64,000 bases of DNA. It comes from an uncultured Kiritimatiellota bacterium (GTDB lineage: Bacteria > Verrucomicrobiota > Kiritimatiellia > RFP12 > DVOR01). The notes beneath the pieces were generated by a model, which did not search any database, was not told the DNA's origin, and was given only the letters and a program-made list of their open reading frames with translations. This document shows positions 1-64,000 of this stretch, piece after piece (positions within the stretch are counted from its first letter, which is position 1; the number at the start of each line of letters is the position of its first letter). The stretch is from assembly GCA_944391085.1 (NCBI GenBank), contig CALXSE010000004.1, positions 1 through 64,000 of the forward strand. Direction: 5' to 3'. Position numbers and translations under genes: made by a program.

Positions 1-199
1 ATTCAATTCTCAAAGATCAGGTTTCGCCCTCGGGCGCCTTGCCCTCGTGTCGCGAAAACGAGGTATATAATCCCACAATCCAGCCAAAAACGCAAGCCTT
101 TTTTTCGCGATTTTTTAAACACAAAATAACCCATTCATTTCCAATGCACACCAATCCACGCCCATCGCCCCCGCTCCCCCACCCCGCGCCCAGCCGCGC

Positions 200-227
200 A
201 AAAAAACGCCGCCCCAAAACGGGACGG
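200..227 (-). terminator. Intrinsic terminator after the glycosyltransferase fusion
   Basis: On the minus strand a 7-bp stem (CCGTCCC with GGGGCGG, one G-U pair) with a GTTTT loop is followed by a run of seven T. It lies 28 bases past the stop codon of the glycosyltransferase fusion, so it probably ends the gtrA operon. The remaining bases from 1 to 199 hold no convincing gene. Confidence 0.7.
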
Positions 228-254
228 CTCGCGCACGGAGGCTTTCGCTTTCGC

Positions 255-2378
255 CTATTCGGCAAGGGCCGACGGCTTCCTGTAAACGGTGAAGCCTTCG
301 GCCTCGGCGATGGGGCGCAGAGCGGCGGCGGGCGGCCAAAAGGCGCGGAAGGTCTCCTCTTGCTCGCGTTGGACGACTATCAGCGTGGCGTCCTCCAGCG
401 CCTGGCGGATGAGCGCGTCGTCGCGCCCAAGCTCCTCGGTGCCCCAGAAAAGGTTGGTGTTGTGGCAAACAGTGAGATTGGCGGGGACAAGACCACAATC
501 CACGTAGAGGTAGTAGGAGACAGGGTAGCGCTCCCGGGTTTTTTGCGGGAAGACGAAGAGGCGCTCGGCAGGGTCATCGTTGAATTGCGCGAGGGTGCGG
601 CTCAACTCTGGCAGGACACGCCCTTGCCAACCGCGCTTCACCACGGCGCCAGTGGCACAGATGCCCATGTCCAAGAGGAACATCGCGGCCAACGGGACGG
701 CCGCGCCGCCCCAAACCAGCGTGCCGATGGCCCCTTTGCCGAGCATGCCGAGGGTGTGTGTCAGCACCGCCAGGTAAAGGGCGAAGACGGAGCCGCCGAT
801 GACGAGATTGTGCAGGTAGGGCGAGACGATCAGCACCGGGAGAATCGTGAGGGAGGCAAACGCCAGGAAGAGCAAGCGCCGGCGCGCCTCGCCGGCCAGG
901 AAGGGCGCGGCCGCGAAGGCCGGGAGCACGCCCAAGGAGAGCTGCGCGATCCGCTCCACGGTCGGACGCAGGTTGTGCGTCCCATGGTGATAAGTGGGGT
1001 CGCCCAGAAGCGTGGTGACGGCGACCCACGAGCCGTCCATCGCGCGCAGAAAGAGGAGGTACGCGCCGACCGCCGCCGCAAAGCCGAGCGCCAACAGGGC
1101 CGCGTCGCGGAGTCGCCCGCCCCACCCCCGCCCAAAGAAGAGCACCGCCCAGCCCAGGACGCCGCCCCACACCAGCGCGTTCTGTTTGGAGAGATACGCC
1201 AGCGCCACGAAGACGCCGCACCAGAGCAGACGGCCCGGCCGCTTGGCCAGGAAAAAAGCCGCCAACGCCAGCGTCCCCCACAGCGCGCACCACGGCGAGA
1301 AGGGCCCATAGTGCGCGAACGTGAACACCAGCACGCTCAGCGCCGCGCCGTGCGCCAGCGCCCGAGACAGCCCAAAGGCCCGCGCCACGCGCCAGGACAG
1401 CGCCGCCACCGCCGTCGCCAGGCAGACGGCCACCCCGTGGAAGACCAGCGTCCCAAACCATCCCCCCAACAGCAGCTTGAGCGGCAGGAGCATCCAGTAG
1501 ACGGCCTGCGTGTACATGCAATGGAAGTCGACCAACGGGTAGAGCCCCTTGGCCATCAGCTGGACGACGTGGAGGTTGTAGGCGTCGTCGTTGAACACGA
1601 CCCGCCACGCCACCCAGACCGCCGCGCACGCGAAAAACGCCGCGTACGCCAGCGCGATGGGCACGCCGTAGCCGCCGCACGAGAAGTCGACCGTCTGCGC
1701 GAAGGAGCGGGCCGCGGCCTTGAGGAGCTTCCATTTCTTGATGGAGACCTCGCCGGTCGTCCGGTCGCGCTGGGGCACGGGCACCTCCAACAGGCGCAGG
1801 CGGTGGCGTGCGGCAAGCCCCGAGAGGATAACGTTGGGCGCGAAGGTCCCCGCCGGGATTTGCGCGAAGAAGGGCGCAAAAACCTCCGCGCGCATCAGGC
1901 GATACGGCGTGTTCACGTCCCAAATCCCCTTGCCGTAAAAGATCCGCACGCAAAGGCGCGAGACCAGGGAGACAAGCTTACGCGAAAGCGGCTGGCGGCG
2001 GCCGTCGCGCCGCCCCACCAGGAAGTCATACCCTTCGCGGCGGGCCCACAGCGCAGGAAAGGCCTCCGGCCCCATCTCATCGTCGGAATCGATCTGGAAG
2101 ACCCAATCCGAATCCTCGGCTGCCTCGCGGTAACCGCGCAGGATGGTGGGCCCGTGACCGGAGTTCGGCTTGTCCACAGCCAGGATTTTGCCGCCGGAAG
2201 CCTCGGCGGCCGCCGTGAGGATGGCCCCCGTGGCATCCTTTGAACCGTCGTTGTAGGCACGGATGCGGTAGCGGATACCGAGCGTGTCGAGCATGGCCAC
2301 CCATTTCCCGAGCACAGGCCCGATGGCCTCGGCCTCGTTGTAAACCGGCATGACGACGGAAAGATCGTACGGCTTCAT
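255..2378 (-). CDS. GT2 polyprenol-phosphate glycosyltransferase fused to a GT-C type membrane glycosyltransferase
   Basis: A 707-residue protein. Residues 1-235 form a GT-A (family 2) transferase: the start reads SVVMPVYNE, the metal-binding DxD lies near 97-99 (IDSDDE), and the fold matches GtrB/DPM-type enzymes that charge polyprenol phosphate with a sugar at the inner membrane face. From about residue 240 there are many membrane segments, with an acidic NDDAYN motif near 263-268 just after the first, as in GT-C enzymes that use lipid-linked sugars on the outer face. ATG 2378 is chosen because it has an AAAGGG ribosome binding site and overlaps the gtrA stop as ATGA. The likely role is lipid-carrier-mediated glycosylation of surface polymer or protein. 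The acceptor is unknown. Confidence 0.8.
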   Translation of the reverse strand: MKPYDLSVVMPVYNEAEAIGPVLGKWVAMLDTLGIRYRIRAYNDGSKDATGAILTAAAEASGGKILAVDKPNSGHGPTILRGYREAAEDSDWVFQIDSDDEMGPEAFPALWARREGYDFLVGRRDGRRQPLSRKLVSLVSRLCVRIFYGKGIWDVNTPYRLMRAEVFAPFFAQIPAGTFAPNVILSGLAARHRLRLLEVPVPQRDRTTGEVSIKKWKLLKAAARSFAQTVDFSCGGYGVPIALAYAAFFACAAVWVAWRVVFNDDAYNLHVVQLMAKGLYPLVDFHCMYTQAVYWMLLPLKLLLGGWFGTLVFHGVAVCLATAVAALSWRVARAFGLSRALAHGAALSVLVFTFAHYGPFSPWCALWGTLALAAFFLAKRPGRLLWCGVFVALAYLSKQNALVWGGVLGWAVLFFGRGWGGRLRDAALLALGFAAAVGAYLLFLRAMDGSWVAVTTLLGDPTYHHGTHNLRPTVERIAQLSLGVLPAFAAAPFLAGEARRRLLFLAFASLTILPVLIVSPYLHNLVIGGSVFALYLAVLTHTLGMLGKGAIGTLVWGGAAVPLAAMFLLDMGICATGAVVKRGWQGRVLPELSRTLAQFNDDPAERLFVFPQKTRERYPVSYYLYVDCGLVPANLTVCHNTNLFWGTEELGRDDALIRQALEDATLIVVQREQEETFRAFWPPAAALRPIAEAEGFTVYRKPSALAE

Positions 2379-2776
2379 TTGTTTCCCTTTCGAAACGTGA
2401 CACACTTGTTGAGCGTGAATTGCAGGACGGTGACGACAAAGATGATAACCAGCTTGGACAAGAGTTCCGGCCACCCCAGCACCCCCACGAAAAGCCACAA
2501 CAACGCCGCGCTCACCCCCAGCCCCAGCAGCCCCACGCAGTAAAACGAAAGGAAGCGCAACCACAGCCGATTCGTCCGCCGAAAATTGAGAAAGGCGTTC
2601 AGAAAGAAATTGTTGCAGATGCCGCACGAGACGCTGACCGCGTTCGCCAGCTGGTAATGCCACCCCGCGCCGTATACCAGCCCCGCGAACACCAGGCAAT
2701 CCATCGTCACCCCACTGCCACCGATCAGACAGTAGACCACAAACTCACGATACCGGCACCAAAGCCTCTCCAACAT
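2375..2776 (-). CDS. GtrA-like flippase family membrane protein
   Basis: A 133-residue protein with four predicted membrane helices, typical of the GtrA/DPMS3 family, which is thought to flip polyprenol-phosphate sugars or assist the linked GT2 enzyme. The family signature near the start (FVVYCLIGGSG) and the conserved NFFLNAFLNFRR stretch are present. Two ATGs are possible, at 2797 and 2776. The second is preferred because GGAAGGAAGG lies nine bases before it and its length fits the family. The gene overlaps the downstream GT2/GT-C fusion by an ATGA junction, so the two are probably translated together. Confidence 0.8.
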   Translation of the reverse strand: MLERLWCRYREFVVYCLIGGSGVTMDCLVFAGLVYGAGWHYQLANAVSVSCGICNNFFLNAFLNFRRTNRLWLRFLSFYCVGLLGLGVSAALLWLFVGVLGWPELLSKLVIIFVVTVLQFTLNKCVTFRKGNK

Positions 2777-2966
2777 AAAAACACGCCTTCCTTCCATACC
2801 CCCTTGAGGCCCTTGGAAAGCCCGTGATCGGATACGTGAAAGAAAGCGTGCCAGAACAGCACGCCTTGCCAAACACGTTGCCCAATCACTGAAATTTCCT
2901 AGGTTTCGGGTGTAGGCAACCTGTCGCGCAAAGCGCAAAACAACTATCGCGGCTCTCCCGCGACGT
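2777..2966 (-). promoter_or_regulatory. Structured 5' leader of gtrA, copy A
   Basis: A leader of about 190 bases runs from the predicted start of transcription (near 2966) to the gtrA ATG. A 13-bp stem pairs 2838-2850 with 2782-2794. The 3' arm contains the GGAAGG ribosome binding site and is followed by five T and then the ATG. The same stem, with compensated changes, occurs in copy B at 4213-4285. An alternative 9-bp pairing of 2859-2867 with the same 5' arm is possible in this copy. Function and ligand are unknown. Confidence 0.6.
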
Positions 2967-3004
2967 GCCCCCATGATAGCAAAACCGGCACGGGGATGGG
3001 AAGG
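2891..3004 (-). repeat. 114-bp promoter/leader core repeat, copy A
   Basis: This segment matches 4328-4441 at 113 of 114 positions. On the minus strand it carries an extended -10 (TGC TATCAT, 2973-2978) and, just downstream, the hairpin TCGCGG/CCGCGA near the expected RNA 5' end. No good -35 is seen. It lies at the same relative place upstream of gtrA as its twin does upstream of the GT8 gene. Confidence 0.9.
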
Positions 3005-3012
3005 TCGGTCGG

Positions 3013-3050
3013 GAAATAAAGAAACGAAGGCGGGCGCCCAGGCGCCCGCC
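3013..3050 (-). terminator. Terminator after the GT8 gene
   Basis: GGCGGGCGCC and GGCGCCCGCC form a stem of nine to ten bp, followed on the minus strand by TTCGTTTCTTTATTT. It lies between the GT8 stop and the gtrA promoter and so separates the two units. Confidence 0.6.
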
Positions 3051-3118
3051 AAGCGGCAGAGCTTATGGCAACGCTGCCGAGATAAGAACGACTCCCGATA
3101 GAGCGGCACCCCGCCTAT

Positions 3119-4072
3119 TCACGGCAGAGGCGCCCTGGGTTGGGCTGGGCGTTTGAAGACCCGCAGACCGAAGAGGAAGCCCCGCGTGTAGCCCTTCTTT
3201 GTCTGCACGCTCCAGACGATGCCCCAGAGGTGCCCCAGCACGAAGCGCGCCGCCGCGCCACGCCATGGCGTGCGGAGCAGGGCGCATAGGTAGGGGAACC
3301 ACGTGCGGTTCCATGCCACGTTGCACCACGGCTTCTCGTAAGGGCCCATGTAGTGGCGAATGACGACCGGTTCCTTGGGGAAACGTTCCATCAACAGCGC
3401 CGTCATGCCGTAGCGGACGGGGAGCGGAAGGATGCGCCCCTGGAAGACGCGGTTGAGGACCACCTGATCGGAGGCCGCGAAGAATGGCGGCGGCAAAGTC
3501 TTCATGCACGCGGCGGCATCCGCGAAGAGGCGTCGTGTGGCGTCTTCCGCCCGGAGCCTGCCACAATCCATCAGCAAAAGCCCGGAGCAAAAATAAGGGT
3601 TGCCGTCGTGGAGGCCGATCGTCCGACGGTAACGCACCCACCCGGGCGAAGGCGTCGCGGCAAGGTCGCTCGCCTCGCGCACGGCCCCAAGCGGGCACCC
3701 CCGCAAATCCGTCTCCCAAAGCGGCCGCAACGGCCCCCGCACCAAGACGTCCACGTCCGAATAGAGGACGCGCGGCGCATCGATGACTTCCGGGATGCGG
3801 AAGCGGAAATAGGCTTCGCGCGAAACGTGCTCGAGCAGGGTCGGCAGGTCTCGCTCCTCTTTCTGCACAATGTCGTGGCAGACGATGGAAGCCGCCGCCG
3901 TCTCCATCGCGGCCAGCCTTTTCCTGTTCCCCGGCGAGAGATCCCCGCACAACACATGGAACACAAACCGCTCCCCCGGATTGCTTGCCAGGACAGAGGC
4001 GATCACCACGGCCGTATGGCAAACGAAGGAATCGGAGACGCAAAAGGCGAGGACAATGGGCTCCGCTTTCAT
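3119..4072 (-). CDS. Family 8 glycosyltransferase (LgtC/GspA-like)
   Basis: A 317-residue cytoplasmic transferase. The start (IVLAFCVSDSF) and the DVDVLV segment near residue 105, with its metal-binding DxD, are typical of GT8 galactosyl- or glucosyltransferases that build lipopolysaccharide outer core and related glycans. A later HYMGPYEKPW segment fits the conserved HxxGxxKPW motif of this family. ATG 4072 is chosen by homology of the N-terminus. It overlaps the TGA of a short upstream reading frame (4069-4206) as ATGA. The gene has a leader and promoter of the same type as gtrA, so the two units are probably co-regulated. Confidence 0.85.
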   Translation of the reverse strand: MKAEPIVLAFCVSDSFVCHTAVVIASVLASNPGERFVFHVLCGDLSPGNRKRLAAMETAAASIVCHDIVQKEERDLPTLLEHVSREAYFRFRIPEVIDAPRVLYSDVDVLVRGPLRPLWETDLRGCPLGAVREASDLAATPSPGWVRYRRTIGLHDGNPYFCSGLLLMDCGRLRAEDATRRLFADAAACMKTLPPPFFAASDQVVLNRVFQGRILPLPVRYGMTALLMERFPKEPVVIRHYMGPYEKPWCNVAWNRTWFPYLCALLRTPWRGAAARFVLGHLWGIVWSVQTKKGYTRGFLFGLRVFKRPAQPRAPLP

Positions 4073-4206
4073 TGGCGGCCCCCAATCCTGCGCCCGACAC
4101 GAAAACTCCGGCCGGCTACGCAAAAAAACCCACGTGGCACCCCCGCCGCCCCCTTCGCAGAAGGCGCCGCACAACAGCCTCCACAGCCATTCTCTCTATC
4201 GCACAT
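4069..4206 (-). CDS. Possible 45-codon leader peptide upstream of the GT8 gene
   Basis: The ATG at 4206 sits in exactly the place of the gtrA ATG in the duplicated leader: the 3' arm of the conserved stem, then a T-rich hexamer, then ATG. A GAAGG ribosome binding site lies within the stem. The frame has 45 codons, encodes a Cys- and Gly-rich peptide beginning MCDRENGCGGCC, and its TGA overlaps the GT8 ATG. It could couple GT8 translation to the leader. No family resemblance is recognised, so it may act only through being translated. Confidence 0.45.
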   Translation of the reverse strand: MCDRENGCGGCCAAPSAKGAAGVPRGFFCVAGRSFRVGRRIGGRQ

Positions 4207-4403
4207 AATAAAGCACACTTTCCTTCACCGTCTACCCCGAGGCCCTAGGAAAGCCCTGAAAGGAACGTGTGCAAGGAAAGTGCGCCAAAAATGACGCCTT
4301 TGCTTCTGACACGTTGCTCCTTCATCGGAAATTTCCTAGGTTTCGGGTGTAGGCAACCTGTCGCGCAAAGCGCAAAACAACTATCGCGGCTCTCCCGCGA
4401 CGT
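4207..4403 (-). promoter_or_regulatory. Structured 5' leader, copy B
   Basis: This is the counterpart of 2777-2966. A 13-bp stem pairs 4273-4285 with 4213-4225. Compared with copy A, one pair changes from G-C to A-T, and three others switch between G-U and Watson-Crick pairs, which keeps the helix. The predicted -10 (TATCAT) is at 4410-4415. Confidence 0.6.
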
Positions 4404-4441
4404 GCCCCCATGATAGCAAAACCGGCACGGAGATGGGAAGG
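4328..4441 (-). repeat. 114-bp promoter/leader core repeat, copy B
   Basis: Twin of 2891-3004 with one mismatch. It contains the extended -10 TGC TATCAT and the TCGCGG/CCGCGA hairpin. The flanking leader is only moderately conserved, so the core is under stronger constraint or was recently homogenised. Confidence 0.9.
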
Positions 4442-4468
4442 CCAGACGAAAAAGGCAACGAGTCTTCA

Positions 4469-4573
4469 GGCGGCCACCCAGCCGGCAGGGGAACACACTC
4501 CCATGCGCACACCTGTCGAGCGCCGGCTCCCGGCGCCTCGACGCAAAGGCGGCCACTCAGCCGGCAGGGGAAC
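4469..4573. repeat. Paired 26-bp direct repeats around a strong hairpin
   Basis: A 26-bp sequence at 4469-4494 recurs with one mismatch at 4548-4573. Between them, 4515-4542 forms a 12-bp stem (GTCGAG CGCCGG with CCGGCG CTCGAC, one bulged C). It lies between the divergent GT8 leader and the rpmE promoter. No coding potential is evident. Confidence 0.7.
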
Positions 4574-4656
4574 TCGCAAAGGCGCGGCGGCAGGAGAGAG
4601 GCCCGGCGGCGGGCACACGGAAAGCGCGGCCGTTTCCCCGCCAGGCAACAGAGCGC

Positions 4657-4685
4657 TTGACGGGACGCCGCGAGTATGGTATGTT
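4657..4685 (+). promoter_or_regulatory. rpmE promoter
   Basis: TTGACG (4657-4662), a 17-bp spacer and TATGTT (4680-4685) give a good sigma-70 type promoter, 34 bases before the rpmE ATG. Confidence 0.75.
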
Positions 4686-4718
4686 GATATGACTTTTGTG
4701 ATTGAAAGGCTTTGCACC

Positions 4719-4919
4719 ATGAAGAAGGATATCCACCCGAAGTACGAGGACGCGACGATTACCTGCGCGTGCGGGAACGTCATCCACACCCGTTCCACCG
4801 TCAAGGCGATGACCTGCAACGTCTGCTCCGCCTGCCACCCGTACTACACGGGCAAGAAGACGGTGATGGACACCGAGGGCCGCATCGACAAGTTCATGCA
4901 GCGCTACGGCAAGAAGTAA
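4719..4919 (+). CDS. rpmE: 50S ribosomal protein L31 (zinc-binding type)
   Basis: A 66-residue protein of the usual L31 length. It joins the ribosomal subunits at the central protuberance. The cysteines in TCACGN and [13 protein letters not shown] mark the zinc-binding form, which many bacteria replace under zinc starvation. The ATG has a GAAAGG ribosome binding site and its own promoter. prfA follows after 75 bases, a very common rpmE-prfA order. Confidence 0.95.
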
Positions 4920-4994
4920 GCCGCGGCCAGCCCCGCAGGAAGACCGGCCCGGGCCCACGCGCCCCAGCCGGTCTTTTCGTCAAGTCCCCGCGCC

Positions 4995-6077
4995 ATGCCC
5001 CTGATCGACCGCGCCCAAATCGCCGCGCGCCTGGCGGAACTGCCCCAGGCGGAGGCGGCGCTTGCAGACCCGGCCGTGGCCGGGGACCGCGCGCGCTACC
5101 GCGAGGCGCTGCGCCGCCACGCGGCCCTGCGCCGGCTGGAGGCCGCAGCACGGGCATTCTTCCGCCTCTCGGACGACGCCGAGGCCGCCCGTGCGATGGC
5201 CGACGACCCCGAGATGGCCGCGTTGGCGCACGAGGAGCTGGCCCGGGCCGAGGCGGAGTTGCCCCAGGCCGAGCGGCGGTTGCTCCACGCCCTGCTGCCG
5301 GAAGACCCACTGGACGCGCGCGACGCGATGGTCGAGATCCGCGCGGGGACGGGGGGCGAGGAGGCCGCCCTCTTCGCGGGGGATCTCTTCCGGATGTACG
5401 CCCGCTGGGCGGAGGCGCACGGCTACGCATTGGCGGTGATGGACGAGGCGCCCAGCGAGCTGGGGGGCATCAAGGAAATCGTCTTCTCGCTCTCCGGCGG
5501 GGAGCGGCCCTATGGGCGCCTGCGCTTCGAGAGCGGCGGGCACCGCGTCCAACGCATCCCGGTGACGGAGGCGCAAGGGCGCATCCACACCTCCGCGGCC
5601 ACCGTCATCGTCCTCCCGGCTGCGGAGGAGGACGACGCGCTGGAAATCCCCGAGAGCGAGCTGCGGGTGGACATCTTCTGCGCGGGAGGCCACGGGGGCC
5701 AGGGCGTGAACACCACCTATTCCGCCGTGCGGATCACCCACCTGCCCACGGGCCTGGTGGCCCAATGCCAGGACGAACGCAGCCAACACCGCAACAAGGA
5801 GAAGGCGCTGGCCGTGCTCAAGGCCCGCATCCTAGACGCGCGGCGCCGGGAGACCGAGGCCGCCGCGGGCGCCACGCGCCTGACGCTCCGCGGCTCGGGC
5901 GACCGCTCGCAGCGCATCCGCACCTACAATTTCCCGCAGAACCGCCTGACCGACCACCGCATCGGGCTGACGCTCTATGCGCTCGACCGCGTGATGGCGG
6001 GGGACCTCGACCCCGTGTTGGGGCCGCTCGAGGCCGCCGACCTGGAACAACGCCTGCAAGCCGCGCTGGAGGGCTGA
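4995..6077 (+). CDS. prfA: Peptide chain release factor 1
   Basis: A 360-residue class I release factor for UAA and UAG. The anticodon-like tripeptide is PVT (in RIPVTEAQG), the PxT form of RF1 rather than the SPF of RF2. The catalytic GGQ is present in [18 protein letters not shown], followed by the expected ITHLPTG. The residue after GGQ is Gly instead of the usual His or Asn. Length matches the family. It lies between rpmE and djlA in one transcription unit. Confidence 0.95.
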
Positions 6078-6078
6078 C

Positions 6079-6834
6079 ATGGGCTGTCTCGTCTCCGTCC
6101 TGAACTTCCTCTTCCTGCTCTGGGTGGTGAACCTGGCGTGGCGCTTCCTCATCGCGCCGCTCATCCTGGGCGAGGCCGCCGCGCCGCGCAAGCCGCTGGG
6201 GCGCGAGCGCTACCTGCGCCTGCTCATGCCGCTGCTGGCCAAGATCGCGAAGGCGGACGGGCGCGTGAGCGAGCGTGAGATCGACCGCGTGGAGGCCATC
6301 TTCCGCAGCCTGGGCCTCTCCGACGAGGAACGCCGCTTCGCCGCCCGCGTCTTCTCCGAAAGCAAGGATTCCCCGGGGCTCTTCGACGCGGCGGCGCACG
6401 AGTTGGCGCGCGCGGTGGGGAACTTCGAGCTGCGCGTCGTCACCTTCCAATACCTCGTCCTCGTGGCCGCCGCCGACGGCACGGTCTCCGACGCCGAGCG
6501 GGCCATGCTGGCGCGGGCCGCCGAAATCTTCGGCATTCCCGCGCCCCTCGCCGCGCAGCTCTTCGCCCAGCTCGCGGGCGGGGGCCCCCGCACAGGCGGC
6601 GGGCGCGCCGCGCCGCGCCGCGAGGCCCATTCCCGCGCCGAAGATCTGGCACTGTTGGGCCTGCCGCCCTCCGCGGGCGAGGCCGAGATCAAGAAGGCCT
6701 ACCGCCAAAAGGTGAAGGAACTCCACCCTGACCGCCTCCAGGCGCAGGGCTTGCCTCAGGCGATGCTCCGCCAGGCCTCCGAGCGGATGGCCGCCATCAA
6801 CGCGGCCTACGCGCGCCTGATGGGGAAGGCCTAA
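6079..6834 (+). CDS. djlA: DjlA-like membrane-anchored co-chaperone (TerB plus J domain)
   Basis: A 251-residue protein with an N-terminal membrane helix (about 5-28), a TerB-like helical domain (about 45-165, with two KADGRVSE/AADGTVSD acidic motifs) and a C-terminal J domain with HPD near 215-217. This is the DjlA layout: an inner-membrane J protein that stimulates DnaK. The ATG follows the prfA stop by one base and has GGAGGG before it, so it is co-translated with prfA. Confidence 0.85.
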   Translation: MGCLVSVLNFLFLLWVVNLAWRFLIAPLILGEAAAPRKPLGRERYLRLLMPLLAKIAKADGRVSEREIDRVEAIFRSLGLSDEERRFAARVFSESKDSPGLFDAAAHELARAVGNFELRVVTFQYLVLVAAADGTVSDAERAMLARAAEIFGIPAPLAAQLFAQLAGGGPRTGGGRAAPRREAHSRAEDLALLGLPPSAGEAEIKKAYRQKVKELHPDRLQAQGLPQAMLRQASERMAAINAAYARLMGKA

Positions 6835-6865
6835 GGGCCGCCATGCGCGGGGATTGAAAGACACC

Positions 6866-6889
6866 GGCCAAGGCGCGCCAGCCTTGGCC
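6866..6889. other. Hairpin after djlA
   Basis: An 8-bp perfect stem (GGCCAAGG/CCTTGGCC) with an 8-base loop. It has no T run on either strand, so it may protect the 3' end of the rpmE-prfA-djlA mRNA rather than terminate transcription. Confidence 0.4.
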
Positions 6890-7208
6890 CCGTCACCCAA
6901 ATGCACGCTTCCGATGCCCGTCGGCCCAGGAGGCCGTGGGAACCTGTCGCCGCCCCGCGAATCGAAGCGAAGGGCAACCCGGCGCCCAGCGTGCCACGGC
7001 GCCCACCCACTGTCCCATCCACACGCGCCGCGGCCAATGACGGCCCCGTGCGCCGCAGAACCCGACGGACCCCACGCCGCCGTGGAGCCCCCGCCCCCTC
7101 GGGAAGCCAAGCCCGGGGCCGCGACAGCTTCGCCCAGGCCGCAGAGGTCGACACGCGGACGCGATCCCGCGCGGCAAAACGCGGGGCCGCGACAGGGCAG
7201 AGCGGACG
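6890..7208. other. Non-coding stretch between convergent operons
   Basis: About 320 GC-rich bases with no reading frame that resembles a protein on either strand. The sequence GGGGCCGCGACAG occurs twice, near 7115 and 7187. The landmarks of RNase P RNA, tmRNA and SRP RNA were looked for and not seen. Confidence 0.4.
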
Positions 7209-7235
7209 AAAAAGGCCCCGGGCACGCCCGGGGCC
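7209..7235 (-). terminator. Terminator after rplI
   Basis: GGCCCCGGGC and GCCCGGGGCC form a perfect 10-bp stem (7214-7235). On the minus strand five T follow. On the plus strand TTTT follows, so it can act in both directions. Confidence 0.85.
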
Positions 7236-7262
7236 TTTTCTTTGTCGCGCTGTCCGCCGAAC

Positions 7263-7721
7263 TTATTCGGCGATGATGGCGAGGCGGAGGGTGACCTCGA
7301 CGCCGGCCATGAGGGCGATGGTGAGGTCGCTGGTGCCGAGGTTCTTGATGGGCTCGGGGAGGCGGACCATGGCGGGGTCGACGGCGACGCCGGCCTCGGT
7401 GAGGGCCTTGGCGATGTCGGCCGCGGTGACGGAACCGTAGAGCTTGCCTTCCTCGTCGCCCTCGACGGCCTTGACGGCGATGGTGAGGGTCTGCCCGCGG
7501 AGCTTGGAGGCCTTGTCCATGGCCTCGGCGCGGCGGATCTTGAGGAGTTCCTCGCGCTCCTTGCGGATCTTCTCGAGCTTGCGGAGGGCGTTCTTGGTGA
7601 CGGGCTCGGCGAGGCCCTTGGGGAGGAGGTAATTGCGGGCGTAGCCGTCGCGGACGTGCACGGTGTCGCCGATCTTGCCAAGGTGGGCGACGTCGTCCAT
7701 GAGAATGACTTGCTGGGACAT
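7263..7721 (-). CDS. rplI: 50S ribosomal protein L9
   Basis: A 152-residue protein. The N-terminal 23S-binding domain starts VILMDDVAHLGKIGD, with GYARNYLLPKG matching the L9 signature; a long connecting helix and a C-terminal domain follow. Last gene of the rpsF-ssb-rpsR-rplI operon, with a terminator 27 bases downstream. Confidence 0.95.
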   Translation of the reverse strand: MSQQVILMDDVAHLGKIGDTVHVRDGYARNYLLPKGLAEPVTKNALRKLEKIRKEREELLKIRRAEAMDKASKLRGQTLTIAVKAVEGDEEGKLYGSVTAADIAKALTEAGVAVDPAMVRLPEPIKNLGTSDLTIALMAGVEVTLRLAIIAE

Positions 7722-7739
7722 GGGTGTTGTCCTTTCGGG

Positions 7740-7982
7740 TTAGGCGAGGAGGCCCATGTTGCGGGCGCGGCGGATGCCTTTTTTGATGTGGCGCTGCTGG
7801 AGGGCGGTGACGCCGGTGACTCGGGCGGGGATGATTTTGCCGTATTCGGTGACGAAGCGGCGGAGGAGCTCGATGTCGTTGATGTCGACGAGCTCGGTGG
7901 GCTCGAGGGCGGCCTGGCGCTTGCGGGGCAGGATGTCGGCCTTGGGCTTGCGGGTGCCGGGGCGTTTGGGTTTCATAGGCAT
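7740..7982 (-). CDS. rpsR: 30S ribosomal protein S18
   Basis: An 80-residue protein with the S18 motif (DINDIELLRRFVTEYGKIIPARVTG), which packs beside S6 on the platform of the small subunit. It lies between ssb and rplI, the classical order. Confidence 0.95.
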   Translation of the reverse strand: MPMKPKRPGTRKPKADILPRKRQAALEPTELVDINDIELLRRFVTEYGKIIPARVTGVTALQQRHIKKGIRRARNMGLLA

Positions 7983-8008
7983 GGTGGTGTTCCTTGCGAT
8001 TCAGCTTG

Positions 8009-8515
8009 TTAGAAGGGGAGATCTTCGAGGTCGCGGCCCTCGGGGTTGACGTCGGCGGGGGCCGGCGGGGGCGCGGGCGGCTGCGGCTGGGCGGCGCGGG
8101 GGGGCTGGGGCGGCGTGTTGGCCGGGGCCCAGTCCCCGCCCATGGAGGCGCCGTTGGTGTCGCGGCGGGCGCGCTCGGGGGCGTAGAGGAATTGGACGCG
8201 GTCGGCGCGGACGCGCAGGCGGCTGCGCTTCTGGCCGGTGGCCTTGTCCTCCCAGGTGTCGAGCACCAGGCGCCCCTCGACGAAGATGGGGCGGCCCTTG
8301 GTGAGGTATTGGCCGCAGTTTTCCGCGACCTTGCCCCACACGGTGATGTCGACGAAGGTGACCACCTCGCGGGTCTCCCCGGTGGTGCGGCTGCGGAACT
8401 GCTCGCTGACGGCCAGGCCGAGCTCGGCGACGGTCTCGCCGGTGGGGGTCTGGCGCATGTCAGGGTCCCGCGTGAGGTTGCCCATGAGGAAGACTTTGTT
8501 GAGGGTGGCGGCCAT
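8009..8515 (-). CDS. ssb: Single-stranded DNA-binding protein
   Basis: A 168-residue protein. Residues 1-110 form the OB fold (start NKVFLMGNLTRDPDMR). A Pro/Ala/Gln-rich linker follows, and the acidic tip ends DLEDLPF, the tail that recruits DNA-processing enzymes. It sits between rpsF and rpsR, as in many bacteria. Confidence 0.95.
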   Translation of the reverse strand: MAATLNKVFLMGNLTRDPDMRQTPTGETVAELGLAVSEQFRSRTTGETREVVTFVDITVWGKVAENCGQYLTKGRPIFVEGRLVLDTWEDKATGQKRSRLRVRADRVQFLYAPERARRDTNGASMGGDWAPANTPPQPPRAAQPQPPAPPPAPADVNPEGRDLEDLPF

Positions 8516-8535
8516 GGAAGGTCTCCGTTGGTGCG

Positions 8536-8913
8536 TTAGGCCTCAGGCTGAGCGGCCGCTTGGGCGGCGGCGGCCTCCTCGCGGGCCTTCTTCTCGGCGG
8601 CCTGCTTGGAGAGCTTCATCTCGACGATGGGGTCGATGGCCAGGATCTGGAGGCGGAAGATCTCCTCGATGAGGGCGTAACGGGCGCGGAGCTCGTTGAC
8701 CTTCGCGGGATCCAGCTCGAAACGGATGGTGAGGTAGGTGCCGGATTCCTTCTTCTGCTGGGGGCGGGCGAAGGTCTTCTTGCCGAGATCCTCGGTGCCG
8801 AGGACCTTGCCGCCGATGCGGGCGATCTCGCCCTGCATCCGTTCGATGGTTTTCGCCCAGGCCTCGTCGCGGCCGGTTTGGACGAAGATGAAGTGTGCGT
8901 CGTACTGCTTCAT
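8536..8913 (-). CDS. rpsF: 30S ribosomal protein S6
   Basis: A 125-residue protein beginning MKQYDAHFIF, with the S6 ferredoxin-like fold and a charged Ala/Glu-rich C-terminal tail. ATG 8913 is chosen from homology; AGGAACC lies upstream. The gene begins 13 bases after the pth stop. Confidence 0.9.
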   Translation of the reverse strand: MKQYDAHFIFVQTGRDEAWAKTIERMQGEIARIGGKVLGTEDLGKKTFARPQQKKESGTYLTIRFELDPAKVNELRARYALIEEIFRLQILAIDPIVEMKLSKQAAEKKAREEAAAAQAAAQPEA

Positions 8914-8926
8914 GGTGAGGTGGTTC

Positions 8927-9517
8927 CTAGAGGATGGTTTCGGTGCGGGCCGCGTTGTGGCGGTTCTGGGCTTCGGCGAGGCCGTGGTCGACCCAGCAGA
9001 GGGCGGCCTCGGCGGCTTCCTCGGCGGCCTCCCGGGCGGCCTCGAGCTCCTTGCCGGCGTAGCGGTGGAGGACGAAGTCGACCAGGGCGCGGCGTTCCCC
9101 GGGTGCACGCCCGGCGCCGATGCGGACGCGGGCGAAGGCCTCGGTGCCAAGGTTGGCGATGATGCTCTTGAGGCCGTTGTGGCCGCCGGCGCCGCCGGAG
9201 GGGCGCACGCGGATGCGGCCGGGGGGAAGGTCGCAATCGTCGCTGAGGACGAGGAGGTCGCCGGGTCGGCCGCCGTGGTAGCGCAGGAACGGCCCGACGG
9301 CGTCGCCGGAGGCGTTCATGTAGGTCTGCGGCTTGAGCAGCCAGAGGGTCTCGCCGTTGCGCGTGGCCTTCGCGGCGAGGGTCTTGAAGCGCTTCTCCTG
9401 CCTCCAGGGGCCTGCGCCGAGGCGCTCGCAGAGGACGTCCGCGGCCATGAAGCCGAGGTTGTGCGGGGTCTGGGCGTAGTCCGCGCCAGGGTTCCCGAGG
9501 CCTGCGATCGCTTTCAT
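8927..9517 (-). CDS. pth: Peptidyl-tRNA hydrolase
   Basis: A 196-residue enzyme that recycles peptidyl-tRNA dropped from ribosomes. The N-terminus AIAGLGNPGADYAQTPHNLGF carries the conserved Asn and the catalytic His; the SDDCDLP and GGAGGHNGLKSI motifs also fit. It lies between rplY and rpsF, a common arrangement. Confidence 0.95.
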   Translation of the reverse strand: MKAIAGLGNPGADYAQTPHNLGFMAADVLCERLGAGPWRQEKRFKTLAAKATRNGETLWLLKPQTYMNASGDAVGPFLRYHGGRPGDLLVLSDDCDLPPGRIRVRPSGGAGGHNGLKSIIANLGTEAFARVRIGAGRAPGERRALVDFVLHRYAGKELEAAREAAEEAAEAALCWVDHGLAEAQNRHNAARTETIL

Positions 9518-9549
9518 TTCCCTTGCCTGGTGGGGCCCGCGGCCGGTGC

Positions 9550-10218
9550 TTACTTCTTGGCGTCGGCGGCGGGGGCCGCGGCGTCGTCCTTCTTGGCGCC
9601 GATGACTTCGGGCTCGGCGGCGGGGGCGGCCCCGTCGGCGGCGGGCGGCAGCTCGATCTCCTCGTCGGCGGCGACGCAGGAGGCCACGACGGCGTCGCCG
9701 TGGGTGGTGACGTGGTACTTGTCGCCCAGGTTGAGCTGGGAGGCCAGGAGCTTGTCGCCGATCTTGAGGGCCGAGACGTCGATGTCGAAGCTCTCGACGA
9801 TGTCGCCGGGGAGGCAGTCGACGTGGATGGCGCGGAGATCCTGCTCGAGGACGCCGTTGGCGTTCTTGACGCCGTCGGGGGTGCCGACGAGGTTGATGGC
9901 GATCTCGACGCGGACGGTGTGGCCCATGTCGACCTCGCCGAAGTCGGCGTGGATGACCTTGCCGCTGATGACGTCGTGCTGGAGCTCGCGCAGGAGGGCG
10001 GAGAGCTTGGCGGCGCCGAGGTCGATGACCACCAGGAGCTGGTCGCCGTGGTGGCCGCGCATGGCCATCTCGTAATCATGCGCGTCGAGCTCGATGAGGG
10101 TGGGCTCGCCGTTCATGCGCTTGATGATGCCGGGGATCTTCCCGGCGCGGCGCAGACGGCCGGCGGCCTTGGATCCCTGCTCGGTGCGCACTTGGGCGGT
10201 GAGTGTGATCTGGTTCAT
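9550..10218 (-). CDS. rplY: 50S ribosomal protein L25 (general stress Ctc form)
   Basis: A 222-residue two-domain L25. The N-terminal 5S rRNA-binding domain (about 1-95) and the TL5 beta domain (about 96-185) are followed by an Ala/Glu/Lys-rich tail. This long form is the Ctc/TL5 type. It is placed between prs and pth, as in many bacteria. Confidence 0.9.
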   Translation of the reverse strand: MNQITLTAQVRTEQGSKAAGRLRRAGKIPGIIKRMNGEPTLIELDAHDYEMAMRGHHGDQLLVVIDLGAAKLSALLRELQHDVISGKVIHADFGEVDMGHTVRVEIAINLVGTPDGVKNANGVLEQDLRAIHVDCLPGDIVESFDIDVSALKIGDKLLASQLNLGDKYHVTTHGDAVVASCVAADEEIELPPAADGAAPAAEPEVIGAKKDDAAAPAADAKK

Positions 10219-10258
10219 GGATGTGTGTGTCCTTGGTTCTGCGAAAAAGCCCGGCCCC

Positions 10259-11209
10259 TCACGACAGACGGAAGAGCGAGGAGACGGACTGGTTGTTATG
10301 GATGCGGGTGATGGCCTCGGCCAGGAGGGGCGCGACGGAGAGCACCTTGATCGACGGCAGCCCCGCGATGGTCTCGTCCAGCGGGATGGAGTCGGTCGTG
10401 ATAAGCTCCTCGATGAGCCCGTCGTTGGCGCGCAGGCGGTCGATGCCCACCTGCGTGAGGGGGATGTGGCTGACGACGGCGCGCACGCTCCGGGCCCCGT
10501 GCGACTTCAGCAACTTCGCCGCGGCGCAGAGCGTCCCGCACGTCGTCGTCATGTCATCCACCATCACCACGTCACAGCCGTCGACGTCGCCGACGACGCT
10601 GAACGCATCCACTTCCGCGGCACCCAGACGCTGCTTCGCCACGATGGCCAGGCCCGTGCCCAGCATCTGCGAATAAGCGTAAGCCGTCTTGACCCCGCCG
10701 GTATCGGGGGAAACCACAAGCGGCTTATCCAGCTTCATCTCGCGCAGGTATTTCACCATTACCGGCGCGGCGTGAAGGTGATCCACGGGAATATCGAAAA
10801 AGCCTTGAATCTGCTGCGCGTGCAGATCCATCGTCAGCACGCGGTTCGCCCCGGCGGCCACCAACAGGTTGGCCACCAGCTTGGCGGTGATCGGCACGCG
10901 CGGCTGATCCTTCCGATCCTGGCGCGCATAGCCGTAATAAGGGAGCACGGCGGTGATGCGGTCGGCAGAGCCGCGCCGCGCCGCGTCGATCATGATCAGC
11001 AGCTCCATGAACATCTCGTTGGGCCGCTTGCAGATCGGCTGCACCAAAAAAAGGTCCGCGCCGCGCACGTTGTCGCTGTACTTCACGAACGTCTCGCCGT
11101 CCGGGAAATGCCGGATGTCGATCGCCCCCAGCGTCGTGCCCATGCACGCCGCTATCTTCTCGGCCAGGGGCCGGTTCGCGCTTCCGGAGAAGACCTGCAG
11201 GTTTTCCAT
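10259..11209 (-). CDS. prs: Ribose-phosphate pyrophosphokinase
   Basis: A 316-residue enzyme making PRPP from ribose 5-phosphate and ATP for nucleotide, His and Trp synthesis. It shows the HFPDGE motif, the catalytic loop YGYARQDRKDQPR and the PRPP loop VMVDDMTTTCGT. The last two differ slightly from the commonest versions (RKVRSAR and DDMIDTAGT). ATG 11209 is chosen from homology and its GGGAAAGGCGAG ribosome binding site. It begins 28 bases after the tRNA-Gln gene. Confidence 0.95.
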   Translation of the reverse strand: MENLQVFSGSANRPLAEKIAACMGTTLGAIDIRHFPDGETFVKYSDNVRGADLFLVQPICKRPNEMFMELLIMIDAARRGSADRITAVLPYYGYARQDRKDQPRVPITAKLVANLLVAAGANRVLTMDLHAQQIQGFFDIPVDHLHAAPVMVKYLREMKLDKPLVVSPDTGGVKTAYAYSQMLGTGLAIVAKQRLGAAEVDAFSVVGDVDGCDVVMVDDMTTTCGTLCAAAKLLKSHGARSVRAVVSHIPLTQVGIDRLRANDGLIEELITTDSIPLDETIAGLPSIKVLSVAPLLAEAITRIHNNQSVSSLFRLS

Positions 11210-11225
11210 CTCGCCTTTCCCTTTC

Positions 11226-12218
11226 TCAGACGCTGCATGGTTGCCCGACATGGATTCGAACCATGACTATGGGCGTCAAAGGCCCGTGTGCTGCCATTAC
11301 ACCATCGGGCAGCGTCTGTGCGCACGCCCGCCAACACCCCGACAACGCCGGGTGCGCGAGCACGCCCTCCCCCTCCGCACGGGACCCGACCAGCCCGAAA
11401 ACCGTCGCGCCGCTGCCGCACAGGGTCACCCCCATGCAACCCGCCGCCCGCAGGGCCTCGGCCGTCCGGGCGACCCCCGGGAACAGCCCCAGGCACGGCG
11501 CCGACAGGTCGTTCACGACCGCCCCGGCCACGCCAGCAGGCTCTCCCATCCGGAGGAAGAAACACAAAGTATCCCACAAATCGATGGGCGTTGTCAAGCC
11601 TGCCCCTTCGGAAGGCGCGGCGCACGGGCGCCCGGGGGCCCGCCCCAGCCCATCCCAGGCCCGATAGACCGCCGGCGTGGGGCAGTGCGAGCCGTCGTTC
11701 GCCAGCACCAGCCAGAGCGGCCTCGCGCCGGACATCCCCAGCCGCTCCACGCGCTCCCCGCGCCCCGTCATCCGCACCGTCCCCTCCAGCATGAACAGCG
11801 GCACGTCAGACCCCAGCTCCGCCCCCAACGCGCACAGCCGCCCGCGCCCCAGCCCCAGCCCCCACAGCGCGTCCATCCCCCGCAACGTCGCCGCCGCGTC
11901 CGTGCTCCCCCCCCCGAGCCCCCCGCCCAAAGGAATCCGCTTCACAATCCGGATGCGCGTGGGCAACGGCCGCCCCGCCTCCCGCTCCAACAGCCGCGCC
12001 GCCCGCACCGCCAGATTCCGCTCGACGTCCCCCGGCAGCGCCCCGAGCCCCACCCCGCCGTCCACCACCTCCAGCGACGTCTCCCCCGCCCGCTCCAACT
12101 CCACATCGTCGCCGAAGCCCAACGGCACGACCACCGAATCGAGCGCATGAAACCCATCCGCGCGCACCCCCAGCACGCGCAGCCCCAAATTGACCTTCGC
12201 CGGCGCAAAAACCTTCAT
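11226..12218 (-). CDS. ispE: 4-diphosphocytidyl-2-C-methyl-D-erythritol kinase, overlapping tRNA-Gln
   Basis: A 330-residue GHMP kinase of the MEP isoprenoid pathway. AKVNLGLRV at the start and the glycine-rich ATP loop PLGGGLGGGSTDAAA are diagnostic, and CGSGATVFGLV near the end is the third GHMP motif. The reading frame then continues with no stop through the whole tRNA-Gln gene and ends at 11226, adding about 25 residues beyond a normal IspE. An extended -10 ends six bases before the ATG, so the message may be leaderless. Confidence 0.9.
   Translation of the reverse strand: MKVFAPAKVNLGLRVLGVRADGFHALDSVVVPLGFGDDVELERAGETSLEVVDGGVGLGALPGDVERNLAVRAARLLEREAGRPLPTRIRIVKRIPLGGGLGGGSTDAAATLRGMDALWGLGLGRGRLCALGAELGSDVPLFMLEGTVRMTGRGERVERLGMSGARPLWLVLANDGSHCPTPAVYRAWDGLGRAPGRPCAAPSEGAGLTTPIDLWDTLCFFLRMGEPAGVAGAVVNDLSAPCLGLFPGVARTAEALRAAGCMGVTLCGSGATVFGLVGSRAEGEGVLAHPALSGCWRACAQTLPDGVMAAHGPLTPIVMVRIHVGQPCSV
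11238..11311 (-). tRNA. tRNA-Gln (TTG anticodon)
   Basis: On the minus strand a full cloverleaf is present: acceptor stem TGCCCGA/TCGGGCA, D arm, anticodon stem GGGC/GCCC with loop CTTTGAC (anticodon TTG), T arm GGTTCGAATCC, and an encoded CCA at 11238-11240. It lies inside the 3' end of ispE and just before prs, all in the same direction. Confidence 0.95.
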
Positions 12219-12224
12219 GGCCGC

Positions 12225-12233
12225 ATTCTACCA
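12225..12233 (-). promoter_or_regulatory. Extended -10 of ispE
   Basis: TGG followed by TAGAAT lies six bases before the ispE ATG. Normal spacing from a -10 puts the transcription start on the A of the ATG. No convincing -35 is seen. Confidence 0.5.
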
Positions 12234-12350
12234 AAAACACAGGCCGCGAGGGGAAGGCCGGGCGAACCCGCCCTTCCCCCTCCCCCGCCCTCCCGCGCAC
12301 CCAGACGGCCTCAATGCCCGGCTCGCCCCTGCGCCCACGGCGGCCCAAAC

Positions 12351-12377
12351 AAAAAAAGAGCCGCCCGAAGGCGGCTC
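12351..12377 (-). terminator. Terminator after the large secreted protein gene
   Basis: GAGCCGCC, a TTCG tetraloop and GGCGGCTC form an 8-bp stem, followed by seven T on the minus strand. It lies 24 bases after the stop. Confidence 0.9.
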
Positions 12378-12400
12378 CTTTTGGGGTCACAAGGCCGAGT

Positions 12401-15400
12401 TCACGGCTCAACCGCCGGACGCACCGAGACGGAGAACGCCTTCTCCTCCTGCTCCGCCGACACCGGCAGGACGACCTCGCCCTGCTCGGCCTGGGACACA
12501 TCGGGGGATGCCACGGTCGCCCCATTGACGGTGTAGACGTTCCCCTCGGCGAAGCCGGCGGCGGCGCCGCCCGCGCCCGTCACCTTGACGACGACCTCCC
12601 AGCCCTCCGCCGTGCGCTGCACGCCCGAGATGCCGAACTCATAGGCATAGGTCAGCGTGGCCTTGTCGGCGCTGACCGTGGCCGTCAGGCCGGTGAAGCA
12701 CCCGAGCACGTCGTTCAGCGTGGCGGCGGTCGCCTCGACGGGCTGCTTGCCGCCGGTCGTCAGCTGGACAGTGTAATTACCGTTCGTGATCCCCTCCTTG
12801 GCCGCCGCCTGACGGAGCGCCAACGCCACCGCATCGTCCAGCCCGGTCAGCCCATTCGGCGCCGGCACGTTGAGAATCCGCAACGTGTTGCCTCCCGCTT
12901 TGGCGACCGTCACCCACGGCGCAGCGGCGCCGTACGGCGGCGTGATTTTGGCCTCAAAGCCTTCGGGGAAGGAGACCGCGCTCTGATAGTTGGCGAACGT
13001 GATCGTGCCGGCGGACTGCTCCGCCTCGGTGGCGGTGGCCGTGATGATGGCGGGCGTGGTCGTCGCCCCGTCGACGGCGGCGAACTGCGGGCGATTCGTC
13101 CCGACGGCGTAGGTGCCCGCGCCCGTCGCGGGATACTGGCCGTCGGCGCAATCCTCTTCAAGGATAAGCGTGGCGCCTTCCGCGATGGTCGCATAGTAAG
13201 CCGGCGAGGTCGTCGAGATATCCCCGGGTTGCTCGGTCAGCAACGCGAGCGAGCCGGACTGAACGTCGATAGTCCCATTGAGGCGGGTGGCATGCGCGAT
13301 CCGGTTCCCGTTGCCACGGTTCGTGAGGGTTGTCGTCCCATCACTGCCGATCCCAAGCGCGCCAGAGGTCGTCCCACCTTCCTGGGCACGCTTGCGATCC
13401 AGACGAATGCGGTTCCCCGACAAGTCCACGTCGCCGGCGAGCAGGCCAAGATTGGTGAACGTCACGTCATCGCCCGTGATGGACAGCGTGCCATCGATAC
13501 GAATCGGGTTTTCTGCCGAATCGCCGATGCTCCCACCCGAGAAGTCGATCTCGACATTCCCTGCGAATTGCGTGTAGCTATTCACGGTCTGGATGTTTGC
13601 TAAGGAGAAACCCGCGTCCTCGATGCGCAGGGTCGTCCCGGCGGGAAGCGCCCACGTATCGCCAAAGGAGGTCGCGCCGACGCCGAGGGTCGCGCCTTCG
13701 GCGAGCGTCACGCACGCCGGGATGGTGGCCTGATTCTCGGTCGTCTCCAGCGAGACATCCCCGCGCACGACGATGGAGGTCATCCCCGTGAGCGCCGTGT
13801 CAAGCATCACCGTGATGGGGGCAGACGTGCCATCCAAGATTGCCACGCCAACGTCGGGCACGGTCGCCGGCGTCCACTTCTCGGCCTCCGACCAATTGCC
13901 CGTCTGGGCGAGGGTCGGATAGTCGACCTTCCACGACAGCTTCAGCGTGCCGTCCGCGACGGTGGCGGTCACTTCCTTCTCCGCAACCGTGTAATCAACG
14001 TTCGCAGGCGCGGCCGTCATGGCGGTGGGGAAGACGATTTCCCCGAGCGCCGCCTCTTCCGTGGAGGGCGTGACGGTCAATGATGCGGCGCCCTCGTCAA
14101 GCGCGAGCGCGGGGCGCGCGCCGGGATCGGAGAGCTTGAGTGCCGCCCCGTCGGCGACGGTCAGCGTGCCGGTGTACCCCGTCAATTCACTCTCGATCGT
14201 CACGGTGCCCGAGAGGTTCACGCCGCCCGCGCCGGTAAGCGCGTCGTTGGATCCGGACGCCGTCACAGCGAGCGCCCTGTTCTCGGGAGCGCGCAGGAAC
14301 GAGGCGGCGCTGACCGTCACGCCCGCGAACGTCTTAAGGCGCGTCGTCTCGATGGTGCCGCCGGCAAGTTCCACGGAGAAACCCGAGCTGGACAGGCTCA
14401 ACTGCGTGGAGAAGGTCGCCCGGCCGGCAATGCTGAGCGTTCCGCTCGTGGTCGTGGGCGTCATCGACTTGTCATAGTAAGTGGCGATTGCGCGCGAGGC
14501 GGAGAGCTCGCCGCCCTCACCGACCGTCAATGTGCCGCCGTTGGAGACGCCGACATCGCCGACATCGCCGCCACCTGCCGGCACCTGCACCGACAGCGTC
14601 CCGGACGCAACCGTGTAACCGGCGGCGGAACCATTCACTTGGAAGCCCGCCTGAACCACTAGATTTTGGGGAATCGGGGAACCGTCTCCCATCGTGCTCG
14701 CGCCGTTCACGGTGATGTCGGCGGATTGGGTGACGGTGACGTTGCCAGTGGTGAGCATCCGGCCGGAGACGGTGAGGGAGCCGTCGCCCTGCGCACCGAT
14801 GGCAAGCGTCGAGACGGTGTCGCCGCGGCCCTCGACGGTAACGGACGCGACGGTGGCCACGGTGTCAAGGATGACCGTCTCAGGACGGGAGGCGGCGGGC
14901 TCGAAGAAGACGTTGCTCCCCGTGCCAGGGACGATCAGCGAGACCCAGTTGCCGGGGTCGGACCACAGATGGTTGCCCGTCTGATCCGTCCACAGATACG
15001 AGGCCGCGAGGGTGCCCGTGTCCCCATCGAGCTTCAGCCACACGGGCTTGCCGGCGATGAAGCAGTCAAAGTTGTTGCCGGAGATGGAGGTGGCGATCCT
15101 GCCGGACTCGAAGCCAGCAGGCAGGCGGATCGTGCCGCCGTTCATGGTAAGCGTGCCGTTGATGGGCAAGGTGTTGCCAAACGTGTAGGCCGAGAGGTCG
15201 AGGATGGCGTCCGCGGGGAGCGTCACGTTTCCGGTGATGGAGGCGCCGTCCTGGACGACGACAAGGAGGGGCTGCGTCAGGTCGAGGCCGGCGGTGAGGG
15301 TGGCCCAGTCCGCCTGGCCGCTCACGGTGATGAGTTGGCGCGCGACGAGCTGCACCGCCGCGATGCCGGAGCGGTCATAGTCGTCGCTCTCCAACCCTGT

Positions 15401-16786
15401 CTCGGGGCCGGTCTGCACCTTCACGCCCTCGCCCTTCAGGGAGAAGTCGCCCGTCAGGCCGTTCACGCGCAGGGCGTTCACGCCGAGCGCCGCCTGGCCC
15501 TTCTGGCTCACGTCGCCGAAGGCGTTGGGGTCTTCGCGGTTGGCCGCGCCCACCGAGCCGTCGAGGGGCGCGCCGTCGATGGCGACGGCGCCATATTCGG
15601 CGTCGTAGGTGTAATAACTGCCGTTGACCTGCAGCGGACGATATTTGCGCCCCGCGTCGTTGGCAAGGTAGACGATGGCGTCGTAGGCCTCGAAGGGCAC
15701 GGACGCGACGGTGACCTTCGCGCCGTCATGGTCGCCCCCCACCCCATCATCCAGATAGGTGGGCAGGAAGGGCTCCGCGGCCTCAGCGGCGGCACTGTCA
15801 TACGACCACGTGTTCTTGGCCTTCCATGTCACCGTGGCGGCCGACCAATTCGCAGCGGTGGGGTCACCGTGGAGCTTCGTCACGTTGCGCTGCGTATCCG
15901 TATCGACCGCGCCCGTCAAATCCACCCACGTGTCCGCGGGCGCCACGGCGAGGCCATAATTCCCCTTCTTGTCGGACATCGTGCTCTCCGCGATACCGCC
16001 GTTGGAGGTTCTGCCGGAGGCGAAGTTCAGGCTAAGGACAGGCTGGGTGGAAGACCGCAGGGTACCGTCGTCGGAGCAGATGATCTGGAAGGCCGCGATG
16101 CCGCAACGGGCGTTGCCGGAACCCCTGGATCCCTCGATGGTGAGGGTGGTTTTCTCGAGGCCATTCACCCGAAGGGCGTTTGTGCCCAGATTGGCGACAG
16201 CCTCCCGAGAAGCGCCCCAAGTCCTATTGTCCGTCACTGATTGAGAGCCGGCCTCCGTGCCGATGTATTTGATCCCGTTGACGGTGACGGGCAGGAAGTT
16301 GGCGCTTTGCGTATCCGTGGCGAGGTAGACGATGACGTCGTATCGGGTGAAGGGGACGCCCTTGACGGTGATGAGGGCGCCTTTGTTGTCGTTGTTCGGG
16401 TTCTCGCCGTCGTCAAGGTAAGCCCGCAGGAACGTCCGCGTGGCGTCGGTTACATATTCGTAGCCGTTTTTTGCGGAATAGGTGACGGTGACGGGGGCCG
16501 GGAGGGTGAAGTTGTAGGCATGGTCATCGCCGGCGGGGATAACGTCCACGGCGTTGATGGTTCCGTTGTCCTCATCGACCAAATCGATCCAGTTCGCGAC
16601 CGGGACGGCTTCGATGCCAAGGGGGTCAACAGTCGAGGGCGAAACCAGAATGTGGTTTGTTCCGTTGCCGTTGGCGAAGGAGAAGCTTAAGGAAGGTTTA
16701 CCCCCCCCCGTACTCCCCTGCGCGAAGGCCGCCGGGACGGCGAGAGCGGCGGCGCAGGCCGCCGCGAAAAAGGGTTTCCACATCAT
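12401..16786 (-). CDS. Large secreted beta-helix-like surface protein
   Basis: A 1461-residue protein with a signal peptide (residues 1-22, ending AAFA before QG). Residues about 33-240 and 250-480 are two copies of one domain, each with FLxxYLDDG, a VPFxxYDxIVYLAxD segment, NALRVNGL and GIAAxQ. The rest is Thr/Gly/Asn-rich with repeated short beta strands and two NxW..W motifs (near 614 and 972), as in passenger domains of large adhesins. No beta-barrel, sorting tail or LPXTG is visible at the end, so the export route beyond the inner membrane is unclear. The start is ATG 16786, with AAAGGA before it. A G9 tract at 16701-16709 encodes residues just behind the signal peptide. Confidence 0.85.
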   Translation of the reverse strand: MMWKPFFAAACAAALAVPAAFAQGSTGGGKPSLSFSFANGNGTNHILVSPSTVDPLGIEAVPVANWIDLVDEDNGTINAVDVIPAGDDHAYNFTLPAPVTVTYSAKNGYEYVTDATRTFLRAYLDDGENPNNDNKGALITVKGVPFTRYDVIVYLATDTQSANFLPVTVNGIKYIGTEAGSQSVTDNRTWGASREAVANLGTNALRVNGLEKTTLTIEGSRGSGNARCGIAAFQIICSDDGTLRSSTQPVLSLNFASGRTSNGGIAESTMSDKKGNYGLAVAPADTWVDLTGAVDTDTQRNVTKLHGDPTAANWSAATVTWKAKNTWSYDSAAAEAAEPFLPTYLDDGVGGDHDGAKVTVASVPFEAYDAIVYLANDAGRKYRPLQVNGSYYTYDAEYGAVAIDGAPLDGSVGAANREDPNAFGDVSQKGQAALGVNALRVNGLTGDFSLKGEGVKVQTGPETGLESDDYDRSGIAAVQLVARQLITVSGQADWATLTAGLDLTQPLLVVVQDGASITGNVTLPADAILDLSAYTFGNTLPINGTLTMNGGTIRLPAGFESGRIATSISGNNFDCFIAGKPVWLKLDGDTGTLAASYLWTDQTGNHLWSDPGNWVSLIVPGTGSNVFFEPAASRPETVILDTVATVASVTVEGRGDTVSTLAIGAQGDGSLTVSGRMLTTGNVTVTQSADITVNGASTMGDGSPIPQNLVVQAGFQVNGSAAGYTVASGTLSVQVPAGGGDVGDVGVSNGGTLTVGEGGELSASRAIATYYDKSMTPTTTSGTLSIAGRATFSTQLSLSSSGFSVELAGGTIETTRLKTFAGVTVSAASFLRAPENRALAVTASGSNDALTGAGGVNLSGTVTIESELTGYTGTLTVADGAALKLSDPGARPALALDEGAASLTVTPSTEEAALGEIVFPTAMTAAPANVDYTVAEKEVTATVADGTLKLSWKVDYPTLAQTGNWSEAEKWTPATVPDVGVAILDGTSAPITVMLDTALTGMTSIVVRGDVSLETTENQATIPACVTLAEGATLGVGATSFGDTWALPAGTTLRIEDAGFSLANIQTVNSYTQFAGNVEIDFSGGSIGDSAENPIRIDGTLSITGDDVTFTNLGLLAGDVDLSGNRIRLDRKRAQEGGTTSGALGIGSDGTTTLTNRGNGNRIAHATRLNGTIDVQSGSLALLTEQPGDISTTSPAYYATIAEGATLILEEDCADGQYPATGAGTYAVGTNRPQFAAVDGATTTPAIITATATEAEQSAGTITFANYQSAVSFPEGFEAKITPPYGAAAPWVTVAKAGGNTLRILNVPAPNGLTGLDDAVALALRQAAAKEGITNGNYTVQLTTGGKQPVEATAATLNDVLGCFTGLTATVSADKATLTYAYEFGISGVQRTAEGWEVVVKVTGAGGAAAGFAEGNVYTVNGATVASPDVSQAEQGEVVLPVSAEQEEKAFSVSVRPAVEP
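16701..16709 (-). repeat. G9 homopolymer tract in the coding start of the secreted protein
   Basis: Nine G on the coding strand span the last base of codon 26 and codons 27-29, immediately after the signal peptide. Gain or loss of one G would shift the frame and abolish the mature protein. Confidence 0.85.
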
Positions 16787-16846
16787 GACACGTTTCCTTT
16801 CAGAGGTTCTCGGACAGGCACAATCCCTCTCCAAGTCAGTGCCTGT

Positions 16847-16875
16847 ATTGTACGCCTTTTGGCGCGCGATTGCAA
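16847..16875 (-). promoter_or_regulatory. Promoter of the large secreted protein gene
   Basis: TTGCAA (16870-16875), a 17-bp spacer and TACAAT (16847-16852) on the minus strand. The 5' UTR is about 55 bases and contains a short GGCAC/GTGCC hairpin. Confidence 0.75.
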
Positions 16876-16930
16876 ACCCCTTTTGCGCGGGGCGTCGCCG
16901 CCGGGAGATCTTGGCGGGAGGCGGGGGCAG

Positions 16931-16961
16931 AAAAAAAGCCCCCGGCCTTTCGGTCGGGGGC
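16931..16961 (-). terminator. Terminator of the alpha ribosomal operon
   Basis: GCCCCCGACC and GGCCGGGGGC pair with a short loop, followed by seven T on the minus strand, 24 bases after rplQ. Confidence 0.9.
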
Positions 16962-16984
16962 TTGTCGGGAAGCGGGGGCCGCGC

Positions 16985-17380
16985 TTATTCGGCGGGGGCG
17001 GGTTCCGCGGGGGTCTCGGCGGCGGGGGCGGAGACCCATTCGAGGACGCACATTTCGGCGGCGTCGCCGCGGCGCTGGCCGAGCTTGGTGATGCGGGTGT
17101 AGCCGCCGTTGCGGCCGGCCTGCGCGGGGACGACGACGTCGAAGAGGCGCTTGACGGCCTCGGGGCTGCGGAGGCGGGCGGCGGCGAGGCGGCGGGCGGC
17201 GAGGGTGCCTTTGCGGGCGAGGGTGACGAGCTTTTCGGCGTCCTTGCGGGCCTGCTTGGCCTTTTTGAGGGTGGTTTCGATGCGGTCGTGGATGATGAGT
17301 GCGGCGCAGAGCATCCGCATGAGCTGGGCGCGGTGCTCGGGGCTGCGGCCGAATTTCTTGGCGAGTCGTTTGTGGCGCAT
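16985..17380 (-). CDS. rplQ: 50S ribosomal protein L17
   Basis: A 131-residue protein beginning MRHKRLAKKFGRSPEHR, a clear L17. An Ala/Pro/Glu-rich tail extends the C-terminus. Last gene of the S10-spc-alpha cluster, directly after rpoA and before a strong terminator. Confidence 0.95.
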   Translation of the reverse strand: MRHKRLAKKFGRSPEHRAQLMRMLCAALIIHDRIETTLKKAKQARKDAEKLVTLARKGTLAARRLAAARLRSPEAVKRLFDVVVPAQAGRNGGYTRITKLGQRRGDAAEMCVLEWVSAPAAETPAEPAPAE

Positions 17381-17410
17381 GGTGGGTGTTCCTTAAAGGG
17401 TTGGGTGGGG

Positions 17411-18412
17411 TCAGTCGTTGGGGGTCTTGTCAAGGAGGTTGACGTCGAACTTGAAGCCGAAGCCAAGGCCCATTTCCTGGAGTTTGTCCTTGATCTCGGT
17501 GAGGGACTTCTTGCCGAAGTTGCGGTATTTGAGCATGTCGGCCTCGGTTTTCTGCACGAGCTCGCCGACGGTTTTGATGCCGGCGGCGTTGAGGCAGTTG
17601 GCGGAGCGGACGGAGAGCTCGATCTCGTTGACGCCCATGTTGAGCTTGCGGCGGAGGTCCTCGGTCTCGGTGGCGTCGGTCTGGGAGGGGGACTCGAACT
17701 CGAGGATGTCGTCGGTGGTTTCGACGAAGGCGTCGAGGTGGTGCCTCAGGAGGGCGGCGCTGGTCTTGAGGGCCTCGTCGGGGGAGACGCGGCCGTCGGT
17801 CCAGATGTCGAGGATGAGGCGCTCGTAGTCGGTGCGTTGGCCGACGCGGGTGTTGACGACGTCGTAGTTGACGCGGGTGACGGGGGAGAAGGCCGAGTCG
17901 ATGGGGATGACGCCGATGTCAAAGGAGGGGTCTTTGTTGCCTTCCGCGAGGCAGAAGCCGCGGCCGACGCCGACCTGGGCCTCGAGGTTGAGCTTGCCGT
18001 CGGCGTCGAGGGTGGCGATGACCTGCTCGGGGTTGAGGACCTCGATGGCGTTGTCGGTGGCGAAGTCCGCGGCGGTGACGACGCAGGGGCCCTGCTTGGA
18101 GAGGCGGATCCAGCGGGTGTCGCGGGTGTAGCTCTTGAGGAGGACCTTCTTGAGGTTGAGGACGATGTCGGTGACGTCCTCGGCGACGCCAGGGATGGAG
18201 CAGAACTCGTGGGGGGCGCCCTCGAGCTTGATGGCCTTGATGGCGAAGCCCTCGATGGAGGAGAGGAGGACGCGGCGGAGGGAGTTCCCGATGGTGCGGC
18301 CGTAGCCGATCTCGAAGGGGTCGGCGGTATACCGGGCGTAGGTCTCGGTGGCGGTGGCGTCGTCCCGGACGATATGGGTGGGCATTTCAAAGCGACTCAG
18401 GCGAATCGGCAT
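17411..18412 (-). CDS. rpoA: DNA-directed RNA polymerase subunit alpha
   Basis: A 333-residue protein. The N-terminal domain (about 1-230) drives dimerisation and polymerase assembly: GYGRTIGNSLRRVLLSS is the classical motif. The C-terminal domain (about 255-325, ELSVRSANCLNAAGIKTVGELV) contacts UP elements and activators. ATG 18412 has AAAGGACGG upstream and agrees with homologues; in-frame codons further upstream are ignored. Confidence 0.97.
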   Translation of the reverse strand: MPIRLSRFEMPTHIVRDDATATETYARYTADPFEIGYGRTIGNSLRRVLLSSIEGFAIKAIKLEGAPHEFCSIPGVAEDVTDIVLNLKKVLLKSYTRDTRWIRLSKQGPCVVTAADFATDNAIEVLNPEQVIATLDADGKLNLEAQVGVGRGFCLAEGNKDPSFDIGVIPIDSAFSPVTRVNYDVVNTRVGQRTDYERLILDIWTDGRVSPDEALKTSAALLRHHLDAFVETTDDILEFESPSQTDATETEDLRRKLNMGVNEIELSVRSANCLNAAGIKTVGELVQKTEADMLKYRNFGKKSLTEIKDKLQEMGLGFGFKFDVNLLDKTPND

Positions 18413-18486
18413 GACAGTCCGTCCTTTCTGACGTGTTGGGGCCGCGCGGGTGTTTGGGCCCGCGCGGCTCTGGGACAACGGTGGGT

Positions 18487-19092
18487 TTAGCGGGAGTAGA
18501 GCTCGACGATGAGCTGGGCGTCGATGTTCTCCGGGATCTCGGCGCGTTCGGGGACGCTGAGGAGGGTGCCGGCCATGTTGGGCTCATCCCACTGCAGCCA
18601 GGATTGGGCGGCGGTGCGGGGGCTCTTGATGGAATCGACGATGACGCCCATCGTGCGGTCTTTCTCGCGGACGGCGACGGTTTGCCCGGGCTTGAGGGTG
18701 TAGGAGGGGATGTTGCAGACCTTGCCGTCGACGGTGATGTGGCGGTGGGAGACGAGCTGCCGGGCGGCGGCGCGGGTAGGGGCGATGCCGAGGCGGTAGA
18801 CGATGTTGTCCAGGCGCGTCTCGCAGAGCTGCAGGAGGATGTCGCCGGTCTTGCCGTGGCGGGCCTTGGCGCGCTCGAAGAAGAGGTGGAACTGACGCTC
18901 GAGCATGCCGTAGATGTACTTGGCCTTCTGCTTCTCGCGGAGCTGGACGCCGTATTCGGAGAGCTTGCGGCGGCGGTTGGCGCCGTGCTGGCCGGGAGGG
19001 TTCTTGCGGCGCTCGAGGACTTTGTCGGGGCCGTAGATGGGCTCGCCGAAGCGGCGGGAAATCTTGGTGCGGGGGCCGGTGTAACGAGCCAT
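18487..19092 (-). CDS. rpsD: 30S ribosomal protein S4
   Basis: A 201-residue primary-binding protein that also often represses the alpha operon. The N-terminus ([21 protein letters not shown]) lacks the four zinc cysteines, so this is the zinc-free form. The S4 RNA-binding domain ([20 protein letters not shown]) is intact. rpsK lies two bases upstream. Confidence 0.95.
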
Positions 19093-19094
19093 GG

Positions 19095-19595
19095 TCAAAC
19101 CCTCCTGCGCTTGCGGGGACGGCAGCCGTTGTGGGCGACGGGGGTGCAGTCCTTGATGCACGTGACGTGGATGCCGACGGATTGGATGGCGCGGACGGCG
19201 GATTCGCGGCCGGCGCCGGCGCCCTGCATGCGGACCTCGACCTCATGCATGCCGCGGGCATAGGCGGTGCGGGCGGCGTCCTGGGCGACCATGGTGGCGG
19301 CGAAGGCGGTGGACTTGCGCGACCCTTTGAAGCCGGCCTTGCCGGAGGAGCTCCAGGAGATGACGCCGCCGCGGGCGTCGGCGATGGAGACGAGGGTGTT
19401 GTTGTAGGTGGCGCGGATGAAGGCGATGCCGGCGGGCATGACCTTGACCTTGGACTTTTTCTTGGCAGCCTCTGCGTCGGCGGCGGCGTTGGCGGCGGCC
19501 GTGTCGGCGGCGAGGATCTGCTGGGCCTCGCTGAGGGCAGGCTTCTGTTGCTCCTCGGCGGAGACGGCCTGCTGTTCGGTGTTTTCTTCGCTCAT
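19095..19595 (-). CDS. rpsK: 30S ribosomal protein S11 with N-terminal extension
   Basis: A 166-residue protein, about 37 longer than usual. The core from residue 48 on ([20 protein letters not shown] through [12 protein letters not shown]) is S11. The first 45 residues are Ala/Glu/Gln-rich and not part of the normal fold. The ATG at 19595 has AGGAACCCC before it, and no better internal start with a ribosome binding site is seen, so the extension is probably real. Confidence 0.9.
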
Positions 19596-19610
19596 TTGGG
19601 GTTCCTGGGA

Positions 19611-19982
19611 TTACTTTTCGCGGACGGTGGAGACCGTCTTCTTGGCGCCCTTGCGGGTGCGCGCGTTGGTCTTCGTGCGCTGGCCGCGGCAGGGGAGGCC
19701 GCGTTTGTGGCGGTAACCGCGGTAGGTGCCGATGCTCATGAGGCGGCGGATGTTGCCGGAGACCTCGCGGCGGAGGTCGCCCTCGACGCGGTAGTGTTCC
19801 TGGATGTAGGTGACGACCTGGCGGATCTCGTCGGGGGTGAGGGCGTCGGCCTTCTTCCCGATCTCGATGCCGCAGGCTTCAACGATGTCCATGGCCCGCT
19901 TGGGGCCGATTCCGTGGATGTACCGCAGGGCATACTCGATGCGCTTGCTGCCCGGCACGTCCACACCCATCAATCTCGGCAT
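19611..19982 (-). CDS. rpsM: 30S ribosomal protein S13
   Basis: A 123-residue head protein contacting the P-site tRNA and L5. MPRLMGVDVPGSKRIEYALRY and the C-terminal GQRTKTNARTRKG are diagnostic. It lies between rpmJ and rpsK in the usual order. Confidence 0.97.
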   Translation of the reverse strand: MPRLMGVDVPGSKRIEYALRYIHGIGPKRAMDIVEACGIEIGKKADALTPDEIRQVVTYIQEHYRVEGDLRREVSGNIRRLMSIGTYRGYRHKRGLPCRGQRTKTNARTRKGAKKTVSTVREK

Positions 19983-19997
19983 GTCTGTGTTCTCCGA

Positions 19998-20111
19998 TTA
20001 ACCTTGACGCTGCTTGTGGCGGGGGTTCGAGCAGATGACGCGGACGACGCCTTTGCGCCGGATGATGCGGCACTGCTCACAAATGCGTTTGACAGAACTG
20101 CGAACTTTCAT
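19998..20111 (-). CDS. rpmJ: 50S ribosomal protein L36
   Basis: A 37-residue protein translating as [20 protein letters not shown] and ending [11 protein letters not shown]. It keeps the zinc ligands (CEQC, then C and H). The ATG has AAGGAACAGG upstream. It is the first gene after an internal promoter. Confidence 0.95.
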
Positions 20112-20140
20112 GGCCTGTTCCTTCTTAAAATGAGTGGTTC

Positions 20141-20170
20141 AGTATAGCGCATTTCATGCCCTGCTGTCCA
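20141..20170 (-). promoter_or_regulatory. Internal promoter before rpmJ (alpha operon)
   Basis: TGGACA (20165-20170), an 18-bp spacer and TATACT (20141-20146) on the minus strand, 29 bases before the rpmJ ATG. It can transcribe rpmJ-rpsM-rpsK-rpsD-rpoA-rplQ independently of the S10/spc genes. Confidence 0.75.
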
Positions 20171-20189
20171 CACAAAAAACAAAAATCTT

Positions 20190-20993
20190 TCACCCCGCCA
20201 TCCAATCGGCCGTCCAGGGGTCGCGCTCGAACCAGGGGGTGAGGATTTCCGCGCCGTCTTTGAGCACCGCGACGGTGTACTCGAAGTGGGCGGCGGGCAG
20301 GCCGTCGCGCGTGACGACGGTCCAGCCGTCGGGGAGCACGCGGATGGCCGCCTTGCCGAGGTTGACCATGGGCTCGATGGCCAGGGTCATGCCTTCGTGC
20401 AGGATGGGGCCGCGCCCGGGTTTGCCGTAGTTGGGGACGGGCGGGTCCTCGTGAAGTCTGCGCCCGACGCCATGGCCTGTGTATTCGCGCACGACGGAGC
20501 AGCCGCCTTCGGCGACGAGGCGCTCGATGAGATGGGAGACGTCCCCCAGGTGGATGCCGGGGCGGATGGCGGCGACGGCCTCCTCGAGGGCGCGGCGGGT
20601 GGTGCGCAGGAGGCGTCGGGCGTCCGGCCCAAGGGCGTCGGGCCCGCCGACGGCGACGGTGCGGGTGTTGTCGCCGACGAAGCCATGGTAGAAGCCGCAG
20701 ACGTCGAGGCTGACGAGGTCGCCGTGCTGGAGGACGCGGCCGCCGGGGATGCCGTGGATGACCTCCTCGTTGACGGAGACGCAGAGGGAGGCGGGATAGC
20801 CCATGTAGCCCAGGGTGCCGGATTGCGCGGTGCCGTCGCCGAGGGTCTTGAGGCGGGCGCGGCAGAAGGCGTCGATCTCGCCGGTGGTGAGGCCGGGGCG
20901 GAGGATGTCGCAGCAATCGTTGAGGAGGTCGGCCATGAGGCGGCCGGCCTCGCGCAGGGCGTCGAGTTCCTGGGGGGGGTGGAGGTCAATCAT
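20190..20993 (-). CDS. map: Methionine aminopeptidase, type I
   Basis: A 267-residue metallo-enzyme removing N-terminal Met from new proteins. The metal ligands are in the expected places: D in SLDVCG, D in GFVGDNTRT, H in YTGHGVGR, E in IEPMVN and E in HFEYTVAV. There is no N-terminal SH3-binding zinc domain. The start overlaps the adk stop by eight bases. infA, often found next, is absent here. Confidence 0.95.
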   Translation of the reverse strand: MIDLHPPQELDALREAGRLMADLLNDCCDILRPGLTTGEIDAFCRARLKTLGDGTAQSGTLGYMGYPASLCVSVNEEVIHGIPGGRVLQHGDLVSLDVCGFYHGFVGDNTRTVAVGGPDALGPDARRLLRTTRRALEEAVAAIRPGIHLGDVSHLIERLVAEGGCSVVREYTGHGVGRRLHEDPPVPNYGKPGRGPILHEGMTLAIEPMVNLGKAAIRVLPDGWTVVTRDGLPAAHFEYTVAVLKDGAEILTPWFERDPWTADWMAG

Positions 20994-21636
20994 GGATTTT
21001 GCGGAGGGCGGCCTCGACTTTGGGCTCGAGGTCGTGGCCGGAGGCGTCGACGGCATGGAGAAGGCCGCGCTGGCGGTAGTAGTCGATGAGGGGGAAGGTC
21101 TCGCGGGCGTAGACGTCGAGGCGGTGGCGGACGGTGGCGGGGTCGTCGTCCTTGCGGGTGGCGAGGGCCGCGCCGCAGGCGTCGCAGAGGCCCTCCCGGC
21201 GGGGGGGGAGGGTGGCGACGTTGTAGGTGGCGCCGCAGGCGGGGCAGACGCGGCGGCCGGCGATGCGGGCGACGAGGATGTCGTCGGGGACCTCAAGGAG
21301 CAGGGCGCCGCGGAGGCGGACGCCTTTGCGCGCGAGCAGGTCGCCGAGGAGGTCTGCCTGGGGGATGGTGCGGGGGAAGCCGTCGAGGAGGAGGACGTTG
21401 GCGTCGGCGTCGGCGGAGAGGACCTCGTCGACCATCTCGGTGATGAGGGCGTCCGGGACGAGGTTGCCGGCGTCCATGTAGGCCTTGGCCTTGAGGCCGG
21501 CGGGGGTGCCGGCCTTGACGGCGCCGCGCAGGAGGTCGCCGGAGGAGAGGTGGCGGATGCCGGGGACGCGGGCGAGCTCGGCGGCGAGGGTGCCTTTGCC
21601 GGAGCCGGGTGCGCCAAGGAGGATGACGACGTTCAT
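20986..21636 (-). CDS. adk: Adenylate kinase (zinc-lid form)
   Basis: A 216-residue enzyme interconverting ATP, ADP and AMP. The P-loop is GAPGSGKGT at 9-17, the NMP site shows SSGDLLR, and DGFPRT is present. The lid has four cysteines (CPACG and CDACG), the zinc-stabilised lid type. It sits between secY and map, the standard spc arrangement. Confidence 0.96.
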   Translation of the reverse strand: MNVVILLGAPGSGKGTLAAELARVPGIRHLSSGDLLRGAVKAGTPAGLKAKAYMDAGNLVPDALITEMVDEVLSADADANVLLLDGFPRTIPQADLLGDLLARKGVRLRGALLLEVPDDILVARIAGRRVCPACGATYNVATLPPRREGLCDACGAALATRKDDDPATVRHRLDVYARETFPLIDYYRQRGLLHAVDASGHDLEPKVEAALRKIHD

Positions 21637-21651
21637 GGGAATGCCCCTGTT

Positions 21652-23022
<1,371 letters not shown>

Positions 23023-23078
23023 GGGGGTCCTCTGGGTGCAGGGCGCTCAACGTCGCGGGGGGCTGTGCCCCGGAAGGG

Positions 23079-23112
23079 AAAAGGGGCCCGGCCCGGCGCG
23101 TGCCGGGCCGGG
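23079..23112 (-). other. GC-rich hairpin between rplO and secY
   Basis: CCCGGCCCGGC and GCCGGGCCGGG form an 11-bp stem with a 4-base loop (23087-23112). On the minus strand it is followed by CCCC and TTTT. It could attenuate transcription or set mRNA stability between the ribosomal genes and secY. Confidence 0.5.
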
Positions 23113-23124
23113 GAGGGCGGGGCC

Positions 23125-23571
23125 TTAGATGACCTCGCAGGTGCCGCCCTTGGCCTCGATCTTGGCCTTGGCGGCGGCGGAGAAGGCGGAGGCCTTCACG
23201 GTGAGCTTCTTGGTGAGCTCGCCGTCGCCGAGGATCTTGATGCCGGCGTCCTTGGCCGGGCGGTAGCCGAAGCCGGCCGCGAGCATGACGTCGATGTCCA
23301 CGACGGTGCCGTCTTCGAAGCGCTCAAGCTGGCCGACGTTGACGCCGTAGAAGGGGATGCGGTTGGGGTTCTTGAAGCCGCGCTTGGGGAGGCGGCGCAT
23401 GAGGGGCATCTGGCCGCCTTCGAAGCCGAGCTTCTGCTTGTGGCCCTTGCGGGCGCCCTGGCCCTTGTGGCCGCGGGTGGAGGTCTTGCCCATGCCCGAG
23501 CCCATGCCGCGGCCGACGCGCTTGCGGCTCTTGCGGGCGCCGGGGGTGTTGGTGAGGTTGGAGAGATCCAT
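23125..23571 (-). CDS. rplO: 50S ribosomal protein L15
   Basis: A 148-residue protein. The basic N-terminal region [20 protein letters not shown] and the [18 protein letters not shown] motif are typical of L15. ATG 23571 has AAAGGATTT upstream. rpmD, which normally precedes it, is missing; only 59 bases separate it from rpsE. Confidence 0.96.
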
Positions 23572-23593
23572 GTCGGAAATCCTTTCGATGGGT

Positions 23594-23623
23594 GGCGCGC
23601 GGGCGGGGAGGGCCCGCCCGCGC
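23594..23623 (-). other. Hairpin between rpsE and rplO
   Basis: GCGCGGGCGG and CCGCCCGCGC form a 10-bp stem in the 59-base gap where rpmD would normally lie. No T run follows. Confidence 0.4.
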
Positions 23624-23630
23624 GGCGCCG

Positions 23631-24119
23631 TCAGGCGCGGAGGGCCGCGATGGCCTCCGCGGAGCGGAGCTGGTGGAGGGCGTCGATGGTGGCCTTGACG
23701 ACGTTGAGGCGGTTCTTGGAGCCGAGGCTCTTGCCCACGACGTCGCGGATGCCGGCGGCCTCGAGGACGGGGCGCATGGCGCCGCCGCAGATGATGCCGG
23801 TGCCGTCGGGCGCGGGCTTGAGGAGGACCTTGCCGCCGTCGCAGACGCCGGTGACCTCGTGGGGGATGGTGGTGCCCTTCATGCAGACGGGGCGCATGGC
23901 CTTGCGCGCGGCGTCGCCGCCCTTGCGGATGGCGTCGCCGACCTCGTTGGCCTTGCCGATGCCCAGGCCCACCTTGCCGTTGTTGTCGCCGACGACGATG
24001 ACGGCCGAGAAGCTGAAGCGGCGGCCGCCCTTGACGGTCTTGGCGCAACGGTTGACGAAGACGGTCTTCTCGTCGAACTCGGGCGCGGCGTCGCGGTCAC
24101 GGTTGTTGCGGTCGATCAT
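23631..24119 (-). CDS. rpsE: 30S ribosomal protein S5
   Basis: A 162-residue protein involved in decoding accuracy. It has the double-stranded RNA-binding N-domain ([20 protein letters not shown]) and a C-terminal domain with [16 protein letters not shown]. The ATG overlaps the rplR stop as TAATG. Confidence 0.96.
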
Positions 24120-24487
24120 TACGCTTCCTCCGTCTTGGCGCTGATGGAGAGGCCGGCGGCGACGGCGGCCTCGACGATGGTCTTGACGCGGCCGTGGAAC
24201 TTGTAGCCGGCGCGGTCGACGACGATGGCCTTGAGGCCTTTGGCCTGGGCGGCCTGGGCGGCGGCCTCGCCGAGGGCCTTGGCGCCCTCGAGGTTGCACT
24301 TCCAGCCGCCCTTGAGGGTGGAGGCGGAGGCGAGGGTGTTGCCGGCCACGTCGTCGATGAACTGCACGTACATGTAGCGGTTCGAGACGAAGATGGCCAT
24401 GCGCGGGCGCTCGGCGGTGCCGCCGATGCGGCGGCGGATGCGCTTGTGGCGCGCCACGCGTTGTTCTTTGCGGTTCTTTACGCTCAT
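24119..24487 (-). CDS. rplR: 50S ribosomal protein L18
   Basis: A 122-residue 5S rRNA-binding protein. [20 protein letters not shown] and the C-terminal [17 protein letters not shown] are typical. It lies between rplF and rpsE. Confidence 0.96.
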
Positions 24488-24507
24488 TGCAATTCTCCTG
24501 GCCGGGG

Positions 24508-25047
24508 TTAGGCGACGGTCTTGCCTTCCTTGCGGCGGATCTTCTCGTCCTTGTAGCGGATGCCCTTGCCCTTGTAAGGCTCGGCGGGGTAGTACGAGCG
24601 GATGCGGGCGGCGGCCTCGCCGACGACTTCCTTGTCGATGCCCTCGACCTTGACGTTGACGTCGGCGGTGACGGTGACGGTGCAGCCTTCGGGGATGGCG
24701 TACTCCTTGGGGGAGGCGAAGCCGAGGGTGAGGATGGCCTTGCGGCCCTGGACGGCGGCCTTGAAGCCGGTGCCCTCGATGACGAGCTCCTTGCTGTAGC
24801 CCTGGGTGACGCCCTCGATCATGTTCTTGACGAGGGTGCGCGAAAGGCCGTGGAAGCTCTTCTGGGCGCGGCTGTCGTCGGCGCGGGTGACGAGGGCCTG
24901 CTGGCCTTCGACGGCGACGGCGATGCCCTTCTGGAGGGTGCGCGAGAGTTCGCCCTTGGGGCCCTTGACGGTCACCTCGTTGCCGTTGGCGACCGTGACG
25001 GTGACGCCCGCGGGGATGGCGATGGGCTGTTTGCCGATTCGAGACAT
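24508..25047 (-). CDS. rplF: 50S ribosomal protein L6
   Basis: A 179-residue two-domain protein. It starts [17 protein letters not shown] and carries the signature [21 protein letters not shown] near the end, at the base of the L7/L12 stalk. Confidence 0.96.
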
Positions 25048-25059
25048 GTCAGCTCTCCT

Positions 25060-25452
25060 TTACCAGATGGTGCAGAGCAGCTCGCCGCCGAGACGACGCT
25101 CGCGGGCGGTCTTGCCGCTCATGATGCCGCCGGAGGTGCTGAGCACGGCGATGCCCAGGCCGCCGAGGACTTTGGGGATGTCGGTGTAGCCGCAGAAGCG
25201 GCGCAGGCCGGGGCGGGAGACGCGCTCGAGGCCGCGGATGGCGGGCTCGGCGCGGTCGCTGTACTTCAGCTCGATGGTAAGGGTGCGCTTGGCCTCGCCG
25301 ACCATGGAGTAGTCGGCGATGTAGCCCTCTTCCTTGAGCACGCGGGCGATCTCGCCCTTGATGCGGGAGCCGGGCATGGACACCTCGGGGTGGCGCGCCT
25401 TCTGCGCGTTGCGGATGCGCACCAGCATGTCGGAGATGGGGTCGGTCATCAT
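25060..25452 (-). CDS. rpsH: 30S ribosomal protein S8
   Basis: A 130-residue primary-binding protein beginning MMTDPISDMLVRIRNA, with the C-terminal GIAVLSTSGGIMSGKTARE motif that binds 16S rRNA helix 21. In many bacteria S8 also represses the spc operon. Confidence 0.96.
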   Translation of the reverse strand: MMTDPISDMLVRIRNAQKARHPEVSMPGSRIKGEIARVLKEEGYIADYSMVGEAKRTLTIELKYSDRAEPAIRGLERVSRPGLRRFCGYTDIPKVLGGLGIAVLSTSGGIMSGKTARERRLGGELLCTIW

Positions 25453-25470
25453 AGTCGTGTGCCCTTTCGC

Positions 25471-25656
25471 TTACCAGCTGGCCTTGGTGACGCCGGGGAT
25501 CTCGCCGTTGAGGGCCATCTCGCGGAAGCAGAGGCGGCAGAGGCGGAATTTGCGGATGACGCTGTGGGGGCGGCCGCAGCGGGAGCAGCGGGTGTACGCG
25601 CGGACGCCGAACTTCGGCTTGCGCGCCGCCTTGACGATCAGGGAGGTCTTAGCCAT
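25471..25656 (-). CDS. rpsN: 30S ribosomal protein S14, zinc type
   Basis: A 61-residue short S14. The two CxxC pairs (CSRCG and CRLC) mark the zinc-binding type Z form found in Gram-positives and several other phyla. Confidence 0.95.
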
Positions 25657-25673
25657 TTTCTCTCTCCTTAGCC

Positions 25674-26204
25674 TTAGCGGCCCATGAACGGCATGCCCAG
25701 CGCCTCGAGGAGGGCCTTGGAGCCTTCCTTGTCCTTGGCGGTGGTGACGAAGGTAATGTCGAGGCCCGAGGCCGAGCTCACGGCGGTGATCTCGGGGAAG
25801 GTGACGTATTCCTTCAGGCCCATGGTGTAGTTGCCGGCCTTGTCGAACCCGCGGTTGGGCACGCCGCGGAAGTCGCGGATGCGCGCGAGGGTGACGTTGA
25901 AGAAGCGGTCGGCGAACTCGTACATGCGCGCGCCGCGGAGGGTGACCTTCGCGCCGATGGGCATGCCTTCGCGGAGCTTGAAGTTGGAGATGCTCTTGCG
26001 GGCCTTGCAGAGGACGGCCTTCTGGCCGGTGATGGCCTCGAGGTCTTGCACGAGCTGCTTCTGCACGTCCTTTTCCTGGATGCCGAAGGCCATGTTGACG
26101 ACGATCTTCGTCAGGCGGGGCACCAGCATCGGGTTCGCCACGCCGAGCTTCTTCTCGAGGGCGGGGACGATTTCCTTGGCGTAGGTCTCTTTCAGGTTGG
26201 CCAT
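25674..26204 (-). CDS. rplE: 50S ribosomal protein L5
   Basis: A 176-residue 5S rRNA-binding protein that forms a subunit bridge. The segment [16 protein letters not shown] and the [12 protein letters not shown] stretch fit L5. Confidence 0.96.
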
Positions 26205-26216
26205 GTCCGTGCTCCT

Positions 26217-26531
26217 TTAGTCCAGCGCCTTGCCCGAGGCCTTGAGCGTGCGCACCTTGGTCTCGCCGCTCTGGGTGCGGGCGATGCGGCTGCCGCGCTT
26301 CTTGTCGGCGTCATAGGGCATGAGGTTGGAGAGCTGGATGGGGGCCTCGACCTCGACGATGGCGCCCTCGGCCTGCTCCGTGCGGCGGATGGTCTTCTTG
26401 ACCTTCCGCAGTCCCTCGACGATCGCGGTGCCCTGCTTGGGGTTCACGGAGAGCACTTTCCCCGTCTTGCCCTTGTCGGCGCCGGCGATCGCGATCACCG
26501 TGTCGTTCTTCTTGATTCTAGCGATGCTCAT
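26217..26531 (-). CDS. rplX: 50S ribosomal protein L24
   Basis: A 104-residue assembly initiator protein with the KOW motif near the start ([19 protein letters not shown]). ATG 26531 is chosen by homology. A gap of 114 bases to rplN is long for this operon; no convincing promoter was found in it. Confidence 0.95.
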
Positions 26532-26645
26532 TGTTCTGTTCCGTAACTCGCCGTTGTAACAAACGCAGTTCGCAAACGTCCCGTTCGTCCTGTGGGGTCC
26601 CGGCTTACGCTTACGTATTACCTGCGGTCCGGATGGCACCTCGCC

Positions 26646-27011
26646 TCACACCACCTCGGGCGCGAGGGAGATGACCTTCATCTGGCCCTTGTCGCGCAGC
26701 TCGCGCGCCACGGGCCCGAAGATGCGGGTGCCCATCGGGTTGTGCTTCGCGTCGACGATGACGCACGCGTTCTGGTCGAAGCGCACGTACGAGCCGTCGG
26801 GGCGGGCGATGGGGTGCGCCGTGCGCACGATGAGGGCGTGGCAGACCTGCCCTTTCTTGACCGCGCCGGTGGGGCTGGCCTCCTGGATGGAGACGCGGAT
26901 GACGTCGCCCACCCCGGCGGTGCCCTTGCGCTGGCCCAGGATGCGGAAGCACTTGGCGATCTTCGCGCCGGTGTTGTCCGCGACCACAAGCTTGCTCTCT
27001 TCGATGATCAT
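26646..27011 (-). CDS. rplN: 50S ribosomal protein L14
   Basis: A 121-residue protein at the subunit interface. It contains [19 protein letters not shown], and the C-terminal [19 protein letters not shown] is typical of L14. Confidence 0.96.
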
Positions 27012-27014
27012 GGC

Positions 27015-27278
27015 TCACTTCTCCTCGACGGAGACCAGGCGCCAGCGCTTGGTCTTGCTCAGGGGGCGGGTCTCCATGATGGTGACGGTGTCGCCCACCT
27101 TGGCCACGTTGCCCTCGTCATGCGCGTGGAACTTCTTGCTCGTCTTCACCACCTTGCCGTAGATGGGGTGGAGGAGGCGGCGCTCGACGCGCACGGTGAT
27201 GGATTTGTCGCCCGACTTGCTGACGACGGTGCCCTTGCGCACCTTGCGCGAGCCGCGCTCGACAGTAGTTTCGCTCAT
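27015..27278 (-). CDS. rpsQ: 30S ribosomal protein S17
   Basis: An 87-residue OB-fold protein that binds the 5' domain of 16S r[22 protein letters not shown] and [16 protein letters not shown]-like residues (here [14 protein letters not shown]) are conserved. It overlaps rpmC by four bases. Confidence 0.96.
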
Positions 27279-27472
27279 TTGTTCACCTTCTTCTGGTTGG
27301 CCACCGTCTTGAGCTGGGCGATTTCCTTGCGCAGCTTGGCAAGGCGCCCGGGGGCCTCGATGCCCGTGGTGGAGTTGTGCTTCAGGCGGAGCCCGCGCAG
27401 CTCAGTCTCCTTGTCGCGGATCTGGGCGGCGAGCTCCTCGGCGCTGAGGTCTTTGATGTCTGCGATCTTCAT
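27275..27472 (-). CDS. rpmC: 50S ribosomal protein L29
   Basis: A 65-residue helical hairpin protein at the exit tunnel (start [20 protein letters not shown], with the conserved [20 protein letters not shown] stretch). It overlaps rpsQ by ATGA. Confidence 0.95.
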
Positions 27473-27484
27473 GGCGTCCTTCCT

Positions 27485-27892
27485 TTAGCGGCTGACGAGC
27501 TGCGTGCGGATGCCCAGCTTGGTGTCGGCCAGGCGCAGGCACTCGCGCGCCAGCGACTCGGGGATGCCGCCCACCTCGAAGAGCACCTTGCCCGGGAGCA
27601 CCACGGCCACCCAAAACTCGGGGTTGCCCTTGCCCGAGCCCATGCGCACCTCGATGGGCTTCTTGGTGACGGGCTTGTCCGGGAAGATGCGCACCCAGAG
27701 CTTGCCCTTGCGCTTCATGTGGCGGTTGATCGCCACGCGGCAGGCCTCGATCTGGGTGTTCGTCACCCAGCCGCGCCCGAGGGCCTTGATCCCGAACTCG
27801 CCGTAGGCGAGCTTGTCGCCGCTCGTCGCGAAGCCCTTGCGGGAGCCCTTCGAGACCTTGCGGTGCTTGACACGTTTAGGCATGAGAGGCAT
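27485..27892 (-). CDS. rplP: 50S ribosomal protein L16
   Basis: A 135-residue protein at the A-site side of the central protuberance. [16 protein letters not shown] and the [19 protein letters not shown] signature are clear. ATG 27892 is chosen, giving [12 protein letters not shown], because AGGAGG lies just upstream. It overlaps the rpsC end by 17 bases. Confidence 0.95.
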
Positions 27893-28562
27893 AGTTCCTC
27901 CTTCCGCGCTCGCCGCCGCGCGCCTGGCGCGTGGGCTGGAAGTCTTCGCGCTTGCAGATCCACACCTTCACGCCGATCTTGCCGGCGGTGGTGTTGGCTT
28001 CCACGAAGCCATAGTCGATGTTGGCGCGGAGCGTGTGCAGGGGCACCTTGCCCTTCTTGCTCCACTCCACGCGGGAGATCTCCGCGCCGTTGATGCGCCC
28101 GGCGCAGCGGATCTTGATGCCGTCGACGCCAAGCTCCATCGCCGTCTTCTCCGCGCGCTTGATGGCGCGCTTCACGGCGATGCGGTGCTCGATTTGCTGG
28201 GCGATGCTCTCGGCCACCAGCTGCGCGTCGGCGTCGGGGGTGCGGACTTCCTGGATGTCCAGGTAGATCTCCTTGCCCGTCTGCCTGGCCAGCTTGGCCT
28301 TGAGCTTCTCCACGTCCTGGCCGTTGCGCCCGACGATGATGCCCGGGCGGGCCGTGAAGATGACCACGCGCACGCGGTTGGCGTAGCGCTCGATGCCGAT
28401 CTTCGTGATGGCCGCGCCCTCGATGGACTTGCGGATCGTCTCACGGATGGCGTTGTCCTCGGCCAGGTTCAGGCCGAACTCCTGCTTCTTCGCGAACCAA
28501 CGCGACTGCCACTGCTTGTTCAGGGCAATGCGGAAGCCGATAGGGTTGACTTTCTGTCCCAA
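27876..28562 (-). CDS. rpsC: 30S ribosomal protein S3 (TTG start)
   Basis: A 228-residue protein with a KH domain (about 40-110; [20 protein letters not shown]) and an S3 C-terminal domain; it forms part of the mRNA entry site. Homologues begin [10 protein letters not shown]. Here that block follows a TTG at 28562 with GAGGAG six bases upstream and no ATG nearby, so TTG is taken as the start. Confidence 0.94.
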
Positions 28563-28576
28563 GGTAGGCTCCTCGT

Positions 28577-28909
28577 TTAATCGTTCGACAGCACCACCGT
28601 CAGGTGGCTGAGCTTCTTCTGGATCGGCTTGGCGCTGCCGCGCGCCCCGCACCAGTAGCGCTTCATGCGCGTGCCCTCGTCGAAGACCGCCTGCTTCACC
28701 GTCAGCGTCTCCGGGTCAAGGTTGTTGTTGTTCCGCGCGTTCGCCGCGGCGCTGCGGAGCGTCGCCGAGAGGAAGCGCGCCGCCTTCAGCGGGCTGAAGT
28801 CCGCCACCGCCAGGGCGTCGGAGAGCTTCAGGCCCTGCACGCGGCGGGCGATCGGGCGCGCCTTGCGCACGGAGATGCGGAGATTGCGGGTGATGGCTTT
28901 CACTTCCAT
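28577..28909 (-). CDS. rplV: 50S ribosomal protein L22
   Basis: A 110-residue protein lining the exit tunnel. It shows [19 protein letters not shown] and the C-terminal [20 protein letters not shown] typical of L22. Confidence 0.95.
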
Positions 28910-28921
28910 GATCCGTCTCCT

Positions 28922-29200
28922 TTACTTCGAGGCCTTCTCGGTCAGGCCGCCGTGGGCCTTGAACGTGCGGGTGTTCGAGAACTCGCCCAGGCGGTGCCCG
29001 ACCATGTTCTCGGTGATGAACACCGGCATGTGCTGCTTGCCGTTGTGGATCGCGAACGTGTGCCCCACGAACTCGGGGAGCACCATCGAGCGGCGCGACC
29101 ACGTCTTGATCGGCAGCTTCTTGCCCGAGGCGTTCATCTTCTCCACCTTGCGGAGAAGCGACGCCTCAACATACGGGCCCTTCTTGATGGAACGTGCCAT
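28922..29200 (-). CDS. rpsS: 30S ribosomal protein S19
   Basis: A 92-residue head protein: [40 protein letters not shown] and [12 protein letters not shown] are diagnostic. Confidence 0.97.
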
Positions 29201-29205
29201 AAACG

Positions 29206-30030
29206 TTACTTCCTCCGCTTGACGATGAAGCGATTGCTGTTCTTGCGGCGGTTGCGCGTCTTCCCGCCCTTGGCGAGCTTGCCCCAGGGGCTGCGCGGGT
29301 GGCTGCCGCCGGACGTGCGGCCCTCGCCGCCGCCCATCGGGTGGTCGACGGGGTTCATCGCCACGCCGCGGACCGTCGGGCGGATGCCCAGCAGGCGCTT
29401 GCGCCCGGCCTTGCCGAACTTCACGCCGGACCAGTCGCCCTCACCGACCGCGCCCACCGTCGCCATGCAGCGCACGGAGACCAGGCGGACTTCGCCGGAG
29501 GGCAGGCGGAGCGTCGCCATCCCGTTGGCGCGGGCCATCAGCGTGGCGCTCGTGCCGGCGCTGCGCACCATCTGCGCGCCCTTGCCGGGCACCAGCTCGA
29601 CGTTGTGCACCGCCATGCCCAGCGGGATCTTCTCAAGCGGGAGCGCGTTGCCGACGGTCGGCTCCGCGTCCGGGCCGGAGACCACGGTCATGCCGGGCTT
29701 CAGCCCCTCGGGGGCCAGGATGTAGCGCTTCTCGCCGTCGGCGTAATTCAGCAGGGCCAGGTTGGCCGTGCGGTTCGGGTCGTAGCAGAGCGCCGCCACC
29801 TTCGCCGGGATCCCGTGCTTGTCGCGCAGGAAGTCCACGATGCGGAAACGGCGCCGCACGCCGCCGCCGCGGTGGCGGACGGTGATGCGGCCCTGGTTGT
29901 TGCGCCCGGCGGCGGCGTTCTTCGCCACCGTCAGGTGCGCCACCGGCTTCTCCTTCGACAGGTGCGTGCGCACCTGGGAGACGCGGAAGCGCATGCCCGG
30001 GCTGCGGGGTTTGTAACTCTTCAGTGCCAT
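29206..30030 (-). CDS. rplB: 50S ribosomal protein L2
   Basis: A 274-residue protein needed for subunit joining and peptidyl transfer. It contains [16 protein letters not shown] and the C-terminal [20 protein letters not shown], including the conserved His. ATG 30030 gives [14 protein letters not shown], as in homologues. Confidence 0.97.
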
Positions 30031-30058
30031 AGATAGGGTGTCCTTTGGCAGTTTCGGT

Positions 30059-30331
30059 TTAGGCAAGCTCGATGCGCTCGCCCTCGCGCAGCGTCACATA
30101 CGCGCGCTTCCACGCGGGGGTCTGCGTCGTGCGGCGCGTGCGCGTCGCCACCGTGCGGGGGCGGTAGTTCGCCGTGTTCACGCTTTTGACGTGCACGCCG
30201 AACTGCTCCTCCACCGCCTGGCGGATCTGGGGCTTCGTCGCCTCCGGGGCGACCTCGAGCATGTACTGGTTCTTCGCGCCGATCAGGGTGCCCTTCTCGG
30301 TCACGGAAACCTTGCGGATGATCGTCTTCAT
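30059..30331 (-). CDS. rplW: 50S ribosomal protein L23
   Basis: A 90-residue exit-tunnel protein that docks SRP and trigger factor. [20 protein letters not shown] and [14 protein letters not shown] match L23. It overlaps rplD by four bases. Confidence 0.94.
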
Positions 30332-30996
30332 TGCTGCACCGCCTTTCCGGTCGCGCGGGCCAGGCGCGCCAGCAGGCCTTCCAGGGCCTGGGGCGTGGCC
30401 ACGATTTGCTTGTAGCGGCAGAGCATGTAGACGTCGGTCTCGGCCACGGTGGCCAAATCCACGTTCGGCAGGTTGCACACCGCGAGGATGAAGTTCTCGT
30501 TCGCGTCCCCGGCGAGCGCGTCGTCGGCGATCACCGTCAGGCAGGAGCGCGTCGCGCCCAGCGCCTTGTACATCGCGGCCGCCTGCTTGGTCTTGGGCGC
30601 CTCGAAGTTCAGGGAGTCCACCACGCACAGCTCGCCGGCGGCGATCTTGTCGCTCAGCGCGCGGGCGAAGGCCAGCGCCGCCACCTTCTTGTTGATCTTC
30701 TGGGCGTAGTCGCGCGGCACGGGCCCGAAGGCCACGCCGCCGCCGCGCCACACCGGGTTGCGGCTGCCGCCGAAGCTCGCGCGGCCGGTGCCCTTCTGCT
30801 TCCAGGGCTTCTTGCCCGAGCCGGAGACCTCGCTGCGGTTCTTCGTCTTGGCCGTCCCGGCGCGCATCCCGTTGAGGATCGCCACGACGGTGTCCTTCAC
30901 GGCCTGCTCGCCGCGGTCAAGCACCAGCTGCGCCTCGTCGAGGGTCTTCTCGCCCGCCGCGGCGCCGGTCTTGTCGTAAACTTTGATCGTGCTCAT
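30328..30996 (-). CDS. rplD: 50S ribosomal protein L4
   Basis: A 222-residue protein whose basic loop (KKPWKQKGTGRASFGGSRNP) reaches the tunnel. ATG 30996 gives MSTIKVYD. In enterobacteria L4 represses the S10 operon; whether it does here is unknown. Confidence 0.95.
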   Translation of the reverse strand: MSTIKVYDKTGAAAGEKTLDEAQLVLDRGEQAVKDTVVAILNGMRAGTAKTKNRSEVSGSGKKPWKQKGTGRASFGGSRNPVWRGGGVAFGPVPRDYAQKINKKVAALAFARALSDKIAAGELCVVDSLNFEAPKTKQAAAMYKALGATRSCLTVIADDALAGDANENFILAVCNLPNVDLATVAETDVYMLCRYKQIVATPQALEGLLARLARATGKAVQQ

Positions 30997-31004
30997 CTCT
31001 AGCC

Positions 31005-31631
31005 TCACTTCTTGAGCGCCTTCGTCACGCGGACGATGCCGCCGTTGGGGCCGGGGACCGCGCCGTGCAGGAGGATGAGGTTCTCATCGGCCAGCACCTT
31101 CGCCACGCGGATGTTCTGGGTGGTGCGCGTCACGCTGCCCATGTGGCCGGGCATCTTCTTGCCCTTCTCGACCCAACCGGGCAGGTCGCGCGCCGCGATG
31201 CCGCCGGGGCGGCGCTTGCTGTGGCCGCCGTGCCCGTGCGGGCCGCCCGCGAAGCCGAAGCGGCGCACCACGCCCGCGAAGCCGCGGCCCTTGGTCGTCG
31301 CCTGCACGTCCACGTACGCCACGCCCTCGAAGAGGCTCGCGGTGAGCGTGTCGCCGGCCTTCACCTCGGCCGCGCCGTCCCAGCGGAACTCCTGCGTCAC
31401 GCGCTGCGCCGGCACGCCGGCCTTCTCAAAGCGCGTGCGCTCGGCCTTGCTCAGGCGCTGGGGCTTCTGCGCGATGAACCCGAGCTGGGCGGCCACGTAG
31501 CCGTCCTTCTCGGCGGTCTTCACCTGGACCACCGGGCAGGGGCCCACCTCGACCACCGTGACGGGCACAGCCGCGCCGTTCTCGTCCCAAATCTGGGTCA
31601 TGCCGATCTTTTTGCCAATCAAGCCTTGCAT
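31005..31631 (-). CDS. rplC: 50S ribosomal protein L3
   Basis: A 208-residue assembly initiator. GLIGKKIGMTQIWDENG at the start and the KRRPGGIAARDLPGWVEKGK loop near the peptidyl transferase centre are conserved. Confidence 0.96.
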   Translation of the reverse strand: MQGLIGKKIGMTQIWDENGAAVPVTVVEVGPCPVVQVKTAEKDGYVAAQLGFIAQKPQRLSKAERTRFEKAGVPAQRVTQEFRWDGAAEVKAGDTLTASLFEGVAYVDVQATTKGRGFAGVVRRFGFAGGPHGHGGHSKRRPGGIAARDLPGWVEKGKKMPGHMGSVTRTTQNIRVAKVLADENLILLHGAVPGPNGGIVRVTKALKK

Positions 31632-31641
31632 GGTCCCCTCC

Positions 31642-31950
31642 TTAGATGCGAATGGTGATGTCCACGCCGGCCGGCAGGTTCAGCTTCTTGAGCTCGTCCA
31701 CGGTCTTCGCCGTCGGGCCCACGATGTCCAGCAGACGCTTGTGCGTGCGCATCTCGAACTGATCCATCGACTTCTTGTCCACGTGCGGCGAACGGTTCAC
31801 CGTGAAGCGCTCCACGCGCGTCGGCAGCGGGATGGGCCCGACGATCTGCGCCCCGGTGCTCCGGGCCGTGTCGAGGATGGCGCCCACCGCCTGGTCCAGC
31901 ACCTTGTGGTCGTACGCCTGCAAGCGAATGCGTATGCGTTGACTTTGCAT
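31642..31950 (-). CDS. rpsJ: 30S ribosomal protein S10
   Basis: A 102-residue protein, also Nus[18 protein letters not shown] and [20 protein letters not shown] are diagnostic. ATG 31950 is chosen by homology. fusA ends eight bases upstream of this ATG. Confidence 0.97.
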
Positions 31951-31957
31951 GCTCACA

Positions 31958-34027
31958 TTACCTGTTGAGTAGTTCTTCCTTAACCGTTTTGGGCGCCACC
32001 GCGAACGCGCCGGGCTCCATCGTGTACCCGGCCCGCCCACGCGTCAGCGAGCGGATCGCCGTGGCGTACCCAAACAGCTCCGCCAACGGCACCGACGCGC
32101 GCACTTCCTGAAGGTCTCCCTTCATCTCCATGTCGCGCACCTGGCCGCGGCGGCCGTTGATGTCCCCCATGACGTCGCCCACGTACTCGGGCGGCGTCAC
32201 GATGTCGAGGGACATGATCGGCTCCAGGAACTCCGGCCCGGCGGCCAGCGCCGCCTCCCGGAAGCCCATGACGGCCGCGCTCCTGAAAGCCACGTCCGAA
32301 GCCGTCTCATCGTCCAGCATGGCGCAATCGGTCACCTCCGCCCGCACGTCCGTCATCGGGAACCGTGCCAAAACGCCGGTGGCTATTGCGTCAAACAAAG
32401 CGTCCCTTATGATAGCAGAAACCTCGGGCCGTGGCAAGCGTTTTTCCGCGGCCTTGCTGACCGCCGCCTGCCGGCCCTCGCCACGCTTCAGCGGGGAGAC
32501 CTCGATCGTCAGCGTCGCGTAATGCCGCTTCCCCGCGATCTCCCTGTCGAAGGTGTACGTCCGGCGGGCCGCCGCGGTCACCGTCTCGCAGTACGAGACC
32601 ATCGGCTTGCCCGTGTTCGCCGTCACATTGAACTCACGTCTCAGGCGGTCGACGAGAATCTCCAGATGGAGCTCGCCCATGCCGCTCAAAATCTTCTGCC
32701 CCGTCTCCGCGTCCGTCCGCACCTGGCAGGTCGGGTCCTCCGCCGCCAGCTGCTCCAACGCGTCGGCCAGCTTGTCCTTCTCGGCCGAGCTCTTGGGCTC
32801 GATCGCCATGAACATCACCGGCTCCGGCGCCGTGATCCCCATCAGCGCCACCGGCCGGTTCTCCGCGCACAGCGTGTCACCCGTCGTGGCCTGCTTCAGG
32901 CCCACCACCGCGCCGATGTCCCCCGCCTGGAGAAGCTCCAGCTCCTCCTCCTCGTCGGACTTCACGCGCAGGATCTTCATCACGCGCTCGCGCTGCCGCG
33001 TCCGCGGGTTGTAGACGTTCTGCCCCTTCTTCAGCGCCCCCCCATAGACGCGCACGAAGAAGAGCCGCCCCACGTAAGGATCCGTCGCGATCTTGAAGAC
33101 CAGCGCCGAGAGCGGCGCAGACGGCGTCGTCTCGACCTCCGCCGGCTCCCCGGTCTTCACGTTCGTCCCCACCGGCGCCTTGCGCTCGCCCGGCGCGGGC
33201 AGGTAATCCACCACCCCGTCCAGCAACGCCTGCACGCCCTTGTTCTTCAGGCTCGACCCGCAGAAGACCGGCACCAGCGTCTGCGCGACCACGCAGCGGC
33301 GCACCGCCGCCCGCACCGCCTCCGCCGGCTGCTCCGGGTCCTCCAGGTAGGCCTCCATGAACGCGTCGTCCGCCTCCGCCAGCGCCTCCAGCAGCGCCTC
33401 ATGCGCCGCCTGCGCCGCGCCGGCCTGCGCCGCGTCGATCGCCCCGTCCTCGAAGGTCTTCCCCTCCGCGTCCAGGTACCGCCGCTGCGTCATGGCGATC
33501 AAATCGATCTCCCCCGCATACTGCTCCGCGGCCCCCACCGGCAAGGCCACCGGCACCGCGTTCGCCCCCAGCTTCCCCCGCATCTCCGCCACCACCCGCG
33601 CGAAGTCCGCCCCCATCCGGTCCATCTTGTTCACGAAGGCGATGCGCGCCACATGGTAACGGTTCGCCTGGCGCCACACCGTCTCGGACTGCGGCTGCAC
33701 CCCGCCAACCGCGCAGAAGACGCCCACCGCACCATCCAACACACGCAACGCGCGCTCCACCTCAATGGTGAAGTCCACGTGCCCGGGCGTGTCGATGAGA
33801 TTGATCTGCGCCCCGCGCCACGCGCAGGTGATCGCCGCCGAAGTGATCGTGATTCCCCGCTCGCGCTCCTGCACCATCCAATCCGTCACCGTGTTCCCCT
33901 CGTCAACGTTCCCCAGACGATGGGTCATCCCCGCGTAAAAGAGGATGCGCTCGGTCGTCGTCGTCTTGCCCGCGTCGATGTGGGCGACGATTCCGATGTT
34001 CCGAACCTCTGCCATGTCACTGGCCAT
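31958..34027 (-). CDS. fusA: Elongation factor G
   Basis: A 689-residue translocase. The G1 motif [20 protein letters not shown] (switch I), DTPGHVDF and [10 protein letters not shown] are intact, and domains II to V follow. It is the first gene of the S10 cluster, without its usual partners rpsL and rpsG, which lie 15 kb away. ATG 34027 has AGAGGCAG upstream. Confidence 0.96.
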
Positions 34028-34101
34028 AACTGCCTCTTTTTGCGTCCCGACGGACCGGATGATGTCAAAGAGCGTCGCCCCACCTGGGGCAAAACGCACA
34101 T

Positions 34102-34130
34102 ACACTAGCAAACCCGCCCCCTAAAAGCAA
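34102..34130 (-). promoter_or_regulatory. Promoter of the fusA-S10 cluster
   Basis: TTGCTT (34125-34130), a 17-bp spacer ending TGC and TAGTGT (34102-34107) on the minus strand. A small palindrome, GCCCCAGGTGGGGC, lies in the 5' UTR at 34078-34091. Confidence 0.6.
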
Positions 34131-34164
34131 GCAAAATCGCACGGCGGGGGGTTGGGGGCGAGGA

Positions 34165-35481
34165 TCAGAGGAGGCCGAAGGTGGGGGAGAGCCCAAGGGC
34201 GTCCTTGAGGACACGGCCGCGGCAGTCGCGATAACGGGAAGTGAGCAGGGAATCGGCGCTGCGGAGGGCGGCTTTGTTGGCCTGGATTCGGCGTTTGAGG
34301 GAATCCTGCTCCGACTCCAACGTGCGGATCTTGGACGAGGCGAAGAGGGATTTGTCGCGGCGGAGGGCGCGAATCTCGTCGCGAATGGCGTCCACGCGGC
34401 GGTCGTCCAGCTCGTTTTGGCGCATGAGGGCGGCCATCCGGGCGGCATAGGCGGCGAATTCCTCGTAGGCGGGCGTGCCGAGGACAAGCCCCACATCCGT
34501 GCGGCCGACAAACGCTTTGGGCGGCTTGGCCTCGCCGGCGACGTCAAAGCTCCAGCGCGTCGACTCGTCCAAGAAGGTGGCGGTGAACGGGGTGCCGGGG
34601 GCGACGACGGGCTTGAGGATCGTGACGGAGGGCAGACCTTTGACCAGGATGTCGCCTTCCAGCCAGCTGTCCCCCTCCCGCTCAAGCGTCACCAAAGGCA
34701 TGGAGGAGGTGCAGACGAAGGTGGTGAGGTTCCCCTGCTCGGAAAGGATTTCGGAGACGGCGATGGTATCCGAGACGCCGAGCGCGGCGAAGCGGGCGTG
34801 GACGCGCGCGGCGAGGGCTTGGCGACGCGCCGCATCCTCCTCAGCCTCCCGCTTGGCCTTCGCCGCGGCCTCCTTGGCCTCCGCGGCCTTGCGCGCGGCC
34901 TCTTCCCGGGCGCGTTCGGCGGCGAGGGCGACGGCCCGGGCTTGGGCCTCCGCCGCGCGCTTGGCGCGTTCGGCGGCCTCCGCCTCCTCAAGGCGCGCCA
35001 CCTGCGCCGCATAATCCGCGGACCCCTCCATTAGGTAGGCTTCGCGGATGTCGGCGAGCGCACGCTCCGAAACCACGCCGCCATGCCAACCGGACGCGGA
35101 GGCTTTGGCCGCGCCCATCAGCCACATATCCAGCAAACGATCGGAGGAAAGGGAAAGAATGGCCGGATCGGCGGCGGCGCGCCCGCGTTCGACGCGAATC
35201 GTCGCCGTCAGCTGTTTCTCCGGCGAGACTAGTTTCTTCACGGCCTTCCGATCGCCCATCACGATTTTGAGATAGAGCGTCTCGCGGACGCGGTAGGTGA
35301 CGGTGTAGGTGTGGCGGCGTGTCTTGCCGCGGTCTTCCACGCTGTCCTGAACCTCTAGGACGTCGCAGTCGACGCCGCAAAGGGCTTGCTCGATCATGCC
35401 CTCCAGCGCACCCGAACCGTCGAGGCACCCACAGAAGGGAAGGCTCGCCGCCAATGCGGCCCAGAAAACGAACTTACGCAT
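34165..35481 (-). CDS. Secreted coiled-coil protein, last gene of the HerA operon
   Basis: A 438-residue protein of unknown function. The N-terminal signal sequence (MRKFVFWAALAASLPF) is followed by Cys residues, but the lipobox is not canonical. Residues about 150-220 are an Ala/Glu/Arg/Lys-rich coiled coil, and a second charged helical region lies near 350-410. A beta-rich part lies between. ATG 35481 has AGGGAGAACC upstream. It starts 43 bases after the preceding gene and probably acts in the envelope alongside the membrane-anchored partner. Confidence 0.7.
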   Translation of the reverse strand: MRKFVFWAALAASLPFCGCLDGSGALEGMIEQALCGVDCDVLEVQDSVEDRGKTRRHTYTVTYRVRETLYLKIVMGDRKAVKKLVSPEKQLTATIRVERGRAAADPAILSLSSDRLLDMWLMGAAKASASGWHGGVVSERALADIREAYLMEGSADYAAQVARLEEAEAAERAKRAAEAQARAVALAAERAREEAARKAAEAKEAAAKAKREAEEDAARRQALAARVHARFAALGVSDTIAVSEILSEQGNLTTFVCTSSMPLVTLEREGDSWLEGDILVKGLPSVTILKPVVAPGTPFTATFLDESTRWSFDVAGEAKPPKAFVGRTDVGLVLGTPAYEEFAAYAARMAALMRQNELDDRRVDAIRDEIRALRRDKSLFASSKIRTLESEQDSLKRRIQANKAALRSADSLLTSRYRDCRGRVLKDALGLSPTFGLL

Positions 35482-35524
35482 AAGGTTCTCCCTGTTGTCC
35501 AATTCATCAAGCGATTGCGCCGCG

Positions 35525-36253
35525 TCAGCGGCCATTCTGGCGCTGGGACAGCAACCACTGTTCCCGGAGCGCCTTCTCGTTCCGCTCATTCCCGGAGGTG
35601 TCGGCCGAATCCGCCTGCCCATCCGCCGCCGTCTGCCCAACCTCTTCCTCGGCGGGGGAGAGGTTGGTGTGCCCGCGCTCGTTCTGCGGGGTCTCCACGC
35701 CGTCGCCCGGCGCGGCGGCCACGTCGGCGCCTGTCTCCGGGGCGTCCCCGCCCTCGGCATCCTCCGGATCCGGCACCCAGTCCGCGTCGTCGCCGTCCTC
35801 CCGGTCCGCGCCATCGGCCCAGCCGAGCGCCTCACGGGTCATCTCGACGCCCTCACGGTCGGCGGCGATTTCGTCGAGCTCCGCCTTGTAACCTTCGATG
35901 CGGGCCTCGGCCTCGCCTTTGAGTTCGGCGGCGCACTCAAGGTCCTCGGGCGAGGCGTCGGGATTGTCGAGGATGGCATCCAGGCGCTGGATGAGCCCCT
36001 CGTCAATCTCCCATTCCTTGCCAAGCTCGTCCACGCGCCGATCCTGCGCCTCGGCCCCGTCGGCCCAATCGGCCTCGATGTCCTCGCGCGAGGTTTCGCC
36101 GCTGTCGATGGCCTCCCGGATTTCGCCGGCCTTCTCCTCGGCCTGCGCCTTCGCCTCGTCGTCGGCGCGGATTTCCTCGCCCTGCGCCTCGACGTAACGC
36201 TCCGCCAGGCCGTCCTGGGCCTCGGCGCCTTCCGCATCTTCCGCACCAGTCAT
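35525..36253 (-). CDS. Highly acidic unknown protein in the HerA operon
   Basis: A 242-residue protein rich in Glu, Asp and Ala, with almost no hydrophobic stretches. The first half is predicted helical with many EA/DG segments; the second half is Pro/Gly/Asp-rich and probably disordered. No family is recognised. Its ATG overlaps the stop of the upstream gene by four bases (ATGA), so it is made together with the membrane protein. Confidence 0.65.
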   Translation of the reverse strand: MTGAEDAEGAEAQDGLAERYVEAQGEEIRADDEAKAQAEEKAGEIREAIDSGETSREDIEADWADGAEAQDRRVDELGKEWEIDEGLIQRLDAILDNPDASPEDLECAAELKGEAEARIEGYKAELDEIAADREGVEMTREALGWADGADREDGDDADWVPDPEDAEGGDAPETGADVAAAPGDGVETPQNERGHTNLSPAEEEVGQTAADGQADSADTSGNERNEKALREQWLLSQRQNGR

Positions 36254-38415
36254 GACAACTCCTGAATCAGTTCATAGAGGAAAAGGGCGAGGATGACCGA
36301 CACGCCCAATGCCTGTACCGCACGCATCCGATTGACGACAAGCCTCGTCAAGAAGAGGATGCCCTGCGCGCCTCCGGCAATCAGGTAGACCGCCACCCGG
36401 CCGTTGTCCAAACCGTAATCGGCGTACCGGAAGCAAAGCAGGCAGACAAACGTGGCCACCGCCGAACCCAAGGCAAACCAGCGCGTCCAATCCGGCACCA
36501 CCCTGACGGAGAAGACGACGGTTGGCAGCGCCTTGTGCGTGAAAAGCTTGGTCGCCGAGACGAACGTGTCCATGACGTGCACCGTCTTGTCGCCCTTGCC
36601 ACACGCCTCGGCCGCGGCCGTGAGGCGCCACGTCGCCGTGCCCGAGGCGTCATGGGTCAGCTCGCCAGGAGGGACCTCGCCGATTGCCTCGTCCGCCACG
36701 CCGACGTTCGGGGCATAGGCGCGATCCAGGTCGAACGACGGGCACTCCTCCCGGATCGCCGCGAACAGGCGCTCGTCCTCCTCGGAATAACGGTAATACG
36801 CGTGGATGTCCAGCGCCGCGCCGGGGCAAAGGCGCACACGCGTCGCCTCCCCGCCGCGCACGATGCGCGTCTGCGCGTCATCCGAACGCAGGTCGAAGCC
36901 AATCCCCGTCGGCTTCGGCAGAACGACGACCTCGACGGACAACCGCTGCTCGCCAAGGGAGAGCGTCACGTCATACCGCCCCGCCTCGGGCACCTCCACC
37001 ATCAGCCGCCCCGCGGCGAAAGTGGCCGTCGGCAACGCCCTGTGCGCACGTTTCGCCCGCGGCGCGATGACCCACGTCATCCCCTCCCCCGAGAGGCGCT
37101 CACCGTGGCGGTTGAGCCACGTGGGCTCCAGGCTGACGCTCGTCCCCGCGAGGCACAGCACGGAGACAAGCCGCCCATCGCGCAGAAACGCGCGCGCCCA
37201 CTGCCGCGTGATCCATGGGTCGGCCACGCGCAGACGGCTCTCCGTGGAGACTTCCGTGGAAGGGACGCAGGAGACGGCAAAGCGCCGCCGGTCGAGCGCG
37301 CCGTTCCACGCGCAGGCCACCTCCGCCGTGCCGTAAACGTCCAGCCCACGCCAAACGATCTCCTCGCCGACCACCTCCACCGCCACCGACTCCTCGCCCG
37401 GATGGACGGTGAAGCGCGGCACGTACCCGCCCTTGATCTCCGGGAACGCCTCCTCCCATGGCACGCTCCAGCGCAGCGCGCGGCGCGTCGCCCCGCCGCG
37501 CTCCACCTCTTCCGGCGGCGCCAGGAGCAACATCGGCCGGCAAGCGCCCAAGCGGGCCAGGCGCGCCTGCGCCTCCACCGTGTCGCCGGGCAAGTCCGCG
37601 CGCTCCAGCAACGCCCGGAAATGCGCCTTGGCGTAGGCGTGGCGCAGGAAATCCGCCAACGCCCCCGGCACGGCCGCCTCATCGGGCAGGCCCCAAAGGA
37701 ACCACGCCTCCCCCACCTCCTCCGCGTCGTTCACCATCTCCGGCGCACCCTGCGTCACGCCCGGGGCGAGCAACGCCCGGCGCACGCCATCGGCCACCCC
37801 CTGCGCGCCGATCACCGCGGACAGCTCATCGGGGCGCGCCACGACGGCGCCCAGCGTCCCCTCCGCCGCCAACGCCGCCAACGCCTCGGGCGTCGGTGCC
37901 AAGACGCACTCCACGCCCAAGCCATGCGACTGCGCCGCGCGCACCCCCGCGTCCATCGCCTCCCCCACCTCCCGCTCGACGCGCTCGCGGCAAGCCTGCG
38001 TGGCATAGGCCCCGAAGAGCGCCACCTGGATCGAACGCTGCAGGTAGGGCGGCTGGCCAAGTGCGGCGTCGAGTTCGGCAAAGCGGCGTTCCAGCGGCAG
38101 GTCGACCGCCTCCGGCAAAGGCTTGGTCGTCAGTTCGCCATAGGTGCCATCCCGGTTGGCCCGGTGGAAGCGGAGCAGCCCCTCGAAGTAGCGGCGCTCA
38201 AAGGCGTCGCCATAGATCGTGACGGCGTAGCCGGCGCGGCCGCGGGCGCTCAGCAACGAGCCCCACCCCTTGCCCAAGGGCCGCGCGTAGACGCGCTGGC
38301 GGATGGCCCCCAGGTTCTGGAAGTCCTGCACGGTCATGAGGCGGCCATCCATCGCCACCAAGTGATGCTCTGGGGCGTAGGAATCCAAGAGAATCGTACA
38401 AACGGTTGTGTCCAT
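36250..38415 (-). CDS. Large unknown protein with C-terminal membrane segments, HerA partner
   Basis: A 721-residue protein. The first 220 residues are mixed alpha/beta and weakly recall a band-7-like segment (around RSIQVALFGAYATQACRER), which is speculative. The middle is beta-rich, with stretches like Ig-type repeats. Three hydrophobic helices lie in the last 75 residues (starting WFALGSAVATFVCLLCF), anchoring the protein by its tail. ATG 38415 is chosen for its AAGGATACC site; a longer frame to 38481 has none. It follows the HerA gene by 72 bases. Confidence 0.7.
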   Translation of the reverse strand: MDTTVCTILLDSYAPEHHLVAMDGRLMTVQDFQNLGAIRQRVYARPLGKGWGSLLSARGRAGYAVTIYGDAFERRYFEGLLRFHRANRDGTYGELTTKPLPEAVDLPLERRFAELDAALGQPPYLQRSIQVALFGAYATQACRERVEREVGEAMDAGVRAAQSHGLGVECVLAPTPEALAALAAEGTLGAVVARPDELSAVIGAQGVADGVRRALLAPGVTQGAPEMVNDAEEVGEAWFLWGLPDEAAVPGALADFLRHAYAKAHFRALLERADLPGDTVEAQARLARLGACRPMLLLAPPEEVERGGATRRALRWSVPWEEAFPEIKGGYVPRFTVHPGEESVAVEVVGEEIVWRGLDVYGTAEVACAWNGALDRRRFAVSCVPSTEVSTESRLRVADPWITRQWARAFLRDGRLVSVLCLAGTSVSLEPTWLNRHGERLSGEGMTWVIAPRAKRAHRALPTATFAAGRLMVEVPEAGRYDVTLSLGEQRLSVEVVVLPKPTGIGFDLRSDDAQTRIVRGGEATRVRLCPGAALDIHAYYRYSEEDERLFAAIREECPSFDLDRAYAPNVGVADEAIGEVPPGELTHDASGTATWRLTAAAEACGKGDKTVHVMDTFVSATKLFTHKALPTVVFSVRVVPDWTRWFALGSAVATFVCLLCFRYADYGLDNGRVAVYLIAGGAQGILFLTRLVVNRMRAVQALGVSVILALFLYELIQELS

Positions 38416-38487
38416 CGGCGGTATCCTTGTGTGTTTGTGTGTCTGCGTTGTCCGAGCGGCGTGCGCGCCGACGTTTGCCATGCGCGC

Positions 38488-41400
38488 TCAAACCACGGCC
38501 CCCTTCGGGAAAAGCGCGTTGTGCAGCGTGTCCAATTGCCCAAGCTCTCTCTTGGAGCCCCCGGCGGCCACGCACCCACCCTTCCGCGCATAGTCAAGCA
38601 ACGCCCCGGCCACGATGCGCAAGGCGTCCCTGGCCGCGTCCGCCTCCAACCCCTCCGTGAGGCCCAACGCGGCGACCGGACGCTCAAACTCCGCCCAGAC
38701 CTTCTGCCGCTCGGCCTCGTCCGGGGCGCCCCGGCCCTTCGCGCCCTGCGCCCGGGCGAAGGCGAAGGCCTCCCATCTCCGCCAGAAGTTCTGCAGCCCC
38801 AGAAGCTCCGTGAGCACGCCCCCCAGCCGCAGCAAACGGTTCTGCGGCGTGAGGCCATCGAAGAACGCCTCCAGCCGCGCGGCGGCCTCGCGTGTCGCGC
38901 TCTCGACAAGCGGCACGGACGGCGCCTCGCGCAGCCCCTCCGCCTCGTCCGCCGCCACCCCGAAGAGGGCCGCGCCGTTCGACGCGAGCGCGCGCGCCTG
39001 CGCCAAGCGGGCGTCGATGGCCGCGAACGCGGCCTGCTGGGCGTCCCACGCGCCGGGGGCGAAGCGCTCGCAAAGTTCCTTGCGCGCGGGCCCGGCCACC
39101 CAGGCGCGGAGCGCCTGAGCGGCGCGCTCGGCCTGGTCGTCGACAAGGACGCACCAGGCGGTCAACCGGCGGGCGATCTCAAACTGGAGCGCCCAGTAGG
39201 CCTCTGGGTCGGAGCGTTCCTCGGGGATGCGGGCCTTCTCGGCGCGGTGCTCGGGGGCGCGATCCACCAAGGTCAGCACGGGGGCACGCCAGGTGTTCTG
39301 GAAGACGACGGCGACGCCTGGGTTGAGTTTGGCGAGTTCCTGCTCCTGCCATTCGTCGAGCGCCAGCGCCTTGGCCATCGCCTCGCAGTCCTGGCGTTCG
39401 GGCAGACGCATGACGATCTTAGTGTTGGTGTTGCGCGTGGCGCAGATGTCGAGCGCGCCCGGGGACTGATCGACGATGAGGAAGCCCTCGCCGTAGGTGC
39501 GCATTTCGGCAATGGCGTTGCCGAGGGTCTCGATGGCCTTGGAGATGGTCGTGCTGCCGCTCTCGTTCACGGAGGAGGTGTCGCGCAGAAGGTTGTGCGC
39601 CTCCTCAAGCACGGTCACGTGGCGGAGCGCGGCATTGCTCACGCCCGTGCGGAGGGCCTCGTCGGCATGGTGCTCCGCCAACGCCATCACCAAGATGCCC
39701 ATGATGAGGGCCTTGGTCTCGGAGGAGCCCAAACGGCTCAGGTCCACGATGCAGTTAGAACCGAAAAGCGTCTCGTAAGGGACATCCTGTGTGCCGCGGA
39801 AGACCTCGCCCAAAAGCCCGCCGGCCAACGACTCCACGCGCGTGACAAGCGCGCCGGTGTAGATGCCTTTGGCGCGCGCGTCGTAATCCGACTCCGCGAT
39901 GACCGTGCGCAGCGCGTTGACAAGCGTGGCGAAGGTGGGATAGGCCAGGGGCGTGCCCCGCTCGAAGCGGGAATGGAAGAGGTTCCAGCCGCAATCGGCA
40001 TAGGCGCGCTCCACGGCCTTCTTGAGCAACGCCGGCTGCGCCTCCAGCAACTCCCAGCATGACGAGAAGACCGAAAGCAGGCGGTCGATGTGTTCCAGCA
40101 CATGGATGCCCGCCGGGAACCGGAAAGGGTTCAGCCGCAGAAGCCGCCCCACGCAAGGGTGCGTGGTGAGGAGGGTGATGGGCGAGCCATCCGCGTTGCG
40201 CACCCAGCGGAAGTCGTTGCGGTACTCACCCTTGGCCGGCTCAATGGCCAAGAAGGGCACGCCCGCGCGCACAAACCCCTCCAGCAACACCCCGACCGTG
40301 TTCGACTTGCCCGAGCCCGTCGCGCCCGTCACCAGGCAATGGCCCGTGAAGACGTCCAAATCCAACTCCACGGCGCGCCCGCCGCCCTGGCCCACGCCGT
40401 CATGGGCACCATCCCGCTTGCCCAAATGGTACACGTCACCCAAGCGCAGTGTTCGCCGCCGGCCGCGGCGCGTCGTCTCCGTCGTCAGCACCGAACGCTC
40501 GAAGGCTGCCATCTCGTCCACCACCAACCCCGGCACCGACTGCATGGGCAACGGCAAGAACCACGGCAGATCCTTGCCGCTGACGAGCGCCCCCGGCGTC
40601 ATCTCCCAGTAGGGCGAGTCCTCGCGCCCGCCGCGCAGCAAGGGGTGCTCGCCATTCAGAATGGAGGCCAAGAGCGCCGCCTGACGTGGCGTCTCCGTGC
40701 CGTCGTAGGCGCGCGCGCCGGTGGCGCCGTCCCAGAGGCACAGGTAGGCGCGCTCGCCGTCGCTTGCATCGCCGCAGACGAGCGCTTTGTAGGCGTTCGC
40801 GGCCAAAAGGGCGTTGGTCGCGTTGTCCGCCACAAAGTAGGCCGCGCACTCCCAAAGGCCGAACCCCTCCGCGTCGTGTATGCGCGTCAAGGCCGCCTCT
40901 AGGCGGTCGAGCAGCTCGCCCACATTCTTGTTCGTGGTCTCCAACGTCACCCCGCGCGTCACCCCGCGCGTCTCCGTCTCGCTCGCGCCCTCCGTCACCG
41001 ACACCGAGACGCCGAGGCTTTTGCCCCGCGTCTCCGCGGTGGATTCCGAGACGCCCACCGTCACGCTGTGCTGATACGAGTCGCTGCTCGTCGTGTTGCT
41101 CGAAGACCCGAAGGAAGACGAGCCATTTTCCCCGGCGAAAGACGATGAGGAGGACGAGCCATACGAGTGGCTCGTCGAATGCCCGTGGCTTTCCGTCTCC
41201 GAACGCGAGAAGCCCCGCGAATGCGTGGTGCTGTACGAATCCGTCTCCGAGCGCCCCATGCCCTTGGAATAGGAGAGGCCAATGGACTTGCTCTCGCTCG
41301 TCTGCGCGCTCTGGCTCACCTGCCGTGCCGGCGACAGCTCCGTGTAAAGGTTCTCCAGCACGCGGCGGCGGCGCGCCACCCCTTCCGCAGGCACCGCCTG

Positions 41401-42240
41401 CGCCACCAAGATGGCCGTGTAACTATGCCCCAACATCACGTCCACCAAACTCTCCAGTCCCTGCCGAAGCGGCTCGCCCTTTGCGTCGTGTTTCGCCGAG
41501 GGGATGGCCGAGACCATCGCGATCTCGCACCGGCCGCGACGCAAAATCCGCCGTTGTAACGCCTCCGTCTCCTCCCCCTGCAACTCCGTGGAGAAATCCG
41601 TCCCCGGGAAATACCCCTGCGCCAAATCCCGGAACTGCCCCGAAATCTCCCCGCGATCCCACGTATGCGCCCGGATGCCCAAATACAACGCGATCGTCGT
41701 CTGCCGCGTGAGCGGCTCGTAGACGCTGTCCAACACGAAGAAAAGCGCGGGATGCCCCGGCAACCCATGAACCCCCAGATAGAAAGGCTTCAGCCGCTCT
41801 CGCGGATCCTCATCCGGCCGAAAGACCAAATGCCGCAGACGGAAAAGCGCCACCTGCCGCCGCCCCTCCGTGAAAAACGCCTCCCACGAGGCCTCCCCCT
41901 CCCGCAACACCGGCCATCGCGCCTCCAACCCTTCCAAATACGTTCGCCCCAAGAAACGATCCGTCCGCGCCAGCACGCCCGCGAAACCCTCCGGGTCTCG
42001 CGGCTCCATCGGCGCCACCTCCGTTGCCTCATGCGTTCGCGGCAACAACGGCTCCCCACCCCCATCCGGCCTGCGCGGCGTCCGCGCCAAGGCCCCATTC
42101 CCCGCCACATCAAGCGCCATCCCGGAGGCCCCGCCAGCCTCACCCCAAGAAGCCTTCGCCCCACCTGCCGGCCGCGCCCCACTCCCCAACGACATGAAAA
42201 ACGCAGCCCCATCCGCCTGCTTCCGTTCTGCTTCGTCCAT
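38488..42240 (-). CDS. HerA/DUF87-type ATPase with serine-rich insert
   Basis: A 1250-residue ATPase, about twice the length of typical HerA. The Walker A motif is GATGSGKSNT at 639-648. The Walker B segment is VTVLEEAHNLL near 876-886, and further on DQSPGALDICATRNTNTKIV matches the sensor region of HerA/FtsK-like pumps. Residues about 320-430 are an extraordinary Ser/Thr/Gly-rich low-complexity stretch, with runs such as YGSSSSSSFAGENGSSS. The N-terminal 300 residues and C-terminal 250 (helical) are unassigned. ATG 42240 has GAGGCG upstream. First gene of a four-gene operon. Confidence 0.8.
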   Translation of the reverse strand: MDEAERKQADGAAFFMSLGSGARPAGGAKASWGEAGGASGMALDVAGNGALARTPRRPDGGGEPLLPRTHEATEVAPMEPRDPEGFAGVLARTDRFLGRTYLEGLEARWPVLREGEASWEAFFTEGRRQVALFRLRHLVFRPDEDPRERLKPFYLGVHGLPGHPALFFVLDSVYEPLTRQTTIALYLGIRAHTWDRGEISGQFRDLAQGYFPGTDFSTELQGEETEALQRRILRRGRCEIAMVSAIPSAKHDAKGEPLRQGLESLVDVMLGHSYTAILVAQAVPAEGVARRRRVLENLYTELSPARQVSQSAQTSESKSIGLSYSKGMGRSETDSYSTTHSRGFSRSETESHGHSTSHSYGSSSSSSFAGENGSSSFGSSSNTTSSDSYQHSVTVGVSESTAETRGKSLGVSVSVTEGASETETRGVTRGVTLETTNKNVGELLDRLEAALTRIHDAEGFGLWECAAYFVADNATNALLAANAYKALVCGDASDGERAYLCLWDGATGARAYDGTETPRQAALLASILNGEHPLLRGGREDSPYWEMTPGALVSGKDLPWFLPLPMQSVPGLVVDEMAAFERSVLTTETTRRGRRRTLRLGDVYHLGKRDGAHDGVGQGGGRAVELDLDVFTGHCLVTGATGSGKSNTVGVLLEGFVRAGVPFLAIEPAKGEYRNDFRWVRNADGSPITLLTTHPCVGRLLRLNPFRFPAGIHVLEHIDRLLSVFSSCWELLEAQPALLKKAVERAYADCGWNLFHSRFERGTPLAYPTFATLVNALRTVIAESDYDARAKGIYTGALVTRVESLAGGLLGEVFRGTQDVPYETLFGSNCIVDLSRLGSSETKALIMGILVMALAEHHADEALRTGVSNAALRHVTVLEEAHNLLRDTSSVNESGSTTISKAIETLGNAIAEMRTYGEGFLIVDQSPGALDICATRNTNTKIVMRLPERQDCEAMAKALALDEWQEQELAKLNPGVAVVFQNTWRAPVLTLVDRAPEHRAEKARIPEERSDPEAYWALQFEIARRLTAWCVLVDDQAERAAQALRAWVAGPARKELCERFAPGAWDAQQAAFAAIDARLAQARALASNGAALFGVAADEAEGLREAPSVPLVESATREAAARLEAFFDGLTPQNRLLRLGGVLTELLGLQNFWRRWEAFAFARAQGAKGRGAPDEAERQKVWAEFERPVAALGLTEGLEADAARDALRIVAGALLDYARKGGCVAAGGSKRELGQLDTLHNALFPKGAVV

Positions 42241-42305
42241 GACCACGCCTCATCGCTCACAATCATCCAAATCCAAGCGTACCCTTGTACGCCCAAAATG
42301 CCACC

Positions 42306-42333
42306 ATTATACCACCCCCCCCCATTTGCGCAA
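42306..42333 (-). promoter_or_regulatory. HerA operon promoter with C9/G9 spacer tract
   Basis: TTGCGC (42328-42333), a 16-bp spacer and a perfect TATAAT (42306-42311) on the minus strand, 66 bases before the HerA ATG. The spacer contains nine consecutive G on the coding strand (42315-42323). Slippage by one would change the spacer to 15 or 17 bp. Confidence 0.75.
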
Positions 42334-42488
42334 GCCCGAGCCGTAACCTTGCGGAAAATAAATCGCCCACGAGGCGTTGCGTGCCTAGCGGGAAGAAGAA
42401 AAGACAAAGGAAGAAGGAAGCGCGGGTCACGCCTTGGGGCGGCGGAGGAGGGGGAGGAGGATCCAGAAGGCGATGGCGGCGACGGCGA

Positions 42489-42769
42489 GCGCGGCGGCGG
42501 TCGCAGGCCACGCTGTGGACGATCTTGCCGAGGTAGGTGCGGAAGAGGCCGCGGGCGGGGTCGTGCGGGTTGTCGCGCAGGACGCGGACGAGGCGCACGA
42601 AGACGTCCTGCACGCTTTCGTCGAGCGCGTCGCCGCGCAGCCCGCGCAGGCGCAGCCAGGCCCGGACGATCGGCTCGTAGAGGGCGTGGAAGCGGGCCCA
42701 CTGCGGCTGGGCGGCCTCGGGGTCGGCAAGGCGGCGCAGGAGGGTCTTGGGCGTGTCGGGCGGCTTCAT
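42489..42769 (-). pseudogene. Truncated copy of the ECF sigma factor gene
   Basis: From the ATG at 42769 the frame encodes the first 93 residues of the sigma factor at 46030-46626, almost unchanged, up to CDRRRA. The sequence then diverges abruptly and the frame runs on into unrelated, proline-rich sequence. Region 4 is missing, so it cannot be a working sigma factor. Upstream of it is the tail of the kinase gene, also duplicated. Confidence 0.85.
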
Positions 42770-42839
42770 GTCAGCAGCAGGGCGTTCGGTTCGCGGCGGA
42801 GGGCGCGGCCGGGCGGGAGGCCCTCGGCGCGGAAGTCGG
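42489..42839. repeat. 351-bp direct repeat, left copy
   Basis: Matches 46346-46696 with four mismatches. It covers the sigma-factor start and the last codons of the kinase. Confidence 0.95.
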
Positions 42840-43102
42840 CGTCTGTGGCACGTAGGCAGACAGAAGGGAAACGGCGGCGGTGGGGTTGTGTGAAGTGTTG
42901 GGGGAACGGCGGCGGCAATACGGCCGCCCTCGCCCTCCTCCTCCACGCCGCCTACGCCCTCAACGCCGCCCAGCTCCAGGCCAAAGGCCTCCAAATCGGC
43001 TGAGCCGCCACGTTTGCCACCAACAAGGGCGCGCCCCACTTGGGACGCGCCCTTCTCTCATACACACAGAACCTAAATCAAAACCCAAACGGCACCGCCA
43101 CC
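42840..43102. other. Gene remnants between the repeat and the small-peptide gene
   Basis: No intact gene is visible. On the plus strand, a frame ending at 43003 codes NTAALALLLHAAYALN and similar residues that look like the C-terminus of a lost protein. A bidirectional hairpin follows at 43025-43054. Confidence 0.4.
43025..43054 (-). terminator. Hairpin terminator after the GTPase block
   Basis: A 13-bp stem (AAGGGCGCGTCCC with GGGGCGCGCCCTT, one G-U pair on this strand) with a 4-base loop. The following TTGTTGG is only weakly T-rich. On the plus strand CTCTC follows, so termination there is weaker. Confidence 0.5.
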
Positions 43103-43174
43103 TTACCGCTTTCTCCCCAACACAATCGCCAACAACACGATCACCGCACCAATCACCTGTCGTAAACAACCCAT
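43103..43174 (-). CDS. Possible 23-residue single-span membrane peptide
   Basis: ATG 43174 is preceded by the strong ribosome binding site AAGGGGGTGA. The 23-codon frame starts MGCLRQ, has a hydrophobic core VIGAVIVLLAIVLG, and ends with a basic RKR: the makeup of a small inner-membrane protein. It lies 46 bases after the gene at 43221-43964 and before a terminator, so it is probably the last gene of that operon. It is too short for homology judgement. Confidence 0.45.
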   Translation of the reverse strand: MGCLRQVIGAVIVLLAIVLGRKR

Positions 43175-43220
43175 CGCGCTCACCCCCTTTCTCGTCTTTC
43201 GGAAGGCAGTCTTTTGTCAA

Positions 43221-43964
43221 TCACAGATTCGGCTCCAGCGCCACCCCTTGCTCCCGACAACGCTTTCTCTGCCGAAGCTGGATCAACAACAGCGCAAGGT
43301 AAAGAAGGTTGTTTCCCAGCAGTCGCATTGGCGACTGTGGGAACTCATAAAGAACATAAACATAATAAGGACAATACTTTTGCGCTAGGCAATCCACCAG
43401 TCTGCAGGCCGCGACGCCATTCGTCAGGAGGATTTGCTGTGCGGCCTTTTGGGCCTGCGGGGCGTCAAGCGACACGGTCAGGCGCGCATCGCCCATCCTT
43501 TTGACCAACGCCTCTCGATACGTCGCGTCCTCTTCCCATTTCGTTCCAAAGAAATGACAGACCAGCGCGATCTCCAACAGTTTGGTCGGTTGGTTCTGCT
43601 CAATCGCCATCCCCGCCTTCTTCGTCAGCCCACACAAAAAGGCGTGATAGCAGAGGGGGCGTGCGGGAATGGCGCTTTGGAAGAGGAAACGGATGAGCAT
43701 CCACGGCCTCCAAGGATCGCGAGGCGCGTTGTCCAAACTGTCCGCCTTGTTCAACGATGCCGCGGCGATCTGAATGGCCTCCCCAAGCGCCCGCCACCAG
43801 CGGCTGGGCTCTTTGGGATACTGTTTGACCATCACGTTCGCCTTGAGGCAATCGTGCCACGTGGGGTCTTCGCGCAAAAAGAACGCCGCCAAAGGCTTTA
43901 ATTCTTCATCGGTCGCATCCGAGAGCAACCCGCGCAAATCGCTGTCCGCTTCGTTGAAGGCCAT
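43221..43964 (-). CDS. Unknown protein in the GTPase block
   Basis: A 247-residue protein. The start (DSDLRGLLSDATDEELKPLAAFF) resembles the opening of YaaW/UPF0174 proteins, but the match is weak and is offered only as a lead. A hydrophobic segment near 215-232 (LGNNLLYLALLLIQLR) is followed by a basic tail, so it may be tail-anchored. Base composition is lower in GC than in the flanking housekeeping genes. It follows the DUF1232 gene closely. Confidence 0.6.
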   Translation of the reverse strand: MAFNEADSDLRGLLSDATDEELKPLAAFFLREDPTWHDCLKANVMVKQYPKEPSRWWRALGEAIQIAAASLNKADSLDNAPRDPWRPWMLIRFLFQSAIPARPLCYHAFLCGLTKKAGMAIEQNQPTKLLEIALVCHFFGTKWEEDATYREALVKRMGDARLTVSLDAPQAQKAAQQILLTNGVAACRLVDCLAQKYCPYYVYVLYEFPQSPMRLLGNNLLYLALLLIQLRQRKRCREQGVALEPNL

Positions 43965-43988
43965 TGCCCATTCCTTTCCAAGGAGACC

Positions 43989-44384
43989 TTACGGGCGCTT
44001 CCAGCGCCGATAGGCCTCAATGTCCCCGCCGCAGAGCTTGAGGGCCAGCGTGAAAACCGCCGCGTCATCCAACCAACCGAAGGGGATAAGGACGTCGGGG
44101 ATAAGGTCGATCGGCGTCAACACATAGAGCAACACCCCCGCCAAGGCCGCAATGACACGCCAAGGGACGTCTTTGTACCGACCGGAGAGGAAATCCTTGA
44201 GCAACGCGAAAATCGTCTGCGCATCCTCCAAGAAAGGCTTCAATCGATTGACCCGTGAGAAAAGCCCAAAAATCCTGCTCTCCTCGTCGAGAACCTTGCT
44301 TTGAACCCTCTGAGGGGAGGACATCTTCTTGGAATAGGCGGCGAATTGCCGCTGTACCTGATCGTCGGTGAAAGAATTGGCCAT
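43989..44384 (-). CDS. DUF1232 (YkvA-like) membrane protein
   Basis: A 131-residue protein. The core YVLTPIDLIPDVLIPFGWLDDAAVF is the hallmark of the DUF1232/YkvA family, small membrane-associated proteins of unknown function. The N-terminal 70 residues are charged. It lies between the GTPase and the unknown protein at 43221-43964 with short gaps, so the three are probably one operon. Confidence 0.85.
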   Translation of the reverse strand: MANSFTDDQVQRQFAAYSKKMSSPQRVQSKVLDEESRIFGLFSRVNRLKPFLEDAQTIFALLKDFLSGRYKDVPWRVIAALAGVLLYVLTPIDLIPDVLIPFGWLDDAAVFTLALKLCGGDIEAYRRWKRP

Positions 44385-44441
44385 GGGTTTGCCTCTGTTT
44401 AATGGCGAGACTGCCGAATGGCAGTCTCGCGCTTCTCCTAC

Positions 44442-45578
44442 TTATTGACGAAAGTTCTTTCTGAAGTTCAGAAATTCGTTCCAGTCGAAGAACGGTTCCG
44501 GAGGCTCTCGGCCTTCAGCGTTCGCAAGGGCAATCGCCTCAAACTGCTTTTGGACATACCACCCGAGCGCAATCGTCAGCGAACTGCCGACCGTTGCCGA
44601 AATAACCGACCCAAGGCCAGGAATGAGCTTTGACAGTTCCGAGGCCGCCCACATCCCGGCGACACGGGCGACGAGTGGCAGGGCGGACTGCTTGAGCGCG
44701 GCCCCCGAACCTACGTCATACAGCGCGGCGAGTGAGGCGATCAAACCAATTTGGGTGGGAACCAGGATGGTGCTGGAGGCGATAGGGATTGGCGCCGCAC
44801 AAATCGTTGCCGCGGCGGCGCTGGCGGCAACGATGAGAGCCTTGGCTTTGGCGTTTTTACCGAGGATCTGTTCGCGTTTCATCTCGACGTCGCGCATTTG
44901 CGCCTCGACGAACGCCATTTTGTAGGCCTCGGGCAAAAGCTCGTGCGAGCGGCGGATCAAATCCAAGACGCCGGGATCGTCATCGCGCTCGCTCACAAAG
45001 ACAATCTGTTTCTCGGGGATGCCGATTTTTTCGGTCGCGACCTTTAGAAGCCCCTCTTTTTGCCGGTCTTTTGTGATGTCTGACTTTGTGATGACCAAAA
45101 ACGTCCGTTTCGGGTCAAGGATATTGTGGAAGAGGTCGCCTTCTGCCTTTGGGTCCAGGCGGCCGCCACACCCCTGGACGGTCAACCATACCAAGTGAAT
45201 GTGGTCGTCCACATTCGGCTGGCTGTTTCGCTCGTCAATGAACGCACGAAGCGAGTCTTTGAAGGAATCCAATCCTTCATTCAACTCCATGCCGCGTGAA
45301 TCCCAGACGCCGACGAAGTCATTCTCATAAAACTTGAAGTTCTTGGTTTTGGGTTCTCCCTCCCAACCGACTTCCCCGTCAGGGACGATTTCATCCCCGA
45401 AAATCTTCTGGCAGAGGGTTGTCTTGCCGCTCCCCGTAAACCCGACAACAAGAATGTTTGGACGTTTCTCTTTGTATGATTCCCGTTCTTTGTCGAACTT
45501 TTCCTCAAATAGCCTACGGATTTTCTCCAGGCTCCAGATTGAAAAATCCGGCTTGGAGGAGTTGTTGCTGTCAGTCAT
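44442..45578 (-). CDS. GTPase with C-terminal DUF697-like membrane domain
   Basis: A 378-residue protein. The G domain has G1 GFTGSGKT (46-53), G3 DSRG (93-96) and G4 TKSD (164-167). From about 240 on, Ala/Gly/Ile-rich hydrophobic helices (AAATICAAPIPIASST, VGSSLTIALGWYV) form a DUF697/YcjF-like membrane region. Such proteins are membrane-associated GTPases of the Era/HSR1 group with unclear roles. It is the first gene of the lower-GC block, downstream of the small zinc protein and sigma factor genes. Confidence 0.8.
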   Translation of the reverse strand: MTDSNNSSKPDFSIWSLEKIRRLFEEKFDKERESYKEKRPNILVVGFTGSGKTTLCQKIFGDEIVPDGEVGWEGEPKTKNFKFYENDFVGVWDSRGMELNEGLDSFKDSLRAFIDERNSQPNVDDHIHLVWLTVQGCGGRLDPKAEGDLFHNILDPKRTFLVITKSDITKDRQKEGLLKVATEKIGIPEKQIVFVSERDDDPGVLDLIRRSHELLPEAYKMAFVEAQMRDVEMKREQILGKNAKAKALIVAASAAAATICAAPIPIASSTILVPTQIGLIASLAALYDVGSGAALKQSALPLVARVAGMWAASELSKLIPGLGSVISATVGSSLTIALGWYVQKQFEAIALANAEGREPPEPFFDWNEFLNFRKNFRQ

Positions 45579-45738
45579 GATGACTCCTTTGGTTGCCTAA
45601 GCAAACGACATCCAACCATTCACGTCGACCCAACGGAGGGCGAGCCAATCCGCAAGGTATCCACGAGGGGACGTCATTGTTGATACACGCGCGCGCCGCC
45701 GAAAGATGACAGGCGCTTGAGATTTTTTCTAAGTTCGC

Positions 45739-45939
45739 TCAGCCGCGCAGCGGCGGCCAGAGCTGCCACCGGGAGCAGGTGCCGGAGGCGGAGTACCTGG
45801 CGTGGGCCACCGGGCAGACGTCCCTGTCGTCCGAGGCCGTGACGCCATACAGTTTGCTCCCGATGTAGCGGGGTTCCCGTCTGCCGGGCCACCATGCGCA
45901 GGTCGCGCAGCGCCGATCTTCTTTTCTGTGGATAGTCAT
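45739..45939 (-). CDS. Small cysteine-rich, probably zinc-binding protein
   Basis: A 66-residue protein. The N-terminal CATCAWWPGR and later DVCPVAH and GTCSRWQLWPP suit a small zinc ribbon of the kind common in phages and mobile elements. The ATG at 45939 is preceded by an excellent GAAGGAG site at seven bases. It lies between the sigma factor and GTPase genes. The exact family is not recognised. Confidence 0.7.
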   Translation of the reverse strand: MTIHRKEDRRCATCAWWPGRREPRYIGSKLYGVTASDDRDVCPVAHARYSASGTCSRWQLWPPLRG

Positions 45940-46029
45940 GTGTCGCTCCTTCCGGTTCGCCGATGAAAGGGGACGGGCCGGGCCCGCCTCATCCTTGTCT
46001 TACGCGGCGAATGGCCGAAGGTGACACGT

Positions 46030-46626
46030 TTAGTCTTCGCAGAGGGCGTCGACTTTGGCGCGGAGGCGCAGGAGGAGGCGACGGCGGGTCTGGACGACGG
46101 TGTTGGGGAGGCGGCGCAGGCGGCGGGCGAGGGCGGCGGGGGTCTCCTCGCGGAGGATGCAGGATTCCAGGACGTCGCGCTGGAACGGGGTGAGGCGCGG
46201 GTCGCGGCGGAGCTCCTTGAGGGCGGCCTCGTAGGCGACGAGGCGGAATTGCGCGTCGAGCCGTTCGTCGAGGGGCCTGTCGTGCGCGGGATAGGCCGCG
46301 CACCAGTCGACGGGGACGGGGATCTCGAGGCCGTGGGCGCGGAGGGCGCGGCGGCGGTCGCAGGCCACGCTGTGGACGATCTTGCCGAGGTAGGTGCGGA
46401 AGAGGCCGCGGGCGGGGTCGTGCGGGTTGTCGCGCAGGACGCGGACGAGGCGCACGAAGACGTCCTGCACGCTTTCGTCGAGCGCGTCGCCGCGCAGCCC
46501 GCGCAGGCGCAGCCAGGCCCGGACGATCGGCTCGTAGAGGGCGTGGAAGCGGGCCCACTGCGGCTGGGCGGCCTCGGGGTCGGCGAGGCGGCGCAGGAGA
46601 GTCTTGGGCGTGTCGGGCGGCTTCAT
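46030..46626 (-). CDS. ECF-type RNA polymerase sigma factor
   Basis: A 198-residue sigma-70 family protein with only regions 2 and 4. Region 2 is about 25-95 (RFHALYEPIVRAW through TYLGKIVHSVACDRRRA). Region 4 is about 130-195 (LTPFQRDVLESCILREETPA and a helix-turn-helix). The ATG overlaps the kinase stop as ATGA, so the two are translationally coupled. No anti-sigma factor gene is adjacent, which suggests that the kinase is the regulator. Confidence 0.85.
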   Translation of the reverse strand: MKPPDTPKTLLRRLADPEAAQPQWARFHALYEPIVRAWLRLRGLRGDALDESVQDVFVRLVRVLRDNPHDPARGLFRTYLGKIVHSVACDRRRALRAHGLEIPVPVDWCAAYPAHDRPLDERLDAQFRLVAYEAALKELRRDPRLTPFQRDVLESCILREETPAALARRLRRLPNTVVQTRRRLLLRLRAKVDALCED

Positions 46627-46696
46627 GTCAGCAGCAGGGCGTTCGGTTCGCGGCGGAGGGCGCGGCCGGGCGGGAGCCCCTCGGCGCGGAAATCGG
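46346..46696. repeat. 351-bp direct repeat, right copy
   Basis: The intact source of the repeat at 42489-42839, in the same orientation, with four differences. It spans the junction of the kinase and sigma genes. Confidence 0.95.
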
Positions 46697-48803
46697 GGGC
46701 GTCGCCGTCGAGGCGCTCCCAGGTCAGGAGGGGGCCGGGTTTGGCGTCGGCGAGGCGGAGGCGGATCTCGCCGCGCGCCCGCAGCTCGCCGAAGGCCACC
46801 CGCCCGCCCCGGCAGGCGACGACCGCGCCGGCCTCGAGGGTGGCGCGGGAGAGGGTGAGCGTGCCGCGCCCGTCCTCGCCGCCTTCCAGGACGCCGCCGG
46901 GCTCCACGCGCAGGCGGGCCTCCTGGGCGAACGTGGCGCTCCCCGTGCCGGCGAGGGTGGCGCCGCCGGCCAGACGCCAGTCGTGGCAGGTTTTGTTGGC
47001 GCACCAGTTGGCCTTGAGGTCCTGGGCGATGGCGGCGCGGATGACGGTGCGCCCCGAGAGGAAGTTGAGGGCGCAGAGGGGGCCGAAGAGTTCGTGCGCG
47101 AGGATGACGGCGCCCTCGTTCCGGGAGATTTCCAGGAACGAGGTCTTCCAATAGTCATACATCAGGCTGCGGCCGGAGACGGTGAGGGTGGCGCCGGCCG
47201 CCGCGGAGAGGCGGAGCCCCTGCCAGAGGTAGCCGATCCCCGTGAGGCGGCAGTCGCCGCTGACGGCATGGACGCGCGCGCCGCAGGCCACGTAGTGCGC
47301 CTCGAAGGTGGCGTCCTGGCCCAAAAGGATGGCATCGGGCTCCCGGTAGTCGAGGTAGAGGCGGTCGCCTTGGGAGCGGAAGGCGCCGCCGCGGGAGAGG
47401 TCGAGCGCGCGGAACTGCGCGGAGAGGTAGCGGTTGTTGCCCGTCTCCATCGACAGGGTGCAGCCGCGCTCGGTGGAGACGGCGGGGCGGCCCCCGCTGC
47501 GGTTCTCGAAATGCGCGTCCGCGCCGGCGGTGAGCCGCAGACGACCCCGGAAGGCGCGGTCCTGGCCCTGCGGGAAGGTGAGGCGCCCGGGGCCCCGGAG
47601 CGTCAGGGCGGAGTCTTCGTCGGCCTGCGTCGCGCCGAGGCGCCACTGTTGGCGCGAGAGGTCAAAGGTCAGGGCCGCGCCCTTGGCGAGGGTGAACAGC
47701 GGGAGGGTCGTCCCCGGGGCGGGGCCGACCTCGGCGCGCTCCCCGGGGGCGAGGGCAAGCGGCAGGCCTTTGGCCCATCGCCGCGCGGCGCTCCCCCCGG
47801 CAAGGCTCCGCCACGCCCACACGCCACCCCCGCCCATGCCGACCAGGGCCGCGCCGGCCATCGCCAGGAAGGCCCGCCGCCCAAACCACCGGCAGGCCCG
47901 CGGCCAACGGCGGGCGGTGGGCTCGAGGGCGAGGAGGGCGCGGAAGCGGACGCGCCAGTGCTCGGGCAGGTCGTTCGCGATGAGGAGGCGGGTGGCCGGG
48001 GTGTTGGCGTAGGGGACGCCGGCGTAGAGCAGGAAGAAGGCGTTCCCGAGCGCGTAGAGGTCGGAGGCCGGCGTGGGCACGCCGCCGTGGAAGAGCTCGG
48101 GCGCCAGGTATTCAGGGGTGCCGCGGATGGCGTGGCGCAGCACGGACGAGGTGGTGGGCTCATAGCCCAGCGGCCGCGGCGCGCCCTCCTGGATGCGCGC
48201 CAGGCCGAAGTCCGCGAGCGTGACGTGCCCCCCGGCGGAGAGCAGAATGTTCGCAGGCTTGATGTCGCCATGGACGATGCCGTGCGCGTGGAGCCAGCGG
48301 AGCGCCTGGGAGGTCTCGTCCCAGAGGCGCTCCAGCAGCGCCGGGGGAAGGCCGCGCGGGGTGGAGACCAGATCCGCCGCCGTCAGGGAGACGCGCTCGC
48401 CGCCGGGCGGGGGCTCGCGCGCGTCCAACAACGCCGCGGGGTCGCGCAGGACGGCCTCGCGCGTCTCGGGGGAAACGCCCACCAGCGCCATGAGCGCGAA
48501 GGGAAGGTCGCGCCCGCCGACGGCGAGCTCGCCCGATTGGAGCACGCGGGCGACGTGGGGGTGGGAGACGGCGCGGAGGGCCTGGGCCATGTCGCGGAAG
48601 CGCCGGCGCAGGAAGCGCGCGTCGTGCCCGTCGGCCACGAAGAGCTTAAGCGCCAGGCGCCGGTTGGCGCCGGGGTCGTCCACGGCGTAGACCTCGCCCA
48701 TGCCGCCGCGCCCGAGGCGCGCCGCGACGCGCCACGGGCCCACCGTTTCGCCGGGCGCCAAGGCCCAGGGCCGTTCGGCCTCCTGCTTCTCTTCTTCTCC
48801 CAT
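46623..48803 (-). CDS. Transmembrane Ser/Thr protein kinase with beta-rich ectodomain
   Basis: A 726-residue PknB-like kinase. The glycine loop is LGRGGMGEVY, the ATP-binding Lys is in LALKLF, the catalytic loop is HGDIKPANILL (near 177), and DFG (near 196) and APE are present. A membrane helix lies at about 308-330. The remaining 395 residues are Gly/Ala/Leu-rich repeats like a beta-helix, facing the periplasm and resembling the large secreted protein in texture. The ATG at 48803 lacks a ribosome binding site but lies eight bases after an extended -10. The downstream sigma factor is the obvious target. Confidence 0.85.
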   Translation of the reverse strand: MGEEEKQEAERPWALAPGETVGPWRVAARLGRGGMGEVYAVDDPGANRRLALKLFVADGHDARFLRRRFRDMAQALRAVSHPHVARVLQSGELAVGGRDLPFALMALVGVSPETREAVLRDPAALLDAREPPPGGERVSLTAADLVSTPRGLPPALLERLWDETSQALRWLHAHGIVHGDIKPANILLSAGGHVTLADFGLARIQEGAPRPLGYEPTTSSVLRHAIRGTPEYLAPELFHGGVPTPASDLYALGNAFFLLYAGVPYANTPATRLLIANDLPEHWRVRFRALLALEPTARRWPRACRWFGRRAFLAMAGAALVGMGGGGVWAWRSLAGGSAARRWAKGLPLALAPGERAEVGPAPGTTLPLFTLAKGAALTFDLSRQQWRLGATQADEDSALTLRGPGRLTFPQGQDRAFRGRLRLTAGADAHFENRSGGRPAVSTERGCTLSMETGNNRYLSAQFRALDLSRGGAFRSQGDRLYLDYREPDAILLGQDATFEAHYVACGARVHAVSGDCRLTGIGYLWQGLRLSAAAGATLTVSGRSLMYDYWKTSFLEISRNEGAVILAHELFGPLCALNFLSGRTVIRAAIAQDLKANWCANKTCHDWRLAGGATLAGTGSATFAQEARLRVEPGGVLEGGEDGRGTLTLSRATLEAGAVVACRGGRVAFGELRARGEIRLRLADAKPGPLLTWERLDGDAPDFRAEGLPPGRALRREPNALLLT

Positions 48804-48811
48804 GTTCGGGT

Positions 48812-48820
48812 AGTATAGCA
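48812..48820 (-). promoter_or_regulatory. Extended -10 of the kinase-sigma operon
   Basis: TGC followed by TATACT, ending eight bases before the kinase ATG. Transcription would start about two bases before the ATG, so translation is probably leaderless. Confidence 0.55.
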
Positions 48821-48909
48821 AATCGAACGAGGCCATGGTATCGGCGCCCGGCGGCGGCCCGCGCCGCCTTGCGTCCCGTGGGCCGCGCGGGTGGGGCGCA
48901 GGGGATACG

Positions 48910-48936
48910 AAAAAAGGCCCCGGCGGGGCCGGGGCC
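48910..48936 (-). terminator. Terminator after rpsG
   Basis: GGCCCCGG and CCGGGGCC form an 8-bp stem with a 5-base loop and are followed by six T on the minus strand. Confidence 0.85.
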
Positions 48937-48958
48937 TTTGACGCGCCTGGCGGGCGGC

Positions 48959-49426
48959 TCAGAAGGCGTAGTGGGCGAAGGCCTTGTTGGCCTGGGCCAT
49001 CTTGTGGGTGTCGTCGCGCTTCTTGAGGACGTTGCCGGTGTTGTTGTAGGCGTCGATGAGCTCAAGGGCGACGGCGCGCGGCATGGGGACGCCGCGGCGG
49101 GCGGAGGCGTACTGCGCCATCCAGCGGAGGGCGAGGGCGAGCTGGCGGCCGGGGCGGATCTCGACGGGCACCGGGTAGGTGGCGCCGCCGACGCGGCGGC
49201 TCTTGACCTCGACTTTGGGCTTCATGTTGTTGATGGCCGCGTCCATGACCTCGAGGGGATCCTTGCCGGTCTCCTTGGCGAGCTCCTCGATGGCGCCGTA
49301 GACGATGCGCTCGGCGGTGGTCTTCTTGCCGGACTTCATGAGGGTGCGCACGACCTTGGCGACGAGCTCGCTGTTGAAGCGGGGGTCGGTCTGGTGGACG
49401 CGCTTGATGGCTTGACGACGTCTCAT
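48959..49426 (-). CDS. rpsG: 30S ribosomal protein S7
   Basis: A 155-residue head assembly protein. The start MRRRQAIKRVHQTDPRFNSE and the MKSGKKTTAERIVYGA segment are typical. It follows rpsL by 13 bases and ends at a terminator, without fusA or tuf. Confidence 0.96.
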   Translation of the reverse strand: MRRRQAIKRVHQTDPRFNSELVAKVVRTLMKSGKKTTAERIVYGAIEELAKETGKDPLEVMDAAINNMKPKVEVKSRRVGGATYPVPVEIRPGRQLALALRWMAQYASARRGVPMPRAVALELIDAYNNTGNVLKKRDDTHKMAQANKAFAHYAF

Positions 49427-49439
49427 TTATCGCGCCTCC

Positions 49440-49832
49440 TTATTTCTTCTTGGCCTGGGCGGCGGCGTCCTTCTTGACGCCGTACTTGGAGCGGGAGCGG
49501 CCGCGACCGTTGACGCCGAGGCTGTCGAGCGCGCCGCGGATGATGTGGTAGCGCACGCCGGGAAGGTCGGCGACGCGGCCGCCGCGGACGAGGACGACGC
49601 TGTGCTCCTGGAGGTTGTGGCCTTCGCCGGGGATGTAGGCGGTGACCTCGTAGCCGGAGGTGAGGCGCACGCGGGCGACCTTACGCAGAGCGGAGTTCGG
49701 CTTCTTCGGGGTCTGGGTCTTGACGACGGTGCAGACGCCGCGGCGCTGGGGGCAGCCCACCAGGGCGGGGGATTTGCTCTTTTTGCGCTGGGGGCTGCGC
49801 CCTTTGCGCACGAGCTGGTTGATCGTAGGCAT
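49440..49832 (-). CDS. rpsL: 30S ribosomal protein S12
   Basis: A 130-residue decoding-centre protein: [32 protein letters not shown] and the [20 protein letters not shown] loop. Lys in TPKKPNS and in related positions match the streptomycin-sensitive form. ATG 49832 is chosen by homology; a strong promoter lies upstream. Confidence 0.97.
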
Positions 49833-49980
49833 TCGGTTGTCCTTCGATGGATCGTTCAAGTCGGTGCCGGGCGGGGCCGGCGGTTGTCGCTCTGGCCGAA
49901 GCGTATGGGACGGGGCTCTCGTCCTCCGGGCCCGGGGCCTCGCTACCTGCCCTGGGGCTTCGCGCCAAAAAATCTCATGT

Positions 49981-50009
49981 AAGATAGCACAAGGGGTTGC
50001 GCGTGTCAA
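49981..50009 (-). promoter_or_regulatory. rpsL-rpsG promoter
   Basis: A perfect TTGACA (50004-50009), a 17-bp spacer ending TGC and TATCTT (49981-49986) on the minus strand. The 5' UTR is about 140 bases and GC-rich. Confidence 0.85.
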
Positions 50010-50047
50010 GGGGCGGCGCGCCCCGGGGGGCCGGGGCGCGGGGCGCC

Positions 50048-50278
50048 TCAGGCCTTGGTGACGCGGCCGGCCTTGATGCAGGCGGCGCAGACGGTCATGT
50101 GGCAGGTGGTGCCGTTGGCGGTGCGCACGTGCACGTTCTTGAGGTTGGGGGTGAAGCGGCGCTTGGAGATGCCGGTGGTGTGCAGGCCGATGCCGCCCTT
50201 GGCCTTCTCGAGGCCGTGGCGGACGATCCGGCTGCCGACGATGGGCTTCTTGCCGCAGATTTCGCAGATTCGGGACAT
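50048..50278 (-). CDS. rpmB: 50S ribosomal protein L28
   Basis: A 76-residue protein starting [15 protein letters not shown], with a second cysteine pair (CAAC) near the end, the zinc-binding form. Last gene after rplU-rpmA-obgE. Confidence 0.94.
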
Positions 50279-50308
50279 TTCGATGACTCCTTGGTGTTAG
50301 ATGGGGTT

Positions 50309-51415
50309 TCAGGGTTTCAGGAAGGTGGCCATGCGGAGGCGTTCGGGGGTGACCTCGGTGTGGTCGACGGGGCCCCGGGGGGCGTCCGCGGGGGCCTGGG
50401 GGGCACCCTGGGGGGTGGGCCGGAGGGCGTCGCGGAGGGCCTGGCGGACGGCGTCGAGGCCGGGCTTGCCCTCGGCCGCGAGGGAGAGGCGCAGGGGCTC
50501 GAAGCCGAGGGCCTTGGCGGCCTCCGGGTAGCGGGCCTGGGCCGCGGGCTCGTCCATCTTGTTGGCGATGACGAGGGCGGGGCGGGCGGCGAGCTGGGGG
50601 TCGTAGCTTTCGACCTCAGCGCGGAGGATGCGGTAGGCGTCCTCGGCGGGGTTTTCCTCGTCGGCCATGTCCAGGACGTAGACGAGCATCCGGGAGCGGG
50701 AGATGTGCCGGAGGAAGGTGAGGCCCAGCCCGACGCCGCCGGAGGCGCCCTCGATGATGCCGGGGATGTCGGCCACGCGCAGCGTCGCGTAGTCCCCGTA
50801 GACCACGGTGCCCACGATGGGGTGGAGGGTGGTGAAGGGGTAGTTGGCGATCTTGGGCCTGGCCGCGCTCAGCGCCGCGAGGAGGGAGCTCTTGCCGGCG
50901 TTGGGGAAGCCCACGAGCCCGGCGTCGGCGATGGTCTTGAGCTCGAAGCGGGCCGTGAAGGCCTCGCCCTCGCCGCCGGGGATGAACTTCTCGGGGGCCT
51001 GGTTGGTGGCGCTCTTGAAGTGGACGTTGCCCCAGCCGCCGCGGCCGCCCTTGGCCAGCACGAGCGTCTGCCCGGGCTCGACGACCTCGCCCAGCCAGGC
51101 GCCCGTCTCGGCGTTGTAGACCTCGGTGCCGCAGGGGACGTCGACGACCAGGTCCCTGCCGTTGCGCCCGTGCATCTTCTGCCCGGAGCCGTCCACGCCG
51201 TTCTCGGCGAAGAGGCGGGGCTCGTAGAAGACGCGCAGGAGGCTGTCGGCATGGGTGCTCGCGCGGAGCACGACGTCGCCGCCGCGCCCGCCGTCGCCGC
51301 CGTCGGGGCCGCCCTCGGGCACGTGCGACTCGCGCCGGAAGCTCCCGCTCCCGTCGCCGCCGCGCCCGGCGCGCACCTCGGCCGTGGCCGAATCGACGAA
51401 CACCCTGCTCTTCAT
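50309..51415 (-). CDS. obgE: GTPase ObgE/CgtA
   Basis: A 368-residue ribosome-associated GTPase. The glycine-rich Obg fold (1-160; [24 protein letters not shown]) is followed by the G domain with [15 protein letters not shown] and NKMD. It monitors large-subunit assembly and growth state. The rplU-rpmA-obgE order is classical. Confidence 0.96.
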
Positions 51416-51436
51416 GGCCTTTCCCGAAACCTGTCT

Positions 51437-51679
51437 TCAGGCCTGTTGGGCCAGGGGCTGGACGGTGACGACCTTGCCGTTCTTCTGGAAGGCGACGGTG
51501 CCTTCGATGAGGGCGAAGAGGGTGAAGTCGCGCCCGCAGCCCACGTTCGCCCCGGGGGCGAACTTCGTGCCGCGCTGGCGGACCAGGATCTCGCCGGCCT
51601 TCACATACTGCCCGGCGTAACGCTTCACGCCGAGGCGCTTCGCGTTGCTGTCGCGTCCGTTACCGGTGCTGCCTGCCAT
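51437..51679 (-). CDS. rpmA: 50S ribosomal protein L27
   Basis: An 80-residue protein whose N-terminal arm reaches the peptidyl transferase centre. [19 protein letters not shown] and [15 protein letters not shown] are diagnostic. No N-terminal cleavage extension of the Firmicute kind is present. Confidence 0.96.
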
Positions 51680-51692
51680 GTTCGTTCCTCCT

Positions 51693-52007
51693 TTAGGCGA
51701 TGGACTTGATCTTCAGCACCGTCAGCTCCTGGCGGTGGCCGACCCGGCGCTCGTAGCCTTTGCGGCGGTTCTTGCGGAAGTGGATGAGCTTGTCGCCGCG
51801 CTTGTGCCCAAGCACGGTGGCCACCACCTTGGCGCCGTCAACCGTCGGCATCCCGATCTTCAGCTCGTCGCCGGTGTTCAGCGCCAGAACGCCCGTCAGC
51901 TCGATGTCCGCGCCGGGCTCGCCGGCCATCCGGTTCACCTCGATCACGCTGCCGACGGTCACGCGGCACTGCACGCCGCCTGCCTCAACCACTGCGTATG
52001 CTTCCAT
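51693..52007 (-). CDS. rplU: 50S ribosomal protein L21
   Basis: A 104-residue protein with the motif [17 protein letters not shown], typical of L21. ATG 52007 is preferred over the ATG two codons upstream because of AAAGGA spacing. First gene of the unit. Confidence 0.95.
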
Positions 52008-52071
52008 AATCATCCTTTGGATAGGTTCAGAAATCCGTCTTCGGCGCCCCGGTGGCGCCAAAAGTCCGCAT

Positions 52072-52101
52072 AAGATACACCAAACGGCGGGGAGAAGTCA
52101 A
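52072..52101 (-). promoter_or_regulatory. rplU-rpmA-obgE-rpmB promoter
   Basis: TTGACT (52096-52101), an 18-bp spacer and TATCTT (52072-52077) on the minus strand. Confidence 0.8.
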
Positions 52102-52234
52102 CACTTTTTCGCGGGCGGCCCCGCCTCGGAAGGCGTATCCCAAGCGTTTTCAGAAGGAAACGCCTTGCGCGGAAGGGCCTGGCGGAACGCATAAGTCCTG
52201 AAAAAGGCGGCGGCCGTCCGGGGCCGGGCCGCGC

Positions 52235-53590
52235 TCACTCGGCTTCCGCGACGGTGGCGGCGAGGGTCCCCTTGGCGAGGGTGAGGGTGAGGCGGTCGCC
52301 GGGGCGGGCCTGCGCGGGGTCGGTGAGGACGCGGCCTGCGGCGTCGGCGGCGAGAGCGTAGCCGCGGCGGAGGACGGCGAAGGGGTCGAGGGCGCCGAGC
52401 TTGGCCGCGCGCGCGGCGAGGGCGGCGGCGCGGCGGTCGAGCGCCTGCGTGAGCGCGAAGCCGAGGCGTTGGGCGCGGTCGGCCAGGCGGCGCTGGGCGC
52501 GCGGGAAGGCCGCGGCGCCGGCGCGCTCGAGGGCCAGCTCGCGGGCGGAGAGGCGGCGCTGGGCGGCGCCAAGGGCGCCCTCGAGGGAACGGGAAAGGCG
52601 CGCTTCCTGGGCGTCAAGGCGCTGGGCGCGGTTCTCGAGGTAATGCAGCGGGTCGCGGAAAAGGGCGGAGGAGGCGTGGCGGCGGAGGTCGGCGCGGGCG
52701 GCGGCCCAGGCGACGCGCAGGGCCTTGAGAAGGCGTTCCCTGGCGTCGGCGAGGGCGCGCTCGAAATCCTCCTTGCGGCCGCAGATGAGCTCGGCGGCGG
52801 CCGAGGGCGTGGGGGCGCGCAGGTCGGCCACGAAGTCCGTGATGGCGACGTCCGGCTCATGGCCGACGGCGGAGATGACGGGGATCCCGGAGGCGGCGAC
52901 GGCGCGGGCGACGACCTCCTCGTTGAAGGGCCAGAGGTCTTCGAGGGAGCCCCCGCCGCGGCCGACGATCATGGCGTCGAGCGGCTCCGGGGAGCCGGGG
53001 CCGAAGGCGCGGTTGAGCAGGGCGACGGCGGCGGCGATCTCGGCGGCGGCCTCGGGGCCCTGGACGCGGCAAGGGGCGATCAGGATGTGGAGGTTGGGGT
53101 AGCGGCGGCCGAGGACGTTGAGGATGTCGCGGATGGCCGCGCCGGTGGGGGCGGTGACGACGCCGACGCGGCGCGGGAGGCGCGGGAGGGGGCGCTTGCG
53201 GGCGGGGTCGCAGAGGCCCTCGGCGAAAAGCTTGCGCTTGAGTGCCTCGAAGCGTTGGAGCAGGTCGCCCGGGCCCTCGGCGAGCTCGAGGCGCTCGGCG
53301 TTGAGCTGGTAGGAGCCGTGGGGGGCGTAGAGCGAGATCCTGCCGGTGACGCGCACCTTGCCGCCGTTGGCGAAGGGCGGGACGGCCCCCTGGGCCTTCT
53401 GGCGGAAGGCGAAGAAGGTGACGTTCAGGCGCGCGGCGGCGTCGCCGAGCGTGAAGTAGAGGTGGCCCGAGGCGTTGGGCGGGCGGAGGTTGGAGACCTC
53501 GCCCTCGACGGTCATGCGCGGCAGGTCGTCGAGCCTGTCCTTGATGATGGCGGTGGCGCCGCTGACGGAGAGGATGGCGGAAGGCGGCAT
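52235..53590 (-). CDS. xseA: Exodeoxyribonuclease VII large subunit
   Basis: A 451-residue nuclease subunit. The N-terminal OB fold (VEGEVSNLRPPNASGHLYFT) is followed by the catalytic domain (VGVVTAPTGAAIRDILNVL, GRGGGSLEDLWPFNEE, SAVGHEPDVAITDFVAD) and a long coiled coil. The small subunit xseB is not seen next to it. The gene starts two bases after the mrdA stop. Confidence 0.95.
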   Translation of the reverse strand: MPPSAILSVSGATAIIKDRLDDLPRMTVEGEVSNLRPPNASGHLYFTLGDAAARLNVTFFAFRQKAQGAVPPFANGGKVRVTGRISLYAPHGSYQLNAERLELAEGPGDLLQRFEALKRKLFAEGLCDPARKRPLPRLPRRVGVVTAPTGAAIRDILNVLGRRYPNLHILIAPCRVQGPEAAAEIAAAVALLNRAFGPGSPEPLDAMIVGRGGGSLEDLWPFNEEVVARAVAASGIPVISAVGHEPDVAITDFVADLRAPTPSAAAELICGRKEDFERALADARERLLKALRVAWAAARADLRRHASSALFRDPLHYLENRAQRLDAQEARLSRSLEGALGAAQRRLSARELALERAGAAAFPRAQRRLADRAQRLGFALTQALDRRAAALAARAAKLGALDPFAVLRRGYALAADAAGRVLTDPAQARPGDRLTLTLAKGTLAATVAEAE

Positions 53591-53592
53591 GG

Positions 53593-55407
53593 TCAATCCT
53601 GAAGGCTTTCGGCGTCCGGGGCCACGAGGCTGGGCCGGGCGCGCAGGCGCTTGGCCAGGACGCGCTGGACGACGGGCCCCGCGTCGCGCCCGCCGCCCAC
53701 CCCGTCGTCCAACATCGCGCAGACGACGATGGTGGGGGCCTCCACGGGGGCGAAGGCGACGGCCCAGACATGCTTGCGGCGCGCGCCGCCGGCGATATAC
53801 TCGGCGGTGCCCGTCTTGCCGGCCACGCGCACGCCCTCCACCTGCATCGTCTGCCCGGTGCCGGCGCGCACGGCCATCTCCATGCCCTCGACCACCGTGG
53901 CGACGGCCTCTGGCGTCCACGGCAGGCGCCGCTGCAGATCCCCGCCCGCCTGGCCGAAGGAGACAAGCCGCGGCCTGTACAGCGCGCCGCCGACGGCCAG
54001 CGCGGCCACGCCGTGGGCCACCTGTAGCGGCGTGGCGGTGAGGAACCCCTGCCCGATGGAGCATTGGACGGTGTCGGCGAGCGCCCAGCCGCGCCCGAAG
54101 CGGCGGCGCTTCCACTCGGGCGTGGGCAGGAGGCCGTCGGCCTCGCCGGGCAGGTCGATCCCCGTCTGGGAGCCGAAGCCGGCCTGCTCGGCGGTGGCGG
54201 CGATGGCCTCCATGCCCACGACGTCGCCCACGTGGCAGAAATAGGGGTTGCACGAGCGCATCAGCGCCTGGCGCAGATCCAGCTCGCCGTGCCCGTAACG
54301 CGCGGCGCAGCGGAGGCGCTGGCGGTGCTCGGAATAGACCCCGGTGCAGAGGTAGAGCGTGTCGGGGTCGAAGCCGCGCTCCTGCGCCGCGATGGCCACG
54401 AAGGGCTTGAAGACGGAGCCCGGGGCGTACTGCGCCTGGATGGCGCGGTTCAGCAGGGGCGAGGCGGGGTCCCCCAGGATGGCCTTCCACGCGGCGGCGG
54501 GGATGGCGGGGATGAAGGCGTTGGGGTCGAAGGTCGGCGCGGAGGCCATCGCCAGCACGTCACCGTTGCGCGGGTCGAGGGCGACGACCGCGCCGGCGCG
54601 CCCGCCCAGGGCGTCCTCGGCCTCGCGCTGGAGCGCGGCCTCGAGCGTCAGGGTCAGGTCGCTGCCGGCGCGGGCGCGGGCGCTCACCAGGCGCTCATGG
54701 GTGTAGCCGCGCGAGTCCACGCGCAGGAGCTCCTCGCCGCTCACGCCGGAGAGGAGGCCGTCGTACTGCCGCTCCAACCCCGCGCGGCCGTGGGGGTCGG
54801 GGCGGCGGTAATGCCAGCGGCGGCCCCCGTCGTCGGGCGCGGCGGAGGCGCCGACGTAGCCCAGCAGGTGCGCCGCGAGCGTCCCCTGCGGGTAGACGCG
54901 CCGGGGAAGGGGCAGGATCGCCACGCCGGGGAGCTCGCCGGCCCACTCCGAAAGGTAGGCCAGCGCGCGGAAGTCCACGTCCTCCCACGCCAAAAGCGGC
55001 ATCGGCAGGGCGCTACGCACGTGGCGGGCCACCTCGTCGTGCGAGATTTGGCGGGGCAGGCCGAGGCGCGCGGCGAGCTGGTCGATGAGCGAGTCGATGG
55101 CCAGGATGGTGTTGCCCCACGCGCCGGGCTGCCGCAGCTCCTCGCAGTAGATCGCCACGGCATAGGCCGGGCGGTTGTCCGCCAGCACCGTGCCGTCCCT
55201 GTCCAGAATCCGCCCGCGCAACCCGGGGATCTGCACCCGCCGGAAGCTCTGCAGCGACTGCGCCGCGCCGTACCGCGGGCTGTCCAGGACCTGCACGTGC
55301 CACAGCCGCCACGCGATCAGGCACAGCCCCGCCGCGAACAGCCCCAGCAGCAGCCAGAGCTTCCACGCGCGCACCGAGACGCCCGCCTGCTGCCCCTCAA
55401 CCTGCAT
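53593..55407 (-). CDS. mrdA: Penicillin-binding protein 2 (elongation transpeptidase)
   Basis: A 604-residue class B PBP. One N-terminal membrane helix (about 15-37), a dimerisation domain starting with the RGRILDRDG motif, and the transpeptidase with SVFK (active Ser near 330), SCN and KTGTAEY. It cross-links side-wall peptidoglycan together with the MreBCD complex. It overlaps mreD by 11 bases. No rodA is present in the window. Confidence 0.95.
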   Translation of the reverse strand: MQVEGQQAGVSVRAWKLWLLLGLFAAGLCLIAWRLWHVQVLDSPRYGAAQSLQSFRRVQIPGLRGRILDRDGTVLADNRPAYAVAIYCEELRQPGAWGNTILAIDSLIDQLAARLGLPRQISHDEVARHVRSALPMPLLAWEDVDFRALAYLSEWAGELPGVAILPLPRRVYPQGTLAAHLLGYVGASAAPDDGGRRWHYRRPDPHGRAGLERQYDGLLSGVSGEELLRVDSRGYTHERLVSARARAGSDLTLTLEAALQREAEDALGGRAGAVVALDPRNGDVLAMASAPTFDPNAFIPAIPAAAWKAILGDPASPLLNRAIQAQYAPGSVFKPFVAIAAQERGFDPDTLYLCTGVYSEHRQRLRCAARYGHGELDLRQALMRSCNPYFCHVGDVVGMEAIAATAEQAGFGSQTGIDLPGEADGLLPTPEWKRRRFGRGWALADTVQCSIGQGFLTATPLQVAHGVAALAVGGALYRPRLVSFGQAGGDLQRRLPWTPEAVATVVEGMEMAVRAGTGQTMQVEGVRVAGKTGTAEYIAGGARRKHVWAVAFAPVEAPTIVVCAMLDDGVGGGRDAGPVVQRVLAKRLRARPSLVAPDAESLQD

Positions 55408-55936
55408 CCGCGCGGGCCTCCTCCCTCGGCGGCCTCAGCGCCAGGAAATCACACGCCCGCGCCAGGGCGAAGACCGCGCACCCGCCCAGCGCGCCCGCCG
55501 CCGGCGCCGCGCAGAGGGCGCTCAGCCCGGGCCGCAGCGCCCCGGCGGCCTCCGGCCCCACCCACGGCACGGCGTAAAGCCACAGCCACACGCGCAGGGC
55601 GGGCACGGCCACCATCCCCCCCACCAGACCATGCACCGCGCGCGGGCGCTCGGGCATCGACTCGCGGAAGGCCCGCGCCCCGGCCCACAGCCCCAGCAAC
55701 GGCAGCACGCACGCGCCCGGAGGCACGCCCCACGCCCACTCCAGCAGCGCCCCGCCCCACAGCGCCGCCCACACGCGCAGGCGCGGCCCGGCCGTCAGCA
55801 CCCACCAGGCCACCCACCCCGGCGCGACCGCCAGCTGGAGGGCCGCGGCCGTCGGCAGGAAGGCCCCGCACAGCCCCACCAATGCCGGCAGGAAAAGCGT
55901 CACCCACGCCGCGGCCCAGAAGCGCTCAGCGCCCAT
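55397..55936 (-). CDS. mreD: MreD-like rod-shape membrane protein
   Basis: A 179-residue integral membrane protein with about five helices. MreD sequences diverge strongly, so the call rests on length, hydrophobicity and its position between mreC and mrdA, with overlaps on both sides (11 bases each). Confidence 0.8.
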   Translation of the reverse strand: MGAERFWAAAWVTLFLPALVGLCGAFLPTAAALQLAVAPGWVAWWVLTAGPRLRVWAALWGGALLEWAWGVPPGACVLPLLGLWAGARAFRESMPERPRAVHGLVGGMVAVPALRVWLWLYAVPWVGPEAAGALRPGLSALCAAPAAGALGGCAVFALARACDFLALRPPREEARADAG

Positions 55937-56762
55937 CGCCGCCCTCCCGCACCCGCACGAAGACCACGTCCAGCAGGGTCGGGTCCACCGCCGGCTCCAC
56001 GAGCGCCTCCACGGCCAGGCCCGTCGCGTCCGGCCGCAGCCCGATGACCGTGCCGATGGGCAGGCCCGCGGGGTAGACGCCCCCCGCACCGACGCTGACC
56101 ACCTGCTGGCCGGTCGGCAGGAAGGCCTCCTTCTCCACGTACCGCAGCAGGAGGGGGCGCGGCGCGTAAAGGAGCGTCTCGCCGGGACCGGCGCCCAGAT
56201 CCTCGCCGCCGTCGCCCTGCAGGATGCCGCGCGCGACGCCCGGGACGGCGGCGGCCACGCGGTTGGCGGGGTCGGAAAGCAGGATGACCTGGCAGGTGTG
56301 GGCGGTGACCCCGGGGGCGACGCGCCCCACGAGCCCCTCGGGCGCCACGACGGCCGCGCCCGGCTCCACCCCCTGCGCGCGCCCCACGCCCAGCGTCAGC
56401 CGGGGCCAGACGCCCAGCCCGCCGCCGTGGTCGAGCACCGGCGCGGCCACATGGCGCGCGGGCTGGGCGGCCTCCCACCCCAGGGCCCCGCGCAGGGCGG
56501 CGTTCTCACGGGCCAGGCGCTCGCCCTCGGCCAGCATCACGCGCAGGCGTTCGATCTCCTCGGCCGCGGCGTCGCGCGCCGGGCCGTCGCAGAGGCCGCG
56601 CCAGGCCGCGCCGAGGCGGGAGGCGACCTGCCCCGCGGCCCACCCCGAGGCGCGGCGGAAGGGCCAGACGGCCTCGGCGCAGAGTTCCCGCGCCGCGCCG
56701 TTCCACCACAGGAACAGCCCCGCGGCAAGGATCGGCAACACCCACAGCGACGTCCGGCGCAT
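55926..56762 (-). CDS. mreC: Rod shape-determining protein MreC
   Basis: A 278-residue periplasmic scaffold: N-terminal membrane helix (about 6-22), coiled coil (about 65-95), then the beta-barrel domain with LGVGRAQGVEPGAAVVAPEG and GLVGRVAPGVT. It links MreB to PBP2. Confidence 0.9.
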   Translation of the reverse strand: MRRTSLWVLPILAAGLFLWWNGAARELCAEAVWPFRRASGWAAGQVASRLGAAWRGLCDGPARDAAAEEIERLRVMLAEGERLARENAALRGALGWEAAQPARHVAAPVLDHGGGLGVWPRLTLGVGRAQGVEPGAAVVAPEGLVGRVAPGVTAHTCQVILLSDPANRVAAAVPGVARGILQGDGGEDLGAGPGETLLYAPRPLLLRYVEKEAFLPTGQQVVSVGAGGVYPAGLPIGTVIGLRPDATGLAVEALVEPAVDPTLLDVVFVRVREGGDGR

Positions 56763-56782
56763 GGCTTAGGCGCGCGCCGCGC

Positions 56783-57817
56783 TCAGTGGCGGTGGACGAT
56801 GTGCTCTTTGTAAAAATCGAGTTCGTCGAGGACGCGCCCAGTGCCGTTGGCCACGCCCGAGAGCGGGTCGTCGGCCACGATCACCGGCAGGCCCGTCTGC
56901 GCCGCGATGAGGCGGTCGAGCCCGCGCAGGAGCGCCGAGCCGCCGGAGAGGACGATGCCGCGGTCGACCAGGTCGCTGGCGAGCTCGGGCTTGGCCTCGT
57001 TGAGGATGTTGCGGATGGCGTCGACGATGCTGGTGACGGGGTCTTTGAGCGCCTCGCGGATTTCCTCGGAGGTCACGCGCAGGGTCTTGGGCAGGCCGGC
57101 CACCAGGTCGCGCCCGCGCACCTCCATGCTCATCTCCTCGTCCAGCGGGTAGGCCGAGCCGATGGAGACCTTGATGTCCTCGGCCATGCGCTCGCCGATG
57201 AGCAGGTTGTAGACGCGGCGCATATACTGCACGATGCACTCGTCCATCGTGTCGCCGCCCACGCGCACGCTCTTGGCCTGGACGATGCCGGCCAGGGAGA
57301 TGAGGGCCACCTCGCACGTGCCGCCGCCGATGTCCACGATCAGGTTGCCGGCGGGCTCCTCCACGGGCAGGCCCACGCCGATGGCCGCGGCCATCGGCTC
57401 CTCGATGAGCGTCACGTCGCGCGCGCCGGCGTGCTTGGCGGCCTCCTCCACGGCGCGCCACTCCACCTCGGTGATCTCCGAGGGGACGGCGACGACGACG
57501 CGGGGGCGCACCAGCTTGTGCCCGCGCGCCTTGGCGATGAAGTAGCGGATCATCGCCTCGGTGATGTCGAAGTCCGCGATCACGCCGCTCTTCATCGGCC
57601 GCACGGCCACGATGTTCCCGGGCGTGCGCCCGAGCATCCGCTTGGCTTCCGCGCCCACGGCCAAAATCTTCTTCGTGCCCTGCTGCATGGCCACGACCGA
57701 AGGCTCGCGGATGACCACGCCCTGGCCTTTGATGAAGACCAACGTGTTCGCCGTGCCCAAGTCGATGCCAATGTCGCACGACAGGGCGTCCATCACCCTC
57801 CTGAAGAGTTTCAGCAT
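56783..57817 (-). CDS. mreB: Rod shape-determining protein MreB
   Basis: A 344-residue bacterial actin. IGIDLGTANTLVF (phosphate 1), DIGGGTCEVALISLAG (phosphate 2) and VLSGGSALLRGL (adenosine motif) are all present. ATG 57817 has GAAGGAGCG upstream; the long reading frame further upstream runs through a repeat island and is not coding. First gene of the mreBCD-mrdA-xseA run. Confidence 0.97.
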   Translation of the reverse strand: MLKLFRRVMDALSCDIGIDLGTANTLVFIKGQGVVIREPSVVAMQQGTKKILAVGAEAKRMLGRTPGNIVAVRPMKSGVIADFDITEAMIRYFIAKARGHKLVRPRVVVAVPSEITEVEWRAVEEAAKHAGARDVTLIEEPMAAAIGVGLPVEEPAGNLIVDIGGGTCEVALISLAGIVQAKSVRVGGDTMDECIVQYMRRVYNLLIGERMAEDIKVSIGSAYPLDEEMSMEVRGRDLVAGLPKTLRVTSEEIREALKDPVTSIVDAIRNILNEAKPELASDLVDRGIVLSGGSALLRGLDRLIAAQTGLPVIVADDPLSGVANGTGRVLDELDFYKEHIVHRH

Positions 57818-57846
57818 AAGCGCTCCTTCGATCCGTATTCCTCCAT

Positions 57847-57876
57847 ACAATAACAAACCCCCACGCCCATACGCAA
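57847..57876 (-). promoter_or_regulatory. mreB promoter
   Basis: TTGCGT (57871-57876), an 18-bp spacer and TATTGT (57847-57852) on the minus strand, 29 bases before the ATG. Confidence 0.55.
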
Positions 57877-57907
57877 CTTTTGAGCCCGCGCACGCCCTTG
57901 GGGGAAG

Positions 57908-58383
57908 ATCACAGAGACCACAGAGGACACACGGGGGAACACAGAGACGCACGACGCAGGGGAAATCACAAAAGACACAAAGGGGAGGAAGGGGGAGAAC
58001 GGAAAACGGGGAACGGAGGGCAAGGGGCGCGGCCCCTTGAACCCCGGCAGGGGGAAGCTCCCCCTGCACCCGCGGCACGTCCGCCGGACGTGCCAGCGCC
58101 CGCCAAGCGGGCGACGGGCGAGCTGTCCCAGCTGTCCCAGTGGTCTCAGTGGTCCCAGACAGCGTCGCCAGCCCACGCCGTGCTGGGACCACTGGGACTT
58201 CTGGGACGACTGGGACACGCCCCTGCGGGGCGACCAAAAAACTTTGTGTCCTTTGTGGTTCTTTGCGCCCATTGTGGTAGCCCGCGCGGCGTGAATACCC
58301 GCCCGTCGCCCCGTCAGGGGCGCTCTCCGTTTTCCGTTCTCCGTTCTCCTCTTTGCACCCCTTTGTGCCCATTGTGGTGCCCG
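57908..58383. repeat. Island of short-period inverted repeats
   Basis: A non-coding block built of three motif families. Left part: CACAGAGACCACAGAGGACAC-like and CACAAAAGACACAAAGG-like runs, then GAGAACGGAAAACGG-like runs, then tandem 10-mers of the type GTCCCAGTGG (58121-58160). Right part: the same families in inverse orientation (58181-58218 and 58236-58383). The whole can fold into a long, imperfect cruciform centred near 58170. Confidence 0.7.
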
Positions 58384-58419
58384 CGCGGCGGCCCGCGGGC
58401 GGGACTGACAAAATAAAGC

Positions 58420-58449
58420 TTGCCCCCCCCCCGTAGGTTATGTTATGCT
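58420..58449 (+). promoter_or_regulatory. PEP-CTERM gene promoter with C10 tract
   Basis: TTGCCC (58420-58425), an 18-bp spacer and TATGCT (58444-58449). Ten consecutive C (58423-58432) run from the -35 into the spacer, so tract length sets promoter spacing. Confidence 0.6.
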
Positions 58450-58493
58450 TCTGGTGTTTTCGGGCATTCCCGAAGAGAGAAAGGAATCCACTC

Positions 58494-59102
58494 ATGAAGA
58501 AAGCCTTGCTTGCATTCTCCCTCCTTGCCGCCGGCCTCGCCAGCGCCGTGACGGTCAATTGGACTGGCGCGAGCTCCCAGGAGCTCAAGGATGTCGATTA
58601 TTCCAAGGACATCACCGTCACCTATACGTATACGCTCGCCTCGCAGTCCTCCTCCCGGCAAAACTTCTTCTGGCTCGGTTTCAACGGCTCCAGCTCGTAC
58701 ACCGAGAACAACGCGCTGGAGTTCCGCCACGCGCCCGCGTTCGACAGCAACACGAGCAACGCGAACCTCATCTCCTTCGCGGACTCCTCCAGTTCTGAGC
58801 GAGTCAGTCTCGCCGGCGCACTTGGCAGCACGGGCACCGAGCGGACGCTTACGTTTGTCTTCAACGTCGAGAAGCAGACCTGCACCATCACCTTCCAAGA
58901 TGCCAGCATGGCCCAACAAACCGCCACGCTGACCCTCAAGGATTACCCCACAAGCAACTCCATCTGGGTCACGACCTTCTCGCCTGACACGTTGACGAGC
59001 TCGTCCATCACTGTGACGTATTCCGACGTCCCGGAGCCGACGGCGCTGGCGTTGCTGGCGCTGGGCGTGGCGGGGGTGGCGCTCCGCCGCCGCGCGGCGT
59101 GA
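58494..59102 (+). CDS. PEP-CTERM sorted surface protein
   Basis: A 202-residue protein. It has a signal peptide (MKKALLAFSLLAAGLASA), a Ser/Thr-rich beta domain and the C-terminal sorting signal VPEPTALALLALGVAGVALR followed by RRAA. Such proteins are cut by an exosortase and attached to surface polysaccharide; no exosortase is in this window. The ATG has GAAAGGAA upstream. It is the only gene on the plus strand in this region and has its own terminator. Confidence 0.9.
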   Translation: MKKALLAFSLLAAGLASAVTVNWTGASSQELKDVDYSKDITVTYTYTLASQSSSRQNFFWLGFNGSSSYTENNALEFRHAPAFDSNTSNANLISFADSSSSERVSLAGALGSTGTERTLTFVFNVEKQTCTITFQDASMAQQTATLTLKDYPTSNSIWVTTFSPDTLTSSSITVTYSDVPEPTALALLALGVAGVALRRRAA

Positions 59103-59117
59103 ATGAGGGCGAGAGAC

Positions 59118-59153
59118 AAAAAAAGGCCCCAGGCGTGTGCCTGGGGCCTTTTT
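59118..59153 (+). terminator. Bidirectional terminator
   Basis: A 10-bp stem (GGCCCCAGGC/GCCTGGGGCC, loop GTGT) with seven A before and five T after. It ends the PEP-CTERM gene and probably also the leuCD transcript arriving from the other side. Confidence 0.9.
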
Positions 59154-59263
59154 GATGGGTTGGCTCGGGAGCCGGGGTGCCGCCCGCCGCGCGGGCGCGG
59201 GACTGTCCGCCCGAGGGGAAACCGTGCCCGCCGCGCGTCTTCGCCGCGCCCTGAGCCAGGGGC

Positions 59264-61198
59264 TCACGCGTTGCGGACCATGCCGGTTTGGCGGGCGTAG
59301 TTGAAGAGGCCGCCTGCGGCGATGACGGGGGCGACGGCGTCGGCGGCGGCGAGGGGGAAGACCTTGCCGTCGGAGAGGCGGGTGAGGGTGCCGGAGGCGA
59401 GGTCGAGGGTGGCTTCGTCGCCGGTCTTGAACTCGGCGGTGAGGGGTTGGGGGGTTTCGAGGGGGAAGACTTCGCCGGAGGCGACGGCGTTTCGGAAGTA
59501 GATGCGGGCGTAGCTTTCGGCGACGACGGCTTTGCAGCCTGCGGCGCCGATGGCGATGGGGGCGTGTTCGCGGGAGGAGCCGCAGCCGAAGTTCTTGCCG
59601 GCGACAATGATGGCGTAGGGGGTGGAGCCGTCGGGGTTGGAGGAGAAGACGGGGTAGGTGTCTGGGAGGCCGGCGAGGGCGTGGGAGCCGAGCTTGCGGT
59701 ATTCCTCGGGGATGGTGGGGACGAGGTTGAGGTACATGGTGGGGATGATGAGGTCGGTGTCGATGTTGTCGCCCAGGACGTAGACCTTGCCGGTGACCTT
59801 GAAGTCGGAGACGGGTTTGGCGTGGGCGGCGGGGGGGATGGCGTTGGGGTGGCCGTCTTGTTTGGCGGGGGGGGTGCGGGGGGGCTCGGGGCGGTCGAGG
59901 CCGAGGATGGCCCAGGGGCTTTCGATGTGGCCGGCGACGGCGGTGGCGGCGGCGGTGGCGGGGGAGGCGAGGTAGATGGGGGCGTCCTTGGAGCCCATGC
60001 GGCCGATGAAGTTGCGGTTGGTGGTGGAGACGACGACCTCGGAGCCCTTGGTGCGAGCGTAGGTGTCGACGGGGCCGCCGAGGCAGGCGCCGCAGCTGGG
60101 GCGTTGGATGGGCTCGCAGCCGGCGTTGACGAAGATCTGCTCGAGGGTCTGGCCGTCGATGGTGAGGGTGGTGAGGTCCCGCATGACCTGGCAGGTGGCG
60201 GGGACGAGGCAGGTGCGGACGGCGACCTTGCGGCCTTTGAGGACCTTGGCGGCCCAGAGGAAGTCCTCGGTCTTGCCGCCGGTGCAGGAGCCGATGTAGA
60301 CTTGGTCGACCTTGACGCCGCGGCAGGCGGAGGCGGGGGCGTAGTTTTCGGGGAGGTGGGGTTTGGCGACGCAGGGGACGAAGGTGGAGACGTCGTAGGT
60401 GTAGGTGGCGAGGACGGGGGCGTCGGGGTCGCCGTCGAGGAGCGCGATGTCCTGCTCGCCGGAGTGGGCGCGGACGTAGTCGAGGGTCTTGGCGTCCGGG
60501 GGGACGATGCCGCTTTTGGCGCCGGCCTCGACGGCCATGTTGCAGAGGGTCATGCGTTCCTCGACGCTCATCTCGTCGATGGCCTGGCCGCGGAACTCCA
60601 TGGCGCAGTAAGTGGCGCCGTCGACGCCGATGTCGCCGATGATGCGCAGGATGACGTCCTTGGCGGTGACGTAGGGGGGGAGGTGGCCGTTGAGGATGAA
60701 GCGGAGGGTGTGGGGGACTTTGACGAGGAGCTTGCCGGTGCCCATGACGAAGCCGGCGTCGGTGTTGCCGATGCCGGTGGCGAAGGCGCCGAGGGCGCCG
60801 TGGGTGCAGGTGTGCGAGTCGGTGCCGAAGATGACCATGCCGGGGCGGACGTGGCCTTTCTCGGGGAGGCCGACGTGGCAGACGCCGACGTAGCCGGGGG
60901 TGCCGGGGTCGTAGAAGTGGGGGAGGCCCTGCTCCTTGACGAAGGCGCGGTCGATGTCGATGTTGCGGTGGGCCTTCTCGTCTTTGGTGTGGATGTAGTG
61001 GTCGGGCATGATGACGATGCCGTCTTTGGAGAAGACCTTGGCCTCGTCGCCGAACTCGCGCTTGAAGACGCCGATGGTGCCGGGGCCGCAGACGTCGTGC
61101 GTCAGGAGGATGTCGGCCTTGACCCAGACGGATTCGCCGGGGGCGACGGAGGCTTTGCCCGCGGCGCGGGCGAGGATTTTCTCGGTGATGGTCATCAT
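59264..61198 (-). CDS. leuCD: 3-isopropylmalate dehydratase, large and small subunits fused
   Basis: A 644-residue single-chain enzyme. Residues 1-430 are the LeuC/aconitase part, with Fe-S cysteines in SCTGGKTEDF and PSCGACLGG and the TTNRNFIGRMGSKDAPIYLASP segment. A Pro/Ala linker (about 435-465) leads to LeuD (GKVYVLGDNIDTDLIIPTMY, GKNFGCGSSREHAP). It isomerises 2- to 3-isopropylmalate in leucine synthesis; a homoaconitase or methylmalate role cannot be excluded. The start is ATG 61198, with AAGGAACCC upstream. Confidence 0.9.
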   Translation of the reverse strand: MMTITEKILARAAGKASVAPGESVWVKADILLTHDVCGPGTIGVFKREFGDEAKVFSKDGIVIMPDHYIHTKDEKAHRNIDIDRAFVKEQGLPHFYDPGTPGYVGVCHVGLPEKGHVRPGMVIFGTDSHTCTHGALGAFATGIGNTDAGFVMGTGKLLVKVPHTLRFILNGHLPPYVTAKDVILRIIGDIGVDGATYCAMEFRGQAIDEMSVEERMTLCNMAVEAGAKSGIVPPDAKTLDYVRAHSGEQDIALLDGDPDAPVLATYTYDVSTFVPCVAKPHLPENYAPASACRGVKVDQVYIGSCTGGKTEDFLWAAKVLKGRKVAVRTCLVPATCQVMRDLTTLTIDGQTLEQIFVNAGCEPIQRPSCGACLGGPVDTYARTKGSEVVVSTTNRNFIGRMGSKDAPIYLASPATAAATAVAGHIESPWAILGLDRPEPPRTPPAKQDGHPNAIPPAAHAKPVSDFKVTGKVYVLGDNIDTDLIIPTMYLNLVPTIPEEYRKLGSHALAGLPDTYPVFSSNPDGSTPYAIIVAGKNFGCGSSREHAPIAIGAAGCKAVVAESYARIYFRNAVASGEVFPLETPQPLTAEFKTGDEATLDLASGTLTRLSDGKVFPLAAADAVAPVIAAGGLFNYARQTGMVRNA

Positions 61199-61227
61199 GG
61201 CGGGTTCCTTCTCAAAAGTGTTGGGGC

Positions 61228-61236
61228 ATTGTACCA
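61228..61236 (-). promoter_or_regulatory. Extended -10 of leuCD
   Basis: TGG followed by TACAAT (61228-61233), about 30 bases before the ATG. No good -35 is visible. Confidence 0.45.
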
Positions 61237-61288
61237 CAATCGGGGGCGGGCTTCCGCCGCGGGTTCGGCCGGGGGGCCGCGCGGGTAC

Positions 61289-61315
61289 AAAAAAAGGCCG
61301 CCCGTGCGGGCGGCC
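61289..61315 (-). terminator. Terminator after the TPR protein gene
   Basis: A stem GGCCGCCCG/CGGGCGGCC followed by seven T on the minus strand, only a few bases after the stop. Confidence 0.9.
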
Positions 61316-61320
61316 TGGGG

Positions 61321-62721
61321 TCAGTCCTTTTTGGCGGCGTGGAGGCGCTGCATCCGCTCGCCGATGTCCTGGAAGCCGATGTCGGCGGCGTAGACGTCTT
61401 TGTAGTAGTCGAAGGCCTTGTCGAGGTCGCCGGCCTCCTCGGCGATTTGGCCGAGGGTGTAGACGACGCGCTTCTTGAGGTCGTCCATGGTGGGGAGCTG
61501 GCTGTTGGCGGCGTCGAGCTGCATGACGGCCATGTCGGGCTGGCCTTTGGCCTTGAAGCAGCAGGCGAGGTGGTAGAGGGCCTCGAGGCGGTGCTTGGGG
61601 CTCTTCTGGGCGAGCTGGAACTGCTGGATGGCGTCGTCGTAGGCCTCGTTGTCGTAGTACATGACGCCGAGCTCGTAGCGCAGGCCCAGGTCGTTGGGGT
61701 AGGCCTCGACGCGGCGGAGGAGGTCGTCGAAGGCGAACTGGGCCTTTTCGACCGCCTTGTCGTAGGCCTCGTCGTCCTTGCCCTGGGCCTTGAGGGCCTC
61801 GATCTCGGCCTCGTAGGCCTTGATCTTGGTGTCGGCCCAGTTGCGGTCGAGCTCGGGGTCGGAGGGGTTGATCTTCTTGGCGTCGGCGAAGGTCGCGAGG
61901 GCCTCGTCGAAGCGTTTGTTCTGGATGTAGACGCGGGCGAGGGCGCGGTAGTAGTTGACGTTCTTGGGTTCCTTGGCGATTTTGGCCTTGGCCTCCGCGA
62001 TGACGGCCTCGGCGTCGTCGCCGGTGACCTGGGCCTTGGCCTCGCGGTCGAGCTTGGCGGCGAGCTCCTTGTCGCGGATGAGGGCCTGGAAGCCGCCGCG
62101 CTTGCCGGCGTTCTCCTCCCAGCCGCCGGCGGTCATGGTGTCGCGGGCCATGGCGTCCTTGAGGAGCTTCTGGATGGTGAGGTCGGAGGGCTTGGCCTGG
62201 GCGGCCTTCTGGAAGCAGTCGCGGGCGCGGCCGTAGACGCCGGCCTGCATGTAGGTCTTGCCGAGGCGGAGCATGAGCTCCATATCGTTGGGGAAGGAGG
62301 AGGAGAGGGCCTCCATGGCCGAGAGCATGGCCTCGGGGTGGTTGGTGCGCTGGGCGACGTCGAAGTAGAGCTCGTTGAGCTTGGGGGAAAGGGGGTTGGC
62401 GTCGAGGGCCTCCTCGGCGAGGGCGAGGGCCTCCTCGGGCTGGTTTTTCTTGATGAGGGCCTGCGCCTTGCCCATCTTCATCTGGGCGCCCATCTCGGCG
62501 AAGGCCGCGCCGAGGCCGCCCTTCTTCTTGGCGGCGAAATGGCGCACGCGCGCTTCGTGGAACTGGCGCCGGATGCCCTCGTCGAAGGGGTTGAGCGCCA
62601 GGGCCTGGCGATAAAGCGAGAGCGCCACGTCCAGCGCGCCGCGCTCGGCCGCCTGCGTCGCCTTCGCCTGGAAGTTCTGGGACTTGATCTTCTTCTGCAA
62701 ATCCGCCATGCTCTCTGCCAT
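61321..62721 (-). CDS. Tetratricopeptide repeat protein
   Basis: A 466-residue soluble protein with several TPR units: residues about 22-55 (ALDVALSLYRQALALNPFDE), 85-190, 255-300 (VNYYRALARVYIQNKRFDEA) and 340-430. There is no signal peptide, so it acts in the cytoplasm, probably as a scaffold. No enzymatic domain is visible. The ATG has GAAAGGAG upstream and a good promoter of its own. Confidence 0.85.
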   Translation of the reverse strand: MAESMADLQKKIKSQNFQAKATQAAERGALDVALSLYRQALALNPFDEGIRRQFHEARVRHFAAKKKGGLGAAFAEMGAQMKMGKAQALIKKNQPEEALALAEEALDANPLSPKLNELYFDVAQRTNHPEAMLSAMEALSSSFPNDMELMLRLGKTYMQAGVYGRARDCFQKAAQAKPSDLTIQKLLKDAMARDTMTAGGWEENAGKRGGFQALIRDKELAAKLDREAKAQVTGDDAEAVIAEAKAKIAKEPKNVNYYRALARVYIQNKRFDEALATFADAKKINPSDPELDRNWADTKIKAYEAEIEALKAQGKDDEAYDKAVEKAQFAFDDLLRRVEAYPNDLGLRYELGVMYYDNEAYDDAIQQFQLAQKSPKHRLEALYHLACCFKAKGQPDMAVMQLDAANSQLPTMDDLKKRVVYTLGQIAEEAGDLDKAFDYYKDVYAADIGFQDIGERMQRLHAAKKD

Positions 62722-62752
62722 AGAGGGCTCCTTTCAGTATGCTTGCGGAAGC

Positions 62753-62781
62753 ATTATGCCAAACGCCCGCGCAAATGACAA
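62753..62781 (-). promoter_or_regulatory. Promoter of the TPR protein gene
   Basis: TTGTCA (62776-62781), a 17-bp spacer and CATAAT (62753-62758) on the minus strand, just past the azlD stop. Confidence 0.75.
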
Positions 62782-62782
62782 A

Positions 62783-63085
62783 TCACAGGCACCGCTCCGC
62801 CAGCCAGACGGCCAGCGAGCCCGCCGCCGCGCAGAGCAGGAGGCTCCGCCCGCGGTAGGCCAGGAACCCCGCCGCCGCCAGCCCCGCCGCGCCTGAGAGC
62901 GGGTGCTGGGCGGAGACGATCGCCGCCGGCACCGTCATCGCGGCGAGCGTCGCGTACGGCACGTAGTGCAGGAACGAGCGGAAGAAACGGTTGCGGATCT
63001 CCCGGCGCAGGAGCACCAGGGGCAGCGCGCGGATCGCGTACGTCACCGCCGCCATCACCGCGATGTACGGCCACGCCTCAGCCAT
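62783..63085 (-). CDS. azlD: AzlD-like branched-chain amino acid export subunit
   Basis: A 100-residue membrane protein with three to four helices; AVTYAIRALPLVLLRREI and FLHYVPYATLAAMTVPAAI fit AzlD. Together with AzlC it exports branched-chain amino acids and analogues. It overlaps azlC by eight bases. Confidence 0.88.
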   Translation of the reverse strand: MAEAWPYIAVMAAVTYAIRALPLVLLRREIRNRFFRSFLHYVPYATLAAMTVPAAIVSAQHPLSGAAGLAAAGFLAYRGRSLLLCAAAGSLAVWLAERCL

Positions 63086-63824
63086 CGCGCCCCTCCCCCA
63101 CGGGGCACAGGAGAGCCGCCGCGCCGGCCGCCGCCACCGTCGCCAGCACCACGCGCATCCCCTCGGAAAGCGCCGAGAGCCCCGGCGCGAAAAAGGCCCC
63201 CGCGGAGAGCGCGGCCGCCGCGAGCGAGACGCCCAGGACGCGGCGGTCCGCCTTCGCCGCCGGCACGACGATCGCCACGAACATCGCGTAGAGCGCCATC
63301 GACAGCGCGTTCGTCGCCGAGCCCGGCAGGGCGCTCCCGGCCAGCACGCCCAGCACCGAGCCTCCCGCCCACCCCGGCCATGAGACGGCGATGAGCCCGT
63401 AGGAATACGCCGGGCGCAGGCTCCCGCGCGCCGCCGCGCTCACCGCGAAGATCTCGTCCGTCACCCCAAAGGCGATGAGCCACCGGTGCCAAAAGGGCGT
63501 CCCCGCCGCCAGCTTCTGCGAGAGCGCGCACGACATCAGGCAATAGCGCAGGTTGATCACCAGCTGCGTCAGCGCCATCGCCGCCAGCGACGCCCCCGCC
63601 TGGATGAGCGAAAGCCCGGCGAACTGCCCCGCGCTCGTCAGGTTGCTCCCCGACAGCGCGAACGTCTCCCACGCGCCCAGCCCCACCGCCCGCGCCTGGA
63701 TGCCGAAGGCGAAGCTCACCGCGAAATAGCCCGCCCCGATGGGCAGGCCGTCGCGCACGCCGCGCAGGAACAGGGCCCACGCGTGCACCCTGCGCCGTCC
63801 GTCTCCGCGGGAAGGCGCGGTCAT
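63078..63824 (-). CDS. azlC: AzlC-like branched-chain amino acid exporter
   Basis: A 248-residue membrane protein with about seven helices. LPIGAGYFAVSFAFGIQARA, SGSNLTSAGQFAGLSLI and FGVTDEIFAV are typical of AzlC. The ATG overlaps the ribF stop (ATGA), so transport genes and ribF share a transcript. Confidence 0.9.
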   Translation of the reverse strand: MTAPSRGDGRRRVHAWALFLRGVRDGLPIGAGYFAVSFAFGIQARAVGLGAWETFALSGSNLTSAGQFAGLSLIQAGASLAAMALTQLVINLRYCLMSCALSQKLAAGTPFWHRWLIAFGVTDEIFAVSAAARGSLRPAYSYGLIAVSWPGWAGGSVLGVLAGSALPGSATNALSMALYAMFVAIVVPAAKADRRVLGVSLAAAALSAGAFFAPGLSALSEGMRVVLATVAAAGAAALLCPVGEGRDG

Positions 63825-64000
63825 CGGCAGGCCTCAAGGTCGGCCCGGATCTGGGCGCGCAGGGCGTCCGGCGTGGGGAACCGCCGCTCGGGGCGGACGC
63901 GGGGCGAATCGAAGGAAAGGGTCAGGTTCGCGCCGTACAGGTCAAGCCCCGCGCCCAGGAGGTGGGCCTCGAAAAGCGGCTCGGGCTCGCCCTTGACGCT
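63821..64000 (-). CDS. ribF: Riboflavin kinase/FAD synthetase, C-terminal end (partial)
   Basis: Only the last 59 codons lie inside the window. They read FEAHLLGAGLDLYGANLTL and RVRPERRFPTPDALRAQI, the end of the RibF kinase domain that makes FMN from riboflavin. The gene continues beyond the right edge. Confidence 0.8.
   Translation of the reverse strand, partial: SVKGEPEPLFEAHLLGAGLDLYGANLTLSFDSPRVRPERRFPTPDALRAQIRADLEACR

Follow-up and report, generated by a model that had tools for sequence, protein, structure and literature searches.

A family of structured leader RNAs, candidate transcription attenuators, in front of restriction-modification and cell-surface genes of Kiritimatiellae and Bacteroidota

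Two copies of a repeated leader, here called A and B, are probably members of a family of leader RNAs that act in cis and attenuate transcription in a riboswitch-like manner, as judged from comparative sequence analysis. They lie in a stretch of 64,000 nucleotides from an uncultured Kiritimatiellota bacterium (contig CALXSE010000004.1, hereafter the window). The RNA is approximately 190 nt long, starting at an extended -10 promoter and ending in a GC stem and a U-run; a conserved promoter position, a covarying core, mutually exclusive helices, a terminator-like end and a biased set of downstream genes are all seen. A preliminary description of the window had drawn attention to a covarying stem over the ribosome binding site. 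This stem is the expression platform alone and belongs to a much larger pseudoknotted domain. Both copies are matched by the covariance model R1 (191 positions, built from genus homologues), copy A at 2779-2969 with 160.9 bits and E 1.9e-44, its own sequence being part of the model, and copy B at 4211-4406 with 144.7 bits and E 7.2e-40, all E-values of our covariance models being rough because of a shortened calibration. The features of copy A and of the gene behind it are:

2973..2981, minus strand: extended -10 promoter element TGCTATCAT; the position of TA[TC]NNT is conserved in homologues
2777..2969, minus strand: whole leader RNA A; start probably near 2968, U-run end just before the gtrA ATG at 2776
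2947..2963, minus strand: hairpin H2; 99.5% of cells paired, two-sided changes in 4/6 pairs
2926..2938, minus strand: hairpin H3, from covariation analysis of the homologue alignment
2915..2921, minus strand: pseudoknot helix a, 5' arm; two-sided changes in 5/5 pairs
2891..2907, minus strand: hairpin K1 (GAAA..UUUC), whose loop CCUAGGAAA makes helix c
2882..2890, minus strand: helix d, 5' arm; two-sided changes in 6/6 pairs
2877..2883, minus strand: pseudoknot helix a, 3' arm, from homologue covariation
2844..2867, minus strand: hairpin H7, putative antiterminator or anti-sequestor, exclusive with the outer part of stem T
2832..2852, minus strand: terminator stem T, 5' arm; two-sided changes in 17/18 pairs
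2824..2831, minus strand: helix d, 3' arm, from homologue covariation
2808..2823, minus strand: hairpin K2 (GGGC..GCC), whose loop is the 3' side of helix c, with one A.A mismatch
2781..2797, minus strand: stem T, 3' arm, holding the GGAAGG ribosome site of gtrA
2777..2781, minus strand: U-run, followed by ATG at 2776
2378..2776, minus strand: gtrA-like gene (PF04138, 133 aa)

The corresponding features of copy B are:

4410..4415, minus strand: -10 element TATCAT
4209..4406, minus strand: whole leader RNA B
4328..4344, minus strand: hairpin K1
4277..4301, minus strand: hairpin H7
4266..4286, minus strand: stem T, 5' arm
4241..4257, minus strand: hairpin K2
4213..4228, minus strand: stem T, 3' arm, with the ribosome site inside
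3119..4072, minus strand: glycosyltransferase family 8 gene (PF01501), reached via the 45-codon ORF that the ATG at 4206 opens

The helices were evaluated on an alignment of 73 distinct genus homologues (A1), and all covariation counts were compared with shuffled controls that ignore phylogeny. Seven helices (H2, H3, a, b, c, d, and H7), one of them a pseudoknot, have 94.6% of their cells paired, with two-sided changes in 37 of the 44 pairs against 25.1 +/- 1.8 in the phylogeny-blind shuffles and 632 two-sided cells against 203. When the partners are slid by 1-3 columns, pairing falls to 36-49%. Stem T is paired in 91.3% of cells and changes on both sides in 17 of its 18 pairs (161 two-sided cells versus 41.2 +/- 8.4 shuffled), and H7 in 97.9% of cells with two-sided changes in 6/8 pairs. 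These two helices overlap at columns 142-149 and each of them covaries, so selection maintains both. A structure-free scan of APC-corrected mutual information ranks pairs from b, c, d, a, H2, H7, and T highest, and in an alignment-free swap test the own arms of a, b, d, T, and H7 pair better than exchanged ones in both phyla that carry the RNA. A few helices, b and d, leave 10-15% of their cells unpaired, a point against the model. G.U pairs outnumber A.C mismatches (221 vs. 75 across the helices, 163 vs. 42 in T), and this excess on one strand indicates that selection works on the RNA strand. Each copy starts close to a GGCACG. TA[TC]NNT precedes this motif by 7-10 nt in 70 of 73 homologues and is extended by TG in 67, while a U-run (at least five T in 8 nt) closes the leader in 67/73 and an ATG follows the stem or U-run within 13 nt in 59/73. 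We dropped one further candidate helix, between the GGCACG at the 5' end and a CGUGUU located downstream of helix a, as its positions show no covariation.

The pairing first noticed in the window was confirmed at every position, 2838-2850 with 2782-2794 in copy A and 4273-4285 with 4213-4225 in copy B (13 of 13 each, minus strand). In structural register the stems of A and B differ as had been proposed, by one G-C to A-U exchange and three changes between G-U and Watson-Crick pairs, and the GGAAGG site of gtrA does lie inside the 3' arm of copy A. The segment 2859-2867, thought able to pair with the 5' arm of the stem, does so, as the 5' side of hairpin H7; the suggested two-state switch is supported by the finding that H7 and T exclude each other and both covary in homologues. 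That the stem is a selected RNA structure is borne out by the 73 homologues of the genus: a loss of covariation with more sequences, named beforehand as the outcome that would speak against it, was not seen, and T covaries clearly. It had also been stated that a start codon follows the arm after five or six mostly T bases in both copies. In copy A the GGAAGGAAGG arm is indeed followed by UUUUU and AUG (2776), and in copy B UUUAUU precedes an AUG (4206), but the latter begins an overlapping 45-codon ORF and not the glycosyltransferase-8 gene, which starts at ATG 4072. Of the two roles offered for the stem, closing of the ribosome site or termination, both find support, the terminator as the conserved output, with the covering of the site added to it in most copies from Kiritimatiellae. 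When the 3' part of A and B is folded, the terminator comes out as most stable (-35.7 and -38.7 kcal/mol).

The centre of the RNA is formed by two hairpins. GAAA..UUUC and GGGC..GCC flank the two sides of helix c and make hairpins K1 and K2, with variants CGAA/UUCG and UGAA/UUCA in K1 and GGU/ACC, AGGU/ACCU, and GAC/GUC in K2. Helix c would thereby be a 7-bp kissing loop between two loops of approximately 9 nt. Helices b and d probably pair across the hairpins, with a closing the first hairpin and the inner part of T closing the second; H7 clashes with the outer part of T only. In an alignment spanning the two phyla (A5), b, c, K1, and K2 are paired in 95% of cells, with 231 two-sided cells against 66 in shuffles that ignore phylogeny, and the two positions left free in the helix-c search pattern given below are perfectly complementary in 79 of 80 loci, in four combinations. 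Many members carry the kissing-loop sequence CCUAGG, a palindrome by which two such transcripts could dimerise via K1.

A DNA search finds 15 copies of the RNA in its own genome (1.7 Mb, Kiritimatiellae-type), and R1 finds 30. With R1 the count reaches 33 in a sister genome, 16 of the 17 genomes of the genus are matched, and so are 119 of the 162 genomes of the order, in 21 of its 33 genera. The helix-c pattern GAAACCTNNGAAATTTC ... TCNNAGGGCCTC, scanned against a single genome for each species, was matched exactly at least 115 times, in Bacteroidota and in MAGs labelled Kiritimatiellae or Verrucomicrobia, the Bacteroidota among the matches listed being Prevotella, Segatella copri, Xylanibacter brevis, Niabella, Pedobacter, Dyadobacter, Larkinella, and Muribaculaceae. 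With a second model built from A5 (R2, cut-off E <= 1e-6), the RNA was detected in 51 of 289 genomes drawn from across the phylum of the window, corresponding to 29 of 153 genera and including other classes; Niabella defluvii has 10 copies by this model and N. hibiscisoli has 8, both hosts having been picked because they carry a copy. Some copies of sister genomes form pairs 1-4 kb apart (L064:146-335 with L064:1283-1465; L034 with L042, at G005:C8:9462 and 13029), and one close pair has identical cores before GtrA-like genes. A divergent subgroup in the same genomes (L119, L120, L121, and L133-L138), scoring approximately 50-85 bits with R1, differs in its first hairpins and precedes short PEP-CTERM-like secreted proteins (MKKTxLTAAFAALAL), a conserved segment separating the U-run from the start codon.

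A simple ORF rule served to choose the downstream genes, and these show a strong bias towards restriction-modification and towards genes for surface glycans or surface proteins. The 64 downstream proteins of the genus include Acyl_transf_3 (10), GtrA (8), PEP-CTERM (7), EcoRI methylase (5), group 1 glycosyltransferases (5), N6_Mtase (4), Mrr (4), FrhB (4), and Eco57I (3). Among 53 of Bacteroidota, family counts that overlap within single proteins are MmeI_Mtase 8, Eco57I 7, N6_Mtase 6, N6_N4_Mtase 4, EcoRI 2, TonB plug 2, and BspA repeats 2. PADLOC is in agreement, and behind several unnamed first genes restriction-modification genes are next in line. Seen from the genes, 21 of 30 EcoRI-type methylase loci of the order have the RNA approximately 20-180 nt upstream on the same strand, where we estimate a chance expectation far below one, given a few copies per genome of about 3 Mb. 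Some Bacteroidota copies have no gene close downstream, so that a leader role is proven for not all copies. In Pedobacter (L173:6105-7025 and L213) the RNA precedes a gene for a HEPN-domain protein of about 300 aa; HEPN is a fold common in RNA-targeting defence proteins.

A scenario that accommodates these features is the following. Transcription would begin at the extended -10 promoter that adjoins the RNA's 5' end, and H7, folding first, would occupy the 5' arm of the outer stem; should it last, polymerase would read through. The two hairpins, one made by a with K1 and the other by inner T with K2, may dock via c and the flanking b and d, and the closing stem of the second would continue into the GC stem and U-run as an intrinsic terminator. 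Docking, stabilised by a putative ligand or trans factor, would then join the terminator arms and turn the gene off, which makes H7 the default-on state. The direction, docking meaning off, is the least certain step, since the docked fold and the terminator are topologically compatible and the sequence would allow docking to turn the gene either off or on; as the closing stem of the docked core is continuous with T, we take docking to favour termination. With an AUG directly after the U-run the same stem would hide the ribosome site as well. Leaders of Bacteroidota and of PEP-CTERM genes retain T and the U-run with a start codon approximately 60-150 nt further downstream, which argues that termination is the primary output.

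At gathering scores Rfam 15 gave a single match, one tRNA in the window, for the window and 38 homologous loci of both phyla, and permissive searches returned chance matches only, in line with the earlier remark that no riboswitch class fits. In the main texts of open-licence literature we found no description of an RNA upstream of restriction genes or of such a Bacteroidetes motif. The family is thus undescribed in Rfam 15 and the literature searched, and it may have been listed previously as an unnamed motif. The attributes of a riboswitch that we find are a structured cis leader 5' of the regulated gene (promoter, leader, and gene in this order in 73 members), an aptamer-like core covarying across distant taxa, and mutually exclusive expression-platform helices (H7 and T, which share columns and both covary, with the swap test in agreement in both phyla). 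The leader would work like a riboswitch or attenuator, and membership in the riboswitches would need a ligand. As PMC6478431 outlines it, the HMP-PP (thiS) riboswitch has its sensing domain embedded in the terminator, and here too the core runs into an intrinsic terminator that ends the 5' leader; our leader, by contrast, measures about 190 nt, combines kissing hairpins with a pseudoknot, precedes unrelated genes, and has no Rfam match. T-box leaders, too, are large 5' leaders in which terminator and antiterminator helices exclude each other, but Rfam finds no T-box here and the targets are not tRNA or amino-acid genes. Two hairpins docked through loop-loop pairing recall the purine riboswitch, whereas the present RNA is much larger, has a 7-bp kissing helix plus two inter-hairpin helices, and is unmatched in Rfam. 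A pseudoknotted RNA with a terminator upstream of a gene also occurs in type III toxin-antitoxin systems (ToxIN), which we rejected as a candidate: the RNA has no tandem antitoxin repeats and fronts not one toxin but many unrelated families (methylases, glycosyltransferases, GtrA, acyltransferases, PEP-CTERM proteins), no ToxN-like toxin being among them.

The chemical diversity of the gene set is unusual for a metabolite riboswitch and counts against our preferred explanation, and other readings need to be weighed. It is possible, though we doubt it, that a protein reads the leader by binding the docked hairpins, either an RNA-binding protein acting in trans or a factor for processive antitermination of the RfaH, LoaP, or UpxY kind. 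The targets of these factors are surface polysaccharide genes, which the genes downstream of our RNA resemble, and one leader type common to many loci of a genome would suit such a factor, as RfaH/ops, LoaP/dfn, and UpxY likewise exert elongation or termination control at leaders of surface-polysaccharide operons. Dependence on RfaH, LoaP, or UpxY themselves was rejected, since the 17 genus genomes hold at most one NusG homologue each and no specialised paralogue was found there; the RNA is also large and structured, fronts restriction-modification genes too, and has its own switch, a terminator and an alternative hairpin for which those systems have no need. A signal-free RNA that, as a folding timer or a set-point for attenuation, delays or damps genes that are costly or were gained horizontally, restriction enzymes for instance, would explain why chemically diverse targets have only their accessory nature in common and would fit a terminator that is the most stable 3' fold in A and B. 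We regard it as unlikely, because a kissing loop, two internal junctions, and unpaired bases nearly invariant in two phyla exceed the needs of a fixed attenuator.

Somewhat less likely still is control at the level of translation, with T merely hiding the ribosome site and an incidental U-run. The close AUG in 59/73 homologues and the GGAAGG inside T speak for it, but PEP-CTERM and Bacteroidota copies keep T and the U-run with the start codon some 60-150 nt away. Very improbable is a mobile or recombination element (a MITE, an attC-like site, or an invertible promoter) in which folded DNA and not RNA is active. Many dispersed copies per genome and the apparent partial homogenisation of A and B by recombination are what such an element would produce; the positions of promoter and U-run are nevertheless fixed, copies stand precisely before start codons, the viral contigs searched contained zero copies, and plasmids and phages held no similar sequence. 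In attC and other DNA recombination hairpins it is the folded DNA that acts, hence no strand bias of G.T over A.C arises, and this candidate was rejected on the three- to fourfold preference for G.U over A.C on one strand only. Returning to the riboswitch-like attenuator, a bolder and rather doubtful extension is that one switch class with up to approximately 30 copies per genome coordinates, through a new kissing-loop fold and in answer to a single infection or stress signal, a phage-facing regulon across Kiritimatiellae and Bacteroidota, composed of restriction-modification and of what phages encounter on the cell: glycans, acyl groups, and surface proteins.

An RNA this large, structured, and common that stands outside Rfam 15 would be a notable addition to bacterial regulatory RNA; its hundreds of copies reside in hosts that include human-gut and rumen Bacteroidota, such as Segatella copri, as well as soil bacteria. 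Its repeated siting before restriction-modification and surface genes suggests that phage-facing genes are controlled by transcript folding, and makes the question of how restriction systems stay in check directly testable; with Niabella, Pedobacter, Xylanibacter, and Segatella as cultured carriers, tests at the bench are possible.

Two observations concern the window itself. The 5' halves of A and B (2891-3016 and 4328-4453) are 95% identical over 126 nt, unlike their 3' halves. Copy A has a weak helix b and an A.A mismatch in helix c, while the helices of copy B pair well. The near identity to B and the poorer pairing of c and b suggest that the 5' half of copy A was overwritten by recent recombination or gene conversion. 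The 45-codon ORF that follows copy B (4072-4206) contains cysteine, lies in another frame and ends in a TGA that overlaps the glycosyltransferase-8 ATG, so that the two may be translationally coupled.
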